This document shows positions 1 to 64,000 of a DNA stretch of 64,000 nucleotides, piece by piece. The position numbers were made by a program, and so were the translations under genes. Location of the stretch: NCBI RefSeq assembly GCF_001441165.1, contig NZ_CP013126.1, positions 62,001-126,000 on the forward strand, in the 5' to 3' direction. Positions within the stretch are counted from its first letter, which is position 1; every line of letters begins with the position of its first letter. The stretch comes from Acidipropionibacterium acidipropionici. Its GTDB lineage: Bacteria > Actinomycetota > Actinomycetes > Propionibacteriales > Propionibacteriaceae. A model generated the notes under the pieces. That model saw only the letters and a list, made by a program, of their open reading frames with translations. It made no database searches and had not been told where the DNA came from.

Positions 1-64
1 GGCCTGCCCCGGAGACGAACCGATCGGTCGGCGTGCCGGGCGGGATGGTGTCGGGAGGGGTCAC
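1..64 (-). CDS. possible 5' end of an unidentified gene running off the window
   Basis: A minus-strand frame opens with GTG at 64-62 and stays open for 21 codons to the window edge; it begins V-T-P-P-D-T-I-P-P-G. A TACTGT stretch just upstream could be a -10 element of a leaderless transcript, which is common in actinobacteria. The fragment is too short to identify, and the call rests only on the open frame and its position divergent from the lipoprotein gene. Confidence 0.25.
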   Translation of the reverse strand, partial: MTPPDTIPPGTPTDRFVSGAG

Positions 65-257
65 ATCAGGCACAGTATCGCCGGGACTCCACCGGGCCAG
101 ATTCCGGAGATCCCGTCTCGTCTCGAGGCATGGGTTTTTCCGGAGAACCCGGTGGTTTCCAGTTGCTTTTCCCGTCTTCTGGTCAGTTGTGCGTTGTTCT
201 TCCCGGTCGTTCCACAGAACCTTCCCTTCGAGCCACCCATGCGCATAGCTTCCCGCC

Positions 258-827
258 ATGAATCGCACACGAACGACGACGTTCCTCCCCCGGATCATCC
301 TCCTCGCCGCGCTGCCCGCTCTGGGGCTGGTCGGCTGCACTCCCCAGAATGACTCGCCGCCACCGGCCACCTCCACGTCCCGGGCTCCCTCGGCGGCGAC
401 GTCGGCGACCGGGGACCCGATGGGCACCGCCTACGCCGAGCGCCGGGCGACCCTGGACGACACCGCGATGAAGCTCGAGATCTTCCCGATCCGGCGCTCC
501 GGCAAGGTCGCGACGCTCACCGCCAGGCTCACCATCGAGAGGGCGACCACCGACGTTCAGGGGTTTCTGTCCCCGTTGAGCCGGACGCGGGCGATCACCG
601 ATCCGGCACCGGCCGGATTCACCCTGGTCGCCCGCGAGGAGGGCAAGGCCTATCTGCCGGCGGAGGACTCGGACAGGCACCCGATGTGCAGTCCGACGAT
701 CGACAGTGTGGAGACCGGCGACGTCATGATCGTCTCCTGCCTGTTCGGGGCGCCAGAGCCCTCGACCACCGCCGTCGACGTGCAGGTCGTCACCTTCGGG
801 AATTACCATGCGGTCCCGCTGGCCTGA
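258..827 (+). CDS. putative secreted lipoprotein
   Basis: The 189-residue product starts with a basic n-region and a hydrophobic stretch ending in a lipobox (L-V-G-C, Cys near residue 26), so it should be lipidated and anchored on the outer face of the membrane. A Pro/Ser/Thr-rich linker follows, then a domain of about 130 residues with no family I recognise. Two later Cys residues (in M-C-S-P and S-C-L-F) could form a disulfide. Its end overlaps the OmpA-like gene by 20 bases, so the two are probably co-translated and may work together at the envelope. ATG was chosen because it gives the intact signal peptide. Confidence 0.75.
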   Translation: MNRTRTTTFLPRIILLAALPALGLVGCTPQNDSPPPATSTSRAPSAATSATGDPMGTAYAERRATLDDTAMKLEIFPIRRSGKVATLTARLTIERATTDVQGFLSPLSRTRAITDPAPAGFTLVAREEGKAYLPAEDSDRHPMCSPTIDSVETGDVMIVSCLFGAPEPSTTAVDVQVVTFGNYHAVPLA

Positions 828-1419
828 GGGCGCCGTCGTGGCGAGGGTGGCGCTGGCCTCCGGGCTGGTCCTCCTCCTCGGTGTCCTGGTGAGTGCCGAG
901 GGCGGCGAGGCCGTGGCCGCTCACCGTGTGCCGTTCCCGGCGAGGACGACGACTCCCGAGCCTTTCGGGGAGCCGGCGTCCCTTCCGACGATCGACCTGG
1001 TCTCGCGCACCGTGACCCTCGTTCCCGTCACCAAGGACCTCGGCGATGCGGCCGAGGAGAGACCCTCGGGGACCGCCTACGACGTCCGGCTCAACGCCAA
1101 CGTGCTCTTCGCCAAGGACTCCGCCGTGATCCGGCCGCAGGTCTCGGCGCGGCTGGCGCAGATCACCGCGGAGCTGAAGAGGCGTGGGCCGGGGGCGGTG
1201 ACCATCACCGGGTACACCGACGACCTGGGGTCCGAGGAGCACGGCCTGGTGCTCTCGCGCCAACGGGCGGCGGCGGTCCGGGCGGTCCTGGAGCCGGAAC
1301 TGCCCGGGTACCGGATCACGAGCCTCGGAAAGGGCGAGGCCGACCCGCTGGTGCCGAACAAGGACGAGACGTCCCGGGCGAGGAACCGGCGGGTCGAGGT
1401 CCATTACGAGAAGTCCTGA
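808..1419 (+). CDS. OmpA-family peptidoglycan-binding protein
   Basis: The 203-residue protein has an N-terminal hydrophobic segment (about residues 10-30, signal peptide or anchor). Residues 90-200 form an OmpA/MotB C-terminal domain, shown by V-L-F-A-K-D-S-A, the I-T-G-Y-T-D-D-L-G motif, an L-S-x-x-R-A-A-A-V helix and the terminal N-R-R-V-E-V. Domains of this family bind meso-diaminopimelate-type peptides of peptidoglycan. In a Gram-positive lineage it probably tethers an envelope complex to the wall. It overlaps the preceding lipoprotein gene by 20 bases, so the pair likely forms one operon, and a strong palindrome follows the stop. Confidence 0.85.
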   Translation: MRSRWPEGAVVARVALASGLVLLLGVLVSAEGGEAVAAHRVPFPARTTTPEPFGEPASLPTIDLVSRTVTLVPVTKDLGDAAEERPSGTAYDVRLNANVLFAKDSAVIRPQVSARLAQITAELKRRGPGAVTITGYTDDLGSEEHGLVLSRQRAAAVRAVLEPELPGYRITSLGKGEADPLVPNKDETSRARNRRVEVHYEKS

Positions 1420-1423
1420 CGTG

Positions 1424-1469
1424 GCTCTGTCGAGTTGATGCCAGATGACCAGCATCAACTCGACAGAGC
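1424..1469. repeat. palindrome, copy 1, upstream of the orphan nuclease gene
   Basis: Two perfect 18-base arms (1424-1441 and 1452-1469) flank a 10-base loop. The core TGTCGAGTTGATG and its complement recur in the palindrome at 2442-2491, and both loops contain ATGACCA. The hairpin could act as a terminator for the OmpA-like gene. The near-identical copy on the other side of the next gene suggests a mobile or boundary role as well. Confidence 0.85.
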
Positions 1470-1496
1470 TCGAGGGGTCCGGAAGGAGGAGCCGCC

Positions 1497-2429
1497 ATGA
1501 AACCTCGGACAGTGGTCCCTGCGGAGCTCATCGGCATCGCGCGGTTCCAGAGCGGTGTCGTGAGCCGGCAGCAGGCTCTTGAGGCGGGGCTGACCCATGT
1601 CGGCGTGCGCGGCCTGGTCGGGACCGGTCGCTGGAAGCCCATCGCGCGCGGCATCTACAGCATGGGCGAAGTGAGGTGGGAGCAGCTGCTGTGGGCCGGA
1701 GTCCTCATCGGCGGCCCGGGCTCAACGGTCGGCGGGCTGGCCGCGGCCCATCAACTGGGCATCGCGCCTCAACCGGAGGTCATCGACATCTGGGCGCCGC
1801 GTGCGGCCTCGTACCGCCGAAGGGCTGCACCGAGTCCGTGGGACTTCCACCGTGGGACCCGGGCCTCGCGGGGCAATCCTCCGCATCTGAGCGTCGAGGA
1901 GACGGTCCTCGACCTCTGCTCGACCTGCGGTCCGGACGGCATCACAGCATGGATAGGCAAGGCCGTCGGAGGGTGGCTCACCACTCCCGACCGGATCCTC
2001 GCCGCGCTGGAGCGGACACCCAATCTGAGGAACCGGAAGCTCATCGGGGAGTGCCTCGGGGTGGTGGCCGGCGGTTCGAACAGCGCTTTGGAGGCGCGTT
2101 ACCGGCGCGATGTCGAGCAGGCGCACGGGCTTCCGATCGGGACCAGGCAGAAGTCGGTGTCGTCAGGCACGGCGTCGGATGTGGTCTACCAGGAGTACGG
2201 CACCATCGCCGAACTCGATGGGAAACTCGGGCACCGCGGGGACGGGGAGGTCCGCGACGCGTGGCGGGACTCGAAGCACCTGCTGCTGGGCTTCGTGACG
2301 CTGCGCTTCGGCTGGGCCGATGTCACCGGGCGGCCGTGCGAGGTGGCGGCCCGGGTCCCAGATGTGCTGCGGATGCGCGGATGGGATGGTGTTCCCCAGC
2401 TGTGCCCCGATTGTCTCCACGTCGCATGA
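1497..2429 (+). CDS. orphan AbiEi-type / DUF559 (Vsr-like) nuclease-domain protein
   Basis: The 310-residue protein begins with a winged-helix region (about residues 10-55: S-R-Q-Q-A-L-E-A-G then R-G-I-Y) like the AbiEi antitoxin N-terminus. The C-terminal half (about 215-300) resembles the Vsr/DUF559 endonuclease fold, with I-A-E-L-D-G-K-L-G-H and L-R-F-G-W-A-D-V. The candidate acidic residues E and D in AELDG are present. Such genes are common orphans in actinobacteria and their function is unproven; no AbiEii-like nucleotidyltransferase toxin is adjacent. A ribosome site GGAGGAG precedes the ATG. The gene is bounded by near-identical palindromes at 1424-1469 and 2442-2491. Confidence 0.7.
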   Translation: MKPRTVVPAELIGIARFQSGVVSRQQALEAGLTHVGVRGLVGTGRWKPIARGIYSMGEVRWEQLLWAGVLIGGPGSTVGGLAAAHQLGIAPQPEVIDIWAPRAASYRRRAAPSPWDFHRGTRASRGNPPHLSVEETVLDLCSTCGPDGITAWIGKAVGGWLTTPDRILAALERTPNLRNRKLIGECLGVVAGGSNSALEARYRRDVEQAHGLPIGTRQKSVSSGTASDVVYQEYGTIAELDGKLGHRGDGEVRDAWRDSKHLLLGFVTLRFGWADVTGRPCEVAARVPDVLRMRGWDGVPQLCPDCLHVA

Positions 2430-2441
2430 CCGGAGTCGCGC

Positions 2442-2491
2442 GGGCTGTGTCGAGTTGATGCGGAATGACCAACATCAACTCGACACAGCCC
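2442..2491. repeat. palindrome, copy 2, downstream of the orphan nuclease gene
   Basis: Perfect 19-base arms (2442-2460 and 2473-2491) surround a 12-base loop and start 12 bases after the nuclease-gene stop. The arms match copy 1 except at the outer end. The hairpin lies between two convergent genes, so it can serve as a bidirectional terminator for this gene and for groEL. Confidence 0.85.
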
Positions 2492-2596
2492 CGGGGAAAG
2501 ACGAGGACGGTGGCCCTGCGCCGCAGAATCGCGTCACGCAGAGCCACCGCCGGGGGCTCGAAGGGGGTTGCCCCCTCGCCCATCAGAGGACCGGGA

Positions 2597-4396
<1,800 letters not shown>

Positions 4397-4404
4397 TCAC
4401 GACG

Positions 4405-4431
4405 GTGGCACTCTCACTGGGCGAGTGCCAA
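4405..4431. promoter_or_regulatory. CIRCE operator 1 (HrcA site)
   Basis: GTGGCACTC and GAGTGCCAA are separated by exactly nine bases, matching the CIRCE consensus TTAGCACTC-N9-GAGTGCTAA with two changes in the left arm and one in the right. It lies between the promoter and groEL. Confidence 0.9.
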
Positions 4432-4436
4432 CATCA

Positions 4437-4465
4437 TTTTTAGCACTCGACCCAAGGGAGTGCAA
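4437..4465 (-). promoter_or_regulatory. groEL promoter (-35/-10)
   Basis: On the minus strand TTGCAC (4465-4460) and TAAAAA (4442-4437) are separated by 17 bases, a good housekeeping sigma-factor promoter. The -35 box and the edge of the -10 box lie within the upstream CIRCE element, so HrcA binding should block polymerase. Confidence 0.6.
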
Positions 4466-4466
4466 A
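4440..4466. promoter_or_regulatory. CIRCE operator 2 (HrcA site)
   Basis: TTAGCACTC and GAGTGCAAA are separated by nine bases; the left arm is a perfect CIRCE half-site. The element overlaps the predicted groEL -35 region, so it is probably the stronger repressor site. Confidence 0.92.
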
Positions 4467-4474
4467 GAGTCGGC

Positions 4475-4753
4475 TCACTCGAGCCGGTCGGCGGAGCGGG
4501 CGGCGCGACGCTGGTCACGGACCCTCCTCAGCCTGCCGATGAGGGCCGGGGAATGGGCGGCCGCCGCGGGATCGTCGAGGAGCTCGTTGAGACGCTGGTG
4601 ATATCTGGGGGACGAGATGCCCAACCGGTCCCGGATCAGGGCCTCCTTGTCGCCGGTGATCCGGCCGAGCTGCCAGTCCTCCTCCATCTCGAGCAGAGCG
4701 GCGTCGGAGGACGCCAGGTCGTCATCGGGATGCTGCTGGGAGGCGTCGGTCAT
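4475..4753 (-). CDS. DUF3263 family small protein
   Basis: The 92-residue product has the DUF3263 pattern: an acidic N-terminus, then L-L-E-M-E-E-D-W and a helical segment [17 protein letters not shown]. This resembles a short sigma-factor or HTH-like fold common in actinobacteria. Function is unknown; DNA binding is an inference from the helical pattern. The ATG at 4753 fits the family N-terminus better than the longer upstream frame. It points the same way as groEL and ends 9 bases before the CIRCE region. Confidence 0.7.
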
Positions 4754-4897
4754 CACCGGGAAAGTGTATTCGGCGGGTCCTCCCGCCCTCTCACAGCTCA
4801 GACTCAATGGTGTTGTGGGTAGGACCTGTCATCATGGACGGTGAGGGCCGCCGCGACGATGCGATGACCTGGCCCTGACGATTTGGAGGGAACCTCG

Positions 4898-6079
4898 ATG
4901 GAGCGGCTGTCCGGCAGCATCAGGAACTACGCCTGGGGGTCGATGGACGCGATACCCCGCATTCTGGGCCGGGAACCGGACGGTCTTCCCCAGGCCGAGT
5001 ACTGGCTGGGGAGCTACGAGTCCGCCCCCTCCTCGGCCGCCGAGCAGTCCCTCCTCGATCGCCTCGGGGCCCATCCCGAGGAGCTCGGTGACGCGAACCG
5101 CGAACACTTCGGCGACCGCCTGCCCTTCCTGCTGAAGATCCTCTCCGCCGCCAAACCGCTCAGCCTCCAGGCCCACCCCGACCGAACGGCCGCCGGCGAG
5201 GGGCACGCGCGGTCCCTGGCGGCCGGTGTCGAGGCAGATCAGCGCACCTTCGTCGACGAGTGGCCCCGCCCCGAGCTCATGGTGGCGCTCAGCGAGGTCG
5301 AGGCCCTGTACGGATTCCGGGATCCGCTGCACACCCGCAAGCTCTTCGACGCCCTGGGCACCAGGACCTCACTGGATCCTGTGCTCGGGCCCCTCACCGA
5401 GAGGTCGGGCTCCGCCGCAATGGCAGAGGTCTTCCTGGACACGCTGACGGTCGACGCGAAGCGACGGGCGATGGCTCGCGAGGTGGTCTCGGCCGCCGTC
5501 AACCACGTCGGGGAGGACTCCGACCTGGGCGAGTTCTGCCGCACCGCCGTCGAGCTGGACGAGCACCGCCCGGACGACTCCACGATCCTCGCCGCACTGC
5601 TGCTCAACCGCGTCCATCTGTCGCCCGGGCAGGCGCTGAGGGTGCCGCCGGGAACCCTCCACACCTACCTGTCGGGCACCGGCGTCGAGATCTCGGCGAA
5701 CTCCAACAACATCGTGCGCGGCGGCCTCACCGACAAGCTCATCGACGTCGACGCGCTCATCAGCATCGTCAACTTCAACCCCTGCGGGGCCGGCGTCGTC
5801 GAACCCGTCGGCGACGGAGTGATCGACGAGTACCCCACCGATTTCCCCGAGTGCCGGCTGTGGGCGCTGCATCTGCGTCCCGGGCACGCACCGATCCTCC
5901 CGGCCACCGACGGCCCCAGGATCCTGCTGGTGATCGGCGGGCACGCGGTGTGCTCGAGCTCGGCGGGCACCGAGGAGACCGTGGGCGGTCACGCGCTGTG
6001 GATCCCGGCCGGCGAGCAGGTCCAGGTGCAGGGCAACTGCGACGGTTTCCTGGCGGGAGTCGGGACGCCGCAGGAGTGA
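4898..6079 (+). CDS. manA: mannose-6-phosphate isomerase, class I
   Basis: This 393-residue type I phosphomannose isomerase interconverts mannose-6-phosphate and fructose-6-phosphate in the cytosol. The signature is intact: N-Y-A-W-G-S near the start, the zinc-binding L-Q-A-H-P-D at about residue 92, a Glu in the R-P-E-L-M region, and the P-P-G-T-L-H-T-Y loop with its zinc His at about 255. The ATG at 4898 is preceded by GGAGGG at a 7-base spacing and was preferred over TTG at 4883. luxS follows 37 bases downstream and may share the transcript. Confidence 0.95.
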
Positions 6080-6116
6080 TCGTGTCCGAGATGGCATGAC
6101 GCGACATGATGGGGGC

Positions 6117-6581
6117 ATGGCACAGAAGATGAATGTGGAGAGCTTCAACCTCGATCACACCAAGGTGGCCGCCCCCTTCGTGCGGATCGCCGACGTCAAG
6201 CACCTGCCCAAGGGCGACACACTCACCAAGTACGACGTGCGGTTCTGCCAGCCCAACAAGGCCCACCTGGAGATGCCGGCCGTCCACTCCGTCGAGCACT
6301 CCTTCGCCGAGTGCGTCCGCAATCACTCCGACGCCGTCATCGACTTCGGGCCGATGGGCTGCCAGACGGGCTTCTACCTCATCATGGCGGGTGAGCCCGA
6401 TGTGCCTGCCACCTGCGAGCTCGTGGAGGCCACCTTCAACGACATCCTCGAGCTGGACGCCGTCCCGGCCGCCAATGAGACCCAGTGCGGATGGGGAGCC
6501 CACCACAGCCTGGAGGCCGCTCAGGATGCTGTCCGGGGAATGCTGGCGCACCGATCGGAGTGGGAGCAGGTGATGGCCTGA
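6117..6581 (+). CDS. luxS: S-ribosylhomocysteine lyase LuxS
   Basis: LuxS cleaves S-ribosylhomocysteine to homocysteine and the AI-2 precursor DPD, in the activated-methyl cycle. The 154-residue protein has the expected length and metal site: H-S-V-E-H (HxxEH), the catalytic Cys in M-G-C-Q-T-G-F-Y, and the third ligand Cys in E-T-Q-C-G-W-G. Metabolic recycling is certain from the family; a signalling role is not shown here. ATG at 6117 is used because the seven codons before it are not LuxS-like. In this region homocysteine could feed later methionine synthesis, with metB at 62289. Confidence 0.96.
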
Positions 6582-6613
6582 GGGCCGTGCGACCCGCGAG
6601 GATCGCCGTCTGA

Positions 6614-6689
6614 TGGAGCCTGTGACAGGAATCGAACCCGCGACCATCGCTTTACAAGAGCGGCGCTCTACCTACTGAGCTACACAGGC
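6614..6689 (-). tRNA. tRNA-Thr (anticodon UGU)
   Basis: On the minus strand the cloverleaf is clear: a seven-pair acceptor stem (GCCTGTG with CACAGGC), D-arm GCTC...GAGC, anticodon loop CTTGTAA giving UGU, and the T-loop TTCGATT. The discriminator base is U, and a 3' CCA is encoded at 6616-6614. The base pair closing the anticodon stem looks mismatched (C-A). Confidence 0.95.
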
Positions 6690-6750
6690 GCAGCCCCGCG
6701 GGGCCACGTCACATTCTGACAGGCCGAGGCCGGGCTGGGAAATCCGGCTC

Positions 6751-7503
6751 TCAGGGGCGGCGCGCCTCGATGAGATGCCTGGTGGAATGGGCGATGAACG
6801 GCCCGTCGGTCCTGATCCGCTCGTGGAGGGCGCGCAACCTGTCCCGGCAGCCGTCGACGGTGAATCCCGGCACCCACCAGATCACCTTGCGCAGCAGGTA
6901 GACGACGGCGGCGACGTCGTGGATCTCGATGCGCAGCCGTGCGGTCCTCAGGTCGACGATCTCCAGTCCGGCCGCCACGGCGTCGGCCGCCTCATCGTCG
7001 GGATGCCGGGCCCGTCTGGCCTGCGGCTGGGGACCCATCATGAACTCGATGAGTTCGAAGACGCTCGACGGACCGACGTGCTGGGCCACATAGCTGCCGC
7101 CGTGCCGCAGCACGCGGGCGATCTCCTCCCACCAGATGGTGGCCGGGTGACGGCTGGTGACCAGGTCGAAGGCCTCGTCGGCGAAGGGCAACGGCGGCTC
7201 GTCGGGATCGGCGACCACCACGACGCCGCGGGGGTGCAGCAGCTTCGTGGCCCTGGCCAGGTTCGGCGGCCAGGACTCGGTCGCCACCGCGGTGGGAGGA
7301 AAGGCGGGCGCCTCGGAGAGCACCTCTCCCCCACCGGTCTGGATGTCCAGGGACGCCGTCGCGGTGGCCAGGCGCTCGCCGAGGAGCCGCGCATATCCCC
7401 AGGGCGGGCGCTCCTCGGTGGCGCGGCCCTCCAGCCAGGAGAAGTCCCAGCCCGAGACGTCGGCCGATGCGCCCTCCTCGATCAGGTGTTCGAAGTCGTC
7501 CAT
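6751..7503 (-). CDS. class I SAM-dependent methyltransferase, last gene of the cobT operon
   Basis: The 250-residue protein has a class I methyltransferase core: L-D-I-Q-T-G-G-G-E (motif I, about residues 52-60), V-V-V-A-D-P-D (motif II), and F-D-L-V-T-S-R-H with E-I-A-R-V-L-R-H-G-G (motifs IV and V). The substrate is unknown. It starts 7 bases after the btuF-like stop, so it belongs to the riboswitch-led cobT-cobU-cobS operon, yet no cobalamin step needs it. The ATG at 7503 follows GAGGTG; a GTG at 7509 is an alternative. Association with corrinoid metabolism is inferred only from position. Confidence 0.75.
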   Translation of the reverse strand: MDDFEHLIEEGASADVSGWDFSWLEGRATEERPPWGYARLLGERLATATASLDIQTGGGEVLSEAPAFPPTAVATESWPPNLARATKLLHPRGVVVVADPDEPPLPFADEAFDLVTSRHPATIWWEEIARVLRHGGSYVAQHVGPSSVFELIEFMMGPQPQARRARHPDDEAADAVAAGLEIVDLRTARLRIEIHDVAAVVYLLRKVIWWVPGFTVDGCRDRLRALHERIRTDGPFIAHSTRHLIEARRP

Positions 7504-7510
7504 GGGCACC

Positions 7511-8281
7511 TCAGCGGATGGCGTCGATGAGTTGAGAGCGCGCCCCGACCATCGAGGGCCCGTACCAGGCGAGCTTCTGCCCGTCGACCAGCCTCACGTC
7601 GGCCCCGGGGAAGGCCTCGGGGCCGTCATCGGCGGTGAAGTGGTACGGCTCGTCGGGCAGCACGATCCGATCGGCGCCCAGACCGCGCAGCACCTCCAGG
7701 TCGACGTGCGGGTAGCGGGTGCCGTCGTCCGGCAGATCCACCAGCTCAACCCCGCAGTGACGCAGCAGGTCGGCGATGTAGGTGCCCGGCCCGGCGCACA
7801 TCCAGGGATCCCGCCAGATCGGGACGACCGCTCGCAGCACCGGCCCGGGGGCCGGAGCGCTCCACTCCCGACGGGCCCGGCCGAGCCAGTCCGGTTCGGT
7901 GACGCCCATCGCCCCGAACAGCCGGGCCAGGCTGGACACCGCCTCCTCGGCCCCGTCGATGCTCGTCACCCACACCGGCAGCCCCGCTTCGCGCAGGGCG
8001 TCGACGTCGAACTGCCGGTTCTCCTCCCGGTTGGCGACGATGAGGTCGGGCTCCAGGGTGGCGATGGCCTCGCGGTTCGGGTTCTTGGTGCCCCGCACCC
8101 GCGCCACCGCGTGCCCGGCCCGCTCCCCGATGTCAGTCGGGCGGATGCACCAGTCGGTGCATCCCACCAGCCGCTCGGGGCAGGTCAGCGCGATGGCCTC
8201 CGTGATGGAGGGCACCAGGCTCACGATGCGAACGGCAGGGTTGTTGAGTTCGACAGGGGTTGCGAGGTCGTCGAGGGTCAC
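7511..8281 (-). CDS. helical-backbone metal/corrinoid-binding protein, BtuF-like, no signal peptide
   Basis: The 256-residue protein has the BtuF/FepB-type fold signature: an early R-I-V-S-L-V-P-S-I-T-E motif, G-T-K-N-P-N, the L-E-P-D-L-I-V-A-N segment and a C-terminal lobe with V-D-G-Q. Relatives bind cobalamin or iron chelates outside the cell for ABC importers. Here the GTG start at 8281 overlaps the cobS stop (GTGA), and no signal peptide or lipobox precedes the domain, so the product should be cytosolic. No BtuCD-like permease or ATPase is adjacent. A role as an intracellular corrinoid-binding protein is possible but unproven. Confidence 0.75.
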   Translation of the reverse strand: MTLDDLATPVELNNPAVRIVSLVPSITEAIALTCPERLVGCTDWCIRPTDIGERAGHAVARVRGTKNPNREAIATLEPDLIVANREENRQFDVDALREAGLPVWVTSIDGAEEAVSSLARLFGAMGVTEPDWLGRARREWSAPAPGPVLRAVVPIWRDPWMCAGPGTYIADLLRHCGVELVDLPDDGTRYPHVDLEVLRGLGADRIVLPDEPYHFTADDGPEAFPGADVRLVDGQKLAWYGPSMVGARSQLIDAIR

Positions 8282-9156
8282 GCCCCCCACAGTAGGGCCG
8301 CCCCGATGGCCATCAGAGCCCAGGCGACGCACTGCGTCGTCTCATTGAGGGATCCGAAGGTGTCGCCGGTCATCCCGCCGAGCCGGCGAATCAGATGACG
8401 CGACCACCCCTGGGCCCATCCCAGGGCCAGTGCGCAGGCCGCGACGACGAGCACGGCGCCCGTCCAGCCGGCGACCAGCCATCCCAGACCGGCCCACACC
8501 AGCCCCAGGACGGCGAGGTTCACGGCGGCCGCCCGGGGGGCGGTCACTCCGGCCACCAGCGATCCGAAGCCACCGGGCCGGGCGCAGGGCACGCTCGGGA
8601 GGGTGGCCAGCAGGATCGAGGCGCGTCCGACCGCCGGGCCGACGAGGATCAGCAGGCCGACCCGCCACCAGGCCCCGGATCCGAGACCGGCGGAGGTGGC
8701 GGTGAGGCTGGTGAGCGATCCCAGATCGATGAGCAGCACCATGAGGAGGCTGATGACGCCCATCGGCCCGATGTCGGACTGCTTCATGACGGCCAGCGCC
8801 TGGTCGGCGGGCTTGCGGGAGGCCAGCCCGTCGGCGGTGTCGGCGACCCCGTCGAGGTGGAAGCCGCCGGTCGCCCCGGCCAGCCAGCCCAGGGCCAGCA
8901 CCCCGGCCAGCCAGGATCCGGCGCCGGCGGCGAGCACTCCCCCGGCGACCAGTCCGGCGACGACCCCCAGCAGCATGCCCATCCAGGGGAAGGCGCGGAT
9001 CGCCCGGGTCGCCACTGTGCGGTCGATCCTGAGCAGCACCGGGGCGGGGATGATCGAGAAGAGCGCGAAGGCCGCCACGATGCCCAGCGCCGGACCGGGG
9101 ATGCGGGCCGGCCTCGGCCTCTCGATGCGGTGGGTGGGCTCGTCGTCAGCGCTCAT
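8278..9156 (-). CDS. cobS: adenosylcobinamide-GDP ribazoletransferase (cobalamin synthase)
   Basis: CobS joins alpha-ribazole (or its phosphate) to adenosylcobinamide-GDP at the membrane, giving adenosylcobalamin or its phosphate. The 292-residue product shows the family motif G-F-H-L-D-G-V-A-D-T-A-D-G-L near residue 95 and several hydrophobic helices. ATG at 9156 was chosen because GAGGTGG precedes it and because it overlaps the cobU stop as ATGA. The gene is third in the riboswitch-led cobT-cobU-cobS group and overlaps the btuF-like gene downstream. Confidence 0.95.
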   Translation of the reverse strand: MSADDEPTHRIERPRPARIPGPALGIVAAFALFSIIPAPVLLRIDRTVATRAIRAFPWMGMLLGVVAGLVAGGVLAAGAGSWLAGVLALGWLAGATGGFHLDGVADTADGLASRKPADQALAVMKQSDIGPMGVISLLMVLLIDLGSLTSLTATSAGLGSGAWWRVGLLILVGPAVGRASILLATLPSVPCARPGGFGSLVAGVTAPRAAAVNLAVLGLVWAGLGWLVAGWTGAVLVVAACALALGWAQGWSRHLIRRLGGMTGDTFGSLNETTQCVAWALMAIGAALLWGA

Positions 9157-9719
9157 GCCCACCTCTTCGGGATCCCGGCCACGCACACCCACACCTCGTC
9201 GCAGGCGGCCGCAACGGCGGCATTGAGACGGCCGAGCTCGTCGCGGAAGATCCGTCCGGCCGGGGTCTCGGGGACGACCCCCATGCCGACCTCGTTGGAG
9301 ACGAGCACCAGCTCGCGTGTGGTGCGGTGGACGGCGTCGACCAGCTCGTCGACCCGGGAGCGGACGGCGTCCTGCCAGCCGTCCTCACCGGTCCAGGCTC
9401 CGGTCTCGTCGAGGATCCTGGTGATCCACACGCCGAGGCAGTCCACCAGCACCGGGGAGTCCTTGCGGTCCAGCAGCACCCCGGCGATGTCGAGGGTCTC
9501 CTCCGTCGTCCAGGATGCCGGGCGACGGGCCTGGTGGATCCGGATCCGTTCCTCCCATTCCGGGTCGTCGGGGTTGCGCGCCGATGTGGCGACGTAGGTC
9601 ACCTCCGGGAAAGTCGAGACGCGGCTCTCGGCCCATGTGGACTTCCCGGATCGTGCCCCTCCCAGGACGATCGCGCGCACCGGTCGGGTGTCGACGCGGG
9701 TCGGCTTGTAGACGGTCAC
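9153..9719 (-). CDS. cobU: adenosylcobinamide kinase / guanylyltransferase
   Basis: CobU phosphorylates adenosylcobinamide and then transfers GMP to give adenosylcobinamide-GDP. The 188-residue product has the P-loop G-G-A-R-S-G-K-S-T (about residues 20-28), the guanylylated His in R-I-R-I-H-Q-A-R-R-P, and V-S-N-E-V-G-M-G-V-V-P. The GTG start overlaps the cobT stop (GTGA), showing translational coupling, and the stop overlaps cobS (ATGA). Confidence 0.96.
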   Translation of the reverse strand: MTVYKPTRVDTRPVRAIVLGGARSGKSTWAESRVSTFPEVTYVATSARNPDDPEWEERIRIHQARRPASWTTEETLDIAGVLLDRKDSPVLVDCLGVWITRILDETGAWTGEDGWQDAVRSRVDELVDAVHRTTRELVLVSNEVGMGVVPETPAGRIFRDELGRLNAAVAAACDEVWVCVAGIPKRWA

Positions 9720-10852
9720 CGCGCCGCTCCCTCCTCGACGGGCAGATCGATCTCCCCGGTGACCTTGATGTCGGTGACGGCGGCGTCCTCGAAGGTGGCC
9801 ATCTCGTTGAGGATGTGGGCGGAGGCCTGGATGATCGGCAGGGCGAGCACCGCGCCGGTGCCCTCCCCCAGCCGCAGACCCAGATCCAGCAGCGCCGGCA
9901 GGCCAAGCTTCTCCAGGGCGGCGGTGATGCCGGGCTCGGCTCCCGCGTGTCCGGGCACCAGGAAGTCGGCGGCGTCAGGGGCGATCGCGGTGGCCAGCAG
10001 GGCCGAGGAGCAGGCGATGACGCCGTCGATGACGACCGGGATCCGATGCGCCGCGGCGCCGAGCACCAGGCCGGCCATCGCGGCGTGCTCGAATCCGCCG
10101 ACCTTCGCCAGTGCGGCGACGGGGTCGGAGGCATCGGGCCGGTTGACGTCCAGGGCCCGCTGGATGACGGAGATCTTGTGGGCCTGACGCCGGTCGTCGG
10201 CGCCTGCTCCGCGGCCGGTCACAGCGTCGACGGGCAGCCCGGTGAACAGCGAGATGAGGGCTGCGGCGGGGGTGGTGTTGGCGATCCCCATCTCGCCGGT
10301 GACCAGGATGTCGGCCCCCTGCGCGACGGCCTCGTCGGCGGTCTCGATGCCGACCTCCAGCGCCCGGACGGCCTCCTCGAGGGTCATCGCGGGGCCCTGG
10401 GAGATGTCGTCGGTGGAACGGCGCACATTCCGGTTGCGCACCCCGGAATCATCCGGCAGTTCGGTGGCGACGCCGACGTCGGTCACCCACACCTGGGCGC
10501 CCATCTGTGCCGACAGGACGCTGATCCCGGCACCGCCGGCAGCCATATTGCCCGCCATCTGGGCGGTGATCTCCTGGGGGTCGGGGGAGACGCCCTGGGC
10601 CCAGACGCCGTGGTCGCCGGCGAACAGTCCCACCACGGGGCGCGACGGCACCGGTACGGGCACCTGGCCGCTCATCCCCGCCAGCCGGATCGACAGCGCC
10701 TCCAGCTGCCCCAGCGAACCCTCTGGTTTCGTGAGGATCTGCTGGCGCTGGTGGGCGGCGGCCAGGGCCTGCGCATCGGCGGGCCGGATCGCGGCCACCG
10801 TCCGGGCGAGGAGGGAGTCGGGCGCCACAGCGCCGGGTAGCCGATCTGCCAT
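9716..10852 (-). CDS. cobT: nicotinate-nucleotide-dimethylbenzimidazole phosphoribosyltransferase
   Basis: CobT makes alpha-ribazole phosphate from a lower-ligand base and nicotinate mononucleotide. The 378-residue protein shows K-P-E-G-S-L-G-Q-L-E, G-D-H-G-V, G-E-M-G-I-A-N-T-T-P-A and the C-terminal L-G-E-G-T-G-A-V-L-A motif. The ATG at 10852 has AGGAG at a good distance; the long open frame that continues upstream is not CobT-like. It is the first gene of its operon, and a cobalamin riboswitch lies about 90-230 bases upstream. Confidence 0.96.
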   Translation of the reverse strand: MADRLPGAVAPDSLLARTVAAIRPADAQALAAAHQRQQILTKPEGSLGQLEALSIRLAGMSGQVPVPVPSRPVVGLFAGDHGVWAQGVSPDPQEITAQMAGNMAAGGAGISVLSAQMGAQVWVTDVGVATELPDDSGVRNRNVRRSTDDISQGPAMTLEEAVRALEVGIETADEAVAQGADILVTGEMGIANTTPAAALISLFTGLPVDAVTGRGAGADDRRQAHKISVIQRALDVNRPDASDPVAALAKVGGFEHAAMAGLVLGAAAHRIPVVIDGVIACSSALLATAIAPDAADFLVPGHAGAEPGITAALEKLGLPALLDLGLRLGEGTGAVLALPIIQASAHILNEMATFEDAAVTDIKVTGEIDLPVEEGAAR

Positions 10853-10939
10853 GCTGGAATCTCCTGATCCCGGGCGCACGGCCTGACGCCCGGAATCCTG
10901 TGTCCTCGCAGGATCCGGTGTCGTGGCGGGTCGGGCACC

Positions 10940-11085
10940 CGAATGCTCGTCGGACTCCGGTCGGAGCCCGCGGCCCCGGGCGATGATCTGGCTTGCGCGT
11001 CGGCGCTCACAGTGGCGGGACCGCCCCGGACCTGGCGGGCTCGCGCCCTCCGCACCGGTGTTCCACCAGGGGCCGCCGACGATTC
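10940..11085 (-). ncRNA. cobalamin riboswitch upstream of cobT
   Basis: On the minus strand the invariant GGTCCCGCCACTGTGA lies at 11022-11007, followed by a B12-box-like AAGCCAGATCATCGCCC near 10995-10979. The outer limits are estimates. A downstream G+C-rich segment before the cobT ribosome site could form the regulatory hairpin. The leader overlaps the promoter region of the divergent cobK. Confidence 0.88.
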
Positions 11086-11110
11086 TTCCACATGCTGGTT
11101 TGATGGCGTC

Positions 11111-11845
11111 ATGGACGTCCTCGTACTCGGTGGCACCGGCCTCGCCCGGCGCCTCGCCCAGGCCCTGGTGGACCGGCGGATCGATGTGGTGACCTCGCTG
11201 GCCGGGGTGACGGCGTCGCGACGGCCGGTGCCCGGCACGGTCCGCGTCGGCGGCTTCGGCGGGGTGGACGGCCTGGCCGACTATCTGAGGAGCAGCGGTG
11301 TGCGCGCGGTGGTGGACGCCAGCCACCCCTTCGCTGCGACGATCAGCGATCACGCGGCACTGGCCGCCGAGCGGGCGGATGTGCCGCTGCTGCGACTGGC
11401 CGCCCCCAGCTGGCGGGAGATGCCCGGGTCGACGGCCTGGACGTGGGTGGACGGCCACGAGGCGGCGGCCCGGGCCGCGCGGGAGGTCGGCGGCCGGGTG
11501 CTGCTCACGGTCGGGCGCCAGCCGGTGCCGCACTACTTGGCGTCGCTGGCGGATCGCAGCGTCATCGCGCGGTGCATCGACGCCCCCGACGTCCGGCTGC
11601 CGCTGTCCTGGACGGTGCTGCGGGCTCGCGGCCCCTTCGATCTGGAGTCCGAGCGGGCGCTGATGGCCGGGGTGGACGTCCTGGTCTCGAAGGACTCCGG
11701 CGGGACGGAACTCGACCCGAAACTTGTGGCCGCCGCGGAACTCGGCACCGCCGTGGTGATGGTGTCCAGGCCGCCGGCGCCGGCCTACGGGGTCGACGTC
11801 GCCACCCTCGAGGATGCGCTGGGCCGGCTGGACGCCGTCCTCTAG
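11111..11845 (+). CDS. cobK: precorrin-6A / cobalt-precorrin-6A reductase
   Basis: CobK/CbiJ reduces the corrin ring of (cobalt-)precorrin-6A with NAD(P)H. The 244-residue product begins M-D-V-L-V-L-G-G-T-G-L-A-R-R-L-A, the family nucleotide-binding loop, and contains V-V-D-A-S-H-P-F-A and V-L-V-S-K-D-S-G-G-T-E-L near the end, all typical. ATG at 11111 was chosen as the start of homology; the ribosome site is weak. The gene stands alone on the plus strand, diverges from cobT and overlaps the end of cobA by 4 bases tail to tail. Confidence 0.93.
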   Translation: MDVLVLGGTGLARRLAQALVDRRIDVVTSLAGVTASRRPVPGTVRVGGFGGVDGLADYLRSSGVRAVVDASHPFAATISDHAALAAERADVPLLRLAAPSWREMPGSTAWTWVDGHEAAARAAREVGGRVLLTVGRQPVPHYLASLADRSVIARCIDAPDVRLPLSWTVLRARGPFDLESERALMAGVDVLVSKDSGGTELDPKLVAAAELGTAVVMVSRPPAPAYGVDVATLEDALGRLDAVL

Positions 11846-12633
11846 TGATCCGACGGGGTCCGGTCGGCGGCCTCGGTGTGGTCCAGATCCAGCCCGGCGA
11901 CGTCCCCCACCACAGTGATCGCCGGGGGTCTCACGCCGGACCGGGCCATGGCGTCGGCCACCTCGGCGAGGGTGCTGGTGAGCACGGACTGGTCGGGCAG
12001 AGAAGCCTGCCGGATCACCGCGACCGGGGTGTCGGCGGCCAGGCCTCCGGCCATGAGGTCGGCGGAGATCTGCTGGATGTGCGCCACCCCCATGAGGATC
12101 ACCAGGGTGGTGCCGCAGCGGGCGAGCTGGCCCCAGTCGAGTTCGGAACGGGAGTCGCCGGGGGCCACGTGGCCCGACACGACGGTGAATCCCTGCACCA
12201 TGTGGCGGTGGGTCAGCGGGATCCCGGCGAGTTCCGGGCCGGCCACCGAGGAGGTGACACCGGGGATGATCCGCACCGGCACCCCGGCGGCGGCGCAGGC
12301 CTGCCACTCCTCGCCGCCGCGACCGAAGACGAAGGAGTCGCCGCCCTTGAGCCGGACCACCCTCTCTCCGGCCCGGGCGTGGGCGACGAGCAGCTCGTTG
12401 ATCCTCTCCTGGGGCACGTACTCGCCACCGGGCACCTTGCCCACCCGGATCTTCTCGGCCTCGGGAGCCTCGTCGAGCACGGCGGTCGGGGCGAGCCGGT
12501 CATAGAGGATGACGTCGGCCTGGCGCACCGCCTCGAACCCGGCGAGAGTCAGCAGGCCGGGATCTCCGGGCCCGCCGCCCACCAGGGTGACGGTGCCGGG
12601 CACCAGATCCGGGGCGTACCGGGGGAAGGTCAT
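11842..12633 (-). CDS. cobA: uroporphyrinogen-III C-methyltransferase
   Basis: CobA uses two S-adenosylmethionine molecules to make precorrin-2, the branch point to siroheme and cobalamin. The 263-residue protein has the tetrapyrrole methylase motifs G-G-G-P-G-D-P-G-L-L-T, V-R-L-K-G-G-D-S-F-V-F-G-R-G-G-E-E, and P-G-V-T-S-S-V-A-G-P-E. ATG at 12633 has AAGGAG and overlaps the stop of the cobB-cobC fusion (ATGA). It is the last gene of the cobO operon and lacks the CysG dehydrogenase half, which is instead fused to CbiX at 21400. Confidence 0.97.
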   Translation of the reverse strand: MTFPRYAPDLVPGTVTLVGGGPGDPGLLTLAGFEAVRQADVILYDRLAPTAVLDEAPEAEKIRVGKVPGGEYVPQERINELLVAHARAGERVVRLKGGDSFVFGRGGEEWQACAAAGVPVRIIPGVTSSVAGPELAGIPLTHRHMVQGFTVVSGHVAPGDSRSELDWGQLARCGTTLVILMGVAHIQQISADLMAGGLAADTPVAVIRQASLPDQSVLTSTLAEVADAMARSGVRPPAITVVGDVAGLDLDHTEAADRTPSDH

Positions 12634-15266
12634 CGGTTCTCCTTGGTGGTGATGGGCTCGGTGGTGATGAGCCCTGCCAGCGCGTCGGCCAGCGAAGCAT
12701 GGGTGGCGGCGTCGCGCACGGCGAGCCTGATCCAGGTGGGTCCCAGCCCGGGGAAGGTCTCCCCTCGCCGTACCGCGAAGCCCAGGCGGGCCAGCGGTTC
12801 CCGGACGGAACAGGGCCCGATCGACGAGGTGTCGACGAGCACGAAGGGGGCGCCGGAGTCGATCACCCGCAGCCTGAGGGGCCGCAGGCGGCCGGTGAGA
12901 TCGTCACGGGCCGTGGGCAGCTCGGCGGCCAGCCGGGCACGGTGCTGCTCGGCGGCATCCGTGCAGCAGGCGATCATCGCGGCGATCCCCGGGGTGGAGA
13001 CGGCCCAGGCCTGCTGCTGGGCGGCCAGTCGCACGATGATCTCGGGGTCGCCGACGGCGTATCCGGCGCGGACCCCGGCCAGCCCGTAGGTCTTGGTGAG
13101 GGATCGGAGCACCAGCACCCCGTCCATCGAGGGGCCGATGAGGCTCTGAGCGCCGTCGGTGGCGTCCATGAAGGCCTCGTCGACCACCAGTACCCGCCCG
13201 GGCCGGGCGAGTGCGCTCAGGTCGGCGGCGGGGTGGAGGGCTCCGGTGGGGTTGGTGGGGTTGCCGATGATCACCAGGTCGGCGTCGTTCGGCACGGCCG
13301 CCGGGTCGAGGGCGAAACCGTTGTCGGGGCCGAGGATGAGGCGGTCGACGTCGTGCCCGGCGGCGCGCAGGGCGGCCTCGGGTTCGGTGAACTGGGGGTG
13401 GACGACGACGGCGTGGCGGGGGTGGAGGGCCCTGGCGACCAGGACGAAGGCCTCGGCTCCGCCGTTGGTGGGCAGCAGCATCGAGGGGTCGACGCCGTGG
13501 TGGCGGGCCAGGGCCGCGCGGGCGGGCGCCGGGTCGGGATAGGCCTGCCAGGTGGGGGCGCTCGCGGTGATGGCGTCGACCAGCCAGTCGGGGGTGTGGT
13601 CGACGCGGACGTTGACGGCCAGATCGACCAGGCCGGGGACCGCATCCTGGTCCCCGTGGAAGGAGAGGTCGGGCTCCCGCGAACGCAGGGGGGTTGCCCA
13701 CCCTGATGACAAGTACTGCCAGGCCGCGGCGGCGAATCTGGCCGCGCAGGCGGGGGCTCCGGCCCAGTGGAGGTGCAGGTAGGAGGCGTGAACGGTCGGG
13801 TGGCCGAGCCCGGCGGGGTCCATCGAGACGCCCTCTTCGCGGACGCTGCCGTCGGGCATCGTGAAGGTCCAGGCGGCGTCGGGCTGCTCCCCCACCGGCG
13901 AGATCCCGGTGCGGTGGAACTCGTGGCCGATGACCCGCTCCCCCGCCCGGGCGAGCAGGGTGTCGGTCGGCGTCGTCGCGCCCCGGTATCCCATGGTGAG
14001 ACGTCGTCTCATCGCCGCGTCGAGGGGCAGCGCCCCGGTCATCGGATGGCCGTCGAGAGACCGGCACAGCATGAGCAGTCCGGCACATTCGGCGACCACC
14101 GGCATCCCGCCGTCCACATGGGCGCGGATGGACTCGTGCAGAGACCGGTTGGCCGACAGCTCTTCGGCGTGCATCTCGGGGAATCCGCCGCCCAGGTAGA
14201 GCCCGCAGCACCCCTCGGGCAGCTCGGTGTCGGCGAGGGGGTCGACGTCGACCACCCGGCAACCGGCGGCCTCCAGCAGCTCGGTGGTCTCGGCGTACCG
14301 GAAGGTGAAGGCGCGACCCGAGAAGATCGCAAGTGTCGGAGAGGGGGAGACGACTCCCCCCACGCTCGCCAGGGCTCGCTGCCCCCCTCGTAGCGGCGGC
14401 TCGACGCCGCCGGGAATCTGCGTCGCAGGCCTCGCGTCGCGGGTCGAGTCAGCGATCGCGCTCACGTTCCTCGCCAGGGCGTCCCAGGCGTCGCTGGAGC
14501 GAAGAGCGTCGTGGGGATCCCAGGGGATGGTGTCCAGGTCGGGGGCCGAGGAGGCCACCTCCATCACGGCGTCCAGATCGACATGGCCGGCGATCAGCCC
14601 CGCGAGCGCCTGCACCTGGGCGGCGGAGGCGTCCCGCTCGGCGGCCGGCACCAGCCCGAGATGCCGCGAGGGCACGACGACGCCCGGATCGCGGGGGATC
14701 TCGCCGAGCACCGGGATGCCCAGCCCCTGGATGCCCCGGCGGACCTCGGCGCCGTGCCGGACCGACCCCACCTTGTTGAGGATTACCCCGGCGACCCGTA
14801 CGTCCGGGTCGAAGCCGGCGAGCCCGGCGACCACCGCGGCATGGGTCAGCGAGGCGTGGCTCGCATCGACCACCAGCACCACGGGAGTGTCGGTGAGCGT
14901 CGCGATCTGCGCCGAGGACCCGGCGCCGTCGCCCAGCCTGCCGTCGAAGAGCCCCATCACTCCCTCGATGACGGCCACGTCGGCAGGCTCCGGGGTGGCG
15001 AAACCGTGGGCCAGCAGCGGCGCCATGAGATCCTCGCCGCACATCACCGAATCGAGGTTGCGCCCGGGCCTGCCGGTGGCCAGTCCGTGGTAGCCGGGGT
15101 CGATGTAGTCGGGCCCCACCTTGAACGGGGCCACTTGGCGCCCGGTGGCTCGCAGCGCGGCCATGAGGCCGGTCGCGACAGTCGTCTTGCCGCCTCCGGA
15201 GGCCGGGGCGGCGACGAGGATTCTGGGAATGTGAAGCGGTTCGTGAGCCGCGGTACGAGTCACCAT
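12630..15266 (-). CDS. fusion: cobyrinate a,c-diamide synthase with a CobC/CobD-type PLP enzyme
   Basis: One 878-residue frame carries two enzymes. Residues 1-about 510 are CobB/CbiA: P-loop A-P-A-S-G-G-G-K-T-T, the K-V-G-P-D-Y-I-D-P-G-Y-H motif, then a glutaminase domain with the nucleophile Cys in E-C-A-G-L-L-M-L. Residues about 530-878 are a class I aminotransferase-fold domain (L-A-V-N-V-R, G-N-P-T-N-P-T-G, and the PLP Lys in R-S-L-T-K-T-Y-G-L-A-G), like CobC/threonine-phosphate decarboxylase CobD. The first half amidates the a and c side chains; the second probably supplies (R)-1-aminopropan-2-yl phosphate. ATG at 15266 overlaps the cobO stop. Confidence 0.9.
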   Translation of the reverse strand: MVTRTAAHEPLHIPRILVAAPASGGGKTTVATGLMAALRATGRQVAPFKVGPDYIDPGYHGLATGRPGRNLDSVMCGEDLMAPLLAHGFATPEPADVAVIEGVMGLFDGRLGDGAGSSAQIATLTDTPVVLVVDASHASLTHAAVVAGLAGFDPDVRVAGVILNKVGSVRHGAEVRRGIQGLGIPVLGEIPRDPGVVVPSRHLGLVPAAERDASAAQVQALAGLIAGHVDLDAVMEVASSAPDLDTIPWDPHDALRSSDAWDALARNVSAIADSTRDARPATQIPGGVEPPLRGGQRALASVGGVVSPSPTLAIFSGRAFTFRYAETTELLEAAGCRVVDVDPLADTELPEGCCGLYLGGGFPEMHAEELSANRSLHESIRAHVDGGMPVVAECAGLLMLCRSLDGHPMTGALPLDAAMRRRLTMGYRGATTPTDTLLARAGERVIGHEFHRTGISPVGEQPDAAWTFTMPDGSVREEGVSMDPAGLGHPTVHASYLHLHWAGAPACAARFAAAAWQYLSSGWATPLRSREPDLSFHGDQDAVPGLVDLAVNVRVDHTPDWLVDAITASAPTWQAYPDPAPARAALARHHGVDPSMLLPTNGGAEAFVLVARALHPRHAVVVHPQFTEPEAALRAAGHDVDRLILGPDNGFALDPAAVPNDADLVIIGNPTNPTGALHPAADLSALARPGRVLVVDEAFMDATDGAQSLIGPSMDGVLVLRSLTKTYGLAGVRAGYAVGDPEIIVRLAAQQQAWAVSTPGIAAMIACCTDAAEQHRARLAAELPTARDDLTGRLRPLRLRVIDSGAPFVLVDTSSIGPCSVREPLARLGFAVRRGETFPGLGPTWIRLAVRDAATHASLADALAGLITTEPITTKENR

Positions 15267-15874
15267 TCGATGCCCGCCTGACCGCGCCGCCCGGCGTCGA
15301 AGGGGTGCTTGATCTTCGTCATCCCGGTCACCAGGTCGGCGGCCTCGATGAGCTTGTCGGGAGCGCGGCGTCCGGTGATGACGACGTGCTGTGTGCCGGG
15401 CCGGGCTCTCAGCACCTCGACCACCTCGTCGACGTCGATCCATCCCCAGTCCATCGGGTAGGTGAACTCGTCGAGGAGATAGAAGTCGTGGGCTTCGGCA
15501 TCCAACATTTCGCGGACGTGGCGCCACCCCTCGCGGGCGGCCTCGGCGGGATCCTTCTCGGCGTCGAAGGCCTTGGTCCATGACCATCCGGTGCCCATCG
15601 TCTCCCAGGTCACCGGGCCGCCCGCCCCGGTCCGCTCGTGCGCCTGACCGAGGGCCAGCAGGGCGTCCTGCTCGCCGACGTGCCAGCGTCCGGATTTCAC
15701 GAACTGGTAGACGCCGACCGACCAGCCCTGGTGCCAGGCCCGCAGCGCGGTGCCCATCGCGGCGGTCGTCTTGCCCTTCCCGTCGCCGGTGTTGACGATC
15801 AGCACGGGGCGCAGACGTCGTTCCCGGGTCGACAGCCCGTCCTCGGGCTGGGCACCGGTGCGTGCGCGCGGCAT
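15260..15874 (-). CDS. cobO: cob(I)yrinic acid a,c-diamide adenosyltransferase
   Basis: CobO (BtuR/CobA type) transfers the 5'-deoxyadenosyl group from ATP to cob(I)yrinate diamide. The 204-residue protein shows the P-loop N-T-G-D-G-K-G-K-T-T-A-A (about 29-40), the G-W-S-V-G-V-Y-Q-F-V-K strand, and L-L-D-E-F-T-Y, all family marks. The ATG at 15874 follows AGGAGG. It opens the operon cobO-(cobB-cobC)-cobA behind a cobalamin riboswitch, so three consecutive corrin steps are co-regulated. Confidence 0.96.
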   Translation of the reverse strand: MPRARTGAQPEDGLSTRERRLRPVLIVNTGDGKGKTTAAMGTALRAWHQGWSVGVYQFVKSGRWHVGEQDALLALGQAHERTGAGGPVTWETMGTGWSWTKAFDAEKDPAEAAREGWRHVREMLDAEAHDFYLLDEFTYPMDWGWIDVDEVVEVLRARPGTQHVVITGRRAPDKLIEAADLVTGMTKIKHPFDAGRRGQAGIEW

Positions 15875-15924
15875 GGGAAACCTCCTCGCGGGTCCTCGCC
15901 CGCATCGTCACCCCCGCGGTTCGG

Positions 15925-16045
15925 CGGAGGCTGCCGGCAGGGACGACCTGGCTCGCGCATCAGCGCTCACAGTGGCGGGACCGCTCCGGACTCGGATTTC
16001 TCCTCACCGGGATTCCTCCCGACCGGCCGATGAGATTGTGTCACA
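15925..16045 (-). ncRNA. cobalamin riboswitch upstream of cobO
   Basis: The minus strand reads GGAATCCCGGTGAGGAGAAA, then GGTCCCGCCACTGTGA (15982-15967), then the B12 box GAGCCAGGTCGTCCCTGCC (near 15953-15935). All core elements are in order and close to consensus. Outer limits are estimated. It ends about 50 bases before the cobO ribosome site. Confidence 0.92.
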
Positions 16046-16099
16046 TCAGGCCGCCGTGGTCCTTCGCGGGTCCGCGGGTCGGTCTTCTAGGCTGAGCCC

Positions 16100-16687
16100 G
16101 TGACCACAGACCCTGACACCTCGCATCTGGGGCGCACCCCAGGGCTCGGCGAGGAGCACTTCACCCACGACGGGCTCATCACCAAGCACGCGATCCGCGC
16201 CGTCGCGATGGCCGCCCTGCGCCCGCGGCCCGGCCAGCTGCTGTGGGATCTCGGCACCGGCGCCGGATCCGTGGCCGTCGAATGGTGTCGCGCCGACCCG
16301 ACCTGCCGGGCCATCGGGGTGGAGCGGCGCATCGACCGGGCCGCCAACGCCCGGGCCAATGCCGAGGCGCTCACCCTGACCGGTCAGTTCGAGGTGGTGG
16401 ACGCCGATCTGTCGGCCGGGCTGCCCGAGCTGCCCGCCCCCGATGCCGTGTTCATCGGCGGAGGGGCCACCCTGGAGCTGGCGACCGCCTGCCGCGACGC
16501 CCTGCGCGGCGGCGGGCGGCTGGTGATTCACGGGGTGACGATCGAGGCCGAGACCCTGGTGGCGCAGCTTCATGCCGATTGGGGCGGCGAGCTCATGCGG
16601 ATCGGCGTGGAGACCGCCGACCGGATCGGCCGGCTCCACGGCTGGAAGCCGGCCCGCACCGTCGTCGCGTGGAGCTGGACCAAGTAG
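16100..16687 (+). CDS. cbiT: cobalt-precorrin-6B C15-methyltransferase (decarboxylating), CbiT
   Basis: CbiT methylates C15 and decarboxylates the C12 acetate of the ring. The 195-residue protein is the stand-alone CbiT, not fused to CbiE: G-L-I-T-K-H-A-I-R near residue 27, then D-L-G-T-G-A-G-S-V-A-V-E-W (SAM motif I) and F-I-G-G-G-A. The GTG start follows a region with no strong ribosome site. The gene is alone on the plus strand, diverges from cobO across the riboswitch leader, and meets the end of cbiO with a one-base gap. Confidence 0.93.
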   Translation: MTTDPDTSHLGRTPGLGEEHFTHDGLITKHAIRAVAMAALRPRPGQLLWDLGTGAGSVAVEWCRADPTCRAIGVERRIDRAANARANAEALTLTGQFEVVDADLSAGLPELPAPDAVFIGGGATLELATACRDALRGGGRLVIHGVTIEAETLVAQLHADWGGELMRIGVETADRIGRLHGWKPARTVVAWSWTK

Positions 16688-16688
16688 T

Positions 16689-17537
16689 TCAGCCGGCCAG
16701 TTGGGCGGGTCTCTCCCCCAGCATCCCGACGACCTCCTCGAGGTTGCGGGGACGCCCGGGCAGTCCGAGCCGGTTCGCCAGAGCCAACGGCCAGGGCAGC
16801 TCCAGGTGGGCCCGGGAGATGAGGCTCTCGTCGGACAGCAGTTCGTCGATCGGCCCCTGCACGACGTGGTGATCGACCACCACCAGGGCCTCATCGGCCC
16901 AGGCCAGGGCGTGATCCACGTCATGGGTGGCCATCACGACCGTCGTCCCGGCGTCGCGCAGGCGGTCCAGGGCGGCCATCATCTGCACCACCCCGGCGGG
17001 GTCCAGCCCGGCCGTCGGCTCATCGAGGAGCAGTAGGTCGGGCATCATGGCGACCGCACCGGCCACCGCCACCCGCTTGCGCTCCCCGTAAGAGAGCTGA
17101 TGGGTGGCCCGCTCGGCCAGATGGTCGGCGCCCAGCAGTTCCAGGGCCCGGGCCACCCGGCTGCGGACCTCGTCGACCTCCAGGCCCATGTTCATCGGCC
17201 CGAAGGACACGTCCTGGGTGACGTCGGCGCTGAACAGCTGGTCGTCAGGATCCTGCAGCACCAGCTGCACGGACCGACGGTGCTCGCGCAGTGCCTTGCG
17301 GCTGTACTTGAGCACGGTGCCGCCGCGGCGGACGGTGCCCGAGACCGGTTCCAGGGAACCCGAGAGACACCGCAGCAGCGTCGTCTTCCCCGAGCCGTTG
17401 GCTCCCAGGATCGCCACCCGGACCCCCCGGCGCATATCGAGCGAGACCTCGGAGAGCACCATCGGGCGTCCCGGATGGGTGGCGCACAGGGCTTCGGTGC
17501 TCAAAAGGGATTCGGTACCCGGCAGAGAGTCGGTCAT
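16689..17537 (-). CDS. cbiO: cobalt ECF transporter ATPase CbiO
   Basis: CbiO is the ATP-hydrolysing subunit of the cobalt importer CbiMNQO. The 282-residue protein has Walker [10 protein letters not shown] (about 46-54), the Q-loop at [10 protein letters not shown], the signature L-S-Y-G-E-R-K, Walker [13 protein letters not shown], and the switch His in A-T-H-D-V. ATG at 17537 overlaps the cbiQ stop (ATGA). Only one ATPase is present, so the transporter probably uses a CbiO homodimer. Confidence 0.95.
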
Positions 17538-18337
17538 CTCCACAGCCTTCCTGCGATGGGCCAGCACGCGGCCCAGGATCCTGCGATCACCAGCAGGGTC
17601 ACCAGTTTGAATGTCCAGCTGCCGGAACGCTGAACCGGCAGGGTGACCAGCGCGTCCTCGAAACCGCGGTTCACCAGGCCGTCATTGAGCCGGTTGGACC
17701 GCGCCCAGGCCCGCACCCCCACCGAGCCCATCAGGGCAGCGGTGTTCTCGAAGCGGCGCCGGTAGCCGTTGAGGCGACCGGCCGGGGCGTCGCCCAGCCG
17801 GCACTTCTGCGCCTCATGGGCGGTGAACACGGTGTCCAGCAGCACGAAGATCAGCCGGTAGGTGAGGTTCGCGATCTCCAGCAGCGCGTCGGGGACGTGG
17901 AGCCTGCGCATCCAGGTGAGCAGGTCGACCATCGGGGTGGTCAGCGCCAGGATCATCAGGGCCAGGGTCCCGGCCAGGCCGTGGGCCACCAGATCGGCGG
18001 CCTGACGGGCCGAGACCGGCCCGATCGAGAAGATTCCGCCGTGCCACCAGACAGTGGCCGGATCCTGCGTGGTGCCGACGCTGACCAGCACCGAGACGCC
18101 CCCCAGAATGAGGAAGACGATCGGGGCGGCCATCGCCTGGGCCAGCGCCCGGGGCCGGATCCTCGCGAATCCGAGGATCGCGGCCAGAGCGATCAGCGAG
18201 ACGAACAGGGTGCCCGGCCAGGCGGGGGTGCACAGGGCGACGAGGATCAGGCCGATCGACAGCGCGACCTTCTCCCCCACCGGGCGGCGCCGCCAGGGAG
18301 AGTCCCATGCGGCGTCGTCGAGGGAGGTGATGCTCAT
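17534..18337 (-). CDS. cbiQ: cobalt ECF transporter transmembrane subunit CbiQ
   Basis: The 267-residue membrane protein is the coupling (T) component of the cobalt importer. Several hydrophobic helices are visible, along with the family segment [14 protein letters not shown] and two Ala-Arg-type coupling motifs near A-Q-K-C-R-L-G and W-A-R-S-N-R-L. It overlaps cbiN and cbiO by four bases each (ATGA), showing a tightly coupled operon. Confidence 0.94.
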
Positions 18338-18774
18338 GCGCGCGGCGCGGGATCGGCGGCCGTCTCGGCCGCCTTATCGTCGCTCGGCCGGGCCGATGCG
18401 GGCAGCTCGTCGGGCAGCTGCGAGGCGGCCATGGCCTCGTCATGGCCCTTCTTCCGCCCGCTCATCCGGCCCAGGGCGAACCCCACGATGCCGGCCCCCA
18501 GGGCGGCCTGGAGGGCGAACAGCCCGGACTCGACCTCACCGGAGTTCGGCTCGAAGATCGGCTTGATCCACTGCTTGGCGCCGGCCGCCTCGGCGGCCTG
18601 GGCGGCGGCGTCATCGGTACCGGCGAAGCCCTCTCCCTCCTTGGCAGGCTTCTGCCTGCCGAGGACGAGGCTCACCACGAAGATGGCCACCAGGATCACC
18701 AGCAGCACCGGGGTGGCCCACTTGTGATCGCCGGTCAGGAAGTTGCTCTTCTGCTTGCCCACGGACTCAGACAT
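18334..18774 (-). CDS. cbiN: cobalt transporter accessory protein CbiN (extended)
   Basis: CbiN assists CbiM in loading cobalt. The typical core is present: an N-terminal membrane helix (about residues 22-42), an extracytoplasmic loop, and F-E-P-N-S-G-E-V-E-S-G-L-F-A-L-Q-A-A-L-G leading into the second helix. At 146 residues it is longer than the usual ~90-105, because of a longer Ala-rich loop and a charged cytosolic tail of about 35 residues. The start at 18774 overlaps cbiM by 8 bases. Confidence 0.9.
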   Translation of the reverse strand: MSESVGKQKSNFLTGDHKWATPVLLVILVAIFVVSLVLGRQKPAKEGEGFAGTDDAAAQAAEAAGAKQWIKPIFEPNSGEVESGLFALQAALGAGIVGFALGRMSGRKKGHDEAMAASQLPDELPASARPSDDKAAETAADPAPRA

Positions 18775-19495
18775 TGGTGCCCTCCTGGATCTTCGCGGCG
18801 GCAACGGGGCCGCCCTGCTCGACGTCGTCGGCCGGGGTGCTCAGCACGCCCAGCTTGCGCAGCTGCGGGCCGGCGACCTTGGCGAGGAAGCGGAACAGCA
18901 GGATGCCCAGAACGCCCTCGGCCAGAGCCAGCGGGATCTGGGTGACGGCGAAGATGGAGAGGAACTTCCCGGCGGCGCCCACGATCCCGGAGGTGGGATC
19001 GGGGAAGGCGATGGCCAGCTGGAAGGAGGTGACGCAGTAGGTGGAGAAGTCAGCGAGAACCATGCACCCGAAGATCGCCAGGGCGTCGGGCCCGCCGGCC
19101 CTCTTCGTGAGCTTGTAGAACGCGTATCCGACCCAGGGGCCGGCGATCGCCATCGAGAAGGTGTTGGCGCCCAGAGTGCTCATGCCGCCGTGGGCCAGCA
19201 GCAGGGCCTGGAAGATGAGCACGATCATGCCCAGGAAGGCCATGACCGGCGGCTTGAAGAGGACGGCGCCGACGCCGGTGCCGGTGGGATGGGATGAGGA
19301 CCCGGAGACGCTGGGCAGTTTGATCGCCGACAGCACGAAGGTGAAGGCGCCGGCAGTGGCCAGCAGCAACTTGTTCTCGGGGTGATCCTTGACCTGCTTG
19401 ACGACCTCGCGGGCGCCGTGGATGACGAACGGTGCGGCGGCTGCGTACCAGACCGCGCACTCTGTCGGCGAGAGAATTCCCTCTGCGATGTGCAT
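18767..19495 (-). CDS. cbiM: cobalt ECF transporter substrate-capture protein CbiM
   Basis: CbiM binds Co(II) and moves it across the membrane. The 242-residue protein begins exactly M-H-I-A-E-G-I-L, where the N-terminal amine and His2 are metal ligands in this family, which fixes the start. S-S-S-H-P-T-G-T-G near residue 66 supplies the further ligand region, and multiple helices follow. It is the first gene of the cbiMNQO operon, behind a cobalamin riboswitch, so cobalt uptake is shut down when the coenzyme is plentiful. Confidence 0.96.
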   Translation of the reverse strand: MHIAEGILSPTECAVWYAAAAPFVIHGAREVVKQVKDHPENKLLLATAGAFTFVLSAIKLPSVSGSSSHPTGTGVGAVLFKPPVMAFLGMIVLIFQALLLAHGGMSTLGANTFSMAIAGPWVGYAFYKLTKRAGGPDALAIFGCMVLADFSTYCVTSFQLAIAFPDPTSGIVGAAGKFLSIFAVTQIPLALAEGVLGILLFRFLAKVAGPQLRKLGVLSTPADDVEQGGPVAAAKIQEGTNV

Positions 19496-19549
19496 GGGGT
19501 CTTCACTCCTTTCTCGGGATACTGCGTCCCGTCCTGGAAAGGATCGACG

Positions 19550-19650
19550 TCATGGCCTTCCTGACTCCCACCCTCGAGGGGTGCTCACAGTGGCGCGACC
19601 GTGCCGGATCTGTCCGGCTTTCGCCATGGCGTCGATGACTTCTTCAATTG
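19550..19650 (-). ncRNA. cobalamin riboswitch upstream of cbiM (variant core)
   Basis: The minus strand shows GCCGGACAGATCCGGCAC, then GGTCGCGCCACTGTGA at 19600-19585 and the B12 box GAGTCAGGAAGGCCATG near 19570-19554. The core reads GGTCGCGCC instead of the usual GGTCCCGCC found in the other three copies here. An AAGGAG ribosome site and the cbiM ATG follow within about 60 bases, so control at translation is possible. Confidence 0.85.
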
Positions 19651-19864
19651 TGGATGTCCGTCGCCCGAGCGATCTCCGCTGAGAGACCCTCCGGCAACGA
19701 TGACCAATCCAAACACACGGCCGTCCGACCACGCCATCGGGGGTCGGCATTGCACATCGGTGCCGCGCCCCGACCCGAGCGGTCCCCTCCCCCGATCGGC
19801 TCGGATAGGCTCGGCGCGAATCCCCCGAGCAGCGACACCCCCGAACCACGACAAGGAGCCACAG

Positions 19865-20518
19865 GTGGCCCACGAGTACATCAACAATGGCGCCGACATC
19901 TACCGGGAGTCCTTCCGGATCATCCGCGAGGAGTCCGATCTGGAGCGCTTCCCGGCCGACGTCGAGCATGTCGTGGTGCGGATGATCCACGCCGCCGCCG
20001 ACCCGGCGATCGCCGCCGACATCGCTTTCACCCCCGGCGTGGTCGCGGCCGCCCGGGCGGCCCTGGAGGCCGGCGCGCCGATCCTGTGCGACTCGTCGAT
20101 GACGGCCACCGGGATCATCCGGTCGCGCCTGCCCCGCGACAACCGGGTGGTCTGTCACATCAAGGATCCGCGGCTGGCCGCGCTGGCGGCCGAGCATGGC
20201 ACCACGAAGACCTGCGCGGCGGTGGACCTGTGGGCCGCCGAGGGGCTCCTGGACGGGTCGGTGGTGGCGATCGGCAACGCCCCCACGGCGCTGTTCCGGG
20301 TGCTCGAGGTGGCCGCCGAGACCGGTCAGCGGCCCGCCGCGGTCGTCGGGATCCCGGTCGGCTTCGTGGGCGCCGCCGAGTCCAAGGACGCGCTGGTGGC
20401 CTCAGACCTCGGCCTGGAGCACCTCACCCTGCTGGGACGCCGGGGCGGCTCGGCGGTCACCGTCGCCGCCGTCAACGCCATCGCCTCCCTCGACGAGCTC
20501 ACGAATCTTCATAAGTAG
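19865..20518 (+). CDS. cobH: (cobalt-)precorrin-8X methylmutase
   Basis: CobH/CbiC moves the C11 methyl group to C12 to form (hydrogeno/cob-)yrinate. The 217-residue product shows the catalytic-His region V-R-M-I-H-A-A-A-D, D-S-S-M-T-A-T-G-I, A-I-G-N-A-P-T-A-L-F and G-I-P-V-G-F-V-G-A-A-E-S-K. GTG at 19865 was chosen because AAGGAG lies upstream at the right spacing and the family N-terminus Y-I-N-N-G-A-D-I-Y-R follows. The gene stands alone on the plus strand, divergent from cbiM, and ends three bases from the convergent unknown gene. Confidence 0.95.
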   Translation: MAHEYINNGADIYRESFRIIREESDLERFPADVEHVVVRMIHAAADPAIAADIAFTPGVVAAARAALEAGAPILCDSSMTATGIIRSRLPRDNRVVCHIKDPRLAALAAEHGTTKTCAAVDLWAAEGLLDGSVVAIGNAPTALFRVLEVAAETGQRPAAVVGIPVGFVGAAESKDALVASDLGLEHLTLLGRRGGSAVTVAAVNAIASLDELTNLHK

Positions 20519-20521
20519 GCC

Positions 20522-21382
20522 TCAGCCCCAGATCTGGCCGGCCTCCCAGGTTCCCGAGGACACCACGGGGGTGACGGTCGCCGAGATCACCGAGCCCTCG
20601 TGCGGGGTGTGGGGAAGGTCGGCGGGCAGCGCCAGGGTCATGGGGATCGGCGTCGTGCCGATGACGCGCAGCCAGTCCACACCGGTGAGTTCATTGGTGC
20701 GCTTCTCCACCTTCTGCACCACCATCGTCATCTGTGCGGCGGCGCTGGCCTGGTCCCGGGTGGCGCGCCCGGCGCTGATCTCCAGCAGCCACGGCGAGAT
20801 CAGCGCCCCCGCCGAGAAGGACAGCTCGGTGCCCATGGAGCCCTCCTCGGATCGCCCGTAGGCCTCCTCGGAGTCGTAGATCTTCGGGAACTCGGTGGGC
20901 ACGGCCCCGACCCGCAGGTGCTCGATCTCCTTGGGGGTCTCCTGTCCCGGCTCGCCTCCCAGCGGGTACTCCACCGGATCGTCGACGTTGGCCAGGAACC
21001 GTGCCAGCCGCTCGCGCTCAGCACCCAGCCCCTGGCCACTGAAAATCGAGTCGCTGCTGATCACCCCGGCCGCCCCGATCCCGGCGCGGCTCAGACCGCC
21101 GCCCCGGCCGGGCGCCATGACGTCGACCTGAGCCAGGGTCTCGGAGTAGCGGAAGACCTCGGCGGGATGGGTCGTGGGGCACACCAGGGAGGCGATGGTG
21201 TCCAGCTCACCGCCGCTCTGGATCAGCCCGAGGCGTGCCCCCGAGGGGTCGGTGTAGGCAGCCAGGAGTGCAAAGCCGTCAACGTTCTGGGCGCCGGCGG
21301 CCCCGGCGGCCACCGCGGCCGAGACCAGTTCGTCGAGGGATGAGGCGTCGAATCCGAGGCTGTGCAGGTCAAACGAGATCAC
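20522..21382 (-). CDS. unidentified protein at the end of the cbiL operon
   Basis: I do not recognise this 286-residue protein. It has no signal peptide or membrane helices. It begins V-I-S-F-D-L-H-S-L-G-F-D, followed by an Ala/Gly-rich helix, and contains L-G-L-I-Q-S-G-G-E-L-D-T, a Gly-rich P-G-R-G-G-G-L-S-R-A-G loop, and a long acidic stretch. The GTG start (AGGAT upstream) is 17 bases past the cbiX-sirC stop, so it is probably the last gene of the riboswitch-led corrin operon. It does not look like CbiD, the one ring-synthesis enzyme not seen here. Function is open. Confidence 0.6.
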   Translation of the reverse strand: MISFDLHSLGFDASSLDELVSAAVAAGAAGAQNVDGFALLAAYTDPSGARLGLIQSGGELDTIASLVCPTTHPAEVFRYSETLAQVDVMAPGRGGGLSRAGIGAAGVISSDSIFSGQGLGAERERLARFLANVDDPVEYPLGGEPGQETPKEIEHLRVGAVPTEFPKIYDSEEAYGRSEEGSMGTELSFSAGALISPWLLEISAGRATRDQASAAAQMTMVVQKVEKRTNELTGVDWLRVIGTTPIPMTLALPADLPHTPHEGSVISATVTPVVSSGTWEAGQIWG

Positions 21383-21399
21383 CCGCCGATCCTACGAGA

Positions 21400-22722
21400 T
21401 CAGCCCTGAAGCGCCCGCAACAGTTCGTCGCGCAGCTTCGCCGAGCGGCGCGGGGTGCGGTCCCCGACCACTGAGACGGTCATCCCGCCGGACTGCTGGG
21501 TGGCCGGCGTGAAGGCCGAGCCCTTGCGCCCGGCATCCCCTCGCACGCAGAAGATCCGGCGCTCCTCGGCCTCGGCGGCCGCCGTCGCGTTGACCTCGGG
21601 ATCGTTGGTGAGCGCCTGGACGAACCACATCCCGTCCAGGTCGGAGGGCTCGAAGGCCTTCTTGCGGTACTCGACCTGTCCCCGCCTGGCCAGCCGACCG
21701 AGCTGGATCCCGGCATTGGGGGCCACCACGTGGACCTTCGCCCCGGCGTCCAGCAGCCGCACGACGCGCCTCTCGGCGACGTGGCCGGCGCCGACCACCA
21801 GGACATCCCTGCCGGCCAGCCGCAGCCCCGACATGTACACCGGGGCGCCCTCGCCGACCCCCTCCTCGCCCAGCGGGGAGCGGTAGCGGTCGACGACGAC
21901 GTCGGCGAGCTCGTCGCAGTCGCCGATCACCTCGGCGACCCTCACCTCGACGTCGGGCCGGGCCTCGTTCCAGGCCCTCACCTGGTCGTTCGTCCACTCG
22001 TGGAGCCGCCCGGGGAACAGGAAGTTGCCCACCACGACGATCTGGGAGGCGCCCTCCGAGGAGAGCAGGCTGAGCGCCTCGGGCAGTGAGGGCGGGGTCA
22101 CCTGGATGAAGGACGGCTGCACCCTCTTGAGCTCGTTCTCCTCCCAGAACAGGCGGGTGAGCTGGTAGTGGGCGGCGTTCGCCTCGGGATCCAGGGCGCC
22201 GCGCCCCACGAGCACCGCCGCGGTGTCCTTGGCCTCCCACCTCGGGCCGGTCTCCATGGCCTCGCGCAGGCGGCGTCCCAGGGCGGCGCGCAGCCGCGGA
22301 TCGGGCTGCAGCGGGCTGGAGTACAGCACCCGGGCGTCGCCGCGGCCCTCGTCGATGGCCTCGGGGATGTCGCGCTGGACGTGCCCGCCGGTGTTGATCA
22401 TCAGCGGCACGACGACGGCGTCGGGAGGCACCGATCCGCCGTCGGCCCGCACCGCCGCGACAGCCTCCAGATCGTAGCGCTGGTCCCTGCCGGCCGCGAT
22501 CGCCGCGCTCACGGCCTGCGAGATCGGCGGCTCGACGAGCTCGACGAAGCCCAGCTCCACGGGCACCCCGGGCAGCTTGGCGGAGACGCGGCGCACCAGG
22601 GCCCGACAGGTCTCGACGCCGTCGGCGTTCCGGGTGCCGTGGGCGGCGATCACCAGTGGCACCCGGGAGGTGAACTCCCCTGTGGCGGCACGATCATCGG
22701 CTGTGCGGTCGGTCATGGTCAT
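21400..22722 (-). CDS. cbiX: fusion: sirohydrochlorin cobaltochelatase CbiX with precorrin-2 dehydrogenase
   Basis: The 440-residue protein joins two steps. Residues about 20-285 are a two-lobed CbiX chelatase (A-A-H-G-T-R near residue 27, a second lobe with V-V-V-G-N-F-L-F-P-G-R-L-H), which inserts cobalt into sirohydrochlorin. Residues about 295-440 are a CysG-N/Met8-type dehydrogenase with the NAD loop V-V-G-A-G-H-V-A-E-R-R-V and a D-P-E-V-N-A segment, which oxidises precorrin-2. The order is chelatase first, although dehydrogenation precedes chelation. The start overlaps the cbiEGH stop (ATGA). Confidence 0.92.
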   Translation of the reverse strand: MTMTDRTADDRAATGEFTSRVPLVIAAHGTRNADGVETCRALVRRVSAKLPGVPVELGFVELVEPPISQAVSAAIAAGRDQRYDLEAVAAVRADGGSVPPDAVVVPLMINTGGHVQRDIPEAIDEGRGDARVLYSSPLQPDPRLRAALGRRLREAMETGPRWEAKDTAAVLVGRGALDPEANAAHYQLTRLFWEENELKRVQPSFIQVTPPSLPEALSLLSSEGASQIVVVGNFLFPGRLHEWTNDQVRAWNEARPDVEVRVAEVIGDCDELADVVVDRYRSPLGEEGVGEGAPVYMSGLRLAGRDVLVVGAGHVAERRVVRLLDAGAKVHVVAPNAGIQLGRLARRGQVEYRKKAFEPSDLDGMWFVQALTNDPEVNATAAAEAEERRIFCVRGDAGRKGSAFTPATQQSGGMTVSVVGDRTPRRSAKLRDELLRALQG

Positions 22723-25292
22723 CCCTTCGTGTGCTCCTCGATGACATTACCGGCCTCGTCCGAGACCTCCTGACGGGCCTTGCGCTGGCCGTTGTAGGAG
22801 GCGTCGTCGGCCCTGGGCAGGTCGCGGTGGGAGTAGTTCTTCTGCTTGTGAGCGCTGATCGCCCCGTCCATCCAGTGGTAGTCGCGGGGGGTCACCATCA
22901 TCCGACGGCCGTCGCCGGAGGTCACGAACTTCGTGGTCGACGAGCCGACGACCACCATCGCCGTCATGCCCACCCACTCGGGTTTGAACTCGGCCAGGGT
23001 CGACATGACGACCTCCTGCTGGCGCCTCTCGGCGTGGGAGACCATCGCCACCGGGGTGGTGGGCGGGCGGTGCTCGGCCATGATGGCCAGGGCGTCGGGC
23101 AGCTGGTGGGTGCGGGTGCGCGAGCGCGGGTTGTAGAAGGTGGTCACCATGTCCCCCTCGGCCGCGGCGCGGACCCTTTCGAGGATGAGGTTCCAGTCGG
23201 TGTGGAGGTCCGAGAGGCTGATGGTGGCGTGGTCGTGGCCCAGCGGTGCTCCGAGGATCGCCGAGATCGCCAGTTCGGCGGTGATACCGGGGACGATCTC
23301 GACGTCGATGCCGTCGGTGCCCATCTCGAGGGTGGGTGACGCCATGGCGTAGATGGCGGGGTCGCCGCCGCACACGAAGGCGACGTTGTTGCCGCGCCGG
23401 GCGGCCTCGATGGCCGCCTCGGTGCGCTCCTCCTCGGTGCCCATCTTGGTGGCCAGGATCTCGGCCCCGGGGCGCACCAAATCGCGGATCTGACGCACAT
23501 AGGGGGCGTAGCCGGCGACGAAGGTGGCGTCCTGAATGGCCTTGACGGCACGCGGGGCGAGCAGGTCGCGGGCTCCGGGCCCCAGCCCGACGACGGCCAG
23601 GTGGCCGCATGCGGGGATCCGCCCGACGGCGCAGGTCGCCTCGCCGGTCTTGTGCTTGGGCACGATCAACTCGGCCTTCTCGGCGAGCACCGACGCCTCG
23701 GCGACGCTGCCGGTGCCGACCTCCCGGGCCACAGTCGCCGACGGGTTGGGGGCGTCCTGGCCGGCCAGCTCCTCGGCGGAGAAGGTGCGATACTCCACGC
23801 CGAGCCGGTGGGCCAGTTTCACCAGTCCGAGTTCGCCGGCCTTCACCTCGTGGCTTCTCAGGGCGCTCACCGATCCGGGGGCCAGCGAGGCCTCGGCCAG
23901 GACGTCGTCCAGCAGCGACGCTAGGTGGTCGACGTCGGTGCCGGAGTTGCAGCCCATCCCGACCACCAGGGATCGGGGGTGAAGCACCACCGACGGCAGC
24001 TCGGGCACGCCGTCCAGGGCCGCCTCGGCGGTCCGGTCGCTCACCACGATCCGGGCGGCCGGGCTCTCGGCCTGCTCGGAGACGTTGGTGGGCAGCGGGG
24101 GCAGCGGCCAGGGGTGTTCGCGGACCACAGCGACGGGACGCCCGGCGATGATCGCCCCGGTGACTGCGGCGACGTCTCCCTCGTAGGCCCAGCCGAGCTG
24201 GTCGAGGGCGGGGACACCCAGCGAGTCGGTGGCGGTGGAGACGACGGCAGTGCCGCCGAGGGCCTCCGAGATCGTCCGGGCCAGCTCGTTGGCCCCTCCG
24301 ACGTGTCCGCCGACCAGCGGGATGGCGAAGCGTCCGGCCTCGTCGACGACCACCACCCCGGGGTCGGTCTTCTTGGAGGCCAGCAGCGGGGCGATGATCC
24401 GGGTGGTGGCGCCCAGCGCCAGGTGAGAGACGATGAGGTCGCACTGGCCCCAGGCCTCCACCAGTCCGGCGGTGGCCGGGCCGGGGTACTTCTTCGTCTC
24501 GACGCCCAGGGCCTTGTCGATGGCGTGCGCGTGGGCGATCGCGGCGTCGGTGTTGACGATCTGCCCGATGATCGGGGACCTGTCGGAGCCGTCCGGGTCG
24601 GTGTCGGATCCGGGCGCCGGTTCGCCGGGGGCCGGGGTGTTGGCATCGCCGACCAGCTCCGGGCTCCTGCCGATGGCCTCCGGCGAGTCGGGGTGGTGGG
24701 CCAGAACGAGCACCACATAGGGGCTGGTGAGATCCTCAGCCTCGATGACCGACCGGGCGGCGTCCTCGTCGAGGACGCGGATCCGCTGGCCGGGCTCCCC
24801 GATCCGTTCGGCGAGGACGAAGAACCGTCCCAGGCCGGCCAGTCCCTCGACCAGTTCCGGCAGGCCCTTCCTCGGGGCGGTGAGGACGCCGACCTTCGGG
24901 TGGACCTTCGCGAGCCGGATGGCCGACTCGATGCCCCCGGTGTGGGAGGACACCAGCTGCGCGTCGTCCCAGGGCAGGGCGATGGCGGCGAAGGCGGCCT
25001 GCAGGGAGCTGGGGGCGGTGACGACCTCGGGGGTCAGGCCGGCCTGGCGCATCCGGCGGACGACGCCGAAGAAGAGCGGGTCGCCGGAGGCGATGACGGT
25101 GACCCGGGCGTCGTCGGCCAGATCCTGGATGCGTTCGATGGCGGGCCCGATGAGGCCGAGGACCTGTCGGCGGTCGGTGGGGACGTCGAGGGCGTCAAGG
25201 TGGCGCTTCCCGCCGACGACCAGCTGGGATGCGGCGACGTCGTCGGCCATCGCCCGGGTGATCTCGCCGAGATATCCGTGAACCCGGATCAT
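22719..25292 (-). CDS. cbiEGH: trifunctional CbiE-CbiG-CbiH corrin methyltransferase/hydrolase
   Basis: One 857-residue frame encodes three early-corrin enzymes. Residues 1-about 200 are CbiE (A-S-G-D-P-L-F-F-G-V), a C5 methyltransferase. Residues about 245-565 are CbiG (G-G-H-V-G-G-A-N-E-L-A, and G-M-G-C-N-S-G-T in its C-terminal domain), which opens the delta-lactone. Residues about 590-860 are CbiH (V-V-G-L-G-P-G-A-R-D-L-L and C-G-G-D-P-A-I-Y-A-M-A), the C17 ring-contracting methylase. The same three-part protein is known in Propionibacterium freudenreichii. ATG at 25292 with AGGAG overlaps the cbiF stop. Confidence 0.95.
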   Translation of the reverse strand: MIRVHGYLGEITRAMADDVAASQLVVGGKRHLDALDVPTDRRQVLGLIGPAIERIQDLADDARVTVIASGDPLFFGVVRRMRQAGLTPEVVTAPSSLQAAFAAIALPWDDAQLVSSHTGGIESAIRLAKVHPKVGVLTAPRKGLPELVEGLAGLGRFFVLAERIGEPGQRIRVLDEDAARSVIEAEDLTSPYVVLVLAHHPDSPEAIGRSPELVGDANTPAPGEPAPGSDTDPDGSDRSPIIGQIVNTDAAIAHAHAIDKALGVETKKYPGPATAGLVEAWGQCDLIVSHLALGATTRIIAPLLASKKTDPGVVVVDEAGRFAIPLVGGHVGGANELARTISEALGGTAVVSTATDSLGVPALDQLGWAYEGDVAAVTGAIIAGRPVAVVREHPWPLPPLPTNVSEQAESPAARIVVSDRTAEAALDGVPELPSVVLHPRSLVVGMGCNSGTDVDHLASLLDDVLAEASLAPGSVSALRSHEVKAGELGLVKLAHRLGVEYRTFSAEELAGQDAPNPSATVAREVGTGSVAEASVLAEKAELIVPKHKTGEATCAVGRIPACGHLAVVGLGPGARDLLAPRAVKAIQDATFVAGYAPYVRQIRDLVRPGAEILATKMGTEEERTEAAIEAARRGNNVAFVCGGDPAIYAMASPTLEMGTDGIDVEIVPGITAELAISAILGAPLGHDHATISLSDLHTDWNLILERVRAAAEGDMVTTFYNPRSRTRTHQLPDALAIMAEHRPPTTPVAMVSHAERRQQEVVMSTLAEFKPEWVGMTAMVVVGSSTTKFVTSGDGRRMMVTPRDYHWMDGAISAHKQKNYSHRDLPRADDASYNGQRKARQEVSDEAGNVIEEHTKG

Positions 25293-26155
25293 GACTGTTC
25301 TCCTGTGTCGTCGGTGGGGGCGTCGTCGAGGACTCCGCGGGTGCCGTGGGCCGCCAGATCGGCGTGGGCGGCGGCGTCGGCGCCGCGGTACTCGTGGCGG
25401 AAGCCGGGGTGGTAGAGGTGGCTGCGGGTGGAGATGGGGCCCTCGGCCAGGGCGGGGCCGACGAGCACCACCGAGTGCTTCCACAGCTTGTGGGCGCGCA
25501 TCGTGGCGGACAGTTCCGCCAGCGGGCAGCGCAGCATGAGTTCCTCGGGCCAGGTGACGGCGTGGCCGATGATGCACGGGGTCTCGGGGGCGTAGCCGCC
25601 CTCCAGGAGGGCGTCCTGGAGGGCCTTGTTGCGGGCGGCCGACAGGTAGATCGCCATGGTGGCGCCGTGGGCGGCGAAGGAGGCGATGGTCTCCCCCTTC
25701 GGCATCGGTGTGCGTCCGCCTTCCAGGCGGGTGAGGATCAGGGACTGGGAGACCTCGGGGACGGTGATCTCGACGTCCATCCGGGCGGCGGCCGCCGAGA
25801 AGGCGGAGATGCCGGGGATCGTCTCGAAGTCGATGCCGACGCGGCGGCACAGGTCGCGCTGCTCGGCGGTGGCTCCGTAGATCGACGGGTCACCGGTGTG
25901 CACCCGGGCGACCAGCAGGCCCTCGTCGCGGGCCCGGGTGTAGAGGGGTTCGAGGTCCTCCAGGGGGATGGACGCCGAGTCGATGAGTTCGGCCCCGTCC
26001 TTGTGCCGGGCGACCATGTCGGGGTGGACGAGGCTCGAGGCCCAGATGATGATGTCGGCGGTCTCGATGACGCGGGCCCCGCGGACGCTCACCAGGTCGG
26101 CGGCGCCGGGCCCGGCCCCCACGAAGACCACCTTGCCCTCTGTTGGCTTGCTCAC
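25289..26155 (-). CDS. cbiF: (cobalt-)precorrin-4 C11-methyltransferase
   Basis: CbiF/CobM methylates C11 of (cobalt-)precorrin-4. The 288-residue protein carries the tetrapyrrole methylase motifs V-G-A-G-P-G-A-A-D-L-V-S-V-R-G, V-H-T-G-D-P-S-I-Y-G-A, and P-G-I-S-A-F-S-A-A-A-A. The GTG start overlaps the cbiL stop (GTGA). The C-terminal 30 residues are Asp/Ala-rich and look like an unstructured tail beyond the usual family length. Confidence 0.96.
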   Translation of the reverse strand: MSKPTEGKVVFVGAGPGAADLVSVRGARVIETADIIIWASSLVHPDMVARHKDGAELIDSASIPLEDLEPLYTRARDEGLLVARVHTGDPSIYGATAEQRDLCRRVGIDFETIPGISAFSAAAARMDVEITVPEVSQSLILTRLEGGRTPMPKGETIASFAAHGATMAIYLSAARNKALQDALLEGGYAPETPCIIGHAVTWPEELMLRCPLAELSATMRAHKLWKHSVVLVGPALAEGPISTRSHLYHPGFRHEYRGADAAAHADLAAHGTRGVLDDAPTDDTGEQS

Positions 26156-26913
26156 AGGCTTCCTCCTGTCGTGGAACGTGCGGGAGTCGACATCACGGTC
26201 GAGAAGTACGGCAGCGTCCGGCCCTCGGCGACGTCGGCCAGCTCGATGAGCTCCTCGGACTCCATGGAGACGTCGGTGCCCAGGACGGCGTCACGCCCCC
26301 TCTCGCGGATCTGGTCCAGGACCGTAGGGAGGGTGCGTCCGCCCTTGTAGACGGTGACGGAGTCGGCGACGTCGAGCACCTGGCCGAGTTTCTCCGGCCC
26401 GACGGTGGCCGGCACCAGGGCGAGCACCTCTCGGCCCTCGACGAGCGGGGTACGCGACGCCGCGGCCAGCGCCTGCATGGCGGTGATGCCGGGGACCAGG
26501 GTCACCTCGACGTCGGGGAGGCGCTGTTCGACGTTGCCGCGCAGGTAGCTGAAGGTGGAGAAGACCGCCGGGTCGCCGACGGTGGCCAGGGCGACGGTGG
26601 TGGCCCCGGCCTCGAAAGCGGCCACGGCGGCGTCGGCGGAGACCTTCCAGGAGGCGGTGCGCTTCTCGCCGATGCCGCGGCGCTGCGCCATCGAGAAGGG
26701 GATGCGTTCGATCCGCCCGGCGATCTGCGGGCAGGCGGCGCGGACGATGGCCTCGGCCCGGCCCGGCCTCTCGGCCGATTTCTCGGTGGCCGGCACGAGC
26801 ACGACGTCGGCGCTCGACAGGATGCGGGCGGCCTTGAGGGTGACCAGTTCGGGATCCCCCGGGCCCACACCGACCCCGATCAGTGTGCGTGCAGGGTCAG
26901 TGGCATGGGTCAT
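26152..26913 (-). CDS. cbiL: (cobalt-)precorrin-2 C20-methyltransferase
   Basis: CbiL/CobI methylates C20 of (cobalt-)factor II, committing it to cobalamin. The 253-residue protein has G-V-G-V-G-P-G-D-P-E-L-V-T-L-K-A-A near the N-terminus, A-T-V-G-D-P-A-V-F-S-T-F-S-Y, and P-G-I-T-A-M-Q-A. ATG at 26913 with GAGGAGG is the first start after the cobalamin riboswitch. It leads the operon cbiL-cbiF-cbiEGH-cbiX. Confidence 0.96.
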   Translation of the reverse strand: MTHATDPARTLIGVGVGPGDPELVTLKAARILSSADVVLVPATEKSAERPGRAEAIVRAACPQIAGRIERIPFSMAQRRGIGEKRTASWKVSADAAVAAFEAGATTVALATVGDPAVFSTFSYLRGNVEQRLPDVEVTLVPGITAMQALAAASRTPLVEGREVLALVPATVGPEKLGQVLDVADSVTVYKGGRTLPTVLDQIRERGRDAVLGTDVSMESEELIELADVAEGRTLPYFSTVMSTPARSTTGGSL

Positions 26914-26959
26914 GCCGGCCTCCTCAGGTCTCTCGCCCGATCAACAGTGCGCCGATATC

Positions 26960-27075
26960 TCCACCCGAGTGTCTGGCTTCCCCTTACGGGGTCACAGTGG
27001 CGGGACCGCTCCGGGTTCGCACCGGATTCCTCGTCGATGGACGCGGGCCTGATTCTCTCACACCCCGGTGAGGCG
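26960..27075 (-). ncRNA. cobalamin riboswitch upstream of cbiL
   Basis: The minus strand reads GGAATCCGGTGCGAACCCGG, then GGTCCCGCCACTGTGA at 27007-26992 and a B12-box-like AAGCCAGACACTCGGG near 26981-26966. The upstream half is a textbook match, while the B12 box is degenerate. It lies in the 180-base gap between cobQ and cbiL. Confidence 0.88.
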
Positions 27076-27093
27076 CCCCTCACCGCCGTGGGA

Positions 27094-28548
27094 TCAGCGG
27101 GCCAGGCCGAACAGGGAGTCGACGTCGAGGTGTTCCTCGACAGCGTCTGCGAGAGTGTCGATCATCTGCTCGCGGCGGGCCGCATAGCCCGGCGCGCGGC
27201 GGTCTGCGTGCCAGTCGATGCCGGCTTCGGCCGCGGCGGTCTCCAGCCAGACGCGGCGGAAGGCGTCGGACTCGAAGGCCCCGTGCCACATCGTCCCCCA
27301 CACCGATCCTGCGCGGCATCCGTCGAGGAAGGGTTCGGCATCCCCGGTGACCACGCAGGAGCCGTGGTGGATCTCGTATCCGCCGACCGGGATGCCGTTC
27401 CAAGATCCCTGGGACAGGGCGAGGGTCTTGGCGGCGGAGAAGTCGACCTCGACGGGCAGCAGGCCGAGCCCCTCGATCCACGATTCGGGGGCGGCCTCCT
27501 CGCCGTCGGGATCCAGGATGAGTTCGGACAGCATCTGGTAGCCGCCGCAGATCCCCACGACGGTGCGGTGCTCGGCGGCGCGCCGGGCGATGACGTCCGC
27601 TATTCCGGTCTCGCGCATCCAGGCCAGGTCGGAGACGGTGGAGCGGGATCCGGGCAGGACGACGACGTCGGCTGCGGCGCAGGTCGCCGGGTTGGTGGTC
27701 ACCTGGACGTCGACTCCTGGCTCCCCGGCCAGGGCGTCGACGTCGGTGGCGTTGGAGATCCTGGGGAATCTCACGACGGCGATGCGCAGGGCGTGCTCGT
27801 CGGTGCGGTCCCCCTCGTGGCGCCAGCGGCCGACCTCCAGGGCGTCCTCCCCGTCGAGCCAGACGCCGTGGACGAAGGGCAGCACGCCGAAGCAGGGCAG
27901 CCCGGAGCGGCGGGTGATCTCCTCCAGGCCGGGGGCCAGGATGGAGTCGTCGCCGCGGAATTTGTTGATGAGGTATCCGGCCAGATGGGAGCGGTCGGCG
28001 TCGTCGAGCAGCGCCCAGGTGCCGTAGATGGAGGCGAGCACCCCGCCGCGGTCGATGTCGCCCACCAGGACGACGGGCAGGTCCTTGGCGAGAGCCAGGC
28101 CCATGTTGGTGTAGTCGCCGACCCGCAGATTGATCTCGGCCGGGGACCCGGCACCCTCGCAGATCACCAGGTCGTGGGCGCCGGCCAGTTCGTCGTAGGC
28201 CTCCCATGCGGCCAGTGCAAGGGCTCTGCGTCCGGTGGTGTACTCGCCGGCCTCAAGGGTGCCGCCGGGCCGGCCGCGCAGCACGACGAAGGAGCGGCGG
28301 TCGGTGCCGGGTTTGAGCAGCACCGGGTTCATGGCCGACGTCGGCTCCAGGCGGGCGGCGTGGGCCTGGAGGTACTGGGCCCGGCCGATCTCGGCGCCGT
28401 CGGCGCAGACCATCGAGTTGTTCGACATGTTCTGCGCCTTGTAGGGGGCGACGTCGATGCCCCGGCGGGCCGCGACCCGGCACAGGCCGGTGACCATGAG
28501 GGACTTGCCGGCGTCCGAGGAGGTGCCGGCGATGAGGATGCCTGTCAT
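27094..28548 (-). CDS. cobQ: cobyric acid synthase
   Basis: CobQ/CbiP uses glutamine and ATP to amidate side chains b, d, e and g of adenosylcobyrinate diamide. The 484-residue protein is full length: P-loop A-G-T-S-S-D-A-G-K-S at the N-terminus, P-Y-K-A-Q-N-M-S-N-N, and a class I glutaminase domain with the nucleophile Cys in G-I-C-G-G-Y-Q-M-L. The ATG at 28548 overlaps the cbiB stop (ATGA). Confidence 0.96.
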   Translation of the reverse strand: MTGILIAGTSSDAGKSLMVTGLCRVAARRGIDVAPYKAQNMSNNSMVCADGAEIGRAQYLQAHAARLEPTSAMNPVLLKPGTDRRSFVVLRGRPGGTLEAGEYTTGRRALALAAWEAYDELAGAHDLVICEGAGSPAEINLRVGDYTNMGLALAKDLPVVLVGDIDRGGVLASIYGTWALLDDADRSHLAGYLINKFRGDDSILAPGLEEITRRSGLPCFGVLPFVHGVWLDGEDALEVGRWRHEGDRTDEHALRIAVVRFPRISNATDVDALAGEPGVDVQVTTNPATCAAADVVVLPGSRSTVSDLAWMRETGIADVIARRAAEHRTVVGICGGYQMLSELILDPDGEEAAPESWIEGLGLLPVEVDFSAAKTLALSQGSWNGIPVGGYEIHHGSCVVTGDAEPFLDGCRAGSVWGTMWHGAFESDAFRRVWLETAAAEAGIDWHADRRAPGYAARREQMIDTLADAVEEHLDVDSLFGLAR

Positions 28549-29564
28549 GAGTCGCCCTTCCGACGGCGGGGGATGATGCCGCCGTAGAACCGGAGATGGC
28601 CCGCGGTGGCCAGGGCCCCAGCTCCCAGGACTCCCGCGGCCGCCGATACGGCCAGCACGAGGGTTGCGGCGTCGTGGACCTTCGAAGCGTCAGGTCGGGG
28701 GCCGTCGCCCAGCAGTGGGCGGTCCTCGTATCGGTTGCCGTAGTAGAGGTTGCGCCCGCCGAGGGTGACACCGAGCGCCCCGGCCCAGGCGGACTCGCAC
28801 CAACCGCCGTTGGGGCTGGGGTGGTGGGCGTGGTCGCGGGCCATCACGCTCAGGGCGCGACGCCGATCCCCGCCGACGATCGGGGCGAGCAGCCCGGCCA
28901 GGGTGCCGGTGATGCGGGCGGGCAGCAGGTCGAGGAGGTCGTCGAGGTGGGCCGACGCCTTGCCGAAATGTTCGAAGCGCTCGTTGTGGTGGCCCACCAT
29001 GGCGTCCAGGGTGTTGGCGCCGCGGTGGACGAGCATGCCGGGGATGCCGGCGACAGCCCCCCAGAAGATGGAGGCGACGGCGGCGTCGGCGGTGTTCTCG
29101 GCCATCGACTCGACGGTGGCGCGGGCCAGCTCGGGCTCGTCGAGGGACTCGGGGTCGCGGCCGCACAGGTGGGAGAGCTGATCGCGGGCGCCGTCGAGGT
29201 CGCCCGAGGACAGACTCTCGGCCATGGTGTCGCCCTCGCGGGCCAGGGATGCGGCTCCGACCACGGCCCAGGTGGTGGCGGCGGTGGTCAGGGCCTTGAG
29301 CACCGGGCGGCCGTCGGTGGCGCGTTCGAGACCGGCGCCCAGGGTGGCCAGTGGGGCCAGGCAGCAGAGGGTGTAGAGGGCCCCGCGGGGCACTGAGTCG
29401 GCCCAGATCCTCGTCTCCAGGACGTCGGCGGCCGAGCCGAAGAGGGCGACGGGGTGGTTGCGCTGCGGGTCGCCGATGATCCGGTCGGCGACGACGCCGA
29501 TCCCCACGCCCACCCCCCTGGCCAGCAGCGCAGCTCCGCGACGACGGTTCCGGGTGATGGGCAT
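28545..29564 (-). CDS. cbiB: adenosylcobinamide-phosphate synthase CbiB
   Basis: CbiB (CobD in the aerobic nomenclature) attaches the aminopropanol arm to adenosylcobyric acid. The 339-residue membrane protein shows the family patterns D-R-I-I-G-D-P-Q-R-N-H-P-V near residue 25, E-S-M-A-E-N-T-A-D-A-A-V-A, and H-P-S-P-N-G-G-W-C-E-S. ATG at 29564 was chosen from these motifs; the ribosome site is weak. Only 22 bases separate it from the response-regulator gene, and no riboswitch was seen upstream, unlike the other cobalamin operons. Confidence 0.94.
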   Translation of the reverse strand: MPITRNRRRGAALLARGVGVGIGVVADRIIGDPQRNHPVALFGSAADVLETRIWADSVPRGALYTLCCLAPLATLGAGLERATDGRPVLKALTTAATTWAVVGAASLAREGDTMAESLSSGDLDGARDQLSHLCGRDPESLDEPELARATVESMAENTADAAVASIFWGAVAGIPGMLVHRGANTLDAMVGHHNERFEHFGKASAHLDDLLDLLPARITGTLAGLLAPIVGGDRRRALSVMARDHAHHPSPNGGWCESAWAGALGVTLGGRNLYYGNRYEDRPLLGDGPRPDASKVHDAATLVLAVSAAAGVLGAGALATAGHLRFYGGIIPRRRKGDS

Positions 29565-29586
29565 GGCCGTAAACCTACCAACGCCG

Positions 29587-30264
29587 TCACCCGGCGTCGT
29601 GGACCAGGATCGCCAGCTGCACCCGACTGCTGATGCCCAGGTTCGCCAGGATCCTGGTGAGGGCGGCCTTGATGGTGGGCACCGACAGGTACATCCGGTC
29701 GGCGATCTCGGCATTCGAGAGGCCCTCGGCCACACCGAGGGCGATCTGGTGCTCGCGCTCGTTGAGCCCCTCGAGGGCATTCCGGGCCTCGACCCGCCGG
29801 GGATCTGCCATCCCGTCGGTTGCGGCGGTGATCACCGAGTGCAGCACGCCCGGTGAGAGGGTGTACTCCCCCGAGGCCACCGAGCGGATCATCTCGATCA
29901 TGCGCTCGGGTTCGGTGTCCTTGAGCAGGAATCCGTGGGCTCCGGCTGCCAGGGCCCTCAGGACCATGTCGTCGGCGTCGAAGGTGGTGAGCATGACGAC
30001 CTTCGGCGGATCGTCGCCGGCCAGCAGACGCCGGGTCGCCTCGATGCCGTCGGTCCCGGGCATCCGGATGTCCATCAGGACGATCTTCGGGGCACAGTCG
30101 GCCACCATGGCGGGCACCTCGTCGCCGTCGGAGGCCTCCCCCACGATCCGGATGCCCGACGTCGGGCCCTCCAGCAGGAGCTTCAGGCCGCTGCGGACCA
30201 GGGCGTCGTCGTCGACCACCGTGACGTCGACCGTCCCGACAGCGTCCGTCCCGTCCTTCACCAC
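29587..30264 (-). CDS. NarL/LuxR-type response regulator
   Basis: The 225-residue protein has an N-terminal receiver domain (acidic V-V-D-D-D, the phospho-acceptor Asp in V-L-M-D-I-R-M-P-G, Lys in L-L-K-D-T) and a C-terminal LuxR-type helix-turn-helix (L-N-E-R-E-H-Q-I-A-L-G-V-A-E-G-L-S-N-A-E-I-A). It should be phosphorylated by the overlapping histidine kinase. GTG at 30264 was preferred because GGAGG lies about 10 bases upstream; GTG at 30273 and 30261 are alternatives. Likely targets are the divergent ABC transporter and possibly the downstream cbiB-cobQ genes. Confidence 0.92.
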   Translation of the reverse strand: MVKDGTDAVGTVDVTVVDDDALVRSGLKLLLEGPTSGIRIVGEASDGDEVPAMVADCAPKIVLMDIRMPGTDGIEATRRLLAGDDPPKVVMLTTFDADDMVLRALAAGAHGFLLKDTEPERMIEMIRSVASGEYTLSPGVLHSVITAATDGMADPRRVEARNALEGLNEREHQIALGVAEGLSNAEIADRMYLSVPTIKAALTRILANLGISSRVQLAILVHDAG

Positions 30265-31475
30265 GGCAGCCACACCTCCACCACGAACTCGCCGTCCCTG
30301 ATCCCGTGGTCGATCCTGCCACCCAGGGACTCGACCCTCTCATCGGCGCCGATGAGTCCCGAGCCGGATCCGGGGACGACGTCGCGCGCCCCGCCGCGCA
30401 CCGCATTGGTGACCCGCAGACTCACCCCCTCCCCCTCCTCGCCGGTCAGGGCCATCCGCACCGTCGCGCCGGGGGCGTGCTTGCCGGCGTTGGTGAGGCA
30501 TTCGGCGATGATCCGGTAGAGGTTCCGCCCGATCGGTGCGGGCAGCGCCTCGGCGTCGGCCAGGTCCTCGTGCAGCTCGACCCGCATGCCGGCGGCTCTC
30601 ACGGAGTCGATGAGTCCGGCGAGATCGGCGAGGGTGGGCTGGGGCGGGGCAAGCTTTCCGTCGACCTCCTCGGTGTTGCGCAGCGAGCCGAGGATGCCGC
30701 GCAGTTCGGCCAGCGCACGTCCGGCCCCTTCCTGGATGGTTCCGGCCGCCTGGCTGATCTGCTCGGGGGCGAGGTCCTCGCGGGAGGCCAGGGCGGCGGC
30801 ATGGAGGGACACCAGGGTGAGCTGGTGGGCCAGGGAGTCGTGCATCTCTCGCGCGATCTTGTTGCGCTCCTCGGAGCGGGCGGCCAGCACCCGGATCTGC
30901 TGCTCACGCTCCGCGGTGGCGGCCCGCTCGGCCAGGGATGCGACGAGATCGCGCCGGGCCCCGACGTACATCCCCAGGGCGATCCCCGACCCGATGACCG
31001 CCAGAACCCCGCCGCCGACCACGCCGAGATAGGTGAGGTAGGCGGCCCGGGACATGCCGGGCAGCGGCCTCAGAGCGCCCAGCAGGTCTCCGTTCCAGGC
31101 GCTTCCGGCCAGCGCGAATCCCAGTGACAGCAGGGTGGCGGTCACGATCTCGCGCCATCGGCGCCGGGTGCACAGGCTCACCGCCGCCCATCCCGCGGCC
31201 GGCGCGGCGCTCAGCGAGACGGCCGCGATGACGCTCAGCACGACGCAGATCAGCAGCGGATGCCGTCTCCGGAATCCGACCAGGACCAGGGAGACGACGC
31301 CCCCGGCGAGATCGGCCACCAGCGGCACCACAGCGGTATGAGCCGTGTTGGTGATCATCAGCACGATCGCACTCAGAATGCACAGCCCCCACCGCCAAGT
31401 CTGCTGCCACCCCGTCAGCTCCGGAGGCGGATAGTGGCCGGTCTCGGCCGGGGATGCGGCGCTCACGCGACCCAC
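30258..31475 (-). CDS. sensor histidine kinase (HisKA_3 type)
   Basis: The 405-residue protein has about five N-terminal hydrophobic segments (residues 28-185), a short coiled stretch, the H-box A-R-E-M-H-D-S-L-A-H-Q-L-T-L, and an ATPase region ending G-S-G-S-G-L-I-G-A-D-E-R-V. This is the NarX/DesK class that pairs with LuxR-type regulators. It has no large extracytoplasmic sensor, so it may sense through the membrane. The start is uncertain: GTG at 31475 gives the longest frame and GTG at 31466 is close. It is divergent from the ABC exporter genes. Confidence 0.9.
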   Translation of the reverse strand: MGRVSAASPAETGHYPPPELTGWQQTWRWGLCILSAIVLMITNTAHTAVVPLVADLAGGVVSLVLVGFRRRHPLLICVVLSVIAAVSLSAAPAAGWAAVSLCTRRRWREIVTATLLSLGFALAGSAWNGDLLGALRPLPGMSRAAYLTYLGVVGGGVLAVIGSGIALGMYVGARRDLVASLAERAATAEREQQIRVLAARSEERNKIAREMHDSLAHQLTLVSLHAAALASREDLAPEQISQAAGTIQEGAGRALAELRGILGSLRNTEEVDGKLAPPQPTLADLAGLIDSVRAAGMRVELHEDLADAEALPAPIGRNLYRIIAECLTNAGKHAPGATVRMALTGEEGEGVSLRVTNAVRGGARDVVPGSGSGLIGADERVESLGGRIDHGIRDGEFVVEVWLPW

Positions 31476-31597
31476 TGTAGGAAGCGCCGGGCTACCGGGG
31501 ACGGTCCGAAGGTATTGAGTACTCGTCCGATGGTCGATGATTTCGGCTACCCGTGGACCTTGCCGTCCTCCCGGGTGGCCCGCGCACGCTGGGCGCC

Positions 31598-32308
31598 ATG
31601 ATCAACGTCTCACATCTCACCCGACGCTACGGACCGGTCACCGCTGTCGACGACGTCTCATTCACTGTCGAACCAGGCCAGGTGTGCGGATTCCTGGGCC
31701 CCAACGGAGCCGGGAAGTCCACCACGATGCGCTGCCTGGTCGGCCTCACCACCCCGACGTCGGGGTCCGCCACGGTGCTCGGTTCGAACTACCGTCACCT
31801 GCCGAATCCCGGCCGGCAGGTCGGCATCATGCTCGACGCCACCGCCCAGCACCCTGGCCGCACCGGACGGGAGACGCTGCGCATCGCAGCCCTGGTCCAG
31901 GGTCTCGACGCCAGCCGCGTCGACTCCGTCCTGGAGCAGGTGGGCCTCACCAACGCCGAGGCCAGGGCGAGGGTGCGCACCTACTCGCTGGGCATGCAGC
32001 AGAGGCTGGGCATCGCGACGGCGCTGCTCGGCGACCCGCGGGTGCTGATCCTCGACGAACCCACCAACGGCCTGGATCCCGAGGGGATCCGCTGGATGCG
32101 CGACCTGCTTCGCCGTCTGGCCGATCGCGGCGACACGATCCTGCTGAGCTCCCACCTGCTCCACGAGGTGGAGCAGGTCGCCGACACACTCGTCCTGATC
32201 GGTGACGGCCGGGTGATCTCCTCGGGTGCCACCGAGGAGCTGCTCGACGGGGAGCGCAGCCTCGAGGAGCTCTACCTGTCGCGCACCGACGCCGCCGCCC
32301 GACGGTGA
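31598..32308 (+). CDS. ABC transporter ATPase (ABC-2 exporter type)
   Basis: The 236-residue protein has Walker A G-P-N-G-A-G-K-S-T (about 35-43), the signature Y-S-L-G-M-Q-Q-R, Walker B V-L-I-L-D-E-P-T-N-G-L-D and the switch His in L-S-S-H-L-L. This fits exporters of the bacitracin/drug-resistance type. ATG at 31598 was chosen at the start of homology. The permease gene starts 53 bases beyond the stop, and the two-component pair upstream is divergent, a common layout for self-regulated antibiotic or lipid exporters. Confidence 0.93.
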   Translation: MINVSHLTRRYGPVTAVDDVSFTVEPGQVCGFLGPNGAGKSTTMRCLVGLTTPTSGSATVLGSNYRHLPNPGRQVGIMLDATAQHPGRTGRETLRIAALVQGLDASRVDSVLEQVGLTNAEARARVRTYSLGMQQRLGIATALLGDPRVLILDEPTNGLDPEGIRWMRDLLRRLADRGDTILLSSHLLHEVEQVADTLVLIGDGRVISSGATEELLDGERSLEELYLSRTDAAARR

Positions 32309-32361
32309 CACCGGAACCGGGCGCTTCCCCATCCATCCACGACTCTCATCAGGAGCGTTCC

Positions 32362-33201
32362 ATGCCCAGCACCACGATTTCCCGACAGACGGATTCAGAC
32401 CAGGCGAGTTCCATCCGGGCAGGATTGGCATCCTCCCGCCCAGTCGCTGACCAGCCGCCGTCCGTCCCACTGATCCGCCTTGTCAGGGCGGAGTTCCGTA
32501 AACTCACCGACACCCGTTCCGGGTTCTGGCTGCTGATCGTCATCGCCCTGGGAGCCGTCGCCGGAACCATCACGACCGCCGCCCTGTGGGACGAGCTGGC
32601 CGGCATGCTGGGCGACTGGACCACCGGCGACGCACTCATCTCATTCGTCCCGACGATGCTGCTGCCGGTCCTTGCCATCCTCCTGGTGACCTCCGAGTGG
32701 AGCACCCGCTCGGCGCTGACCACATTCACCATGGAGCCCCGCCGCGGCAGGGTGATGGCGGCCAAGGCGATCGTCGTCATCGCCACCACCGTGGTGTTCT
32801 GGCTGGGATGCCGCGGCCTGACCGCGCTGTCGGCGCTGCTGGGCGGCGCCATGCATGCCGGCGCCCCCGTGTCCTGGCAGGTCGACTGGGCCGCGACGGC
32901 GGGGGATCTGGCTTCCACCGTGCTGACTGTGGCGATGGGCCTGACCCTGGCGATGCTCTTCGGCAGCGCCGCCGTCTCGATCGTCGTCTACATGGCCCAG
33001 CCGCTGATGACGTCGACTCTGGCCCTCATCCCGGGACTGGCCACCGCCATGCAGTGGGCCTCGGCGAACAACATGTCCCTGCTGGCCTCGGGCGCCATGA
33101 CCGGGGAGGCCTGGGCGCGGGTGGCCGTCTCGGCCGGGATCTGGATCGTCATCCCGGCGGTGGCAGGCACCGTGCTGAGCATCCGGCGCGAGATCAAGTG
33201 A
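32362..33201 (+). CDS. ABC-2 type transporter permease
   Basis: The 279-residue product has a hydrophilic N-terminus and then six predicted hydrophobic segments (first at about residues 55-75), matching ABC-2 permeases. It is the membrane partner of the preceding ATPase. ATG at 32362 has AGGAG at a 6-base spacing; a GTG at 32305 would overlap the ATPase stop (GTGA) but adds a low-complexity extension. The substrate is unknown. Confidence 0.85.
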   Translation: MPSTTISRQTDSDQASSIRAGLASSRPVADQPPSVPLIRLVRAEFRKLTDTRSGFWLLIVIALGAVAGTITTAALWDELAGMLGDWTTGDALISFVPTMLLPVLAILLVTSEWSTRSALTTFTMEPRRGRVMAAKAIVVIATTVVFWLGCRGLTALSALLGGAMHAGAPVSWQVDWAATAGDLASTVLTVAMGLTLAMLFGSAAVSIVVYMAQPLMTSTLALIPGLATAMQWASANNMSLLASGAMTGEAWARVAVSAGIWIVIPAVAGTVLSIRREIK

Positions 33202-33217
33202 GCCGTCGTCGCGAGAA

Positions 33218-33272
33218 CTGCCATGTGTCCACCGCCGACCGGATAATCCATGTGGCGGCGGAAATATGGCAG
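33218..33272. terminator. imperfect hairpin after the ABC permease gene
   Basis: Two 19-base arms (33218-33236 and 33254-33272) pair with about three mismatches around a 17-base loop, 16 bases after the permease stop. It probably ends the ABC transcript, though no T-run follows. Confidence 0.45.
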
Positions 33273-33328
33273 AACTCATCCCGTATCGCCCTCCTCCGAA
33301 CTGCGATGGCGCTCACTACTCTGGTCCC

Positions 33329-33517
33329 ATGATTCAGGCGAGCGTCCCGCGGACCGCCCCGCGCGAGGCCCTGCTGCTGTTCAGGATGCCCGCGGCCGAC
33401 CCCGTCGTCGCTCCATGGCGGCAGCGGCACGACGCCGCCTGCAAGGACGGCATATCGGCTCACATCACGCTGATGTATCCGTTCGCCCTGCCAGACGCCA
33501 CGAAGGACGTTCAACCT
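33329..33517 (+). pseudogene. remnant of a 2H phosphoesterase (2'-5' RNA ligase-like) gene
   Basis: From ATG 33329 the frame reads like the N-terminus of a 2H phosphoesterase: a leading strand A-L-L-L-F-R-M-P-A-A-D, then S-A-H-I-T-L-M-Y-P-F, the first His-x-Thr active-site motif. After about 63 residues similarity stops, the second His motif is absent, and a fragment of another gene follows in a different frame. It is therefore a 3'-truncated remnant. Confidence 0.55.
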
Positions 33518-33534
33518 CGGAGTGTGACGGCGCT

Positions 33535-33823
33535 GTGCGACGCGGAAGAATCATCCTCTCTGTCGGGATCACCGGCTTCCTCGTCGGCACCGGCTCCCAC
33601 ATCGTCGATCTGGCGATCGGTGGCCTGAACACCTACGCGCAGTTCCCCACGGGGCTGCGCATCTACTGGGTCTCGCTCACCCTTCTCGATCCGCTCACTA
33701 TCGCGCTGCTCGCGTCGCGGCGCCGAGTCGGCACCGTCCTGGCCTTGGGGGGTGATCCTCTCCGACATCACCGATCCTCTGGCGCCGGTTCGGCGGAGAT
33801 GCGCACCAGGACGCCACCGATAG
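33535..33823 (+). pseudogene. frameshifted, truncated small membrane-protein gene
   Basis: From GTG 33535 the frame encodes two hydrophobic helices (I-I-L-S-V-G-I-T-G-F-L-V-G-T and Y-W-V-S-L-T-L-L-D-P-L-T-I-A-L-L) and an R-R-R turn. At a run of six G around 33749-33754 the frame is lost. Removing one base restores V-L-A-L-G-V-I-L-S-D-I-T-D-P and ends at the TAG at 33821-33823. Either this is a real indel in a decayed gene or a base error in a homopolymer. Confidence 0.5.
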
Positions 33824-33832
33824 GCTCTCGCC

Positions 33833-34414
33833 GTGACCTTCTTCGTCCTGGTGCGCCACGGCCAGTCCACCTGGAACCTCGAGCATCGCCTCCAGGGCCA
33901 GCGGATGGATGTGCCTCTCAGCCCGCTGGGCCGCCGCCAGGCCGACACCGCCGTGAGCAGGGTCGCCGCCCTGGTGCCGGCGTCGACCCCCGTGTACTCC
34001 TCAGACCAGGATCGCGCCCTTCAGACCGCCTCCCCCATCGCTGACGCCCTCGACGTCCTCCCCATCCCCGACCCGAGGCTCCGCGAGCAGGACTTGGGCC
34101 GGATGGAGGGCCTCCTTCCCGAGCAGCTCACTCCCGAACCCGCACCCGAGGGCGTCGACATCGCCGACGTGCGCTGGGGAGGGGGCGAGTCCCTGGCCGA
34201 CGTCGCCGCACGGCTGCGCTCGTTCCTCGCCGATCTGGCCATCGCCGACGGCGGCCACTCCCCCGCCCGGGCCGTCATCGTCTCCCACGGCGACACCCTG
34301 CGGGTGCTCCTGGCCCTGCTCGACGGCCGCAGCCACCGCGAGTGCGACTTCGACCTCGTCCTGGGAAACGGCGAGATCATCACCCGGGACGCCGATCCGG
34401 CGCAGGTAGCCTGA
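33833..34414 (+). CDS. histidine phosphatase (phosphoglycerate-mutase-like) family protein
   Basis: The 193-residue protein has the catalytic F-V-L-V-R-H-G-Q-S-T-W-N at its N-terminus and the second His in V-S-H-G-D-T-L-R, so it forms a phospho-histidine intermediate. The substrate cannot be read from the sequence. A role as alpha-ribazole phosphatase (CobC of Salmonella), which cobalamin synthesis would need, is possible but not favoured by the location. GTG at 33833 is the only good start. folP2 starts 5 bases after its stop. Confidence 0.85.
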   Translation: MTFFVLVRHGQSTWNLEHRLQGQRMDVPLSPLGRRQADTAVSRVAALVPASTPVYSSDQDRALQTASPIADALDVLPIPDPRLREQDLGRMEGLLPEQLTPEPAPEGVDIADVRWGGGESLADVAARLRSFLADLAIADGGHSPARAVIVSHGDTLRVLLALLDGRSHRECDFDLVLGNGEIITRDADPAQVA

Positions 34415-34419
34415 CCACC

Positions 34420-35307
34420 GTGTCAGGCTCCGTACTCCCCTCACCGGCCCCGCTGCTCCTGCGCGGCCAGCGCTTCGACGCGTCGCACCCCGCTGTGATG
34501 GCCGTCATCAACCGCACCCCCGACTCCTTCTACTCCCCCGCCCGGCACACCCTCGACGACGCCCTGCGACGCCTCGACGAGGTCGTCGCCCAGGGCGCGG
34601 ACATCGTCGACGTCGGCGGGGTCCGCGCAGGCCAGGACGGCCCCGAGGTGAGCCCGGATGAGGAGATCGACCGGGTGAGGCCCTTCCTCGAGGAGGCCCG
34701 CCGTCACCACCCCGAGATCCTGCTGAGCCTCGACACCTGGCGCTCCGAGGTGGCCCGCACCTGCTCCGGCCTGGTCGACGTCATCAACGACACCTGGGCC
34801 GGGGCCGACCCCGAGCTCGTCGGGGTGGCCGCTCAGCTCGGGACCGGCCACGTCGTCTCCCACACCGGAGGTCTGCCTCCCCGCACCGACCCGCATCATG
34901 TCCACTACGACAACGGCGTGGTGGCCGACGCCCTGACCCAACTCGCCGCGGCGGCCGCCCGGGACGAGGCGGCCGGCATCCCCTCCGAGCGGATCATCGT
35001 CGACCCCACTCTGGATTTCGGCAAGACCACCGCCGACTCCCTGGCCTGCGTGCGCGCCACCGACCGGTTCGTGGCGCTCGGCCATCCGGTGCTGGTGGCC
35101 GCCTCCCGCAAGGACTTCGTCGGGGAGACCCTGGATCTGCCCGTCGACGACCGGCTTGAGGGAACCCTGGCCACCGTGGCGGTCTCGGTCTGGCTGGGAG
35201 CCACCATCGTCCGCGCCCACGACATCGCTGCGACCCGACGGGTCGTCGACATGGTGGCCGCCATCAGAGGCGATCGGGCGCCGGCGCTGTCGCTGCGCGG
35301 CGTCTGA
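34420..35307 (+). CDS. folP2: dihydropteroate synthase homologue, FolP2 type
   Basis: The 295-residue protein is a DHPS-fold enzyme: V-M-A-V-I-N-R-T-P-D-S-F-Y, D-I-V-D-V-G-G-V-R-A-G, D-V-I-N-D-T-W, and A-A-S-R-K-D-F-V-G-E-T-L. The signature has N-R-T-P-D-S-F-Y rather than N-V-T-P-D-S-F-S, matching the mycobacterial FolP2 branch, whose DHPS activity has been questioned. It may therefore not be the main folate enzyme. GTG at 34420 follows the phosphatase stop by 5 bases, so the two form an operon. Confidence 0.85.
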   Translation: MSGSVLPSPAPLLLRGQRFDASHPAVMAVINRTPDSFYSPARHTLDDALRRLDEVVAQGADIVDVGGVRAGQDGPEVSPDEEIDRVRPFLEEARRHHPEILLSLDTWRSEVARTCSGLVDVINDTWAGADPELVGVAAQLGTGHVVSHTGGLPPRTDPHHVHYDNGVVADALTQLAAAAARDEAAGIPSERIIVDPTLDFGKTTADSLACVRATDRFVALGHPVLVAASRKDFVGETLDLPVDDRLEGTLATVAVSVWLGATIVRAHDIAATRRVVDMVAAIRGDRAPALSLRGV

Positions 35308-35325
35308 CCGCCGCCGTCACCCCCG

Positions 35326-35934
35326 CTAGAGCCAGCCCAGTTCTCGGGCATTTCGGGCCGCCTCGGCCCGGTTGCCACTGTGAGTCTTGGCGATCGCTGA
35401 GGAGACGTGGTTGCGCACCGTCCCGGCCGACAGGCTCAACTGCTCGGCGATGACCATGATGGAGGAGCCCTCCTCGGCCAGCCGGAGGATCTCCTGCTCC
35501 CGCTCGGTCAACGGATTGTGTCCCTCGACCAGGGACTCAGCGGCCAGCTCGGGATCGATCACCCGGCCTCCGGCGTGCACCTTCCGCACGGCGTCGGCCA
35601 GCTCGGATGCAGGCGTGTCCTTGACGATGAACCCGGCCACCCCGGCGTCCATGGCCCGTCGCAGGTAGCCCGGCCGCCCGAACGTGGTGACCACCAGCAC
35701 CCGGCATCCGGGACAGGACTCGGCGAGCTGCTCGGCGACGGTGATCCCGTCCAGACCCGGCATCTCGATGTCCAGCAGGCAGACGTCGGGGCGGGCCTCG
35801 GCCACCATGGCCACCACCTCGTCCCCGCGGCCGCACTCGGCGACGACGTCGAGGTCGGGCTCGCCGGCGAGCAGGGCCCTCAGCGCGCCGCGCACCAAGG
35901 CCTGATCGTCCGCGATCGCCAGCCGGATGGTCAT
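35326..35934 (-). CDS. NarL/DesR-type response regulator
   Basis: The 202-residue regulator has a receiver domain (A-D-D-Q, phospho-acceptor Asp in C-L-L-D-I-E-M-P-G, Lys in I-V-K-D-T) and a LuxR-type DNA-binding domain (L-T-E-R-E-Q-E-I-L-R-L-A-E-E-G). It starts 4 bases after the kinase stop and is the last gene of the minus-strand ABC-kinase-regulator operon. By analogy with DesKR it probably controls that ABC exporter. Confidence 0.93.
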   Translation of the reverse strand: MTIRLAIADDQALVRGALRALLAGEPDLDVVAECGRGDEVVAMVAEARPDVCLLDIEMPGLDGITVAEQLAESCPGCRVLVVTTFGRPGYLRRAMDAGVAGFIVKDTPASELADAVRKVHAGGRVIDPELAAESLVEGHNPLTEREQEILRLAEEGSSIMVIAEQLSLSAGTVRNHVSSAIAKTHSGNRAEAARNARELGWL

Positions 35935-35938
35935 GGCG

Positions 35939-37093
35939 TCATCCTGTCACCACGACGGCCACTCCCCTCCCGTCGGCGCCCGGGCCGGCCCAGAACTCCC
36001 CTCCGGCCGCCTCCACACGACGCCGCATCCCGGCCCGGCCCTCCCCCTCCGCGGCGTCCTGCAGGCCGACGCCGTCGTCGGCGATCCGCAGCCGCTCATC
36101 GGCGACGTCGATGGTGCAGGTGGCGGCCCCGGAATGGCGGATGACATTGGTGACCGATTCGCGCAGCACCCACCCGCGCACCACGTCGAAGGGGTCGGGC
36201 TCGGCGTCCGGGGGCCGTGTTGCGCGGGTGTCGTGGACGACGAGGTCGATTCCGGCGGCCCGAAGCGCCACCCGGGCCTCGGCCAGCCGGCCGTCCACCC
36301 CGTGGCCCTGAAGCCCTCCCACCAGGGCCCGGATCTGGGAGAGGGACTCCCGCGACATGTCGTGCAGTTCCCGGGCCTGAGCCCTGGCTGCCTGCGGGTC
36401 GGCCTCGACCAGTCGCTCGACCAGTTCGGCCTTCATCGCCATCACGGTCAGCGACTGGCCCAGCAGGTCGTGGACGTCGGAGGCGATCCGCTCCCGCTCC
36501 CCCAGCCGGGCCGCGGCGTCGCGTGTCCTGGCGGACTCGATGTCCCGCCGGGTCTCGCTGCGGGCCACGAACCCGAAGACGAGCACCAGGGCCATCCCGA
36601 TCAGAGGCAACGCCTCCACGCCCTCCATGGCTCCCCTCAGCAGGGCGGTGATCACGGCCACGACGGCGGTTCCGGTCAGGACGCCGACCGTCCAGCCGGG
36701 CATCAGGAAGACGGCGTAGGCCACCACGTAGCACGACATCGTCAGCGCCGGGGCACCGCTCCACACCGCCAGCAGCACCACCAGACAGACGAGGATCCCC
36801 AGCCACACCCAGGACCTCGGCCTCACCCTGCGCCGGACCAGCCACAGCCCCATGGCGTCGCCATTGGTCCAGAAGGCCACCAGATAGCAGGCGATGAAGA
36901 GCCCGATGGCGACCAGGCTGAGAGTCCTCGCGGTGGCCGAGAGGGACTCGTCGAAGATGACGGCCACGATCGGGAAGACCGCGAACCCGAGCCAGATGCC
37001 CGCGGCGACCAGCATCGGCGCCGGCGTCCGCCCGACGGCGCGGGCGGGCCGTGCACGCCCGCCAATGCGAGCCCGCTCAATGCCACCGTGCAT
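35939..37093 (-). CDS. sensor histidine kinase, DesK-like
   Basis: The 384-residue kinase has four to five N-terminal membrane helices, the H-box A-S-D-V-H-D-L-L-G-Q-S-L-T-V and the ATP-lid D-D-G-V-G-L. DesK-type kinases sense membrane state or small envelope-active compounds. ATG at 37093 was chosen because AGGAGGTGA lies 6 bases upstream; GTG at 37114 would overlap that ribosome site. The ABC permease gene ends 42 bases upstream, so exporter and two-component system form one operon. Confidence 0.92.
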   Translation of the reverse strand: MHGGIERARIGGRARPARAVGRTPAPMLVAAGIWLGFAVFPIVAVIFDESLSATARTLSLVAIGLFIACYLVAFWTNGDAMGLWLVRRRVRPRSWVWLGILVCLVVLLAVWSGAPALTMSCYVVAYAVFLMPGWTVGVLTGTAVVAVITALLRGAMEGVEALPLIGMALVLVFGFVARSETRRDIESARTRDAAARLGERERIASDVHDLLGQSLTVMAMKAELVERLVEADPQAARAQARELHDMSRESLSQIRALVGGLQGHGVDGRLAEARVALRAAGIDLVVHDTRATRPPDAEPDPFDVVRGWVLRESVTNVIRHSGAATCTIDVADERLRIADDGVGLQDAAEGEGRAGMRRRVEAAGGEFWAGPGADGRGVAVVVTG

Positions 37094-37135
37094 TCGGCTC
37101 ACCTCCTCGATCACCGATCATGCCCGCCGGCCCGG

Positions 37136-37888
37136 TCACCGCTCCTGGCCACGGCGGGAGGCCAGCAGAGCACCGAGGGTGAACAGTGCTGTCCACGCAC
37201 CCAGATTGACCACCACGACCCAGATGTTGAACTCGACCGGTTCGCCCCCGGTCACCTCCCAGTTGCCCATCACCGGGTAGCGAGCCAGCTGGTTGATGCC
37301 GAACAACGGGGTGTAGGGCGACAGCGTCAGCATCGTCCCGGACAGCGGCACGAGCATGTTGCCGAGGAAGGCGAAGCCGATGACGCAGAAGGAGGTGATG
37401 GCCCCGGCGGTCTCCGTGCGGATGAGCTGGGCCATGCCCAGCCCGAAGATCGTGAACGGGACGCAGCACAACCAGCACAGCAGGAAGGCCCACAGCCAGC
37501 CGATGCCGTCGATACGGGCGCCGAGGACCGCCGCCAGGGCGAAGACGGCGGCCACCGGCATCAGTGCCACGAGCTGGATCGCCACCACCTTCGTCAGCAG
37601 ATAGCGGGCCGGCGTCATCGGGGTGATGGCCAGCTGCCGGCCCCAGCCGCGGTCCTGTTCCAGGGCGGCGTCGGCACCCAGCGAGGATGCGGCGATGACA
37701 GCCCCGTACGCGGCGATCGAGGTCATGATCATCGCCGAGACATTGCCATGGAACACGGCGATGTCCGAGTAGCTCTGCAGCGCCCCGAACATCGCGTAGA
37801 AGGCGGCCGGCATGGCCACCGCGAAGATGAGGATGCCGGGATTGCGAACCATCCTTCGGACGTCGAGGAGTGTGTAGGTGAGAGTCAT
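37136..37888 (-). CDS. ABC-2 type transporter permease
   Basis: The 250-residue protein has six hydrophobic segments and the ABC-2 layout of DrrB/NodJ-like exporters, including the loop E-Q-D-R-G-W-G-R-Q-L-A-I-T-P-M. ATG at 37888 overlaps the ATPase stop (ATGA), so the two subunits are translated together. The exported compound is not deducible. Confidence 0.9.
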   Translation of the reverse strand: MTLTYTLLDVRRMVRNPGILIFAVAMPAAFYAMFGALQSYSDIAVFHGNVSAMIMTSIAAYGAVIAASSLGADAALEQDRGWGRQLAITPMTPARYLLTKVVAIQLVALMPVAAVFALAAVLGARIDGIGWLWAFLLCWLCCVPFTIFGLGMAQLIRTETAGAITSFCVIGFAFLGNMLVPLSGTMLTLSPYTPLFGINQLARYPVMGNWEVTGGEPVEFNIWVVVVNLGAWTALFTLGALLASRRGQER

Positions 37889-38676
37889 GATGCGATCTCC
37901 TGTGAATCGGTGTCGGCGACGCCGGTCTTTCCGGTGAGCCTGAGGAAGGCGTCCTCGAGGGTGGAGCTGCCACGTACCGCGGAGACCGTGCCGTCGGCGA
38001 CGATGCGTCCCCGGTCGAGCAGAACCACCCGGTCGGCGAAGGTGTCGGCCTCCTCGATGTAGTGGGTGGCGAAGAGGATCGTGACGCCCTTGCTGGACTC
38101 GGCGCGCATGATCCGCCAGAACTGGCGGCGGGCGTCGACGTCGAGGCCGGCGGTGGGCTCGTCGAGAATGAGGATCTGCGGGGAGGGCAGCATCGCCAGG
38201 GCGAACCGCAGGCGCTGCTGCTGGCCGCCGGAGCATTTGCGCACCCTCGTCGAGGCGCAGTCCGTCAGGTCCCAGCGTTCGAGCAGGGCGTCCACCCGAT
38301 GGCCGACGCCGTGGATCGCGGCGATGGCGCGCATCGTCTCGGCGACGGTGAAGTCGGGAAGCAGGCCGCCGATCTGGTGCACCGCGGCGAGGCGACCGCC
38401 CCGAGCGGCACGGCCCGGGTCCCCGCCGAGCACCTGCACCCGGCCGGAGTCGGGGCGGATGAGGCCCAGCAGCATGTCGATCGACGTCGACTTCCCGGCG
38501 CCGTTGGGGCCCAGGAAGGCCACCAGCTGCCCGGCGGGGATCGAGAAGGAGACGTGGTCGACGGCGACGAGGCGATCCTGGGAGCCGGGCCGGCGGAAGG
38601 TCTTCACCAGATCGTCGGCCCTGATCGCAGGTGGGTCCGTGGTGATTCTGACTGGTGTGGTGGTGGCGTTTCTCAT
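37885..38676 (-). CDS. ABC transporter ATPase (DrrA-like)
   Basis: The 263-residue protein shows Walker A G-P-N-G-A-G-K-S-T (about 55-63), the signature C-S-G-G-Q-Q-Q-R, Walker [13 protein letters not shown] and the switch A-T-H-Y. It energises the overlapping permease. It is the first gene of the ATPase-permease-kinase-regulator operon and diverges from the macro-domain gene. Confidence 0.94.
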   Translation of the reverse strand: MRNATTTPVRITTDPPAIRADDLVKTFRRPGSQDRLVAVDHVSFSIPAGQLVAFLGPNGAGKSTSIDMLLGLIRPDSGRVQVLGGDPGRAARGGRLAAVHQIGGLLPDFTVAETMRAIAAIHGVGHRVDALLERWDLTDCASTRVRKCSGGQQQRLRFALAMLPSPQILILDEPTAGLDVDARRQFWRIMRAESSKGVTILFATHYIEEADTFADRVVLLDRGRIVADGTVSAVRGSSTLEDAFLRLTGKTGVADTDSQEIAS

Positions 38677-38799
38677 GCATCCATGCTCCGGTGAGAGACG
38701 CCCGGGCAGCCATCCCCCGATGTCACGGATCCGGGGTGACAGATGTCATGGCCGCCACCATCCCGGTGCACGTTCCGCGCCGATGCGAGAGAATGCCGC

Positions 38800-39315
38800 A
38801 TGGCCACTGTGGAGATCATCCAGGCAGATATCACGACACTGACCGTCGACGCCGTCGTCAACGCCGCGAACTCGGCGCTGGCGGGGGGCGGAGGGGTGGA
38901 CGGCGCGATTCACCGGGCCGCGGGCCCGATTCTCGACCAGGAGTGCCGCACGATCCGCCAGACCCGGTACCGGAGCGGCCTGCCCACCGGCGCGGCCGTG
39001 GCGACCTCGGCGGGGAACCTGCAGGCGAGATGGGTGATCCATACCGTCGGGCCGGTCTGGGACAACTCGGGGGCCCAGGACGGCCTGCTGGCCTCCTGCT
39101 ACGTCAACAGCATCAAGGTGGCCGACGAGATCGGCGCCACCAGCATCGCCTTCTCCACCATCTCGGCAGGGGCCTTCGGCTACCCGCTGGACCGGGCCGC
39201 CCGCGTCGCCGTCGAGGCCTGCACCGGGGCCAGGCCCGACGTCGTCACGAGGATCCTGCTGGTGGCCTTCAGCGCGAAGGCCGAGCGGGCCTACCACACG
39301 GCGCTCGAGCGCTGA
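38800..39315 (+). CDS. macro-domain protein (ADP-ribose binding)
   Basis: The 171-residue product is a single macro domain: V-D-A-V-V-N-A-A-N-S-A-L-A-G-G-G-G-V-D-G-A-I-H, then V-I-H-T-V-G-P-V-W and S-T-I-S-A-G-A-F-G-Y-P. The catalytic Asn/Asp loop of the MacroD/YmdB class is present, so deacetylation of O-acetyl-ADP-ribose or removal of mono-ADP-ribose is likely. ATG at 38800 is the start of homology; 19 earlier in-frame codons are unlike the family. No ADP-ribosyltransferase is nearby. Confidence 0.93.
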   Translation: MATVEIIQADITTLTVDAVVNAANSALAGGGGVDGAIHRAAGPILDQECRTIRQTRYRSGLPTGAAVATSAGNLQARWVIHTVGPVWDNSGAQDGLLASCYVNSIKVADEIGATSIAFSTISAGAFGYPLDRAARVAVEACTGARPDVVTRILLVAFSAKAERAYHTALER

Positions 39316-39318
39316 GGC

Positions 39319-40152
39319 TCACTTCTTCGCCGCGCCGTCCTTCTTCGAGCTGCGGAAGAAGATCGGGACGATGACGATGAGGCACAGGGCGACGGTCACG
39401 TAGCTGACGATCCTGTTGTACTGGTGCAGGACGTCGACGATCGGGGCGCCGATCAGCCACCCGGCCGCGATGAACCCTCCGTTCCACAGCGTCGCGGCGA
39501 TGAAGTCCAGGGCGAGGAACCACTTGAGCGGCATCCTCGAAGCACCTGTGAGCACGAAGACCACCGGCATGATGGGCAGCGGGATCGGCACGTAGGCGAC
39601 GATGATTCCGAGCCAGCCGAGCTTGCCGGCCCACCTCTCGGCGCGGTCGTAGCGCTTCCTGGCCCGCGCCGAGCTGCCCGCCCAGACCTCGATGATCCCG
39701 CGGCCCCACAGTTTGCCGGCCCACCAGTAGACCCAGTCCAGTTTGATCGACATCACCGAGCCCAGCAGCAGCCAGGCCCACCAGAACGGGGCCTTCCCGG
39801 CTTCGGCGAGCGCCCCGGTCGCGGCGGCGCCGATCCGCGACCCGCTGATCCCCATCATGACCGGCGGGTCCAGGCCGAGAAGCCATCCCTTGAGCGGCAG
39901 CATCGCCAGGGAGAAGATCCCCAGGAACCCGATCCATCCCAGGCACCAGTAGTCGGCCTTGCCGGGCTTGCTGTGCCAGGGCATGCCCTCGTCCTGCCAC
40001 CAGGGGGTCTCCTCCTCGGCGCCGGGACGCCGGGGCTCCTGGCCGTCCCCGGGTGCACCGGAGTCGGTCATCGCTGCGTCCTGGGGGTCGTCAGCGGTGC
40101 CGCCGGAGGCCTCGGAGGAGGCCGGCGACTGCGCGTCGGAGGGTCGAGCCAT
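39319..40152 (-). CDS. DedA/VTT-domain membrane protein
   Basis: The 277-residue protein has a 60-residue acidic, Pro/Glu-rich N-terminus, then membrane helices and a DedA/VTT-like core (Y-W-W-A-G-K-L-W-G-R, V-A-Y-V-P-I-P-L-P-I-M-P, G-A-S-R-M-P-L-K-W-F). DedA proteins move lipids or maintain the membrane potential. The canonical F-x-x-R-x-x-P motif is changed to Y-V-P-I-P-L-P here, so activity may differ. Start at ATG 40152; GTG at 40170 is possible. Confidence 0.75.
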   Translation of the reverse strand: MARPSDAQSPASSEASGGTADDPQDAAMTDSGAPGDGQEPRRPGAEEETPWWQDEGMPWHSKPGKADYWCLGWIGFLGIFSLAMLPLKGWLLGLDPPVMMGISGSRIGAAATGALAEAGKAPFWWAWLLLGSVMSIKLDWVYWWAGKLWGRGIIEVWAGSSARARKRYDRAERWAGKLGWLGIIVAYVPIPLPIMPVVFVLTGASRMPLKWFLALDFIAATLWNGGFIAAGWLIGAPIVDVLHQYNRIVSYVTVALCLIVIVPIFFRSSKKDGAAKK

Positions 40153-40252
40153 GGGCCCGAGAATACCCACAGCCAGTCACAGGTCCCCTGTCCCGGCACC
40201 TCCGTCACCGAGTGTTCAGGGGCAAGTCAGGGCGATGTTCGCCGTGCGATGA

Positions 40253-41449
<1,197 letters not shown>

Positions 41450-41468
41450 GGCGTGTCCTTTCCGGCCC

Positions 41469-42506
41469 TCAGGCCAGTCCTTCCCAGTTCATGACGACTT
41501 TTCCGGAGTGTCCGTCGCCAGCGATGTCGAAGGCCCGCCGGAACTCGGTGACGGGCAGCCGGTCGGTGATCACCGGGGAGATGTCCAGGCCGGAACGCAA
41601 CAGGGAGGACATGGCGTACCAGGTCTCGAAGATCTGCCGGCCGGTCACGCCCTGGAGGGTGAGCATCGAGAAGATGATCTTCGAGAAGTCCACCTCGGTG
41701 GGTGCGGTGGGAGTGCCCAGCAGCGCGATCCGACCGCCGTGGGCCATGTTGTCGATCATCGAGGTGAGCGCCGCCCCCGATCCCGACATCTCCAGTCCGA
41801 TGTCGAATCCCTCCTTCATGTCGAAGGAGTCCCACACCTCGGGAAGGCTCTGCCGGCCCACATTGACGGTGTTGTGAAGACCGAGCTTGCGGGCCAGGGC
41901 CAGCCGGTCGTCCGACAGATCGGTGACGACGACGTTGCGGGCTCCCTGGAACTGGGCCACCAGGGCGGCCATGATGCCGATCGGCCCGGCCCCCGAGACG
42001 AGGACGTCCTCAGCCAGGCAGGGGAACTGGAGGGCGGTGTGCACCGCATTGCCGAAGGGGTCGAAGATGGCCGCGACGTCGGGGTCCAGGCCCCGGATAT
42101 GGTGCACCCACACGTTGGCGGCCGGCATCGCGAAGTACTGGCAGTAGGCGCCATCGACGGCGTACCCGATGCCCTTGGTATTGCGGCACAGGTGGCGCTT
42201 GCCGGCCAGGCAGGCCCGGCAGCGTCCGCAGACGTAGTGGCCCTCACCGGAGACGAACTGGCCCACCTCCAGGTCGTCGACCTCCGAGCCCAGCTCGACG
42301 ATCCGCCCGCAGAACTCGTGGCCGACGATTCGGGGCGCCTCGACATTGCGTTGCGCCCAGCCGTCCCACCGGTCGATGTGGACGTCGGTGCCGCAGATGC
42401 CGGTGCGCATCACCTCGACGATCACCTGGTTGGGCCCGGCGACCGGGTCGGGGACGTCGATGAGGTCCAGCCCCGGGGCGGGGCGGGTCTTCACCAGAGC
42501 CTTCAT
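41469..42506 (-). CDS. tdh: L-threonine 3-dehydrogenase
   Basis: Tdh oxidises threonine to 2-amino-3-oxobutyrate with NAD+. The 345-residue zinc dehydrogenase shows the catalytic zinc Cys in G-I-C-G-T-D-V-H, His-Glu in G-H-E-F-C-G, the four-Cys structural zinc site ([15 protein letters not shown]) and the NAD loop G-A-G-P-I-G. ATG at 42506 has GGAGGT upstream. With kbl it yields glycine plus acetyl-CoA; a strong hairpin upstream separates it from the sugar transporter operon. Confidence 0.96.
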
Positions 42507-42535
42507 CAGTACCTCCGAATTCGGAGCCGACAACG

Positions 42536-42579
42536 GCGGCGGCCCCGTACGGCACACACTATGCCGTCGGGGCCGCCGC
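42536..42579 (-). terminator. strong hairpin ending the sugar-transporter operon
   Basis: A 19-base arm (42536-42554) pairs with 42562-42579 with one bulged base around a 7-base loop. It lies 46 bases past the end of the permease gene and just before the tdh promoter region. There is no clear T-run, as often in high-G+C genomes. Confidence 0.65.
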
Positions 42580-42625
42580 TGCAGCGACGGGGGCGCCGTC
42601 GCATTCTGGTTGCGGTACCGGCCGA

Positions 42626-43573
42626 TCAGCCCTTGAGTCCCGACGTCGCCAGTCCCTCGATGACCCTCTTCTGCATGGAGAAGAAGAGGATGAAGATGGG
42701 CGCCATCGCCATGGTCGAGGCCGCCATCATGAGGGCGTAGTCGGTGGAGTGCTGGCCGGCCAGGGTGGCGATCCCGACGCTCAGCGGCATCGACTCCTCA
42801 CGGGTGGTGACGATCAGCGGCCACAGCAGGTCGTTCCAGGACCACAGCACCGTGGTGATCATCACCGCGAAGAGGCTCGGGTTGACCAACGGGAACATCA
42901 CCCTCCAGAAGGTCTGCCACGGGTTGCAGCCGTCCAGCCGGGCAGCCTCCTCCAGTTCCATGGGCAGGCTCATGAAGGCCTGCCTCATGAGGAAGACGCC
43001 GAAGGCCGAGAAGAACCCGGGCAGCACGATGCCCCACGGCGTCTCCAGCAGGCCCAGATTCTGAACCACCTGGTACTGGCCGATGAGGTAGGACTGGCCG
43101 GGCACCATGAGGATGGCCAGCAGCAGACCGAAGAGCAGACCGCGACCCTTGAACCGCATCCGGGCGAAGGCGTAGCCGGCCATCGAGCACAGCAGCAGCT
43201 GGACGACAGTCCTCAGCACGGTGATCTCGATCGACACCCAGAACTGGTGCAGGAAGGGCAGCTTCGCGAAGACGTCGGAGTAGTTGCTCCACTTCCAGTG
43301 CTCCGGGATGAGTTTCGGCGGCACCGCCTGGATCTGCGCATTCGTCGAGAGCGACATGAGGATCTGGTAGACGAACGGGAAGACCATCACGATCCCGCCG
43401 AGGATCAGCAGGATGTGGACCGGCAGGTAGCGCTTCTGGGAGACGTGCCCCTGCTTCTTCGCCATCCGGGCGATCTCTTCGCGGCTGTACTCGCCGGTGA
43501 CGTCGGTGCTCACCAGTGGCGTGCGCACACCGGAGGCCGAGGCGCCCGGGGTCTGGATCATCGAGTCAGACAT
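42626..43573 (-). CDS. carbohydrate ABC transporter permease, MalG family
   Basis: The 315-residue membrane protein has six helices and the MalG-type coupling loop E-E-A-A-R-L-D-G-C-N-P-W-Q-T-F-W-R-V-M. It pairs with the MalF-type permease, whose gene overlaps it by 8 bases. The sugar is unknown. No ATPase is encoded in the operon; the MsiK/UgpC-type ATPase at 53858 is the nearest candidate. Confidence 0.93.
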   Translation of the reverse strand: MSDSMIQTPGASASGVRTPLVSTDVTGEYSREEIARMAKKQGHVSQKRYLPVHILLILGGIVMVFPFVYQILMSLSTNAQIQAVPPKLIPEHWKWSNYSDVFAKLPFLHQFWVSIEITVLRTVVQLLLCSMAGYAFARMRFKGRGLLFGLLLAILMVPGQSYLIGQYQVVQNLGLLETPWGIVLPGFFSAFGVFLMRQAFMSLPMELEEAARLDGCNPWQTFWRVMFPLVNPSLFAVMITTVLWSWNDLLWPLIVTTREESMPLSVGIATLAGQHSTDYALMMAASTMAMAPIFILFFSMQKRVIEGLATSGLKG

Positions 43574-44525
43574 AGTTCACCCACTTCTTCTGGCCGATGA
43601 ACTGGATCACCGTGACGATCGCCACGAAGAGCAGGATGACGATCGCGGTGGCGGCGCCGGCCCCCTGATTGCTGTCGACGAAGGCCTGCCGGTAGAACAG
43701 CGAGACCAGGGAACGGGTCTTCGGTTCGGCCGGGTTGCCTCTCCCGATCATCGCGAAGAGCGCGTCGAAGAGCTGGAAACCGCCGATCGTCGTGGTGATG
43801 GACAGGAAGAAGATCGACGGGGTGAGCAGCGGCACGGTCACCCAGCGGAACTGCTTGACGCCGGTGGCCCCGTCGATCGAAGCGGCCTCGTGGAGCTCTC
43901 TGGGAATGCCCTTGAGACCGCTGGACAGGATGATGACGTTGAACCCGATCGAGCACCACAGGCCGAAGACCGAGACGGCCACGATCGCGAATCCGGGGGT
44001 GACGATCCAGTACGGCGGGTCGTCGACGCCGACGACTCTCAGGAACTGGTTGATGAGTCCGAAGTTGCCGTTGTAGAGCACCTTCCACACCTGGGCCACG
44101 GCCATCGGCATGGCCAGGTAGGGCAGGAAGTAGATCATCCGGTACACGCTCTTGCCGCGCAGCCCGGGCAGCTCCACCATCGAGGCGATGGCCACCGACA
44201 GCGGCACCCCGATGAGCAGGATCAGCGTGTACAGCAGGGTGTTGCCGATCGCCGAGCCGATCTCGGGCTCGGCGAACAGGGACTTGTAGTTGTCAAGGCC
44301 GACGAACTGGGGGTCGCCGCCGAAGGCGTTGGTCTGCTGGAAGGACGTGATGATGTTCTTCACGATGGGCCAGTAGTAGAAGACCGCGACGCCCAGCATG
44401 AGCAGGCCGATGAAGGCGACGGGCCAGGCTCCGACGCTTGTGGGAGAGCCCCGGCGGCGCCGGCCCTTCGGGCTGGCGGAGCCGGGGCGCGGGGCGGTGG
44501 CGCCCCGCGCACCAGCTTCGGACAT
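43566..44525 (-). CDS. carbohydrate ABC transporter permease, MalF family
   Basis: The 319-residue protein has an Arg-rich N-terminus, six helices and the coupling loop E-L-H-E-A-A-S-I-D-G-A-T-G-V-K-Q-F. ATG at 44525 has AAGGAG at a 5-base spacing and touches the stop of the binding-protein gene. With the MalG partner it forms the channel of a CUT1-type sugar importer. Confidence 0.93.
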   Translation of the reverse strand: MSEAGARGATAPRPGSASPKGRRRRGSPTSVGAWPVAFIGLLMLGVAVFYYWPIVKNIITSFQQTNAFGGDPQFVGLDNYKSLFAEPEIGSAIGNTLLYTLILLIGVPLSVAIASMVELPGLRGKSVYRMIYFLPYLAMPMAVAQVWKVLYNGNFGLINQFLRVVGVDDPPYWIVTPGFAIVAVSVFGLWCSIGFNVIILSSGLKGIPRELHEAASIDGATGVKQFRWVTVPLLTPSIFFLSITTTIGGFQLFDALFAMIGRGNPAEPKTRSLVSLFYRQAFVDSNQGAGAATAIVILLFVAIVTVIQFIGQKKWVNYV

Positions 44526-45817
44526 CACTTCTCCTTGGCCAGCTCAGCGTTCATGAAGTCGGCCATCTGCTTGGCCGCGGCCTTGACGGTCGTCGAGCCG
44601 TCGAAGGCCGGCACCAGGATGTCGGCCTCCTTGTTGGCCCAGACGTCGGTGTTCTTGCTCACCGGGTAGGTGACCGCGTAGTCATTGGCGGCGTCGATGA
44701 ACAGCTGCATGTTCCACTTCGGGAAGGCCTTCACCCAGGCGTCCTGGGTGTCATTGAAGGCCGGGATGGCGGTGCCGTTCTTGGCCTCCACCTCATGGGC
44801 CTCCTTGGAGCTCATGTGGGCGGCCAGCGCGATGGCTGCGGCCTTGTTCTTCGACTTCTGGGAGACGGCCCACGCCAGGCCGTGAATGATGGTGCCCTTC
44901 TTCTCCTTCTTGGGCAGGTCGATGACCCCGAACTTGTCCTCCTTGCCCTTGAGGTCGGCGGCCAGCTGAGAGGCCATCCAGTCCCCGGACCAGAACATGG
45001 CGGATTTGCCGTTCTCGAACATGACGTCGGGCTTGGTGTCGGTGACGATCTTGGCGGAGGCCACCGAGCCGTCCTTGATCCAGTCGGCCCAACACTGCAG
45101 ACCCTCGATGGACTTCGGGTCGTCGTAGCCGGACTTGCCGTCCTTGATGACGTAGCCGCCGGCCTGGGCGATCGTGTTGTAGTAGGTGCCCTGTCCGTCG
45201 CCGTTGATGGTGGTGGCGCAGCCGTAGATGCCCTTCGACTTGCCCCAGTCGGAGATCTTCTTGGCCTTGTCGTGGAAGTCGTCCCAGGTCCAGTCGGCCT
45301 TGGGCTCCTCCACCCCCGCCTGCTTGAACAGGTCCTTGTTGTAGAAGACGCCGATGGTGTCGTAGTCCTTCGGGACGCCGTAGTGCTTGCCGTCGTAGGT
45401 GTAGAGCGTCACCAGGGCGTCGGGGTAGTTCTTCCAGTCGACGCCCTGGGAGGTGATCGAGTCGAGCGGCTCGAGCATGTTGTTGGAGGCGTAGAGCTGG
45501 ATGTTCGGGCCGTTCATCCACATGACGTCGGGCAGTTCCCCGCCCTGCGCCTGGGTCTTCATCTTGGTCCAGTAGTCCGCGTAGGCCGTCAGATTCGTCT
45601 GGATCTTGATCTTCGGGTACTTCGCGTTGAAGCTCTTGATGTTGGCCTGGACGGTCGGGGTCTGGTTCTTGTCCCAGTACGCCAGGGTCAGGGTGGCGGA
45701 GGTGTTCGCGTCGATGGATGCGGCCGCCGAGGGCGACCCGCTCTCCTTCGACCCGCATCCGGCCACGGCCATTGCGGCGAGCGCTGCCGCTCCGGTGAGG
45801 AAACTACGCCTCTTCAT
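44525..45817 (-). CDS. sugar-binding lipoprotein of the ABC importer
   Basis: This 430-residue extracellular solute-binding protein (family 1) begins M-K-R-R-S-F-L-T-G and has a lipobox V-A-G-C with the lipid Cys at 21. The twin-Arg start suggests Tat export, but Sec is possible. The mature part shows L-A-Y-W-D-K, L-P-D-V-M-W-M-N-G and F-W-S-G-D-W, typical of CUT1 binding proteins. A ribosome site AAGGAG precedes the ATG. It follows the ROK/oxidoreductase frame by 24 bases, so both are in one operon. Confidence 0.94.
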   Translation of the reverse strand: MKRRSFLTGAAALAAMAVAGCGSKESGSPSAAASIDANTSATLTLAYWDKNQTPTVQANIKSFNAKYPKIKIQTNLTAYADYWTKMKTQAQGGELPDVMWMNGPNIQLYASNNMLEPLDSITSQGVDWKNYPDALVTLYTYDGKHYGVPKDYDTIGVFYNKDLFKQAGVEEPKADWTWDDFHDKAKKISDWGKSKGIYGCATTINGDGQGTYYNTIAQAGGYVIKDGKSGYDDPKSIEGLQCWADWIKDGSVASAKIVTDTKPDVMFENGKSAMFWSGDWMASQLAADLKGKEDKFGVIDLPKKEKKGTIIHGLAWAVSQKSKNKAAAIALAAHMSSKEAHEVEAKNGTAIPAFNDTQDAWVKAFPKWNMQLFIDAANDYAVTYPVSKNTDVWANKEADILVPAFDGSTTVKAAAKQMADFMNAELAKEK

Positions 45818-45841
45818 GGTCTTCTCCTTGCTTTCCCGAGG

Positions 45842-48157
45842 TCACTTGACCTGATTGTTGAGGAAATACGTGACGATCTCGCCAGGGAGCGACGGGATCT
45901 GCCGCGGCGTCGAACCGTGCCGCAGCGAGTCTGTGGCCTGGATACCGGCCGCGACCGCATACCAGGCGCCCAGGGGGGAGGTGTCGGTGCGGGCGCCGCT
46001 GCGAACGAACCGGATGAACTCGGTGACGGTGAGCACGTCGGCGTCCCCGTGGCCGTTGGCGTCCCCGAGGATCGGGAACTGCTCGTCCCCCTCGGCGCTG
46101 TACTCGGTGCGGTGGTTCCACAGCCGGATGAGCCCGCCCTCGCCGTCACCGAAGTTCTCGATGCGGCCCTCGGTGCCGATGACGGTGTAGTTGCGCCAGT
46201 AGTCGGGGGTGTAGTGGCACTGCTCGTAGGAGGCGAAGACGCCGGACTCCATCCTCATGAGCATCATCGAGAGGTCCTCGACGTCGATGACCGGGTTGAG
46301 CCCCTTCTGGGTGAGCGGGGGCCAGTTGTCGTGGGAGAACCAGTCGACCATCAGGTCGTCGGTGTTGTCGCGGCGGTCGGAGACCTGGTTGTAGAGGGTC
46401 TGGCCGCCCATGGCCACGACGTCTGTGGTGTGGGAGTCGGCGAACCAGTGCATGACGTCGATGTCGTGGGCCGCCTTCTGGAGCAGGAGGCCGGTGCCGT
46501 GCTCGCGGGTGGCGTGCCAGTCCTTGAAGTAGTAGTCGCCGCCGTTGCCGACGAAGTGGCGGCACCAGATGGCCTTGACCTCGCCGATCCGCCCGGTGCG
46601 GATGAGGTCGCGCATCGAGCGGACGACGTTCATGTGGCGCATGTTGTGGCCGACGTAGAGCTTGGTGCCGGTTTCGTAGGCGGTGGTCAGGACGCGGGTG
46701 GCCGAGTCGAGGGTGATGGCCAGCGGCTTCTCCAGATAGACCGGGATGCCGGCCTCCAGCAGCGCGCAGGTGGCGTCGGCGTGAGTGTCGTCCGGAGAGG
46801 TGACGAAGGCGACGTCGACCCCGGCCTTGATGAGCCCGTCGACGTCGGGGCTGATGGAGATCTCGTCGGGGTCCTTCTTGAGCCGGGAGACGACCCGCTC
46901 GCGGGCCAGGTGGTGGGGCTCGGCGACGGCGGTGATCGCGCCGTTGTTCTCCTCGAGTTCGGAGTTCAGAGCGAGGCTGGCCCGGGCGCCGACCCCGACG
47001 ACCCCCACTCTGAGGGTGTCGGTGCGAAGCTGCGAGGGGACGGTGGTCGTCATTGTGGAGTGAGGTCCTTTCTCAAGTTCTGCTGTGACGAGATCGAGAT
47101 TCCGGAAAGGCACCGGCCGAGGGTCCGGAATGCCCAGGAGGGTGCCGGCGGCGGTGTGCAGGGCGACGGCCAGGGCACCCGAGACCGAGGCGGCCCAGCC
47201 GAGCCCGGAGACCTCCGCGGGAAGCGGCGGGGCGCCGACCGGGCGGTTGCTGATAAGCCGGGCGACGACACGGCGGATGGCCAGCAGGGAGGCCGGGGTC
47301 GGGCCCGTGATGACGATGAGGTCCGGATCGATGACGGCGGCCACTGAGCCGATGGCCACAGCCGCGCTCTCGACCCACTCGTCGGTGGGGCTGTCGAACT
47401 TGTCGAGGGGCTGGCCGAGGATGTCGCTCACCTCGCCGGCGTTCCACTGCCGGCCGTGGTGGACCCGCCCGCCCAGCACCAGGCCGGTGTTGAAGCCGCG
47501 GGTCATCTGCACCATGAGCAGGTCGGCGTCGGGGGCGATGGACCCGGCCTGGCGTCTGGCGGAGAACTCGCCGAGGGCCGCCATGTTGATGTCGTTGTCG
47601 ACGGCGACGGGGACCCCCAGCCGAGAGGAGATCTCGGCGGCCAGCGGCAGGCCGTTCCACTGCGGGACGAGGTCGCTGCGCTGGATGACGCCGTCGCCGT
47701 CGATGACGCCGGTGGTGGAGATGGCGATCTGGCGCAGGGCGCCGTGACCGGGGGCCTGGCGGCCCGCCGCCTCGGCGATCATCTCGCTCACCTCCGCCAG
47801 CCGTGCCTCGCGCTGCTGGGAGTGGATCGCAACGGTCCGGGCGGACAGGATCCCGCCGTGGATGGAGGCGACGACCACCAGGGCCGAGCTCACCAGGACG
47901 TCGGCGGCGACGATGATGCCCGCCGCGGGCTCGATCTCCCAGCTGGCCGCGGGGCGTCCGACGGCGTTCCCGGCACCGCCCTGCGACTGGCGGACGACGC
48001 CGTGCGATTCGAGGGCGCCCAGCAGGGAGATGACGGTCGGGCGGGAGAAACCGGTCTTCGTGACGAGGTCCCGGACGGTGGCGGGGCTCGTGTCGCGCAG
48101 CGCCGCGAGGACGACGTCGGCCCTGGCGCGCTTGGCCTCCTGATCGCTGCTGACCAT
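45842..48157 (-). CDS. in-frame fusion: ROK-family regulator with Gfo/Idh/MocA oxidoreductase
   Basis: A single open frame of 771 residues joins two proteins. Residues 1-about 368 are a ROK-type repressor: an N-terminal winged helix (V-R-D-L-V-T-K-T-G-F-S-R-P-T-V-I-S-L-L) and a sugar-kinase-like fold (V-D-N-D-I-N-M-A-A-L-G-E). Residues 369-771 are a Gfo/Idh/MocA sugar oxidoreductase (V-G-V-V-G-V-G-A-R-A, Y-L-E-K-P-L-A). An internal ATG at 47053, with AAAGGA 12 bases upstream, could start the oxidoreductase alone. In another frame a TGA overlaps that ATG, so stop loss, frameshift or a real fusion all remain possible. ATG at 48157 follows GGGAGGGG. Confidence 0.8.
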   Translation of the reverse strand: MVSSDQEAKRARADVVLAALRDTSPATVRDLVTKTGFSRPTVISLLGALESHGVVRQSQGGAGNAVGRPAASWEIEPAAGIIVAADVLVSSALVVVASIHGGILSARTVAIHSQQREARLAEVSEMIAEAAGRQAPGHGALRQIAISTTGVIDGDGVIQRSDLVPQWNGLPLAAEISSRLGVPVAVDNDINMAALGEFSARRQAGSIAPDADLLMVQMTRGFNTGLVLGGRVHHGRQWNAGEVSDILGQPLDKFDSPTDEWVESAAVAIGSVAAVIDPDLIVITGPTPASLLAIRRVVARLISNRPVGAPPLPAEVSGLGWAASVSGALAVALHTAAGTLLGIPDPRPVPFRNLDLVTAELEKGPHSTMTTTVPSQLRTDTLRVGVVGVGARASLALNSELEENNGAITAVAEPHHLARERVVSRLKKDPDEISISPDVDGLIKAGVDVAFVTSPDDTHADATCALLEAGIPVYLEKPLAITLDSATRVLTTAYETGTKLYVGHNMRHMNVVRSMRDLIRTGRIGEVKAIWCRHFVGNGGDYYFKDWHATREHGTGLLLQKAAHDIDVMHWFADSHTTDVVAMGGQTLYNQVSDRRDNTDDLMVDWFSHDNWPPLTQKGLNPVIDVEDLSMMLMRMESGVFASYEQCHYTPDYWRNYTVIGTEGRIENFGDGEGGLIRLWNHRTEYSAEGDEQFPILGDANGHGDADVLTVTEFIRFVRSGARTDTSPLGAWYAVAAGIQATDSLRHGSTPRQIPSLPGEIVTYFLNNQVK

Positions 48158-48200
48158 GGCCCCTCCCGGTGTCGAAGCTGAAACACGATGGTTACAAAAG

Positions 48201-48215
48201 CCCTTTTCGAAAGGG
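48201..48215. promoter_or_regulatory. candidate ROK operator upstream of the sugar operon
   Basis: CCCTTT-TCG-AAAGGG is a perfect palindrome in an A+T-rich patch 44 bases before the ROK start codon, next to a TTGAAA that could be a -35 box on the minus strand. ROK repressors often bind such palindromes at their own promoter, so autoregulation is a reasonable guess. Confidence 0.45.
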
Positions 48216-48317
48216 TCTTTCAAATGAACAGGTCCACTGTTAGCGAACGACGCGGAGTTTGTCAAGGCCCTGACCTGACGTCCCACCATCTGGTCGGGCC
48301 CGGGCATAATCAGCACT

Positions 48318-49769
48318 GTGGCTGTGAGTGTGTTCGACATCTTCAAGATCGGCATCGGGCCGTCGAGTTCCCACACGGTGGGGCCTATGAGGGCGGCCCG
48401 GGTCTTCGCGGGTGATGTGGCGTCGGATCCCCGGTACGAGGAGCTGACCCGGGTGCGGGCGCAACTCTTCGGATCCCTGGGGTCGACCGGCCACGGGCAC
48501 GGCTCGGAGGGGGCCGTGCTGCTGGGTCTGGAGGGCGAGGATCCCGCGACGGTGGACACCGACGCGATGCGCCCGCGTGAGGCGATGATCCGCACCTCGG
48601 GGCGGATCGCCCTCAATGCCGCACGGCCCGACGAGTCACTGGAGATCGGCTTCGACGCCGATGAGGATCTCGTTCTCTATCGCACCCGGTCGCTGCCCTT
48701 CCACCCGAACGGGATGATCTTCACGGCCTGGGCCGACGGCGACGTGGTCGCCGAGCGGACCTTCTACTCGATCGGCGGAGGCTTCGTCGTCGAGCACGGC
48801 GATGACGGGCATCCCGCTGTGGTGCCGGACTCCACCCCGGTGCCCTTCCCGTTCCGCACCGGGGCGCAGCTGCTGGAGCACTGCGTCGACAACCGCATGA
48901 GCATTCCCGAGGTGACGATGGCCAATGAGGTCTCGTTGCGGTCCGAGGATCCGGGGCGGGCCGAGGAGCGGGTGCGCGAGGGGCTGCTGCACATCTGGGA
49001 GGTGATGCACGGCTGTGTCGAGCGCGGGTGCTCCCGTTCGGGGGTGCTGCCGGGAGGGCTGCATGTGCGACGCCGGGCGATGAAGATGCATCACGATCTG
49101 GAGCGCCGCGAGCGGACCTCCCCGGACGAGGGGCCGTTCGGCTCGCTGGACTGGTTGACGGTGTGGGCGCTGGCGGTCAACGAGGAGAACGCTGCCGGCG
49201 GTCGGATCGTCACGGCGCCGACGAACGGGGCTGCCGGGATCGTTCCGGCGGCCCTCCACCTGGCGGTGAAGTATCTGGTGAGCGAGGGGGGTCCGGACTC
49301 GGGGACGCCTGGTGTGGACACCGGGGACGACAACGCGATCGTCGACTTCCTGCTCACGGCGGGGGCGATCGGGACGATCTTCCAGCAGTCGGCGTCGATC
49401 TCGGGGGCCGAGGTCGGCTGCCAGGGCGAGGTGGGAGTCGCCTGCTCGATGGCGGCCGCCGGCCTGGCACAGGTGATGGGCGCGACGGTGCATCAGGTGT
49501 GCAATGCCGCCGAGATCGGGCTGGAGCACCATCTGGGGCTGACCTGCGATCCGGTGGGCGGTCTGGTGCAGATCCCGTGCATCGAGCGGAACGCGGTGGG
49601 TGCGATCAAGGCGTTGACGGCGGCCCGGCTGGCCTGCGCGGGCGATGAGCAGCAGATCGTGAGCCTGGATCAGGTGATCCGCACGATGATGCAGACCGGC
49701 AAGGACATGAAGGTGAAGTACAAGGAGACCGCGCGGGGAGGTCTCGCCGTGAACATCGTCGAGTGCTAG
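48318..49769 (+). CDS. sdaA: L-serine ammonia-lyase, iron-sulfur type, single chain
   Basis: SdaA deaminates serine to pyruvate. The 483-residue protein combines the N-terminal domain ([13 protein letters not shown]) and the C-terminal catalytic domain with conserved Cys residues for an oxygen-sensitive [4Fe-4S] cluster ([25 protein letters not shown]). GTG at 48318 was used; GTG at 48324 is also plausible. It complements tdh-kbl in amino acid catabolism. The last codons (V-E-C-stop) are the start of a 31-base tandem repeat. Confidence 0.96.
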
Positions 49770-49896
49770 CAGCTCGGCGCATCAACACGTCGAGTGCTAG
49801 CAGCTCGGCGCATCAACACGTCGAGTGCTAGCAGCTCGGCGCATCAACACGTCGAGTGCTAGCAGCTCGGCGCATCAACACGTCGAGTGCTAGCAC
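49758..49896. repeat. 31-base tandem repeat, four full copies plus a partial
   Basis: Four identical 31-base units (49758-49788, 49789-49819, 49820-49850, 49851-49881) are followed by a partial copy from 49882. Each unit begins GTCGAGTGCTAGCAGCTCGG. In the first unit the opening bases are the final Val-Glu-Cys codons and stop of sdaA. The array ends just before the ribosome site of the next gene. There are no variable spacers, so it is not CRISPR. Confidence 0.95.
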
Positions 49897-49909
49897 GGGA
49901 GCGACAGCA

Positions 49910-50749
49910 TTGAAGATCACACATCTGGGCACCGGCGCAGCTGAGCGAATCCCTGCCCTGTTCTGCCAGGACGAGCTGTGTACCCATGCTCGGGAGGCCG
50001 GAGGCAAAGACATCCGCACTCAGGCCCAGGCACTGGTCGACGACACCGTGCTGCTGGATTTCGGCGGCGACTCATATCTCCATTCCATGCGGTATGGGTT
50101 GAACCTGGCACGGATTCCGGTGCTTCTGGTGACCCATTGGCATTCCGACCACTTCTATGGGGAGGACCTCGCCTACCGCCTCCCCGACTACGCCAACAAC
50201 ATCGAAGATGCCCTCGACGTCTACGGCACCAGGACAGTCGAGGAGTTCTTCGATCGCGCACTGCACCTGGAGGAAGCGGAGGAGACTCCGAGACTGCGGT
50301 TCCACACGGTTTCCGGCGGGGATTCCTTCTCCGTTCTCGACGGGAGATTCACCGTTCACGTCTTCGAGGCGACCCATGGACATCGCAACGGAGACTGCGT
50401 CTTCTACGGGATGGATGACGGCGACAAGGCCCTGCTGTACGCCCACGACACCGGACCGTTCACCGAGACAAGCTGGCAGCAGATCGCTGATGCAGGCGTG
50501 CGCTATGACTACGTGTCGCTGGACTGCACCGGCGGATACACCCACAGTGGTATGTCCATCCACATGTCCTTGCCTCGAAACGCCGAGGTCCGGGATCGCC
50601 TGTTGGAAATGGGTCTCGCCGACGACCGCACGATCTTCGTGGCCAACCACTTCTCCCACAACTGCGGGTCAACCCATGAACAGCTCGTCGAGCACGCGGC
50701 ACCGATGGGGTTCCGCGTCGCCTTCGACGGCATGTCGACGGAGTTCTGA
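49910..50749 (+). CDS. metallo-beta-lactamase-fold hydrolase
   Basis: The 279-residue protein begins M-K-I-T-H-L-G-T-G-A-A-E-R-I-P-A-L-F-C and carries the two-metal motif T-H-W-H-S-D-H-F, later V-F-E-A-T-H-G-H and Y-A-H-D-T-G metal ligands, and a C-terminal N-H-F-S-H-N. It resembles PhnP-like and related cyclic-phosphodiesterase MBL proteins, but the substrate is not certain. TTG at 49910 follows GGGAG at 8 bases; earlier in-frame codons lie within the tandem repeat and are not used. The HAD gene starts two bases after its stop, suggesting a shared pathway. The region looks less G+C-rich than its neighbours. Confidence 0.85.
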   Translation: MKITHLGTGAAERIPALFCQDELCTHAREAGGKDIRTQAQALVDDTVLLDFGGDSYLHSMRYGLNLARIPVLLVTHWHSDHFYGEDLAYRLPDYANNIEDALDVYGTRTVEEFFDRALHLEEAEETPRLRFHTVSGGDSFSVLDGRFTVHVFEATHGHRNGDCVFYGMDDGDKALLYAHDTGPFTETSWQQIADAGVRYDYVSLDCTGGYTHSGMSIHMSLPRNAEVRDRLLEMGLADDRTIFVANHFSHNCGSTHEQLVEHAAPMGFRVAFDGMSTEF

Positions 50750-50750
50750 G

Positions 50751-51437
50751 GTGGCCACAATTCTGTCCTCGTCCGCTCTCAGCGAGGCTGTCAGTCTGCT
50801 CCGGAATGCTGACGCGGTGCTGTTCGACTTCAACGGCACGCTCAGCCTCGACGAAGAGATCCTCGAGCGGTCCTATGTGGCTGCGCTGACCGCTCTGGGA
50901 CTGCCAGCGATGGGTCCCGGTGAGTACGCGGGGCTGATGGGCCGGAGTGAACTCGACATCTGTCAGGCACTGTTGGCGGCCCGCGAGGGTTCAGCCGGCA
51001 GAGACGAGTTGCTCGACCTCCTCACGGCGTCATACCTGGAGAACTGTCGGGAGCACTCCCCGGTACCGGAATCGCATCGGCGTCTGGTGGAGCGTCTGGT
51101 CGACCGCGGCACGGTCTGTGCCGTCGTCACAGGGACGATCCGGCCAATGGTGGAACCGGTGCTCGCGCGCACTGGGCTGATCCCGGTGCTTGGATGCGTG
51201 GTGACCATCGAGGACATTGAGCACGGAAAGCCGGATCCCGAGGGTTTTCTGCTCGCCCGACGCCTGCTCGACCTTTCCGAGGAAGCAGCCTGTGTCGTCG
51301 TGGAAGACTCCCGCTCCGGTATCGAGGCAGCTTCGCGCGCCGGGATGTCCTCGATCGTGGTGAACCCCGGGCTCCCGGGCGCCTCGGTCGCCGTGCCGTC
51401 TCTGTCCGCCCTCAGCCAGGCCTGGATCGACCAGTGA
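50751..51437 (+). CDS. HAD-superfamily hydrolase with Asn in motif I
   Basis: The 228-residue protein is a beta-phosphoglucomutase/phosphatase-like HAD enzyme: motif I V-L-F-D-F-N-G-T-L, motif II V-V-T-G-T, motif III Lys in H-G-K-P-D-P-E-G, and motif IV V-V-V-E-D-S-R-S-G-I-E-A-A. The nucleophile Asp is present, but the usual second Asp of D-x-D is Asn, so acid/base catalysis may be altered. GTG at 50751 lies two bases after the MBL stop. The MBL and HAD pair probably processes one phosphorylated metabolite. Confidence 0.88.
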   Translation: MATILSSSALSEAVSLLRNADAVLFDFNGTLSLDEEILERSYVAALTALGLPAMGPGEYAGLMGRSELDICQALLAAREGSAGRDELLDLLTASYLENCREHSPVPESHRRLVERLVDRGTVCAVVTGTIRPMVEPVLARTGLIPVLGCVVTIEDIEHGKPDPEGFLLARRLLDLSEEAACVVVEDSRSGIEAASRAGMSSIVVNPGLPGASVAVPSLSALSQAWIDQ

Positions 51438-51470
51438 CGCCTTGGCAGCGTTGGCGTCCAGGCGAGCAGG

Positions 51471-52019
51471 TCACCTTCTGATCTCCACGCCTTGGAACGG
51501 CGTCATCTCCCCGGTCTCCCAGTCGCGTCGGAGCATGGCGTACGCCACCGAGTCGGCCGCCTCACCGCCGGGAACCGGCCAGCCCTGCCGGTAGTGGGCC
51601 TCCTTGACCCACCCGCACTTCTCGAAGGTGCGGCGCATGGCGATGTTGTCGTGACGCGTCTGCCCCTCGAACCGGTCCGCCCGGATCTCCTCGAACACGT
51701 GTCGGGTCACCGCACCAAGACACGGAGCCCCCAGGCCGCGGCCACGGAACCGTTCCTCCAACCTGAGGTCAAGCATGGGAGTTGGATCGCTGAGATCCTC
51801 CAGCCGCGTGAACCCGATTCTGCCGAGCTCTGGATGGACCAGCCAGAAGGACCTGTGGTCGGCGTCATCGTAGATCCCTGATTCCATCCGCGATTCCATC
51901 TCGCGGACGCTCGGGGTCCCCCCGACATGGAACGGGAAGGGGTTGCCGGTCATGAAGGCGACGAGACCGCGTCGATCTGCCGACGTCGTGAGGTCGAGGC
52001 GCTCAAGGTCAACTTCCAT
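51471..52019 (-). CDS. GNAT family N-acetyltransferase
   Basis: The 182-residue protein is RimJ/RimL-like, with the acetyl-CoA loop E-E-R-F-R-G-R-G-L-G-A-P (Q/R-x-x-G-x-G/A) near residue 100 and N-I-A-M-R-R-T-F-E-K-C-G-W-V-K-E at the C-terminal edge. The acceptor is unknown. ATG at 52019 starts the conserved fold; its ribosome site is weak. It is convergent with the HAD gene and divergent from the MFS transporter. Confidence 0.88.
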   Translation of the reverse strand: MEVDLERLDLTTSADRRGLVAFMTGNPFPFHVGGTPSVREMESRMESGIYDDADHRSFWLVHPELGRIGFTRLEDLSDPTPMLDLRLEERFRGRGLGAPCLGAVTRHVFEEIRADRFEGQTRHDNIAMRRTFEKCGWVKEAHYRQGWPVPGGEAADSVAYAMLRRDWETGEMTPFQGVEIRR

Positions 52020-52123
52020 GCCCGGCAACGCTACCGGCCATGGGCGACCGCGTCCGCGATCGGCGTAGTTGGGAGACGGCCAGGACGATTGACGCCCGGG
52101 CGTCCGCGCTGAAGCCTTGTCGG

Positions 52124-53665
52124 GTGCCCGATCACTACAGTTCGCGTCAGACACCTGCCGAGGAGATCCGGCCGTGGCCGTCCCTGTGGGCGATGCTCAT
52201 CGGCTTCTTCATGATCCTCATCGACACCACCATCGTGTCGGTGGCCAATCCGTCGATCCAGCGCGGTCTGGGCACCTCGACCACTGGCGTCCTGTGGGTC
52301 ACCAGCTCATATCTGCTGGCCTACGCGGTGCCGCTGCTGGTCACCGGCCGACTGGGCGACCGCTTCGGCCCCAGGCGGGTCTTCCTCATCGGGTTGACGA
52401 TCTTCACCCTGGCCTCGCTGTGGTGCGGCCTGTCGAATCTGCTGCCCGGATCCGGCATCACCAACCTCATCGTCGCCCGAGCCGTCCAGGGGCTGGGCGC
52501 CGCGGTGATGTCCCCCCAGCCGATGGCCGTCCTCACCCGCACCTTCCCCCGCGAGAGCCGGGGAGGGGCGATGGCACTGTGGGGAGCGACAGCAGGGGTC
52601 GGCACCCTCATCGGACCGATCCTCGGCGGCGTCCTGGTGGACTGGCTCGGCTGGGAGTGGATCTTCTTCGTCAACGTACCGATCGGTTTGGTCGGATTCC
52701 TCCTGGTCACCCGGCTTGTGCCGCACCTGGAGCTGCACTCCCACCACTTCGACTGGCTCGGGGTGGTGATCTCCGGAGTCGCGATGTTCCTCATCGTCTT
52801 CAGCCTTCAGGAGGGCAACTCGTACCACTGGAACGCCTGGGTTTGGTCGGGGATCGGGGCCGGCGTCGTCGTCATGGGCCTGTTCCTGTGGTGGCAGGCC
52901 GTCAATCGGAACGAGCCGCTGCTGCCGCTGAACCTCTTCAGGGACCGCAATTTCTCCCTGGCCAATATCGCCATCGCCACCGTGGGATTCGCCGTCACCG
53001 CACTGTTCGTCCCACTCATCTACTACTTCCAGCTCGTCCACGACATGACCCCCACCCAGTCCGCGCTCATGACGGCGCCGTCGTCGGTCCTCGGCCTCGT
53101 CCTGGCCGCTCCCGCCGGCCGGCTGACAGACCGTGTCCACCCGGCCCTGCTCGCCGGGCCCGGAATCCTGCTGATGTCGGGCGGGATGGGGCTGTACTCG
53201 GCGATGATGTCGGCCACCATCGAGTGGTGGTGGCTGCTGATCCCCTCGGTCGTCATGGGGGTCGGCAGCGCCTTCGTGTGGGGGCCGATCTCCACCACCG
53301 CCAACCGCAATCTGCCCCTGCACCAGGCTGGTGCGGGTGCCGGCGTCTACAACGCCACCCGGCAGCTCGGATCGGTGATCGGCTCGGCCGCGATCGCGGC
53401 CCTGATGGCCAGCCGGATCGGCAGCGAGCTGTCCGCGGCGACCGGAGGCGCGCGGGGCGGGAGCGCCATGGCGGGCGCGGCCGCCGAGCTGCCCGCCTTC
53501 CTGAAGGCGCCGTTCACCACCGCGATGGCGCAGACCCTCCTGCTCCCCGCGGTCGTGGTGCTGATCGGTGCGATCTGCGCCTTCGCCTTCGGCAAGCCGG
53601 CATTCATGGGATCCGGGGCGGACGGCGAGTCCGCCTCGCCGACCTCCAGAACGGCGTCCCACTAG
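52124..53665 (+). CDS. MFS transporter, DHA2 (EmrB/QacA) family
   Basis: The 513-residue membrane protein has about 14 predicted helices, the DHA2 starting pattern M-I-L-I-D-T-T-I-V-S-V-A-N-P, the loop motif G-R-L-G-D-R-F-G-P-R-R-V-F and the antiporter motif W-G-A-T-A-G-V-G-T-L-I-G-P-I-L-G-G. It is a proton-driven multidrug or metabolite exporter. GTG at 52124 gives a short cytosolic N-terminus; no good ribosome site is seen, so the start is tentative. Confidence 0.92.
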   Translation: MPDHYSSRQTPAEEIRPWPSLWAMLIGFFMILIDTTIVSVANPSIQRGLGTSTTGVLWVTSSYLLAYAVPLLVTGRLGDRFGPRRVFLIGLTIFTLASLWCGLSNLLPGSGITNLIVARAVQGLGAAVMSPQPMAVLTRTFPRESRGGAMALWGATAGVGTLIGPILGGVLVDWLGWEWIFFVNVPIGLVGFLLVTRLVPHLELHSHHFDWLGVVISGVAMFLIVFSLQEGNSYHWNAWVWSGIGAGVVVMGLFLWWQAVNRNEPLLPLNLFRDRNFSLANIAIATVGFAVTALFVPLIYYFQLVHDMTPTQSALMTAPSSVLGLVLAAPAGRLTDRVHPALLAGPGILLMSGGMGLYSAMMSATIEWWWLLIPSVVMGVGSAFVWGPISTTANRNLPLHQAGAGAGVYNATRQLGSVIGSAAIAALMASRIGSELSAATGGARGGSAMAGAAAELPAFLKAPFTTAMAQTLLLPAVVVLIGAICAFAFGKPAFMGSGADGESASPTSRTASH

Positions 53666-53714
53666 GGGCGCCGCGGACTTGAGGTACGTATGTCGAGATG
53701 AGGCCGGGGGCGCC

Positions 53715-53744
53715 TTACGCGGATCCGGAGTTTCCGGCTATGCT
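53715..53744 (+). promoter_or_regulatory. possible promoter of the MsiK-type ATPase gene
   Basis: TTACGC (53715-53720) and TATGCT (53739-53744) lie 18 bases apart, with the start codon about 110 bases downstream. The -35 match is weak, so this is a candidate only. Confidence 0.35.
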
Positions 53745-53857
53745 CATGATCGGTTCGAGCGACCGTACATCGCCGAGAACCGGGGAATCCCCTCGGGCAT
53801 CCCCCTTCCACAACGGATCGTCGGGCACGTACCTGCCCGTGGAAAGGAACAGCCGTC

Positions 53858-54955
<1,098 letters not shown>

Positions 54956-54977
54956 CCCGCATCACGGATTGAGCTGA

Positions 54978-55011
54978 ACGTCGCCCCCGGGCCTGTGCCC
55001 GGGGGCGACGT
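54978..55011 (+). terminator. rho-independent terminator after the ATPase gene
   Basis: A perfect 15-base stem (54978-54992 with 54997-55011) has a 4-base CTGT loop, begins 22 bases after the stop and is followed by a T-rich stretch. This is the clearest terminator in the window. Confidence 0.93.
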
Positions 55012-55058
55012 CTGTCTGTATCTCTTTCCCCGACGTGTCTGGCACCGGCCGACTGCGA

Positions 55059-55123
55059 TTCTCGACGAGACCGGGGCAGATACTCATCGATCCTCGCCCC
55101 AGCGGCACTGGTCTCGTCGAGAA
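55059..55123. repeat. palindrome family 2, copy 1, over the 3' end of the second nuclease-like gene
   Basis: Arms TTCTCGACGAGACC (55059-55072) and its complement (55110-55123) enclose 37 bases; GGGGC and GCCCC inside can extend the pairing. A 23-base stretch from ACTGCGATTCTCGACGAGAC recurs at 58363-58385. The stop codon of the nuclease-like gene lies inside the element, so the right arm encodes its final residues. Confidence 0.8.
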
Positions 55124-55998
55124 GTGCGAATTCGCTGAGGAGCCATCTGCGAGCGGATGAGATCGAGCACGCCGTCAGGGTCCTGAGTGATCATGCTGGG
55201 AGTCAGCGTCACGACGGTCCACCCTGCTCGCATGAAGTCCGAGACTCTTCGGGTGTCGCGTTCCAGGGCCTCGGCGCCGCTGTGGAACTCGACGCTGTTC
55301 ACCTCGATGATGATGCCATGCTCCACCAGAGCCACGTCCGGCGTCATCGACAGCCCATCTCCCAGATAGATGGTCGGATTGCCCGTCCAGCCGTCGATGC
55401 CGGCTCGTCGCAGGAGACGGTGAAGGTTGAGTTCTGCCACCGACCAGGGGTTGCCGGCGAGATCGGCGAGGATCGCCGATGAGCGTCGACCCAGCCACGA
55501 GTTGTTCGGCAGCATCGATGCGGCTTCGGCCAGGGTTTTCCGGGTGACCCATCCCTCCCTGATCACTTCGCAGGCCGTCGCCAGATCGCCGAGTGCTGCG
55601 CAGAGAATGACGGAGATCTCGTCCACCGTGCACGACCCGGTGTTCGTTCCGATGACCAGGTCACGGGGAAGGGTGGTGCGGATGTACTTGACCCGTGCCG
55701 TGCTGCGCCGGGGGCCAGGACTGAAGACGTGGACGGGCATGGTCGGGTCCAGACCCCGGGTGCTCCACAGTGCCGCCCTGCCGGCGACCGGGAGATCAGG
55801 TTCTGCACAGTGCACCGCGCAGACCCAGGCTCTGGGATCCTCGGCGAGTTGTGCAGGCATGACAACTCGGGGGGCCACCGGAGCGCCGCGGACCAGGACC
55901 CCCTGGCTGAGCGCGTAGCGGATTTCCGGACTCCTGGATTCGGCGGCGGTCAGCAGTGTGACCCCCGTCGGCAGGTTCTCGAGAGTGTTCTCCCTCAC
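55084..55998 (-). CDS. orphan DUF559/Vsr-like nuclease-domain protein
   Basis: The 304-residue protein has a poorly defined N-terminal half and a C-terminal Vsr/DUF559-like domain (about residues 205-290): T-P-D-V-A-L-V-E-H-G-I-I-I-E-V-N-S-V-E-F-H, then R-R-V-S-D-F-M-R-A-G-W-T-V-V. The Asp, Glu and Glu/His pattern fits a PD-(D/E)xK nuclease. It is related in type to the gene at 1497 but clearly diverged. No methylase or toxin partner is adjacent. Its last codons lie within a palindrome whose sequence recurs at 58362. The ATG start at 55998 is the longest frame. Confidence 0.65.
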   Translation of the reverse strand: MRENTLENLPTGVTLLTAAESRSPEIRYALSQGVLVRGAPVAPRVVMPAQLAEDPRAWVCAVHCAEPDLPVAGRAALWSTRGLDPTMPVHVFSPGPRRSTARVKYIRTTLPRDLVIGTNTGSCTVDEISVILCAALGDLATACEVIREGWVTRKTLAEAASMLPNNSWLGRRSSAILADLAGNPWSVAELNLHRLLRRAGIDGWTGNPTIYLGDGLSMTPDVALVEHGIIIEVNSVEFHSGAEALERDTRRVSDFMRAGWTVVTLTPSMITQDPDGVLDLIRSQMAPQRIRTSRRDQCRWGEDR

Positions 55999-56085
55999 AT
56001 CCCAGTTCTAGGGGCCGAACCGGGGAATCGTCAGTTGTCCACATGGCAGTTCTCCCGACATGGTTTTCCACAGGTCGGAGGCTTG

Positions 56086-56115
56086 GGTGCCCCGGCCGTG
56101 AATGGCCGGGGCACC
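56086..56115 (-). terminator. terminator after the first peptidase gene
   Basis: A perfect 12-base stem (56086-56097 with 56104-56115) and 6-base loop lie 81 bases past the stop of the peptidase gene. A short T-run on the plus strand means it could also work in that direction. Confidence 0.8.
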
Positions 56116-56196
56116 TTTCACCGGGTCGCCGACCCGACCCGCTCGGGGAGGCGGCGAGGGCCGGCATGCATGGAGGGATCGCCCCCCAACGGGGAC

Positions 56197-57171
56197 TCAG
56201 TACACCGAGACGTGGACGTGGTCGTAGTGGTTGGCGGTGGTCGAGCCGCGGTCCTCCATCGAGCGCCAGCCCTCATCGTCGCGCTGGATGTTCCAGATCT
56301 TCTGCTGCCAGATGAGGTAGTGGACCTTGAACTGGGACTGGTTGGCCTTGAGGTAAGCGGCGATCTCGTCGCCCAGCTGCTTACCCTGGGCCGTGCCCGC
56401 GTTCGGGATCATGATGTCGACGGCGTGGCCGGTGGCGTGGTCCTGATCGCCACCGGTCGAGAAGGTCACCGACGGGTACTTCGCCTTGATGGCCTTCATC
56501 ACGGCGGTGGTGTTGGCACTCAGGCCGTCGGCGCCGACCGCGGAGGTACTGGTCGATGCGGCCGAGGAACCGCTCGAACTGCTGGTCGACGACGAGTCAC
56601 TGGAACTCGAGGAGGAGCCCGAGTACCCGGAGTACGACGAACCACTGCCGCTCGACCACCGTCCGGAGTACCCCGAGTAGGAGGACCCGCCGTCACGGTC
56701 GGAGGATCCGCCCGAGTAGGACGAGTGGCTGCCGTTCGACGAGGATCCGCCTGAGTACCCCGCGTTCGAGGACCCGTCGCTGTCCGACGACCCGGTAGCA
56801 CTGGAAGTGGATCCTGATCCGGAGGACGAGGAGTCATCCGATGAGGACTGCGAGTGCCGGTATTGGTGGTGGCCGGAGTACTCGGTGTGGCCGGAGTACC
56901 CGTGCCCCCCGGAGCCCGCTTGGTGCGAGCCGGTGGAGACCGACTGGGTCTCGCTGTGCCCCTGGGGCGTTGCGGAGGCGTTCGTGGCGGCTGCTGACCC
57001 GATGACCGCGGCCGCGGTGAGCGCACCTGCGCCGGCGGCCAGGCGGCGTCCGACGACGACGCTGACCCGGGACTTGGCACGGCGAGGTTCCACGGCGCGC
57101 GAGCGGGTATCGGTATCGGCAGCTGGGAGGTCCAGCATGTGCTTGGGAGCCGGATGAGTCAGGAAGGACAT
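56197..57171 (-). CDS. secreted M15-like (VanY/D,D-carboxypeptidase-like) wall peptidase A
   Basis: The 324-residue protein has a basic N-terminus and a hydrophobic export segment (about 42-68). A long Ser/Gly/Tyr-rich linker follows (about 85-215), then a C-terminal domain with the M15-type pattern D-H-A-T-G-H-A-V-D and terminal H-Y-D-H-V-H-V-S. These His/Asp residues are the likely zinc ligands, so it probably cuts peptidoglycan stem peptides. ATG at 57171 follows AAGGAG. Its catalytic domain closely matches that at 58773, and both genes share an upstream element. Confidence 0.82.
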   Translation of the reverse strand: MSFLTHPAPKHMLDLPAADTDTRSRAVEPRRAKSRVSVVVGRRLAAGAGALTAAAVIGSAAATNASATPQGHSETQSVSTGSHQAGSGGHGYSGHTEYSGHHQYRHSQSSSDDSSSSGSGSTSSATGSSDSDGSSNAGYSGGSSSNGSHSSYSGGSSDRDGGSSYSGYSGRWSSGSGSSYSGYSGSSSSSSDSSSTSSSSGSSAASTSTSAVGADGLSANTTAVMKAIKAKYPSVTFSTGGDQDHATGHAVDIMIPNAGTAQGKQLGDEIAAYLKANQSQFKVHYLIWQQKIWNIQRDDEGWRSMEDRGSTTANHYDHVHVSVY

Positions 57172-57229
57172 GACTTCTCCTTCGATTCGGGGCTGCTGGA
57201 TCAGCCCAGCATCCCCGACGCTAGCGAAA

Positions 57230-57274
57230 CCTGAAGAAAAACCAAAAATAATCTGAGAAATTCATAGAAATTGG
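57230..57274 (-). promoter_or_regulatory. conserved 45-base element, copy 1, upstream of peptidase A
   Basis: This A+T-rich 45-base segment matches 59687-59731 at 40 positions, including a first block of 20 identical bases starting (plus strand) CCTGAAGAAAAACCAAAAAT. It lies 58 bases before the start codon. On the coding strand T-rich TTTCTATGA/TTCTCAGA/TTCTTCAG repeats are phased by roughly one helical turn, like OmpR-type operator repeats. The regulator is unknown. Confidence 0.6.
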
Positions 57275-57396
57275 CCGTCTCCTGTGTGGTATATGTTTCT
57301 GACAAGGTGCTTCACTGGAGCAACGACACAGGGTCTCACAGGACGAATCCTTAGAATCGACCCCCCCGAGCGTGTGCGGGTGGGAGGATCGGCTCC

Positions 57397-58359
57397 ATGA
57401 CCGACTCCCCGGAGCAGCGCTTTTTCGATGCCGCGGCGGTCTGGGTCGGCGAGGGCTCGGTGGGCAATCAGGAGCTCATCGACGCCGCGACCCGGGCCAT
57501 GGTCGAGGGCCTGGACTCCACCTCACTCGTGATGCTCGCCAGTGAGAGGGCGACCATCGACACCCAGGACCTGCGCGAGGTCCTGAACGCCGCCCTCGAC
57601 GAGCTGCGCATCCCGCGCCCCGGCACCATCGACCAGGGGACGGCGATCGGGCCCGGCGGGCGGACCTTCCCCCGGCCGCCCACCGACGTCATCCACGTGG
57701 AGGTGAGGCGGCTCCCGATGCATGCGCCGGAGGTCCAGGTGCTGATCTGGGTCAACGGCCAGGAGATCACCTCCGTGGTCGGACCGGGTGTCCACCCGTT
57801 CGACATGTTCATTTCCGGCAATGATCTCGAGGCCACCGACGAGCCTCAGCGGACGATGATCGCCGGCGATGAGTGGGAGTGGGATGAGCAGGTCGTCATC
57901 GCCAGGGACGGCAACACCGTGAAGTGGGGTTGGGACGAGAACGCGATGATGCCCCACGGATTCGTCTTCGATGCCGCGCAGTACGACGCGGAGATAGCCA
58001 GGGCTGGCGCCGACCACTCATGGGAGCAGCCGGAGGAGACCGCCGCCCGACTCATCATGGAGGGAACCGACCACAAGACGCTCGCCCGGTACCACCTCTC
58101 CACCGGAGTCCCCGGGCTGTCCCCCGAGCCGGGCGAGTTCGACCTTCACCTCTACGAGTCGGTGCCGGGATACGGTCCCGGCTACGAGATCCGCGTCCCG
58201 GTCGCGTGGGGTGATCCCGAGGATGTGGCCCGCCGGGCGCTCGATCTACTGAGCACCGGCCCGAGAACCTGGCGGGCCTTCTGGTCCTGCACGGATCCGA
58301 GGCGGACCGCTCCCCCGCCGCTGGCCGGCCCCAGGTGGATCCGCGAACCTGCACCATGA
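57397..58359 (+). CDS. unidentified cytosolic protein
   Basis: I do not recognise this 320-residue acidic protein. It has no signal peptide or membrane helix. Its N-terminal 70 residues are helical (V-G-N-Q-E-L-I-D-A-A-T-R-A-M-V-E-G-L-D), and a central Trp-rich part contains W-V-N-G-Q-E-I-T and D-E-W-E-W-D-E-Q. These could suit a substrate-binding or immunity-like fold, but this is only an impression. ATG at 57397 is the natural start. It stands alone between the two secreted peptidase genes, transcribed toward the second, with a palindrome directly after its stop. Confidence 0.7.
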   Translation: MTDSPEQRFFDAAAVWVGEGSVGNQELIDAATRAMVEGLDSTSLVMLASERATIDTQDLREVLNAALDELRIPRPGTIDQGTAIGPGGRTFPRPPTDVIHVEVRRLPMHAPEVQVLIWVNGQEITSVVGPGVHPFDMFISGNDLEATDEPQRTMIAGDEWEWDEQVVIARDGNTVKWGWDENAMMPHGFVFDAAQYDAEIARAGADHSWEQPEETAARLIMEGTDHKTLARYHLSTGVPGLSPEPGEFDLHLYESVPGYGPGYEIRVPVAWGDPEDVARRALDLLSTGPRTWRAFWSCTDPRRTAPPPLAGPRWIREPAP

Positions 58360-58361
58360 CG

Positions 58362-58442
58362 AACTGCGATTCTCGACGAGACCGGCCCCAGTTTCAGCGG
58401 CAGCAGCGCCGTAGTCGCCCGATCTCGTCGAGAATCGCAGTT
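58362..58442. repeat. palindrome family 2, copy 2
   Basis: Exact 20-base arms (58362-58381 and 58423-58442) flank a 41-base spacer and begin three bases after the stop of the unidentified gene. The left arm AACTGCGATTCTCGACGAGA is shared with the element at 55053-55072. It may act as a terminator and belongs to a dispersed repeat family. Confidence 0.85.
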
Positions 58443-58597
58443 TGTGCCGAGTGGCCGGCTCTCCGAACTCACCGGAGGTCGATCCCCCGTGCGTCGAGCC
58501 ACGACTTCACACGATTGCGCACGCGCTGAGCTACAACGCGGGCGCTCACCCGGTCGGACACGTCGGGGTGCTATCCGGGCCGAACTTCACCGGGGGG

Positions 58598-58661
58598 AAT
58601 TACTCCCAACACGCCGTCCCGGCGCCCGCCAGAGCCGGAGCACGGCGTGTTGGGAGTAATT
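58598..58661. repeat. palindrome family 3 in the 58360-58772 gap
   Basis: Exact 20-base arms, AATTACTCCCAACACGCCGT at 58598-58617 and its complement at 58642-58661, surround a 24-base G+C-rich spacer, and flanking G/C runs extend the pairing. The rest of the 413-base gap holds the family 2 palindrome, a terminator for the next gene and about 150 bases with no supported gene. Confidence 0.8.
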
Positions 58662-58728
58662 TCCCCAGCGCAACAGGCCCGGAACAGGCGAGATGGGCCA
58701 GAACTCACGCGGCACCGCAGAACGCGCC

Positions 58729-58757
58729 GACGCCCCGACCGTTGCGGCCGGGGCGTC
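58729..58757 (-). terminator. terminator after the second peptidase gene
   Basis: A 12-base stem (58729-58740 with 58746-58757, one G-T pair) with a 5-base loop lies 15 bases past the stop of peptidase B, similar in design to the one after peptidase A. Confidence 0.75.
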
Positions 58758-58772
58758 GTCCTGACGAGGGAT

Positions 58773-59630
58773 TCAGTTCACCGAGACGTGAACATGGTCG
58801 TAGTGGTTGGCGGTGGTCGAACCGCGGTCCTCCATGGGCCTCCAGCCCTCTCCGCTGCGCTGAACATTCCAGATCTTCTGGCTCCAGATCACATAGTGCA
58901 CACCCAGCGACGAGGCGTTGGAGCGCACGTACGCGGCGATCGCATCCCCGGTGGACGAGTCGGAGACCATGAAGTCGACGGCCTTGCCGCTCGCGTGGTC
59001 CTGAGAGCCGTCGGTGAGCATCTGCACACCGGGGAACTTCGCCTTGACGGCCTTCATCACGGCCACAGTGTTGGCGCTCAGCCCGCTGGTGTCGACGTCC
59101 AGCTTGGTCGACGAGCTGCTCGAGGAACTCGAGGATGAGCTGCTCGAGGAGCTGGAGGACGAACTCGACTTCTGCGAGGACTCGGAATCATCGGAGTCCG
59201 AGGAGGCCGTCGGCTTCGGCTTCGGGGTGGGGATCGCCTTGTCCTTGAGGGCTCCGGTCGCCCTGGTGTCGGTGATCGCGGCCCGCTGGGGCTTGCGCAC
59301 CTGGGAGCGGCTGATCTCCTTGCTCACCCGGCTGCTCGCATCGGGCGTCTGCGCCGCGCGGCGAGGTGTGCTGGAGGGGCTCGACTCGGCCTTCACCTGG
59401 GCGGCCGACGGCGAGACCGCAGCCTCTGAGAGGGACTGCTTGGAGGACGCCGATGCGCTGGACACGACTGCAGTGCCCACCACCGCGGCGACCGCGAAGG
59501 CGCTGACTCCGGCGGTGAGTCGCTGCCGCAGGACACTGCCCGTGCTCGGCATGGCCCGGCGCGGCTCGGAACGATGCTCGGAGACCTCAGCCTCCGACAT
59601 GCGTCTGGGCTGAGCTTGGGTCGTCTTCAA
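58773..59630 (-). CDS. secreted M15-like wall peptidase B with polyserine linker
   Basis: The 285-residue paralogue of peptidase A has an export segment (about 35-60), a Ser/Lys/Pro-rich linker with a run of roughly 20 serines, and the catalytic-like domain with D-H-A-S-G-K-A-V-D-F-M and terminal H-Y-D-H-V-H-V-S-V-N. The second His of peptidase A's H-A-T-G-H-A-V-D is Lys here, while the probable zinc ligands remain. TTG at 59630 was chosen because GGAGGAG lies 7 bases upstream and the shared 45-base element then sits 56 bases away, matching copy 1; ATG at 59600 is the alternative. Confidence 0.8.
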   Translation of the reverse strand: MKTTQAQPRRMSEAEVSEHRSEPRRAMPSTGSVLRQRLTAGVSAFAVAAVVGTAVVSSASASSKQSLSEAAVSPSAAQVKAESSPSSTPRRAAQTPDASSRVSKEISRSQVRKPQRAAITDTRATGALKDKAIPTPKPKPTASSDSDDSESSQKSSSSSSSSSSSSSSSSSSSSTKLDVDTSGLSANTVAVMKAVKAKFPGVQMLTDGSQDHASGKAVDFMVSDSSTGDAIAAYVRSNASSLGVHYVIWSQKIWNVQRSGEGWRPMEDRGSTTANHYDHVHVSVN

Positions 59631-59686
59631 CTCGGATCTCCTCCGGATCGGGTGCGCGGTGAACGTGTGTCCACACACTAACCCAT

Positions 59687-59731
59687 CCTGAAGAAAAACC
59701 AAAAATTACCTGAGAAGTTCATAGAAGATGG
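59687..59731 (-). promoter_or_regulatory. conserved 45-base element, copy 2, upstream of peptidase B
   Basis: It matches the element at 57230-57274 at 40 of 45 positions. It lies 56 bases before the TTG start and overlaps the last four codons of the upstream Asp23-cluster gene. The equal position before both peptidase genes argues for co-regulation. Confidence 0.6.
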
Positions 59732-60354
59732 TGGTCGACGGCCGTCGGGACGAACTCAGACTGCCCCTCGATGCGCGCCCCGGTACGGATCTGCACACCC
59801 ACATGGGCCAACCGGGCGCCCAGGGACCGTTCCAGATCGGGCAGGACGTCGCGCTCCAGGCCTGCCCGCAGGGCGCCGACGTCCGCACCGTCCTCGACGT
59901 CGATCCGCACCAGCATCTCGGGCTCCGCCCGGGCGCCGAAGAATCTCACGGTGGCCGTCGCGACGTCCGGAAGGGACGCCACGTCGTCGGCCACCGCCCC
60001 GGCCAGCGCATCGGTCGTCACGTCGGTGACGCCGTCGTCCACCGACCCGTCCTGCCCGAAGGAGAACCGGCGCACCCGCCAGCGCTCGGGGATCTCCCGG
60101 ATGAGCCACCACAGGCCCAGCGCCACCAGGACCGCCCCGGCCCCCGCCAGGACCCAGGAGGCCCGCCGCCCGCGCCAGTCACCAGGCACGTCGAGGAAGG
60201 GCGCCCCGGCGTCCGGATGCCAGATCCCCCAGCTCCCGGCCAGGTCGAGGCGCATCAGGACGAACCACGCGGCGGCCACCAGCGCCAGCAGACCGACCAC
60301 TCCCAGTACGATCCGGTTGCCGACCCCCGGCCGGCCAGCACGACGTCGACTCAT
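59719..60354 (-). CDS. Asp23-cluster membrane protein (AmaP-like)
   Basis: The 211-residue protein has two membrane helices (about residues 14-34 and 65-86) and a cytosolic C-terminal domain of the AmaP/Asp23-associated kind (V-A-T-A-T-V-R-F-F-G, V-R-I-D-V-E-D-G-A-D-V). Such proteins anchor Asp23 under the membrane in Gram-positives. ATG at 60354 overlaps the preceding stop (ATGA). It is the last gene of the four-gene Asp23 operon. Confidence 0.78.
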   Translation of the reverse strand: MSRRRAGRPGVGNRIVLGVVGLLALVAAAWFVLMRLDLAGSWGIWHPDAGAPFLDVPGDWRGRRASWVLAGAGAVLVALGLWWLIREIPERWRVRRFSFGQDGSVDDGVTDVTTDALAGAVADDVASLPDVATATVRFFGARAEPEMLVRIDVEDGADVGALRAGLERDVLPDLERSLGARLAHVGVQIRTGARIEGQSEFVPTAVDHHLL

Positions 60355-61349
60355 CGCAGCCTCAGCCTCACTCCCATCGGACGGGCCAGGCCCAGCGAGT
60401 CCACCAGATCCTCGCAGCCGCGGGCCAGCGCGTCGCGCAGCAGATCCGGGGAGGCCACCGTCGTCCGCACCGACGCCACCAGCCGACGGCCCCGCCGCCT
60501 CACCCTGACCCCCCGCACGCCGTCGTGGCCCCGGATCCAGCGCTCAACCAGCCCCTCGAGATCCGCGTCCGCCATGAAGATCTCACGGGAGCCGCCCGCC
60601 TGGCCGGCCTCCCCCGTGCTCAGTCGCACGCCGTTGGCACCCCCGGGCAGCACGCACCCGGCCAGGCAGACCACGGCCACCACGGCCAGCAGCACGAATC
60701 CGGCCCAGGCCCACCGGGAATCCCAGGAACTCCAGGTGAGTGCACTGCCCCGGCTCAGCCGATGCAGGGGCCCGGCGAACCACCCGGGAAGGACGCCGTG
60801 CTGCACCCTCTGGAGACCGGCCACCAGGGCGGCGAGACCCAGCCCGACGGCCAGCACCCCCAGCGCCGCGACCGGCACGATCCTGGCCGGACGCCGCAGC
60901 AGCGTCGGCGCGACATGCCTGCCCTTCTTGCCGGGACGGGGTTCCTCCACCGCCCCGGAGGCAGCTGTGGGCCGCGCCTCGGACGGGTCTGGCACGAGGT
61001 CGACGACGGTGATGTCGACGAGGCGCAGCTCCACCCCGGAGAGTCGCGGCACCTGATCGGCGAGGGCGTCGCGCAGCGCCCGGCAGGTCCGCTCGACCGG
61101 ATCGGGATAACGCAGCGTCACCTCGACCTGCAGGTCGGCGATCCCGTCGACCACGGTGGCCCTCACCCCCGGCGTCTGTCCTCCACGCACCCTGCGGAGC
61201 GCCGAGGAGTGCGGGACGCCGACCCCGTCGGTGCGTGCGGCGACCTCCGCGGCGACCTTCTCGACCACCTCGGAGGCGACCACGAGGCTCCCCCGCGACC
61301 CCTTGGAGCCCGACCTCTCGGAGGCGCCCGGGGCCCGCGTCGCAGTCAT
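60351..61349 (-). CDS. Asp23/Gls24-like domain protein with membrane helices (DUF6286-type C-terminus)
   Basis: The 332-residue protein has an Asp23-like domain first (about 20-125: V-V-A-S-E-V-V-E-K-V-A-A-E-V, V-R-A-T-V-V-D-G-I-A-D-L-Q-V-E-V-T-L-R-Y). Two membrane helices follow (about 155-178 and 210-235), then a C-terminal domain similar to DUF6286 (V-R-R-R-G-R-R-L-V-A-S-V-R-T). ATG at 61349 overlaps the small membrane-protein stop (ATGA). It probably links cytosolic Asp23 layers to the envelope. Confidence 0.78.
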   Translation of the reverse strand: MTATRAPGASERSGSKGSRGSLVVASEVVEKVAAEVAARTDGVGVPHSSALRRVRGGQTPGVRATVVDGIADLQVEVTLRYPDPVERTCRALRDALADQVPRLSGVELRLVDITVVDLVPDPSEARPTAASGAVEEPRPGKKGRHVAPTLLRRPARIVPVAALGVLAVGLGLAALVAGLQRVQHGVLPGWFAGPLHRLSRGSALTWSSWDSRWAWAGFVLLAVVAVVCLAGCVLPGGANGVRLSTGEAGQAGGSREIFMADADLEGLVERWIRGHDGVRGVRVRRRGRRLVASVRTTVASPDLLRDALARGCEDLVDSLGLARPMGVRLRLR

Positions 61350-61534
61350 CGACCGCGCCGCCGCGGCCCGGTGCCGAAGAGATCGTTGATGTCGAGCTGT
61401 CCGTCGATGATCCGTCCCACGATCAGGCCCACCAGGCCCAGCCCGATCACCACCAGGGCCTGCCACCAGCCACCGAAGACCAGGACCAGACCCACCAGGA
61501 CGCCGATACCGGCACCGATCGTTGCTGCATTCAT
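61346..61534 (-). CDS. DUF2273-like small membrane protein
   Basis: The 62-residue protein has two closely spaced hydrophobic helices (G-I-G-V-L-V-G-L-V-L-V-F-G and V-V-I-G-L-G-L-V-G-L-I-V-G) and an acidic, Arg-ending tail, as in DUF2273 proteins found in Asp23 operons. It lies between two Asp23-domain genes, overlapping the next by four bases. Confidence 0.8.
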   Translation of the reverse strand: MNAATIGAGIGVLVGLVLVFGGWWQALVVIGLGLVGLIVGRIIDGQLDINDLFGTGPRRRGR

Positions 61535-61541
61535 GACGGCC

Positions 61542-62114
61542 TCAGGACAGCTCGGAGGTGGACGGGCGACGCCTCTCGGCCGGGGCTCCGGAGACCTCGT
61601 CCTCGTAGCCGTCGTCGAGTATCTGGACGTCGGTCACCTGAATATTGACCTCCACGACCTCCAGCCCGGTGCCGTACTCGACGGCGTCGATGATGGTCTC
61701 GCGCAGCTTGTTGGCCACCTCGACCACCGAGTAGCCGTACTCGACGACGATGCTGACGTCGATGGCGCACTGCCTCTCGCCCTTTTCCACCTGGACGCCG
61801 TTGGAGACGTTGGTGGTGGAACCGGGGATCCGCTCGGTGAGGCTGGTGAGCATCCGGCGCCCGGAATTGCCCATCGCGTAGACGCCGGGCACCTCCTGGC
61901 ATGCGATCCCGGCGATCTTCTGCACCACCTGCTCGGCGATCAGGGTGCTGCCGTGATCGGTGTGCAGCGGCGAGGGCGGCAGGCTCTCCCGGGCCTCATC
62001 ACGGCCCGCGGCCGAGTCCCGCTCCGGACGTCCGGTGCCCGGCTCCCTGCTCACGCTCTTCTTCTCGGTCGTGCCAATCTTCTCGGTCGTGCCATGGTCG
62101 GCGGCGTCTGCCAT
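61542..62114 (-). CDS. Asp23/Gls24 family envelope stress protein
   Basis: The 190-residue protein has a charged, low-complexity N-terminus of about 60 residues, then a full Asp23 domain (I-A-E-Q-V-V-Q-K-I-A-G-I-A, C-A-I-D-V-S-I-V-V-E-Y-G-Y-S-V, V-E-V-N-I-Q-V-T-D-V). Family members are abundant cytosolic proteins that coat the membrane and help wall integrity. ATG at 62114 has GGAGG at 5 bases. It leads the operon Asp23, DUF2273, Asp23-DUF6286, AmaP-like. Confidence 0.9.
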   Translation of the reverse strand: MADAADHGTTEKIGTTEKKSVSREPGTGRPERDSAAGRDEARESLPPSPLHTDHGSTLIAEQVVQKIAGIACQEVPGVYAMGNSGRRMLTSLTERIPGSTTNVSNGVQVEKGERQCAIDVSIVVEYGYSVVEVANKLRETIIDAVEYGTGLEVVEVNIQVTDVQILDDGYEDEVSGAPAERRRPSTSELS

Positions 62115-62288
62115 CAGAACCTCCATCGAGTCGAGCGGGCGGGCCCCGCACCAGCCATCATGCGCCGGCCGGCGAGGCCTCGGACCGCGCCCCCAGTTTT
62201 TCACGTACTGGCGACGCCGGGGTCCGGCCTGCATCGATCGCTAGAGTTCGCACCAACGCAGGCATCACCCGGCGGACAAGGAGAAACC

Positions 62289-63527
62289 ATGAGCGCAGCC
62301 GACAGCCAGTCCCCCGTTGCGGGCCACGACCACCGGGATTCCCGGGAAGGGCTGTCCGCGCGAATGCGCGGCCTCACCGCCGGGATGAACGTCGACACCC
62401 AGCACAACGCCGTCGTCCCACCCATCTATGTGAGCACCAACTACGGCTTCGACGGCCTGGAAGGGCGCCCCCCGATCGACTACTCCCGTGGCGGCAATCC
62501 CACCCGCAACCAGCTCGGCGAGGCGCTGGCCACCCTTGAGGGCGGGGCCGGTGGCACCATCACCTCCAGCGGCATGTCGGCGATCACCCTGCTCGTCGAG
62601 GCCCTGGTGCCGATCGGCGGCCACGTCATCGCCCCGCACGACTGCTACGGCGGCACCTGGCGGCTCCTCGACACCTGGGCCGGCACCGGGCGTCTCACCG
62701 TCGACTGGGTCGACGAGACGGATCTGTCCGCCCTGGGCGCAGCCCTCACCACCTTCGAGGACGGGCCGGTGCACACCGATCTCGTGTGGATCGAGACGCC
62801 GTCCAACCCGCTGCTGCGGATCACCGACATCGCGACGGTCTCCCGGCTCGCCCACGCCCAGGGCGCCGCCGTCGTGGCCGACAACACCTTCTGCTCCCCG
62901 CTTCTGCAGCGACCTCTGGAGTTCGGCGCCGATTTCGTCACCGCCTCCGACACGAAGTTCATCAACGGGCACTCCGACATCATCGGCGGATCGGTGGTCT
63001 CGGCCACCGCCGAGGGGGCCGAGAAGATCAAATACCTGGCCAACGTCATCGGCGTCACCGCCTCCCCCTTCGACTCCTGGCTCACCCTGCGCGGTCTGCG
63101 CACCCTGGACGCCAGGCTGCGGGTCCACGCCGAGAACACCGGGCGGATCGTCGAGATGCTCACCGGCCATCCGGCGGTCACCGCGGTGCACTGGCCGGGG
63201 CTGCCCGACCACTCGGGCCACCGGCTCGCCCAGAAGCAGCAGGACGGACCGGGATCCCTGCTCAGCTTCGAGCTCGACGGCGGGATCGACGCCGTGCGCC
63301 GCTTCCTGGACGGGCTGCGGGGATTCACCCTGGCCGAGTCCCTGGGCGGGGTGGAGTCGCTGGTCTGCCACCCCTTCACGATGACCCACGCCGCGATGAG
63401 CGAACGCGCCAAGGCCGACGCCGGCGTCACCGAGTCGATGATCCGGATGAGCGTCGGCATCGAACCGGCCGAGGATCTGCTGGCCTGCCTCCACGAGGCG
63501 CTGGAACGGGCTGGTGGTATCAGCTAA
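62289..63527 (+). CDS. metB: cystathionine gamma-synthase
   Basis: MetB joins O-succinyl- or O-acetylhomoserine with cysteine to give cystathionine. The 412-residue PLP enzyme has Y-S-R-G-G-N-P-T-R, D-C-Y-G-G-T-W-R, V-A-D-N-T-F-C-S-P-L-L-Q-R-P and the PLP-Lys motif S-D-T-K-F-I-N-G-H-S-D. Cystathionine gamma-lyase is hard to exclude by sequence alone, but this motif set fits MetB-type proteins. ATG at 62289 follows AAGGAG. Tandem hairpins follow the gene. Confidence 0.88.
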   Translation: MSAADSQSPVAGHDHRDSREGLSARMRGLTAGMNVDTQHNAVVPPIYVSTNYGFDGLEGRPPIDYSRGGNPTRNQLGEALATLEGGAGGTITSSGMSAITLLVEALVPIGGHVIAPHDCYGGTWRLLDTWAGTGRLTVDWVDETDLSALGAALTTFEDGPVHTDLVWIETPSNPLLRITDIATVSRLAHAQGAAVVADNTFCSPLLQRPLEFGADFVTASDTKFINGHSDIIGGSVVSATAEGAEKIKYLANVIGVTASPFDSWLTLRGLRTLDARLRVHAENTGRIVEMLTGHPAVTAVHWPGLPDHSGHRLAQKQQDGPGSLLSFELDGGIDAVRRFLDGLRGFTLAESLGGVESLVCHPFTMTHAAMSERAKADAGVTESMIRMSVGIEPAEDLLACLHEALERAGGIS

Positions 63528-63541
63528 GGGGACGACCCCTT

Positions 63542-63657
63542 CGAAACCCCGGGCGGCGACCTGGCCGGTGGTGCGGACAGCACCGCCGGCCACGAGTTCC
63601 GAAACCCCGGGCGGCGACCTGGCCGGTGGTGCGGCCATCACCGCCGGCCACGACCTT
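63542..63657 (+). terminator. duplicated 58-base hairpin unit after metB
   Basis: Two 58-base direct repeats (63542-63599 and 63600-63657) each contain GGCCGGTGGTG pairing with CACCGCCGGCC with one G-T pair. They differ at only a few bases inside the loop and at the end. The result is two tandem terminators or attenuator-like hairpins starting 15 bases past metB. Confidence 0.75.
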
Positions 63658-63708
63658 CGGAGTGCAGGTCGATCACCTGCCTCCTCGTGGGGTGGCAGAC
63701 TTGGCCCT

Positions 63709-64000
63709 GTGACGCGATTCCTGTCTGCCAAGCCCGACGCGCGGCTGCTTCCCCTGCCCTGGAGCACGCCGCTGGCCGACTGGCCGACGGATCGGCTCGT
63801 GGCCCTGCCCCGAGGCATCTCCCGCCACGTCGTGCGATTCATCAAGGTGGACGACTCGGTCTACGCCGCCAAGGAGGTCGTCGAGCACCTGGCGATCCAC
63901 GAGTACCGCCTCCTCCACGACCTCAAGCGCCTGGGCACGCCCTCGGTGGAGCCGATCGGCGTGGTCACCGGCCGCACCGATTCCGTCGGCGAACCGCTGG
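63709..64000 (+). CDS. DUF4032 family protein, 3' end cut by the window
   Basis: From GTG 63709 the 97 visible codons match the start of DUF4032 proteins: L-L-P-L-P-W-S-T-P-L-A-D-W, L-P-R-G-I-S-R-H-V-V-R-F and A-A-K-E-V-V-E-H, followed by E-Y-R-L-L-H-D-L. The Lys and Glu positions resemble an atypical kinase fold (lipopolysaccharide-kinase-like), but activity is not established for the family. The rest of the gene lies outside the window. Confidence 0.75.
   Translation, partial: MTRFLSAKPDARLLPLPWSTPLADWPTDRLVALPRGISRHVVRFIKVDDSVYAAKEVVEHLAIHEYRLLHDLKRLGTPSVEPIGVVTGRTDSVGEPL

Follow-up and report, generated by a model that had tools for sequence, protein, structure and literature searches.

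The types of REP palindromes and of RAYT genes co-vary and are mostly inherited vertically. According to one article (PMC3733652), RAYTs are IS200-like tyrosine transposases and their genes are flanked by GTAG repeats, which are also scattered elsewhere, many of them no more than 20 b from the 3′ end of a gene, and frequently as dimers. The article names Proteobacteria, Cyanobacteria, Chloroflexi and PVC for GTAG repeats, with 0 occurrences of "actinobact" in its text. For CGTC-tagged REPs, which are small palindromes located at the ends of genes, its authors identified no dedicated transposase. RAYTs also carry the HUH/Y1 label (PMC6006769). In the AbiE type IV toxin-antitoxin system, inverted repeats in the promoter are bound by the antitoxin AbiEi itself (PMC7319586), and VsrA of Caulobacter has a DUF559 domain of PD-(D/E)XK type (PMC12907096). 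Among the matches listed from the open-access PMC literature, with subscription papers and preprints lying outside this scope, we found no report of AbiEi/DUF559 genes bounded by their own palindromes.

Here we analysed such a gene in a window (the whole stretch of 64,000 nucleotides, positions 62,001 to 126,000 of contig NZ_CP013126.1) of Acidipropionibacterium acidipropionici. The genome of the window, called G000 here, has 3.65 Mb and its sister is G004. The gene and its two hairpins probably belong together as one unit of a REP/RAYT-like system in which an unrelated nuclease takes the place of the RAYT.

A nuclease gene between two hairpins

The features of the locus are the following:
808..1419, + strand: upstream neighbour, OmpA-domain protein (context)
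1424..1469, no strand: hairpin 1, the palindrome upstream of the gene; arms of 18 b without mismatch, loop CAGATGACCA; its family has 12 places in G000, this one included
1481..1489, + strand: putative Shine-Dalgarno-like GGAAGGAGG 5′ of the ATG, predicted from the sequence
1497..2429, + strand: 310-aa gene, AbiEi-like region fused to a DUF559/Vsr-like nuclease region
1524..2024, + strand: AbiEi-like region, aa 10-176 (PADLOC AbiEi, Pfam AbiEi_4, PDB chains)
2079..2417, + strand: nuclease region, aa 195-307 (invariant residues in 138 homologues, Pfam DUF559)
2442..2491, no strand: hairpin 2, the palindrome downstream of the gene; arms of 19 b without mismatch, loop CGGAATGACCAA
2597..4393, - strand: downstream convergent neighbour, a reading-frame call which we take to be GroEL-like (context)

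The arms of hairpin 1 (1424-1441/1452-1469, 18 b) and of hairpin 2 (2442-2460/2473-2491, 19 b) are 100% complementary and enclose loops of 10 b and 12 b, respectively, both of which contain ATGACCA. The hairpins are 83% identical over 54 b and are located 27 b before the ATG (1497) and 12 b past the stop (2429), exactly as the initial annotation had described a perfect hairpin on each side of the gene with a shared loop motif. A composite hairpin pattern had 2 matches in the window against a mean of 0.00 in shuffled sequences, and folding as single-stranded DNA gave -21.3 kcal/mol (z -9.2) for hairpin 1 and -24.3 kcal/mol (z -10.7) for hairpin 2.

The further argument of that annotation, that a terminator would be needed only downstream, turned out to be weak. 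Hairpin 1 is also located 4 b 3′ of the stop codon of the OmpA gene (1419) and could alone terminate that gene. Because of this position the window by itself allows a terminator reading, and the case for a hairpin-gene unit is carried by the comparative data. The OmpA neighbour of the gene was found only in G000 and G004, both of which carry the nuclease gene, so that no gene-less counterpart of the window locus was obtained. Two Rfam matches in positions 1-6000 of the window, mir-196 on hairpin 2 (25.1 bits, threshold 55.4) and CRISPR-DR20, were below threshold and were taken as chance.

In the corresponding region of G004 (L052:5194-6219), an extra gene, presumably with a DUF2510-like start, and a third hairpin separate the nuclease gene from the GroEL-like frame. 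The left flank of the window hairpin at 2442-2491 matches that of hairpin 2 in G004 and its right flank matches that of hairpin 3, as if the extra gene had been lost or gained between hairpins.

Domains of the protein

Residues 10-176 match the PADLOC AbiEi model (E 9.5e-12), and Pfam AbiEi_4 was found in 37 of 38 aligned members. Pfam DUF559 was recovered in 24 of the 38 at E up to 0.1 (best 1e-8), with the window protein itself scoring 13.5 bits, below the cut-off of 20.6. The top solved chains of the profile were 9hlo, "Abortive infection protein AbiGI" (E 0.0035), and 6y8q, "Abortive phage infection protein" (E 0.0039), and 3hrl, "Endonuclease-Like Protein", was also matched (range of the top chains 0.0035-0.0041). 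The fold assignment rests on these profiles because the AlphaFold model of the window protein alone, predicted without an alignment, had a pLDDT of 38 and was unusable. NCBIfam gave one chance-level match and PHROGs gave none.

Nine residues (E199, H210, D228, E239, D241, H246, D254, D258 and R270) are invariant in 138/138 distinct homologues, the one of the window included. Since these residues never vary, an active nuclease appears to be maintained, and E199, D228, E239 and D241 are candidates from which the catalytic residues would come. Three cysteines are nearly invariant (C281 and C303 in 137/138, C306 in 136/138); that they bind a metal is our guess. The window protein contains no H-x-H. 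Among the homologues, 28/138 have H-hydrophobic-H somewhere but in no conserved column, and no HUH motif was present among the conserved columns of the 138.

The N-terminal region thus relates the protein to AbiEi of the AbiE system. Unlike in AbiE, no gene for the AbiEii (DUF1814) toxin is adjacent to the window gene, whose neighbours are the OmpA-domain gene and the GroEL-like frame; the protein has an extra nuclease domain, and the palindrome occurs also downstream and scattered. With Vsr/DUF559 endonucleases the protein shares the PD-(D/E)XK-type DUF559 domain, and it differs from them by the fused AbiEi part and by the palindromes.

Matched palindromes around homologues

We searched for palindromes around homologues of the gene in the class Actinomycetes. 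From 150 loci that entered the analysis, two were too short (L252 and L253) and two contain N (L085 and L207), leaving 146. A further 8 were dropped as duplicate proteins and 7 because their flanks were short, so that 131 distinct loci with at least 450 b on both sides remained. A pair was considered matched when palindromes were alike across the gene, with a local alignment score of at least 18 in either orientation.

A matched pair, with one palindrome on each side of the gene, was found at 76/131 loci, namely 63/106 in the family of the window genome and 13/25 in other families. No matched pair (0/131) was found in control zones located about 930-1400 b from the gene; full control zones on both sides were available at 122 loci (71 of them matched), and 9/131 lacked a full zone on one side. 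An earlier version of the analysis with other bounds gave a similar picture, 58/93 against 0/93 in the controls; it started from 97 loci, of which 4 with short flanks were left out, and two duplicates were also dropped. Having some palindrome on each side, alike or not, is itself more frequent at the gene (104 loci) than in the control zones (23). This makes it important that upstream palindromes compared with those of other random loci matched in 11/2620 cases.

Among other genes of G000 and G004, the only two genomes used for this control, 0/472 had a matched pair. These genes come from 40 regions of 17-20 kb plus the window, a few of which overlap by 2-4 kb so that some genes were counted twice, and genes within 600 b of a nuclease match were excluded. 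The initial annotation had proposed to look for the palindromes next to AbiEi/DUF559 genes at different loci, and this co-occurrence was borne out, with different palindrome families flanking different members. It had also regarded conservation of the gene without palindromes as evidence against the idea, and this was partly seen: by the definition used here, 55/131 copies have no matched pair, 29 of them with a strong palindrome on at least one side.

The median palindrome length at the matched loci is 46 b. The upstream palindrome ends at a median of 69.5 b before the start codon and the downstream one begins at a median of 2 b after the stop codon. The two copies have the same orientation in 56 cases and are inverted in 20. 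Regarding the loops, GAC/GTC was present at 56 of the 76 loci (36 expected), ATGAC at 12 (1.1 expected) and AACTC at 10 (1.0 expected). These enrichments are only suggestive because none exceeds the largest k-mer count in shuffles.

Each gene has its own palindrome

Across the 76 matched loci, the more identical two proteins are, the more similar are their palindromes (Mantel r 0.46, p 0.001). The share of locus pairs with a palindrome score of at least 18 is 0.00 below 35% protein identity and 0.42 at 60% or more. Paralogues in the same genome shared a palindrome in none of 21 pairs (best score 17, threshold 18), and the palindrome is therefore private to the gene and not to the genome. Three paralogue pairs with 62-64% protein identity, all in G134, also share no palindrome. 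In many genomes of family f21 the palindromes (L185-L204, mostly from this family) have a common outer arm like CCATGATCATCAA and inner arms that differ, which gives the impression of a modular hairpin.

These data bear on the reading in which the palindromes are ordinary host transcription terminators that are alike by chance. The location of hairpins near gene 3′ ends, with hairpin 1 directly behind the OmpA gene, would fit it, but the sequence is private to the gene, at least 5 T within the 10 b after the downstream palindrome were found at only 1/76 loci, 19 of 70 assigned upstream neighbours are divergent, and the pattern is absent from the 472 other genes. On these grounds we rejected plain terminators as highly improbable.

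Distribution of the nuclease gene

Homologues were identified in 92/147 genomes of the family (E up to 0.001), with up to 8 per genome, and in 95/296 genomes of the class Actinomycetes (E up to 1e-10), with up to 7 per genome. A tblastn search of 72,556 plasmid records returned no match and one of 50,697 phage records returned one partial match only. This is a fecal phage contig (MT835975.1:8497-9048), which encodes a homologue of residues 128-306 with 41% identity. In viral contigs there were 66 pattern matches, none of which was confirmed as a homologue.

Around one nuclease paralogue (L087 and L092; G000:222000, G004:2780500) several kb are 95-99% identical between the two sister genomes, compared with 65-94% in other compared blocks, which looks like a recent exchange between them. 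The copy in G004 (L092) is without part of the nuclease gene.

Scattered copies of the palindromes

The strict core of the window hairpin occurs 7 times in G000 and 10 times in G004 and is absent from three other species of the genus (G001-G003). A covariance model built from 19 hairpin copies (E up to 0.1, with 150 of about 1,500 candidates scored per genome) found 12 places in G000, of which 10 are strong and 2 weak, as well as 15 in G004, and none in G001-G003. With stricter filters, the palindrome was present in 4 of 97 genomes of the family, the two additional ones being G027 with 7 places and G025 with one. In G027, which belongs to another genus, 2 of the 7 places flank a homologue (C9:16658-17572) that is 39% identical to the window protein. 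The recurrence of the hairpin arms elsewhere, which was one of the checks suggested at the beginning, was thus seen. The single window-type hairpin in G025 (C1:3177304-3177357, L119), also another genus, does not lie beside either of the two listed homologues of that genome. One match of the strict hairpin in a Saprospiraceae MAG contig, obtained from a genome contig collection that may omit the genome of the window, was taken as chance. The covariation score of the 19 aligned hairpins exceeded all 500 shuffles and the number of pairs changed on both sides was reached by 50/500; as the hairpins had been chosen for a conserved core, covariation was not relied on.

Of the scattered copies examined in G000 and G004, 11/14 are within 90 b of a gene 3′ end, the exceptions being L043, L044 and L055, and the copies are mostly at 3′ ends, not promoters.

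The second palindrome family that we searched belongs to genus g28. The exact palindrome AGTTGTGCA...TGCACAACT was found in 3/39 g28 genomes, at 15 places in G083, 18 in G118 and 9 in G461, partly in tandem arrays with a spacing of 73-74 b. The protein flanked in G083 has near-full-length orthologues in G118 (71% identity), G455 (69%) and G461 (64%), the next full-length match having 52% and short fragments up to 57%. The exact palindrome is therefore present in 3/4 genomes whose orthologue reaches 60% identity or more and in 0/35 others. It flanks the orthologue in G083 and G118, and diverged forms flank the gene in G455 and G461. Nine places or clusters inspected in G083, G118 and G461 are mostly beside ordinary genes. 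At one place in G118 (L338, C16:567648-568653) two small membrane-protein-like genes are located between copies of the palindrome.

In the two families searched, the extra copies are thus scattered mostly near gene ends and partly as tandem arrays. Palindromes common at ordinary gene ends without the gene had been named by the initial annotation as a counter-argument. Such places do exist, but nearly always in genomes with a related gene, the exception being the one place in G025.

The main rival to our interpretation is an operator or insulator, i.e. autoregulation, which we nevertheless consider rather unlikely. It supposes that the AbiEi-like domain represses its own promoter via the upstream palindrome, that the downstream copy either terminates transcription or serves as a second operator, and that the scattered copies are further targets, with no mobility involved. 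The antitoxins AbiEi and Rv2827c each bind their own promoter at inverted repeats of 23 bp (PMC7319586), and the median positions of the palindromes before the start and after the stop codon, as well as the 11/14 scattered copies close to gene 3′ ends, are compatible with this proposal. Nevertheless, the scattered copies lie mostly at 3′ ends and not at promoters, and an invariant nuclease site is unnecessary for a repressor. Autoregulation gives no reason for the likeness of the two copies within a locus and their difference between species, and it leaves the downstream copy, the tandem arrays, and the solo palindromes and relocated unit described below unaccounted for.

Sites with and without the gene

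Comparison of related genomes revealed gene-less sites, the empty sites that had been proposed as a check, two of which retain one solo palindrome in G000. At site 1 of G004, two palindromes enclose the gene (224754-225988), with an unrelated gene on the left; G000 lacks the gene and has one palindrome of that family (1284283-1284331). Since the extra DNA of G004 includes the unrelated gene, one of its boundaries is not a palindrome. At site 2, G004 has palindrome, gene and palindrome (2930667-2931768), and G000 lacks the gene and has one palindrome (392990-393032) resembling the one on the right. The partial gene of G004 at site 3 is absent from G000, where no cognate palindrome was found.

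Site 2 could be followed in five species. The gene is present with its own palindromes in G004, G001 and G002, with pair scores of 18 (at the threshold), 23 and 44, and it is absent from G000 and G003, the latter showing no clear palindrome at this site. The three proteins form a clade (support 95/91); the gene of G002 reads in two frames, and the palindromes of G001 form arrays with a spacing of 122-207 b. The gene at this site looks old, with palindromes that appear to have diverged between species and to be alike within species, and G000 seems to keep a solo palindrome. The indication that flanking copies are kept alike is strong in G002 and weaker in G001 and G004.

The unit of G083 provides the case of a different locus. 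Its flanks adjoin without the gene in at least 7 relatives (G118, G461, G455, G441, G444, G447 and G446), with 111-337 b between them, and are 67-83% alike between G083 and the seven. The orthologues of G118, G461 and G455 are found at another locus. The homology block between G083 and G455 starts at the left palindrome and ends in the right array, with about 110 b of the G455 contig beyond the left palindrome. Absence from a site in relatives combined with presence elsewhere, a feature of insertion sequences, was observed for the G083 unit only. The comparison indicates, for this one clade, that gene and palindromes moved together and without a palindrome at the target. We rejected as a rule that insertion always targets an existing palindrome, because none of the gene-less G083-type sites (0 of 7) nor site 3 in G000 has a cognate palindrome.

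Breaks of synteny between G000 and G004 often coincide with a hairpin edge or lie close to one (L042, L043, L044, L047 vs L049, L055, L287, L304), an observation made without a control; in one example there are about 3.85 kb extra in G004 at 3153853/640343.

Such breaks would be compatible with the nuclease gene being a passenger that rides between palindromes moved by another enzyme or by general recombination. Other genes are also found between palindromes, i.e. the gene with the presumed DUF2510-like start in G004 and the two membrane-protein-like genes in G118. On the other hand, a passenger would not predict which of the 39 g28 genomes hold the palindrome, the private palindromes co-diverge with the protein, and matched pairs surround 76/131 genes of the nuclease family but none of the 472 other genes of G000 and G004. 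We consider this explanation improbable.

Relation to known systems and proposed mechanism

The arrangement resembles REP/RAYT in that a gene is flanked by palindromes (76/131 loci) which recur in the genome (two palindrome families), and in both systems scattered copies lie near gene 3′ ends (PMC3733652 for the REPs). The enzyme here is AbiEi-like plus DUF559/Vsr-like and not an HUH/Y1 IS200-like transposase, none of the 19 copies aligned for the window family has a GTAG foot, and copy numbers are 7-18 places. The palindrome-nuclease system would thus work like REP/RAYT without being a member of it, on account of the enzyme, which is not HUH, and of the missing GTAG foot in the window family. 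CGTC REPs are similar as small palindromes at gene ends, and they differ by their phyla and tags, as well as by the dedicated gene that is evident here.

The initial suggestion of a palindrome-bounded cassette, similar to REP/RAYT with a Vsr-type nuclease, is supported by the matched pairs, the private palindromes, the scattered copies and the relocated unit. Sequence comparison documents association, privacy and co-divergence, scattering in two palindrome families, one relocation and two solo palindromes, and the recognition and cutting of its own hairpins by the nuclease and the copying of palindromes would be the steps behind this pattern. We propose that the AbiEi-like winged-helix part, perhaps together with the nuclease part, would recognise the cognate hairpin as a cruciform or a single-stranded hairpin, and that the PD-(D/E)XK/Vsr-like domain would nick or cut there. 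Repair or replication could then copy palindromes to new sites, keep the flanking copies alike and occasionally move or delete the unit. For the class as a whole we lean, with some reservation, towards a palindrome-nuclease system in which each AbiEi-DUF559 protein would recognise and cut its own hairpin, spreading hairpins, homogenising the flanking copies and moving its own gene, as an independently evolved counterpart of REP/RAYT.

If true, this would give a substrate and a biology to a large family of which only the AbiEi/DUF559 domain labels are known, and it would provide many naturally paired nuclease-hairpin specificities that are directly testable. This would also bear on the spread of palindromes without a known enzyme, such as the CGTC REPs. 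Actinobacteria would then have a REP-like system with an unrelated enzyme, and partnerships of palindromes and proteins would have arisen more than once.
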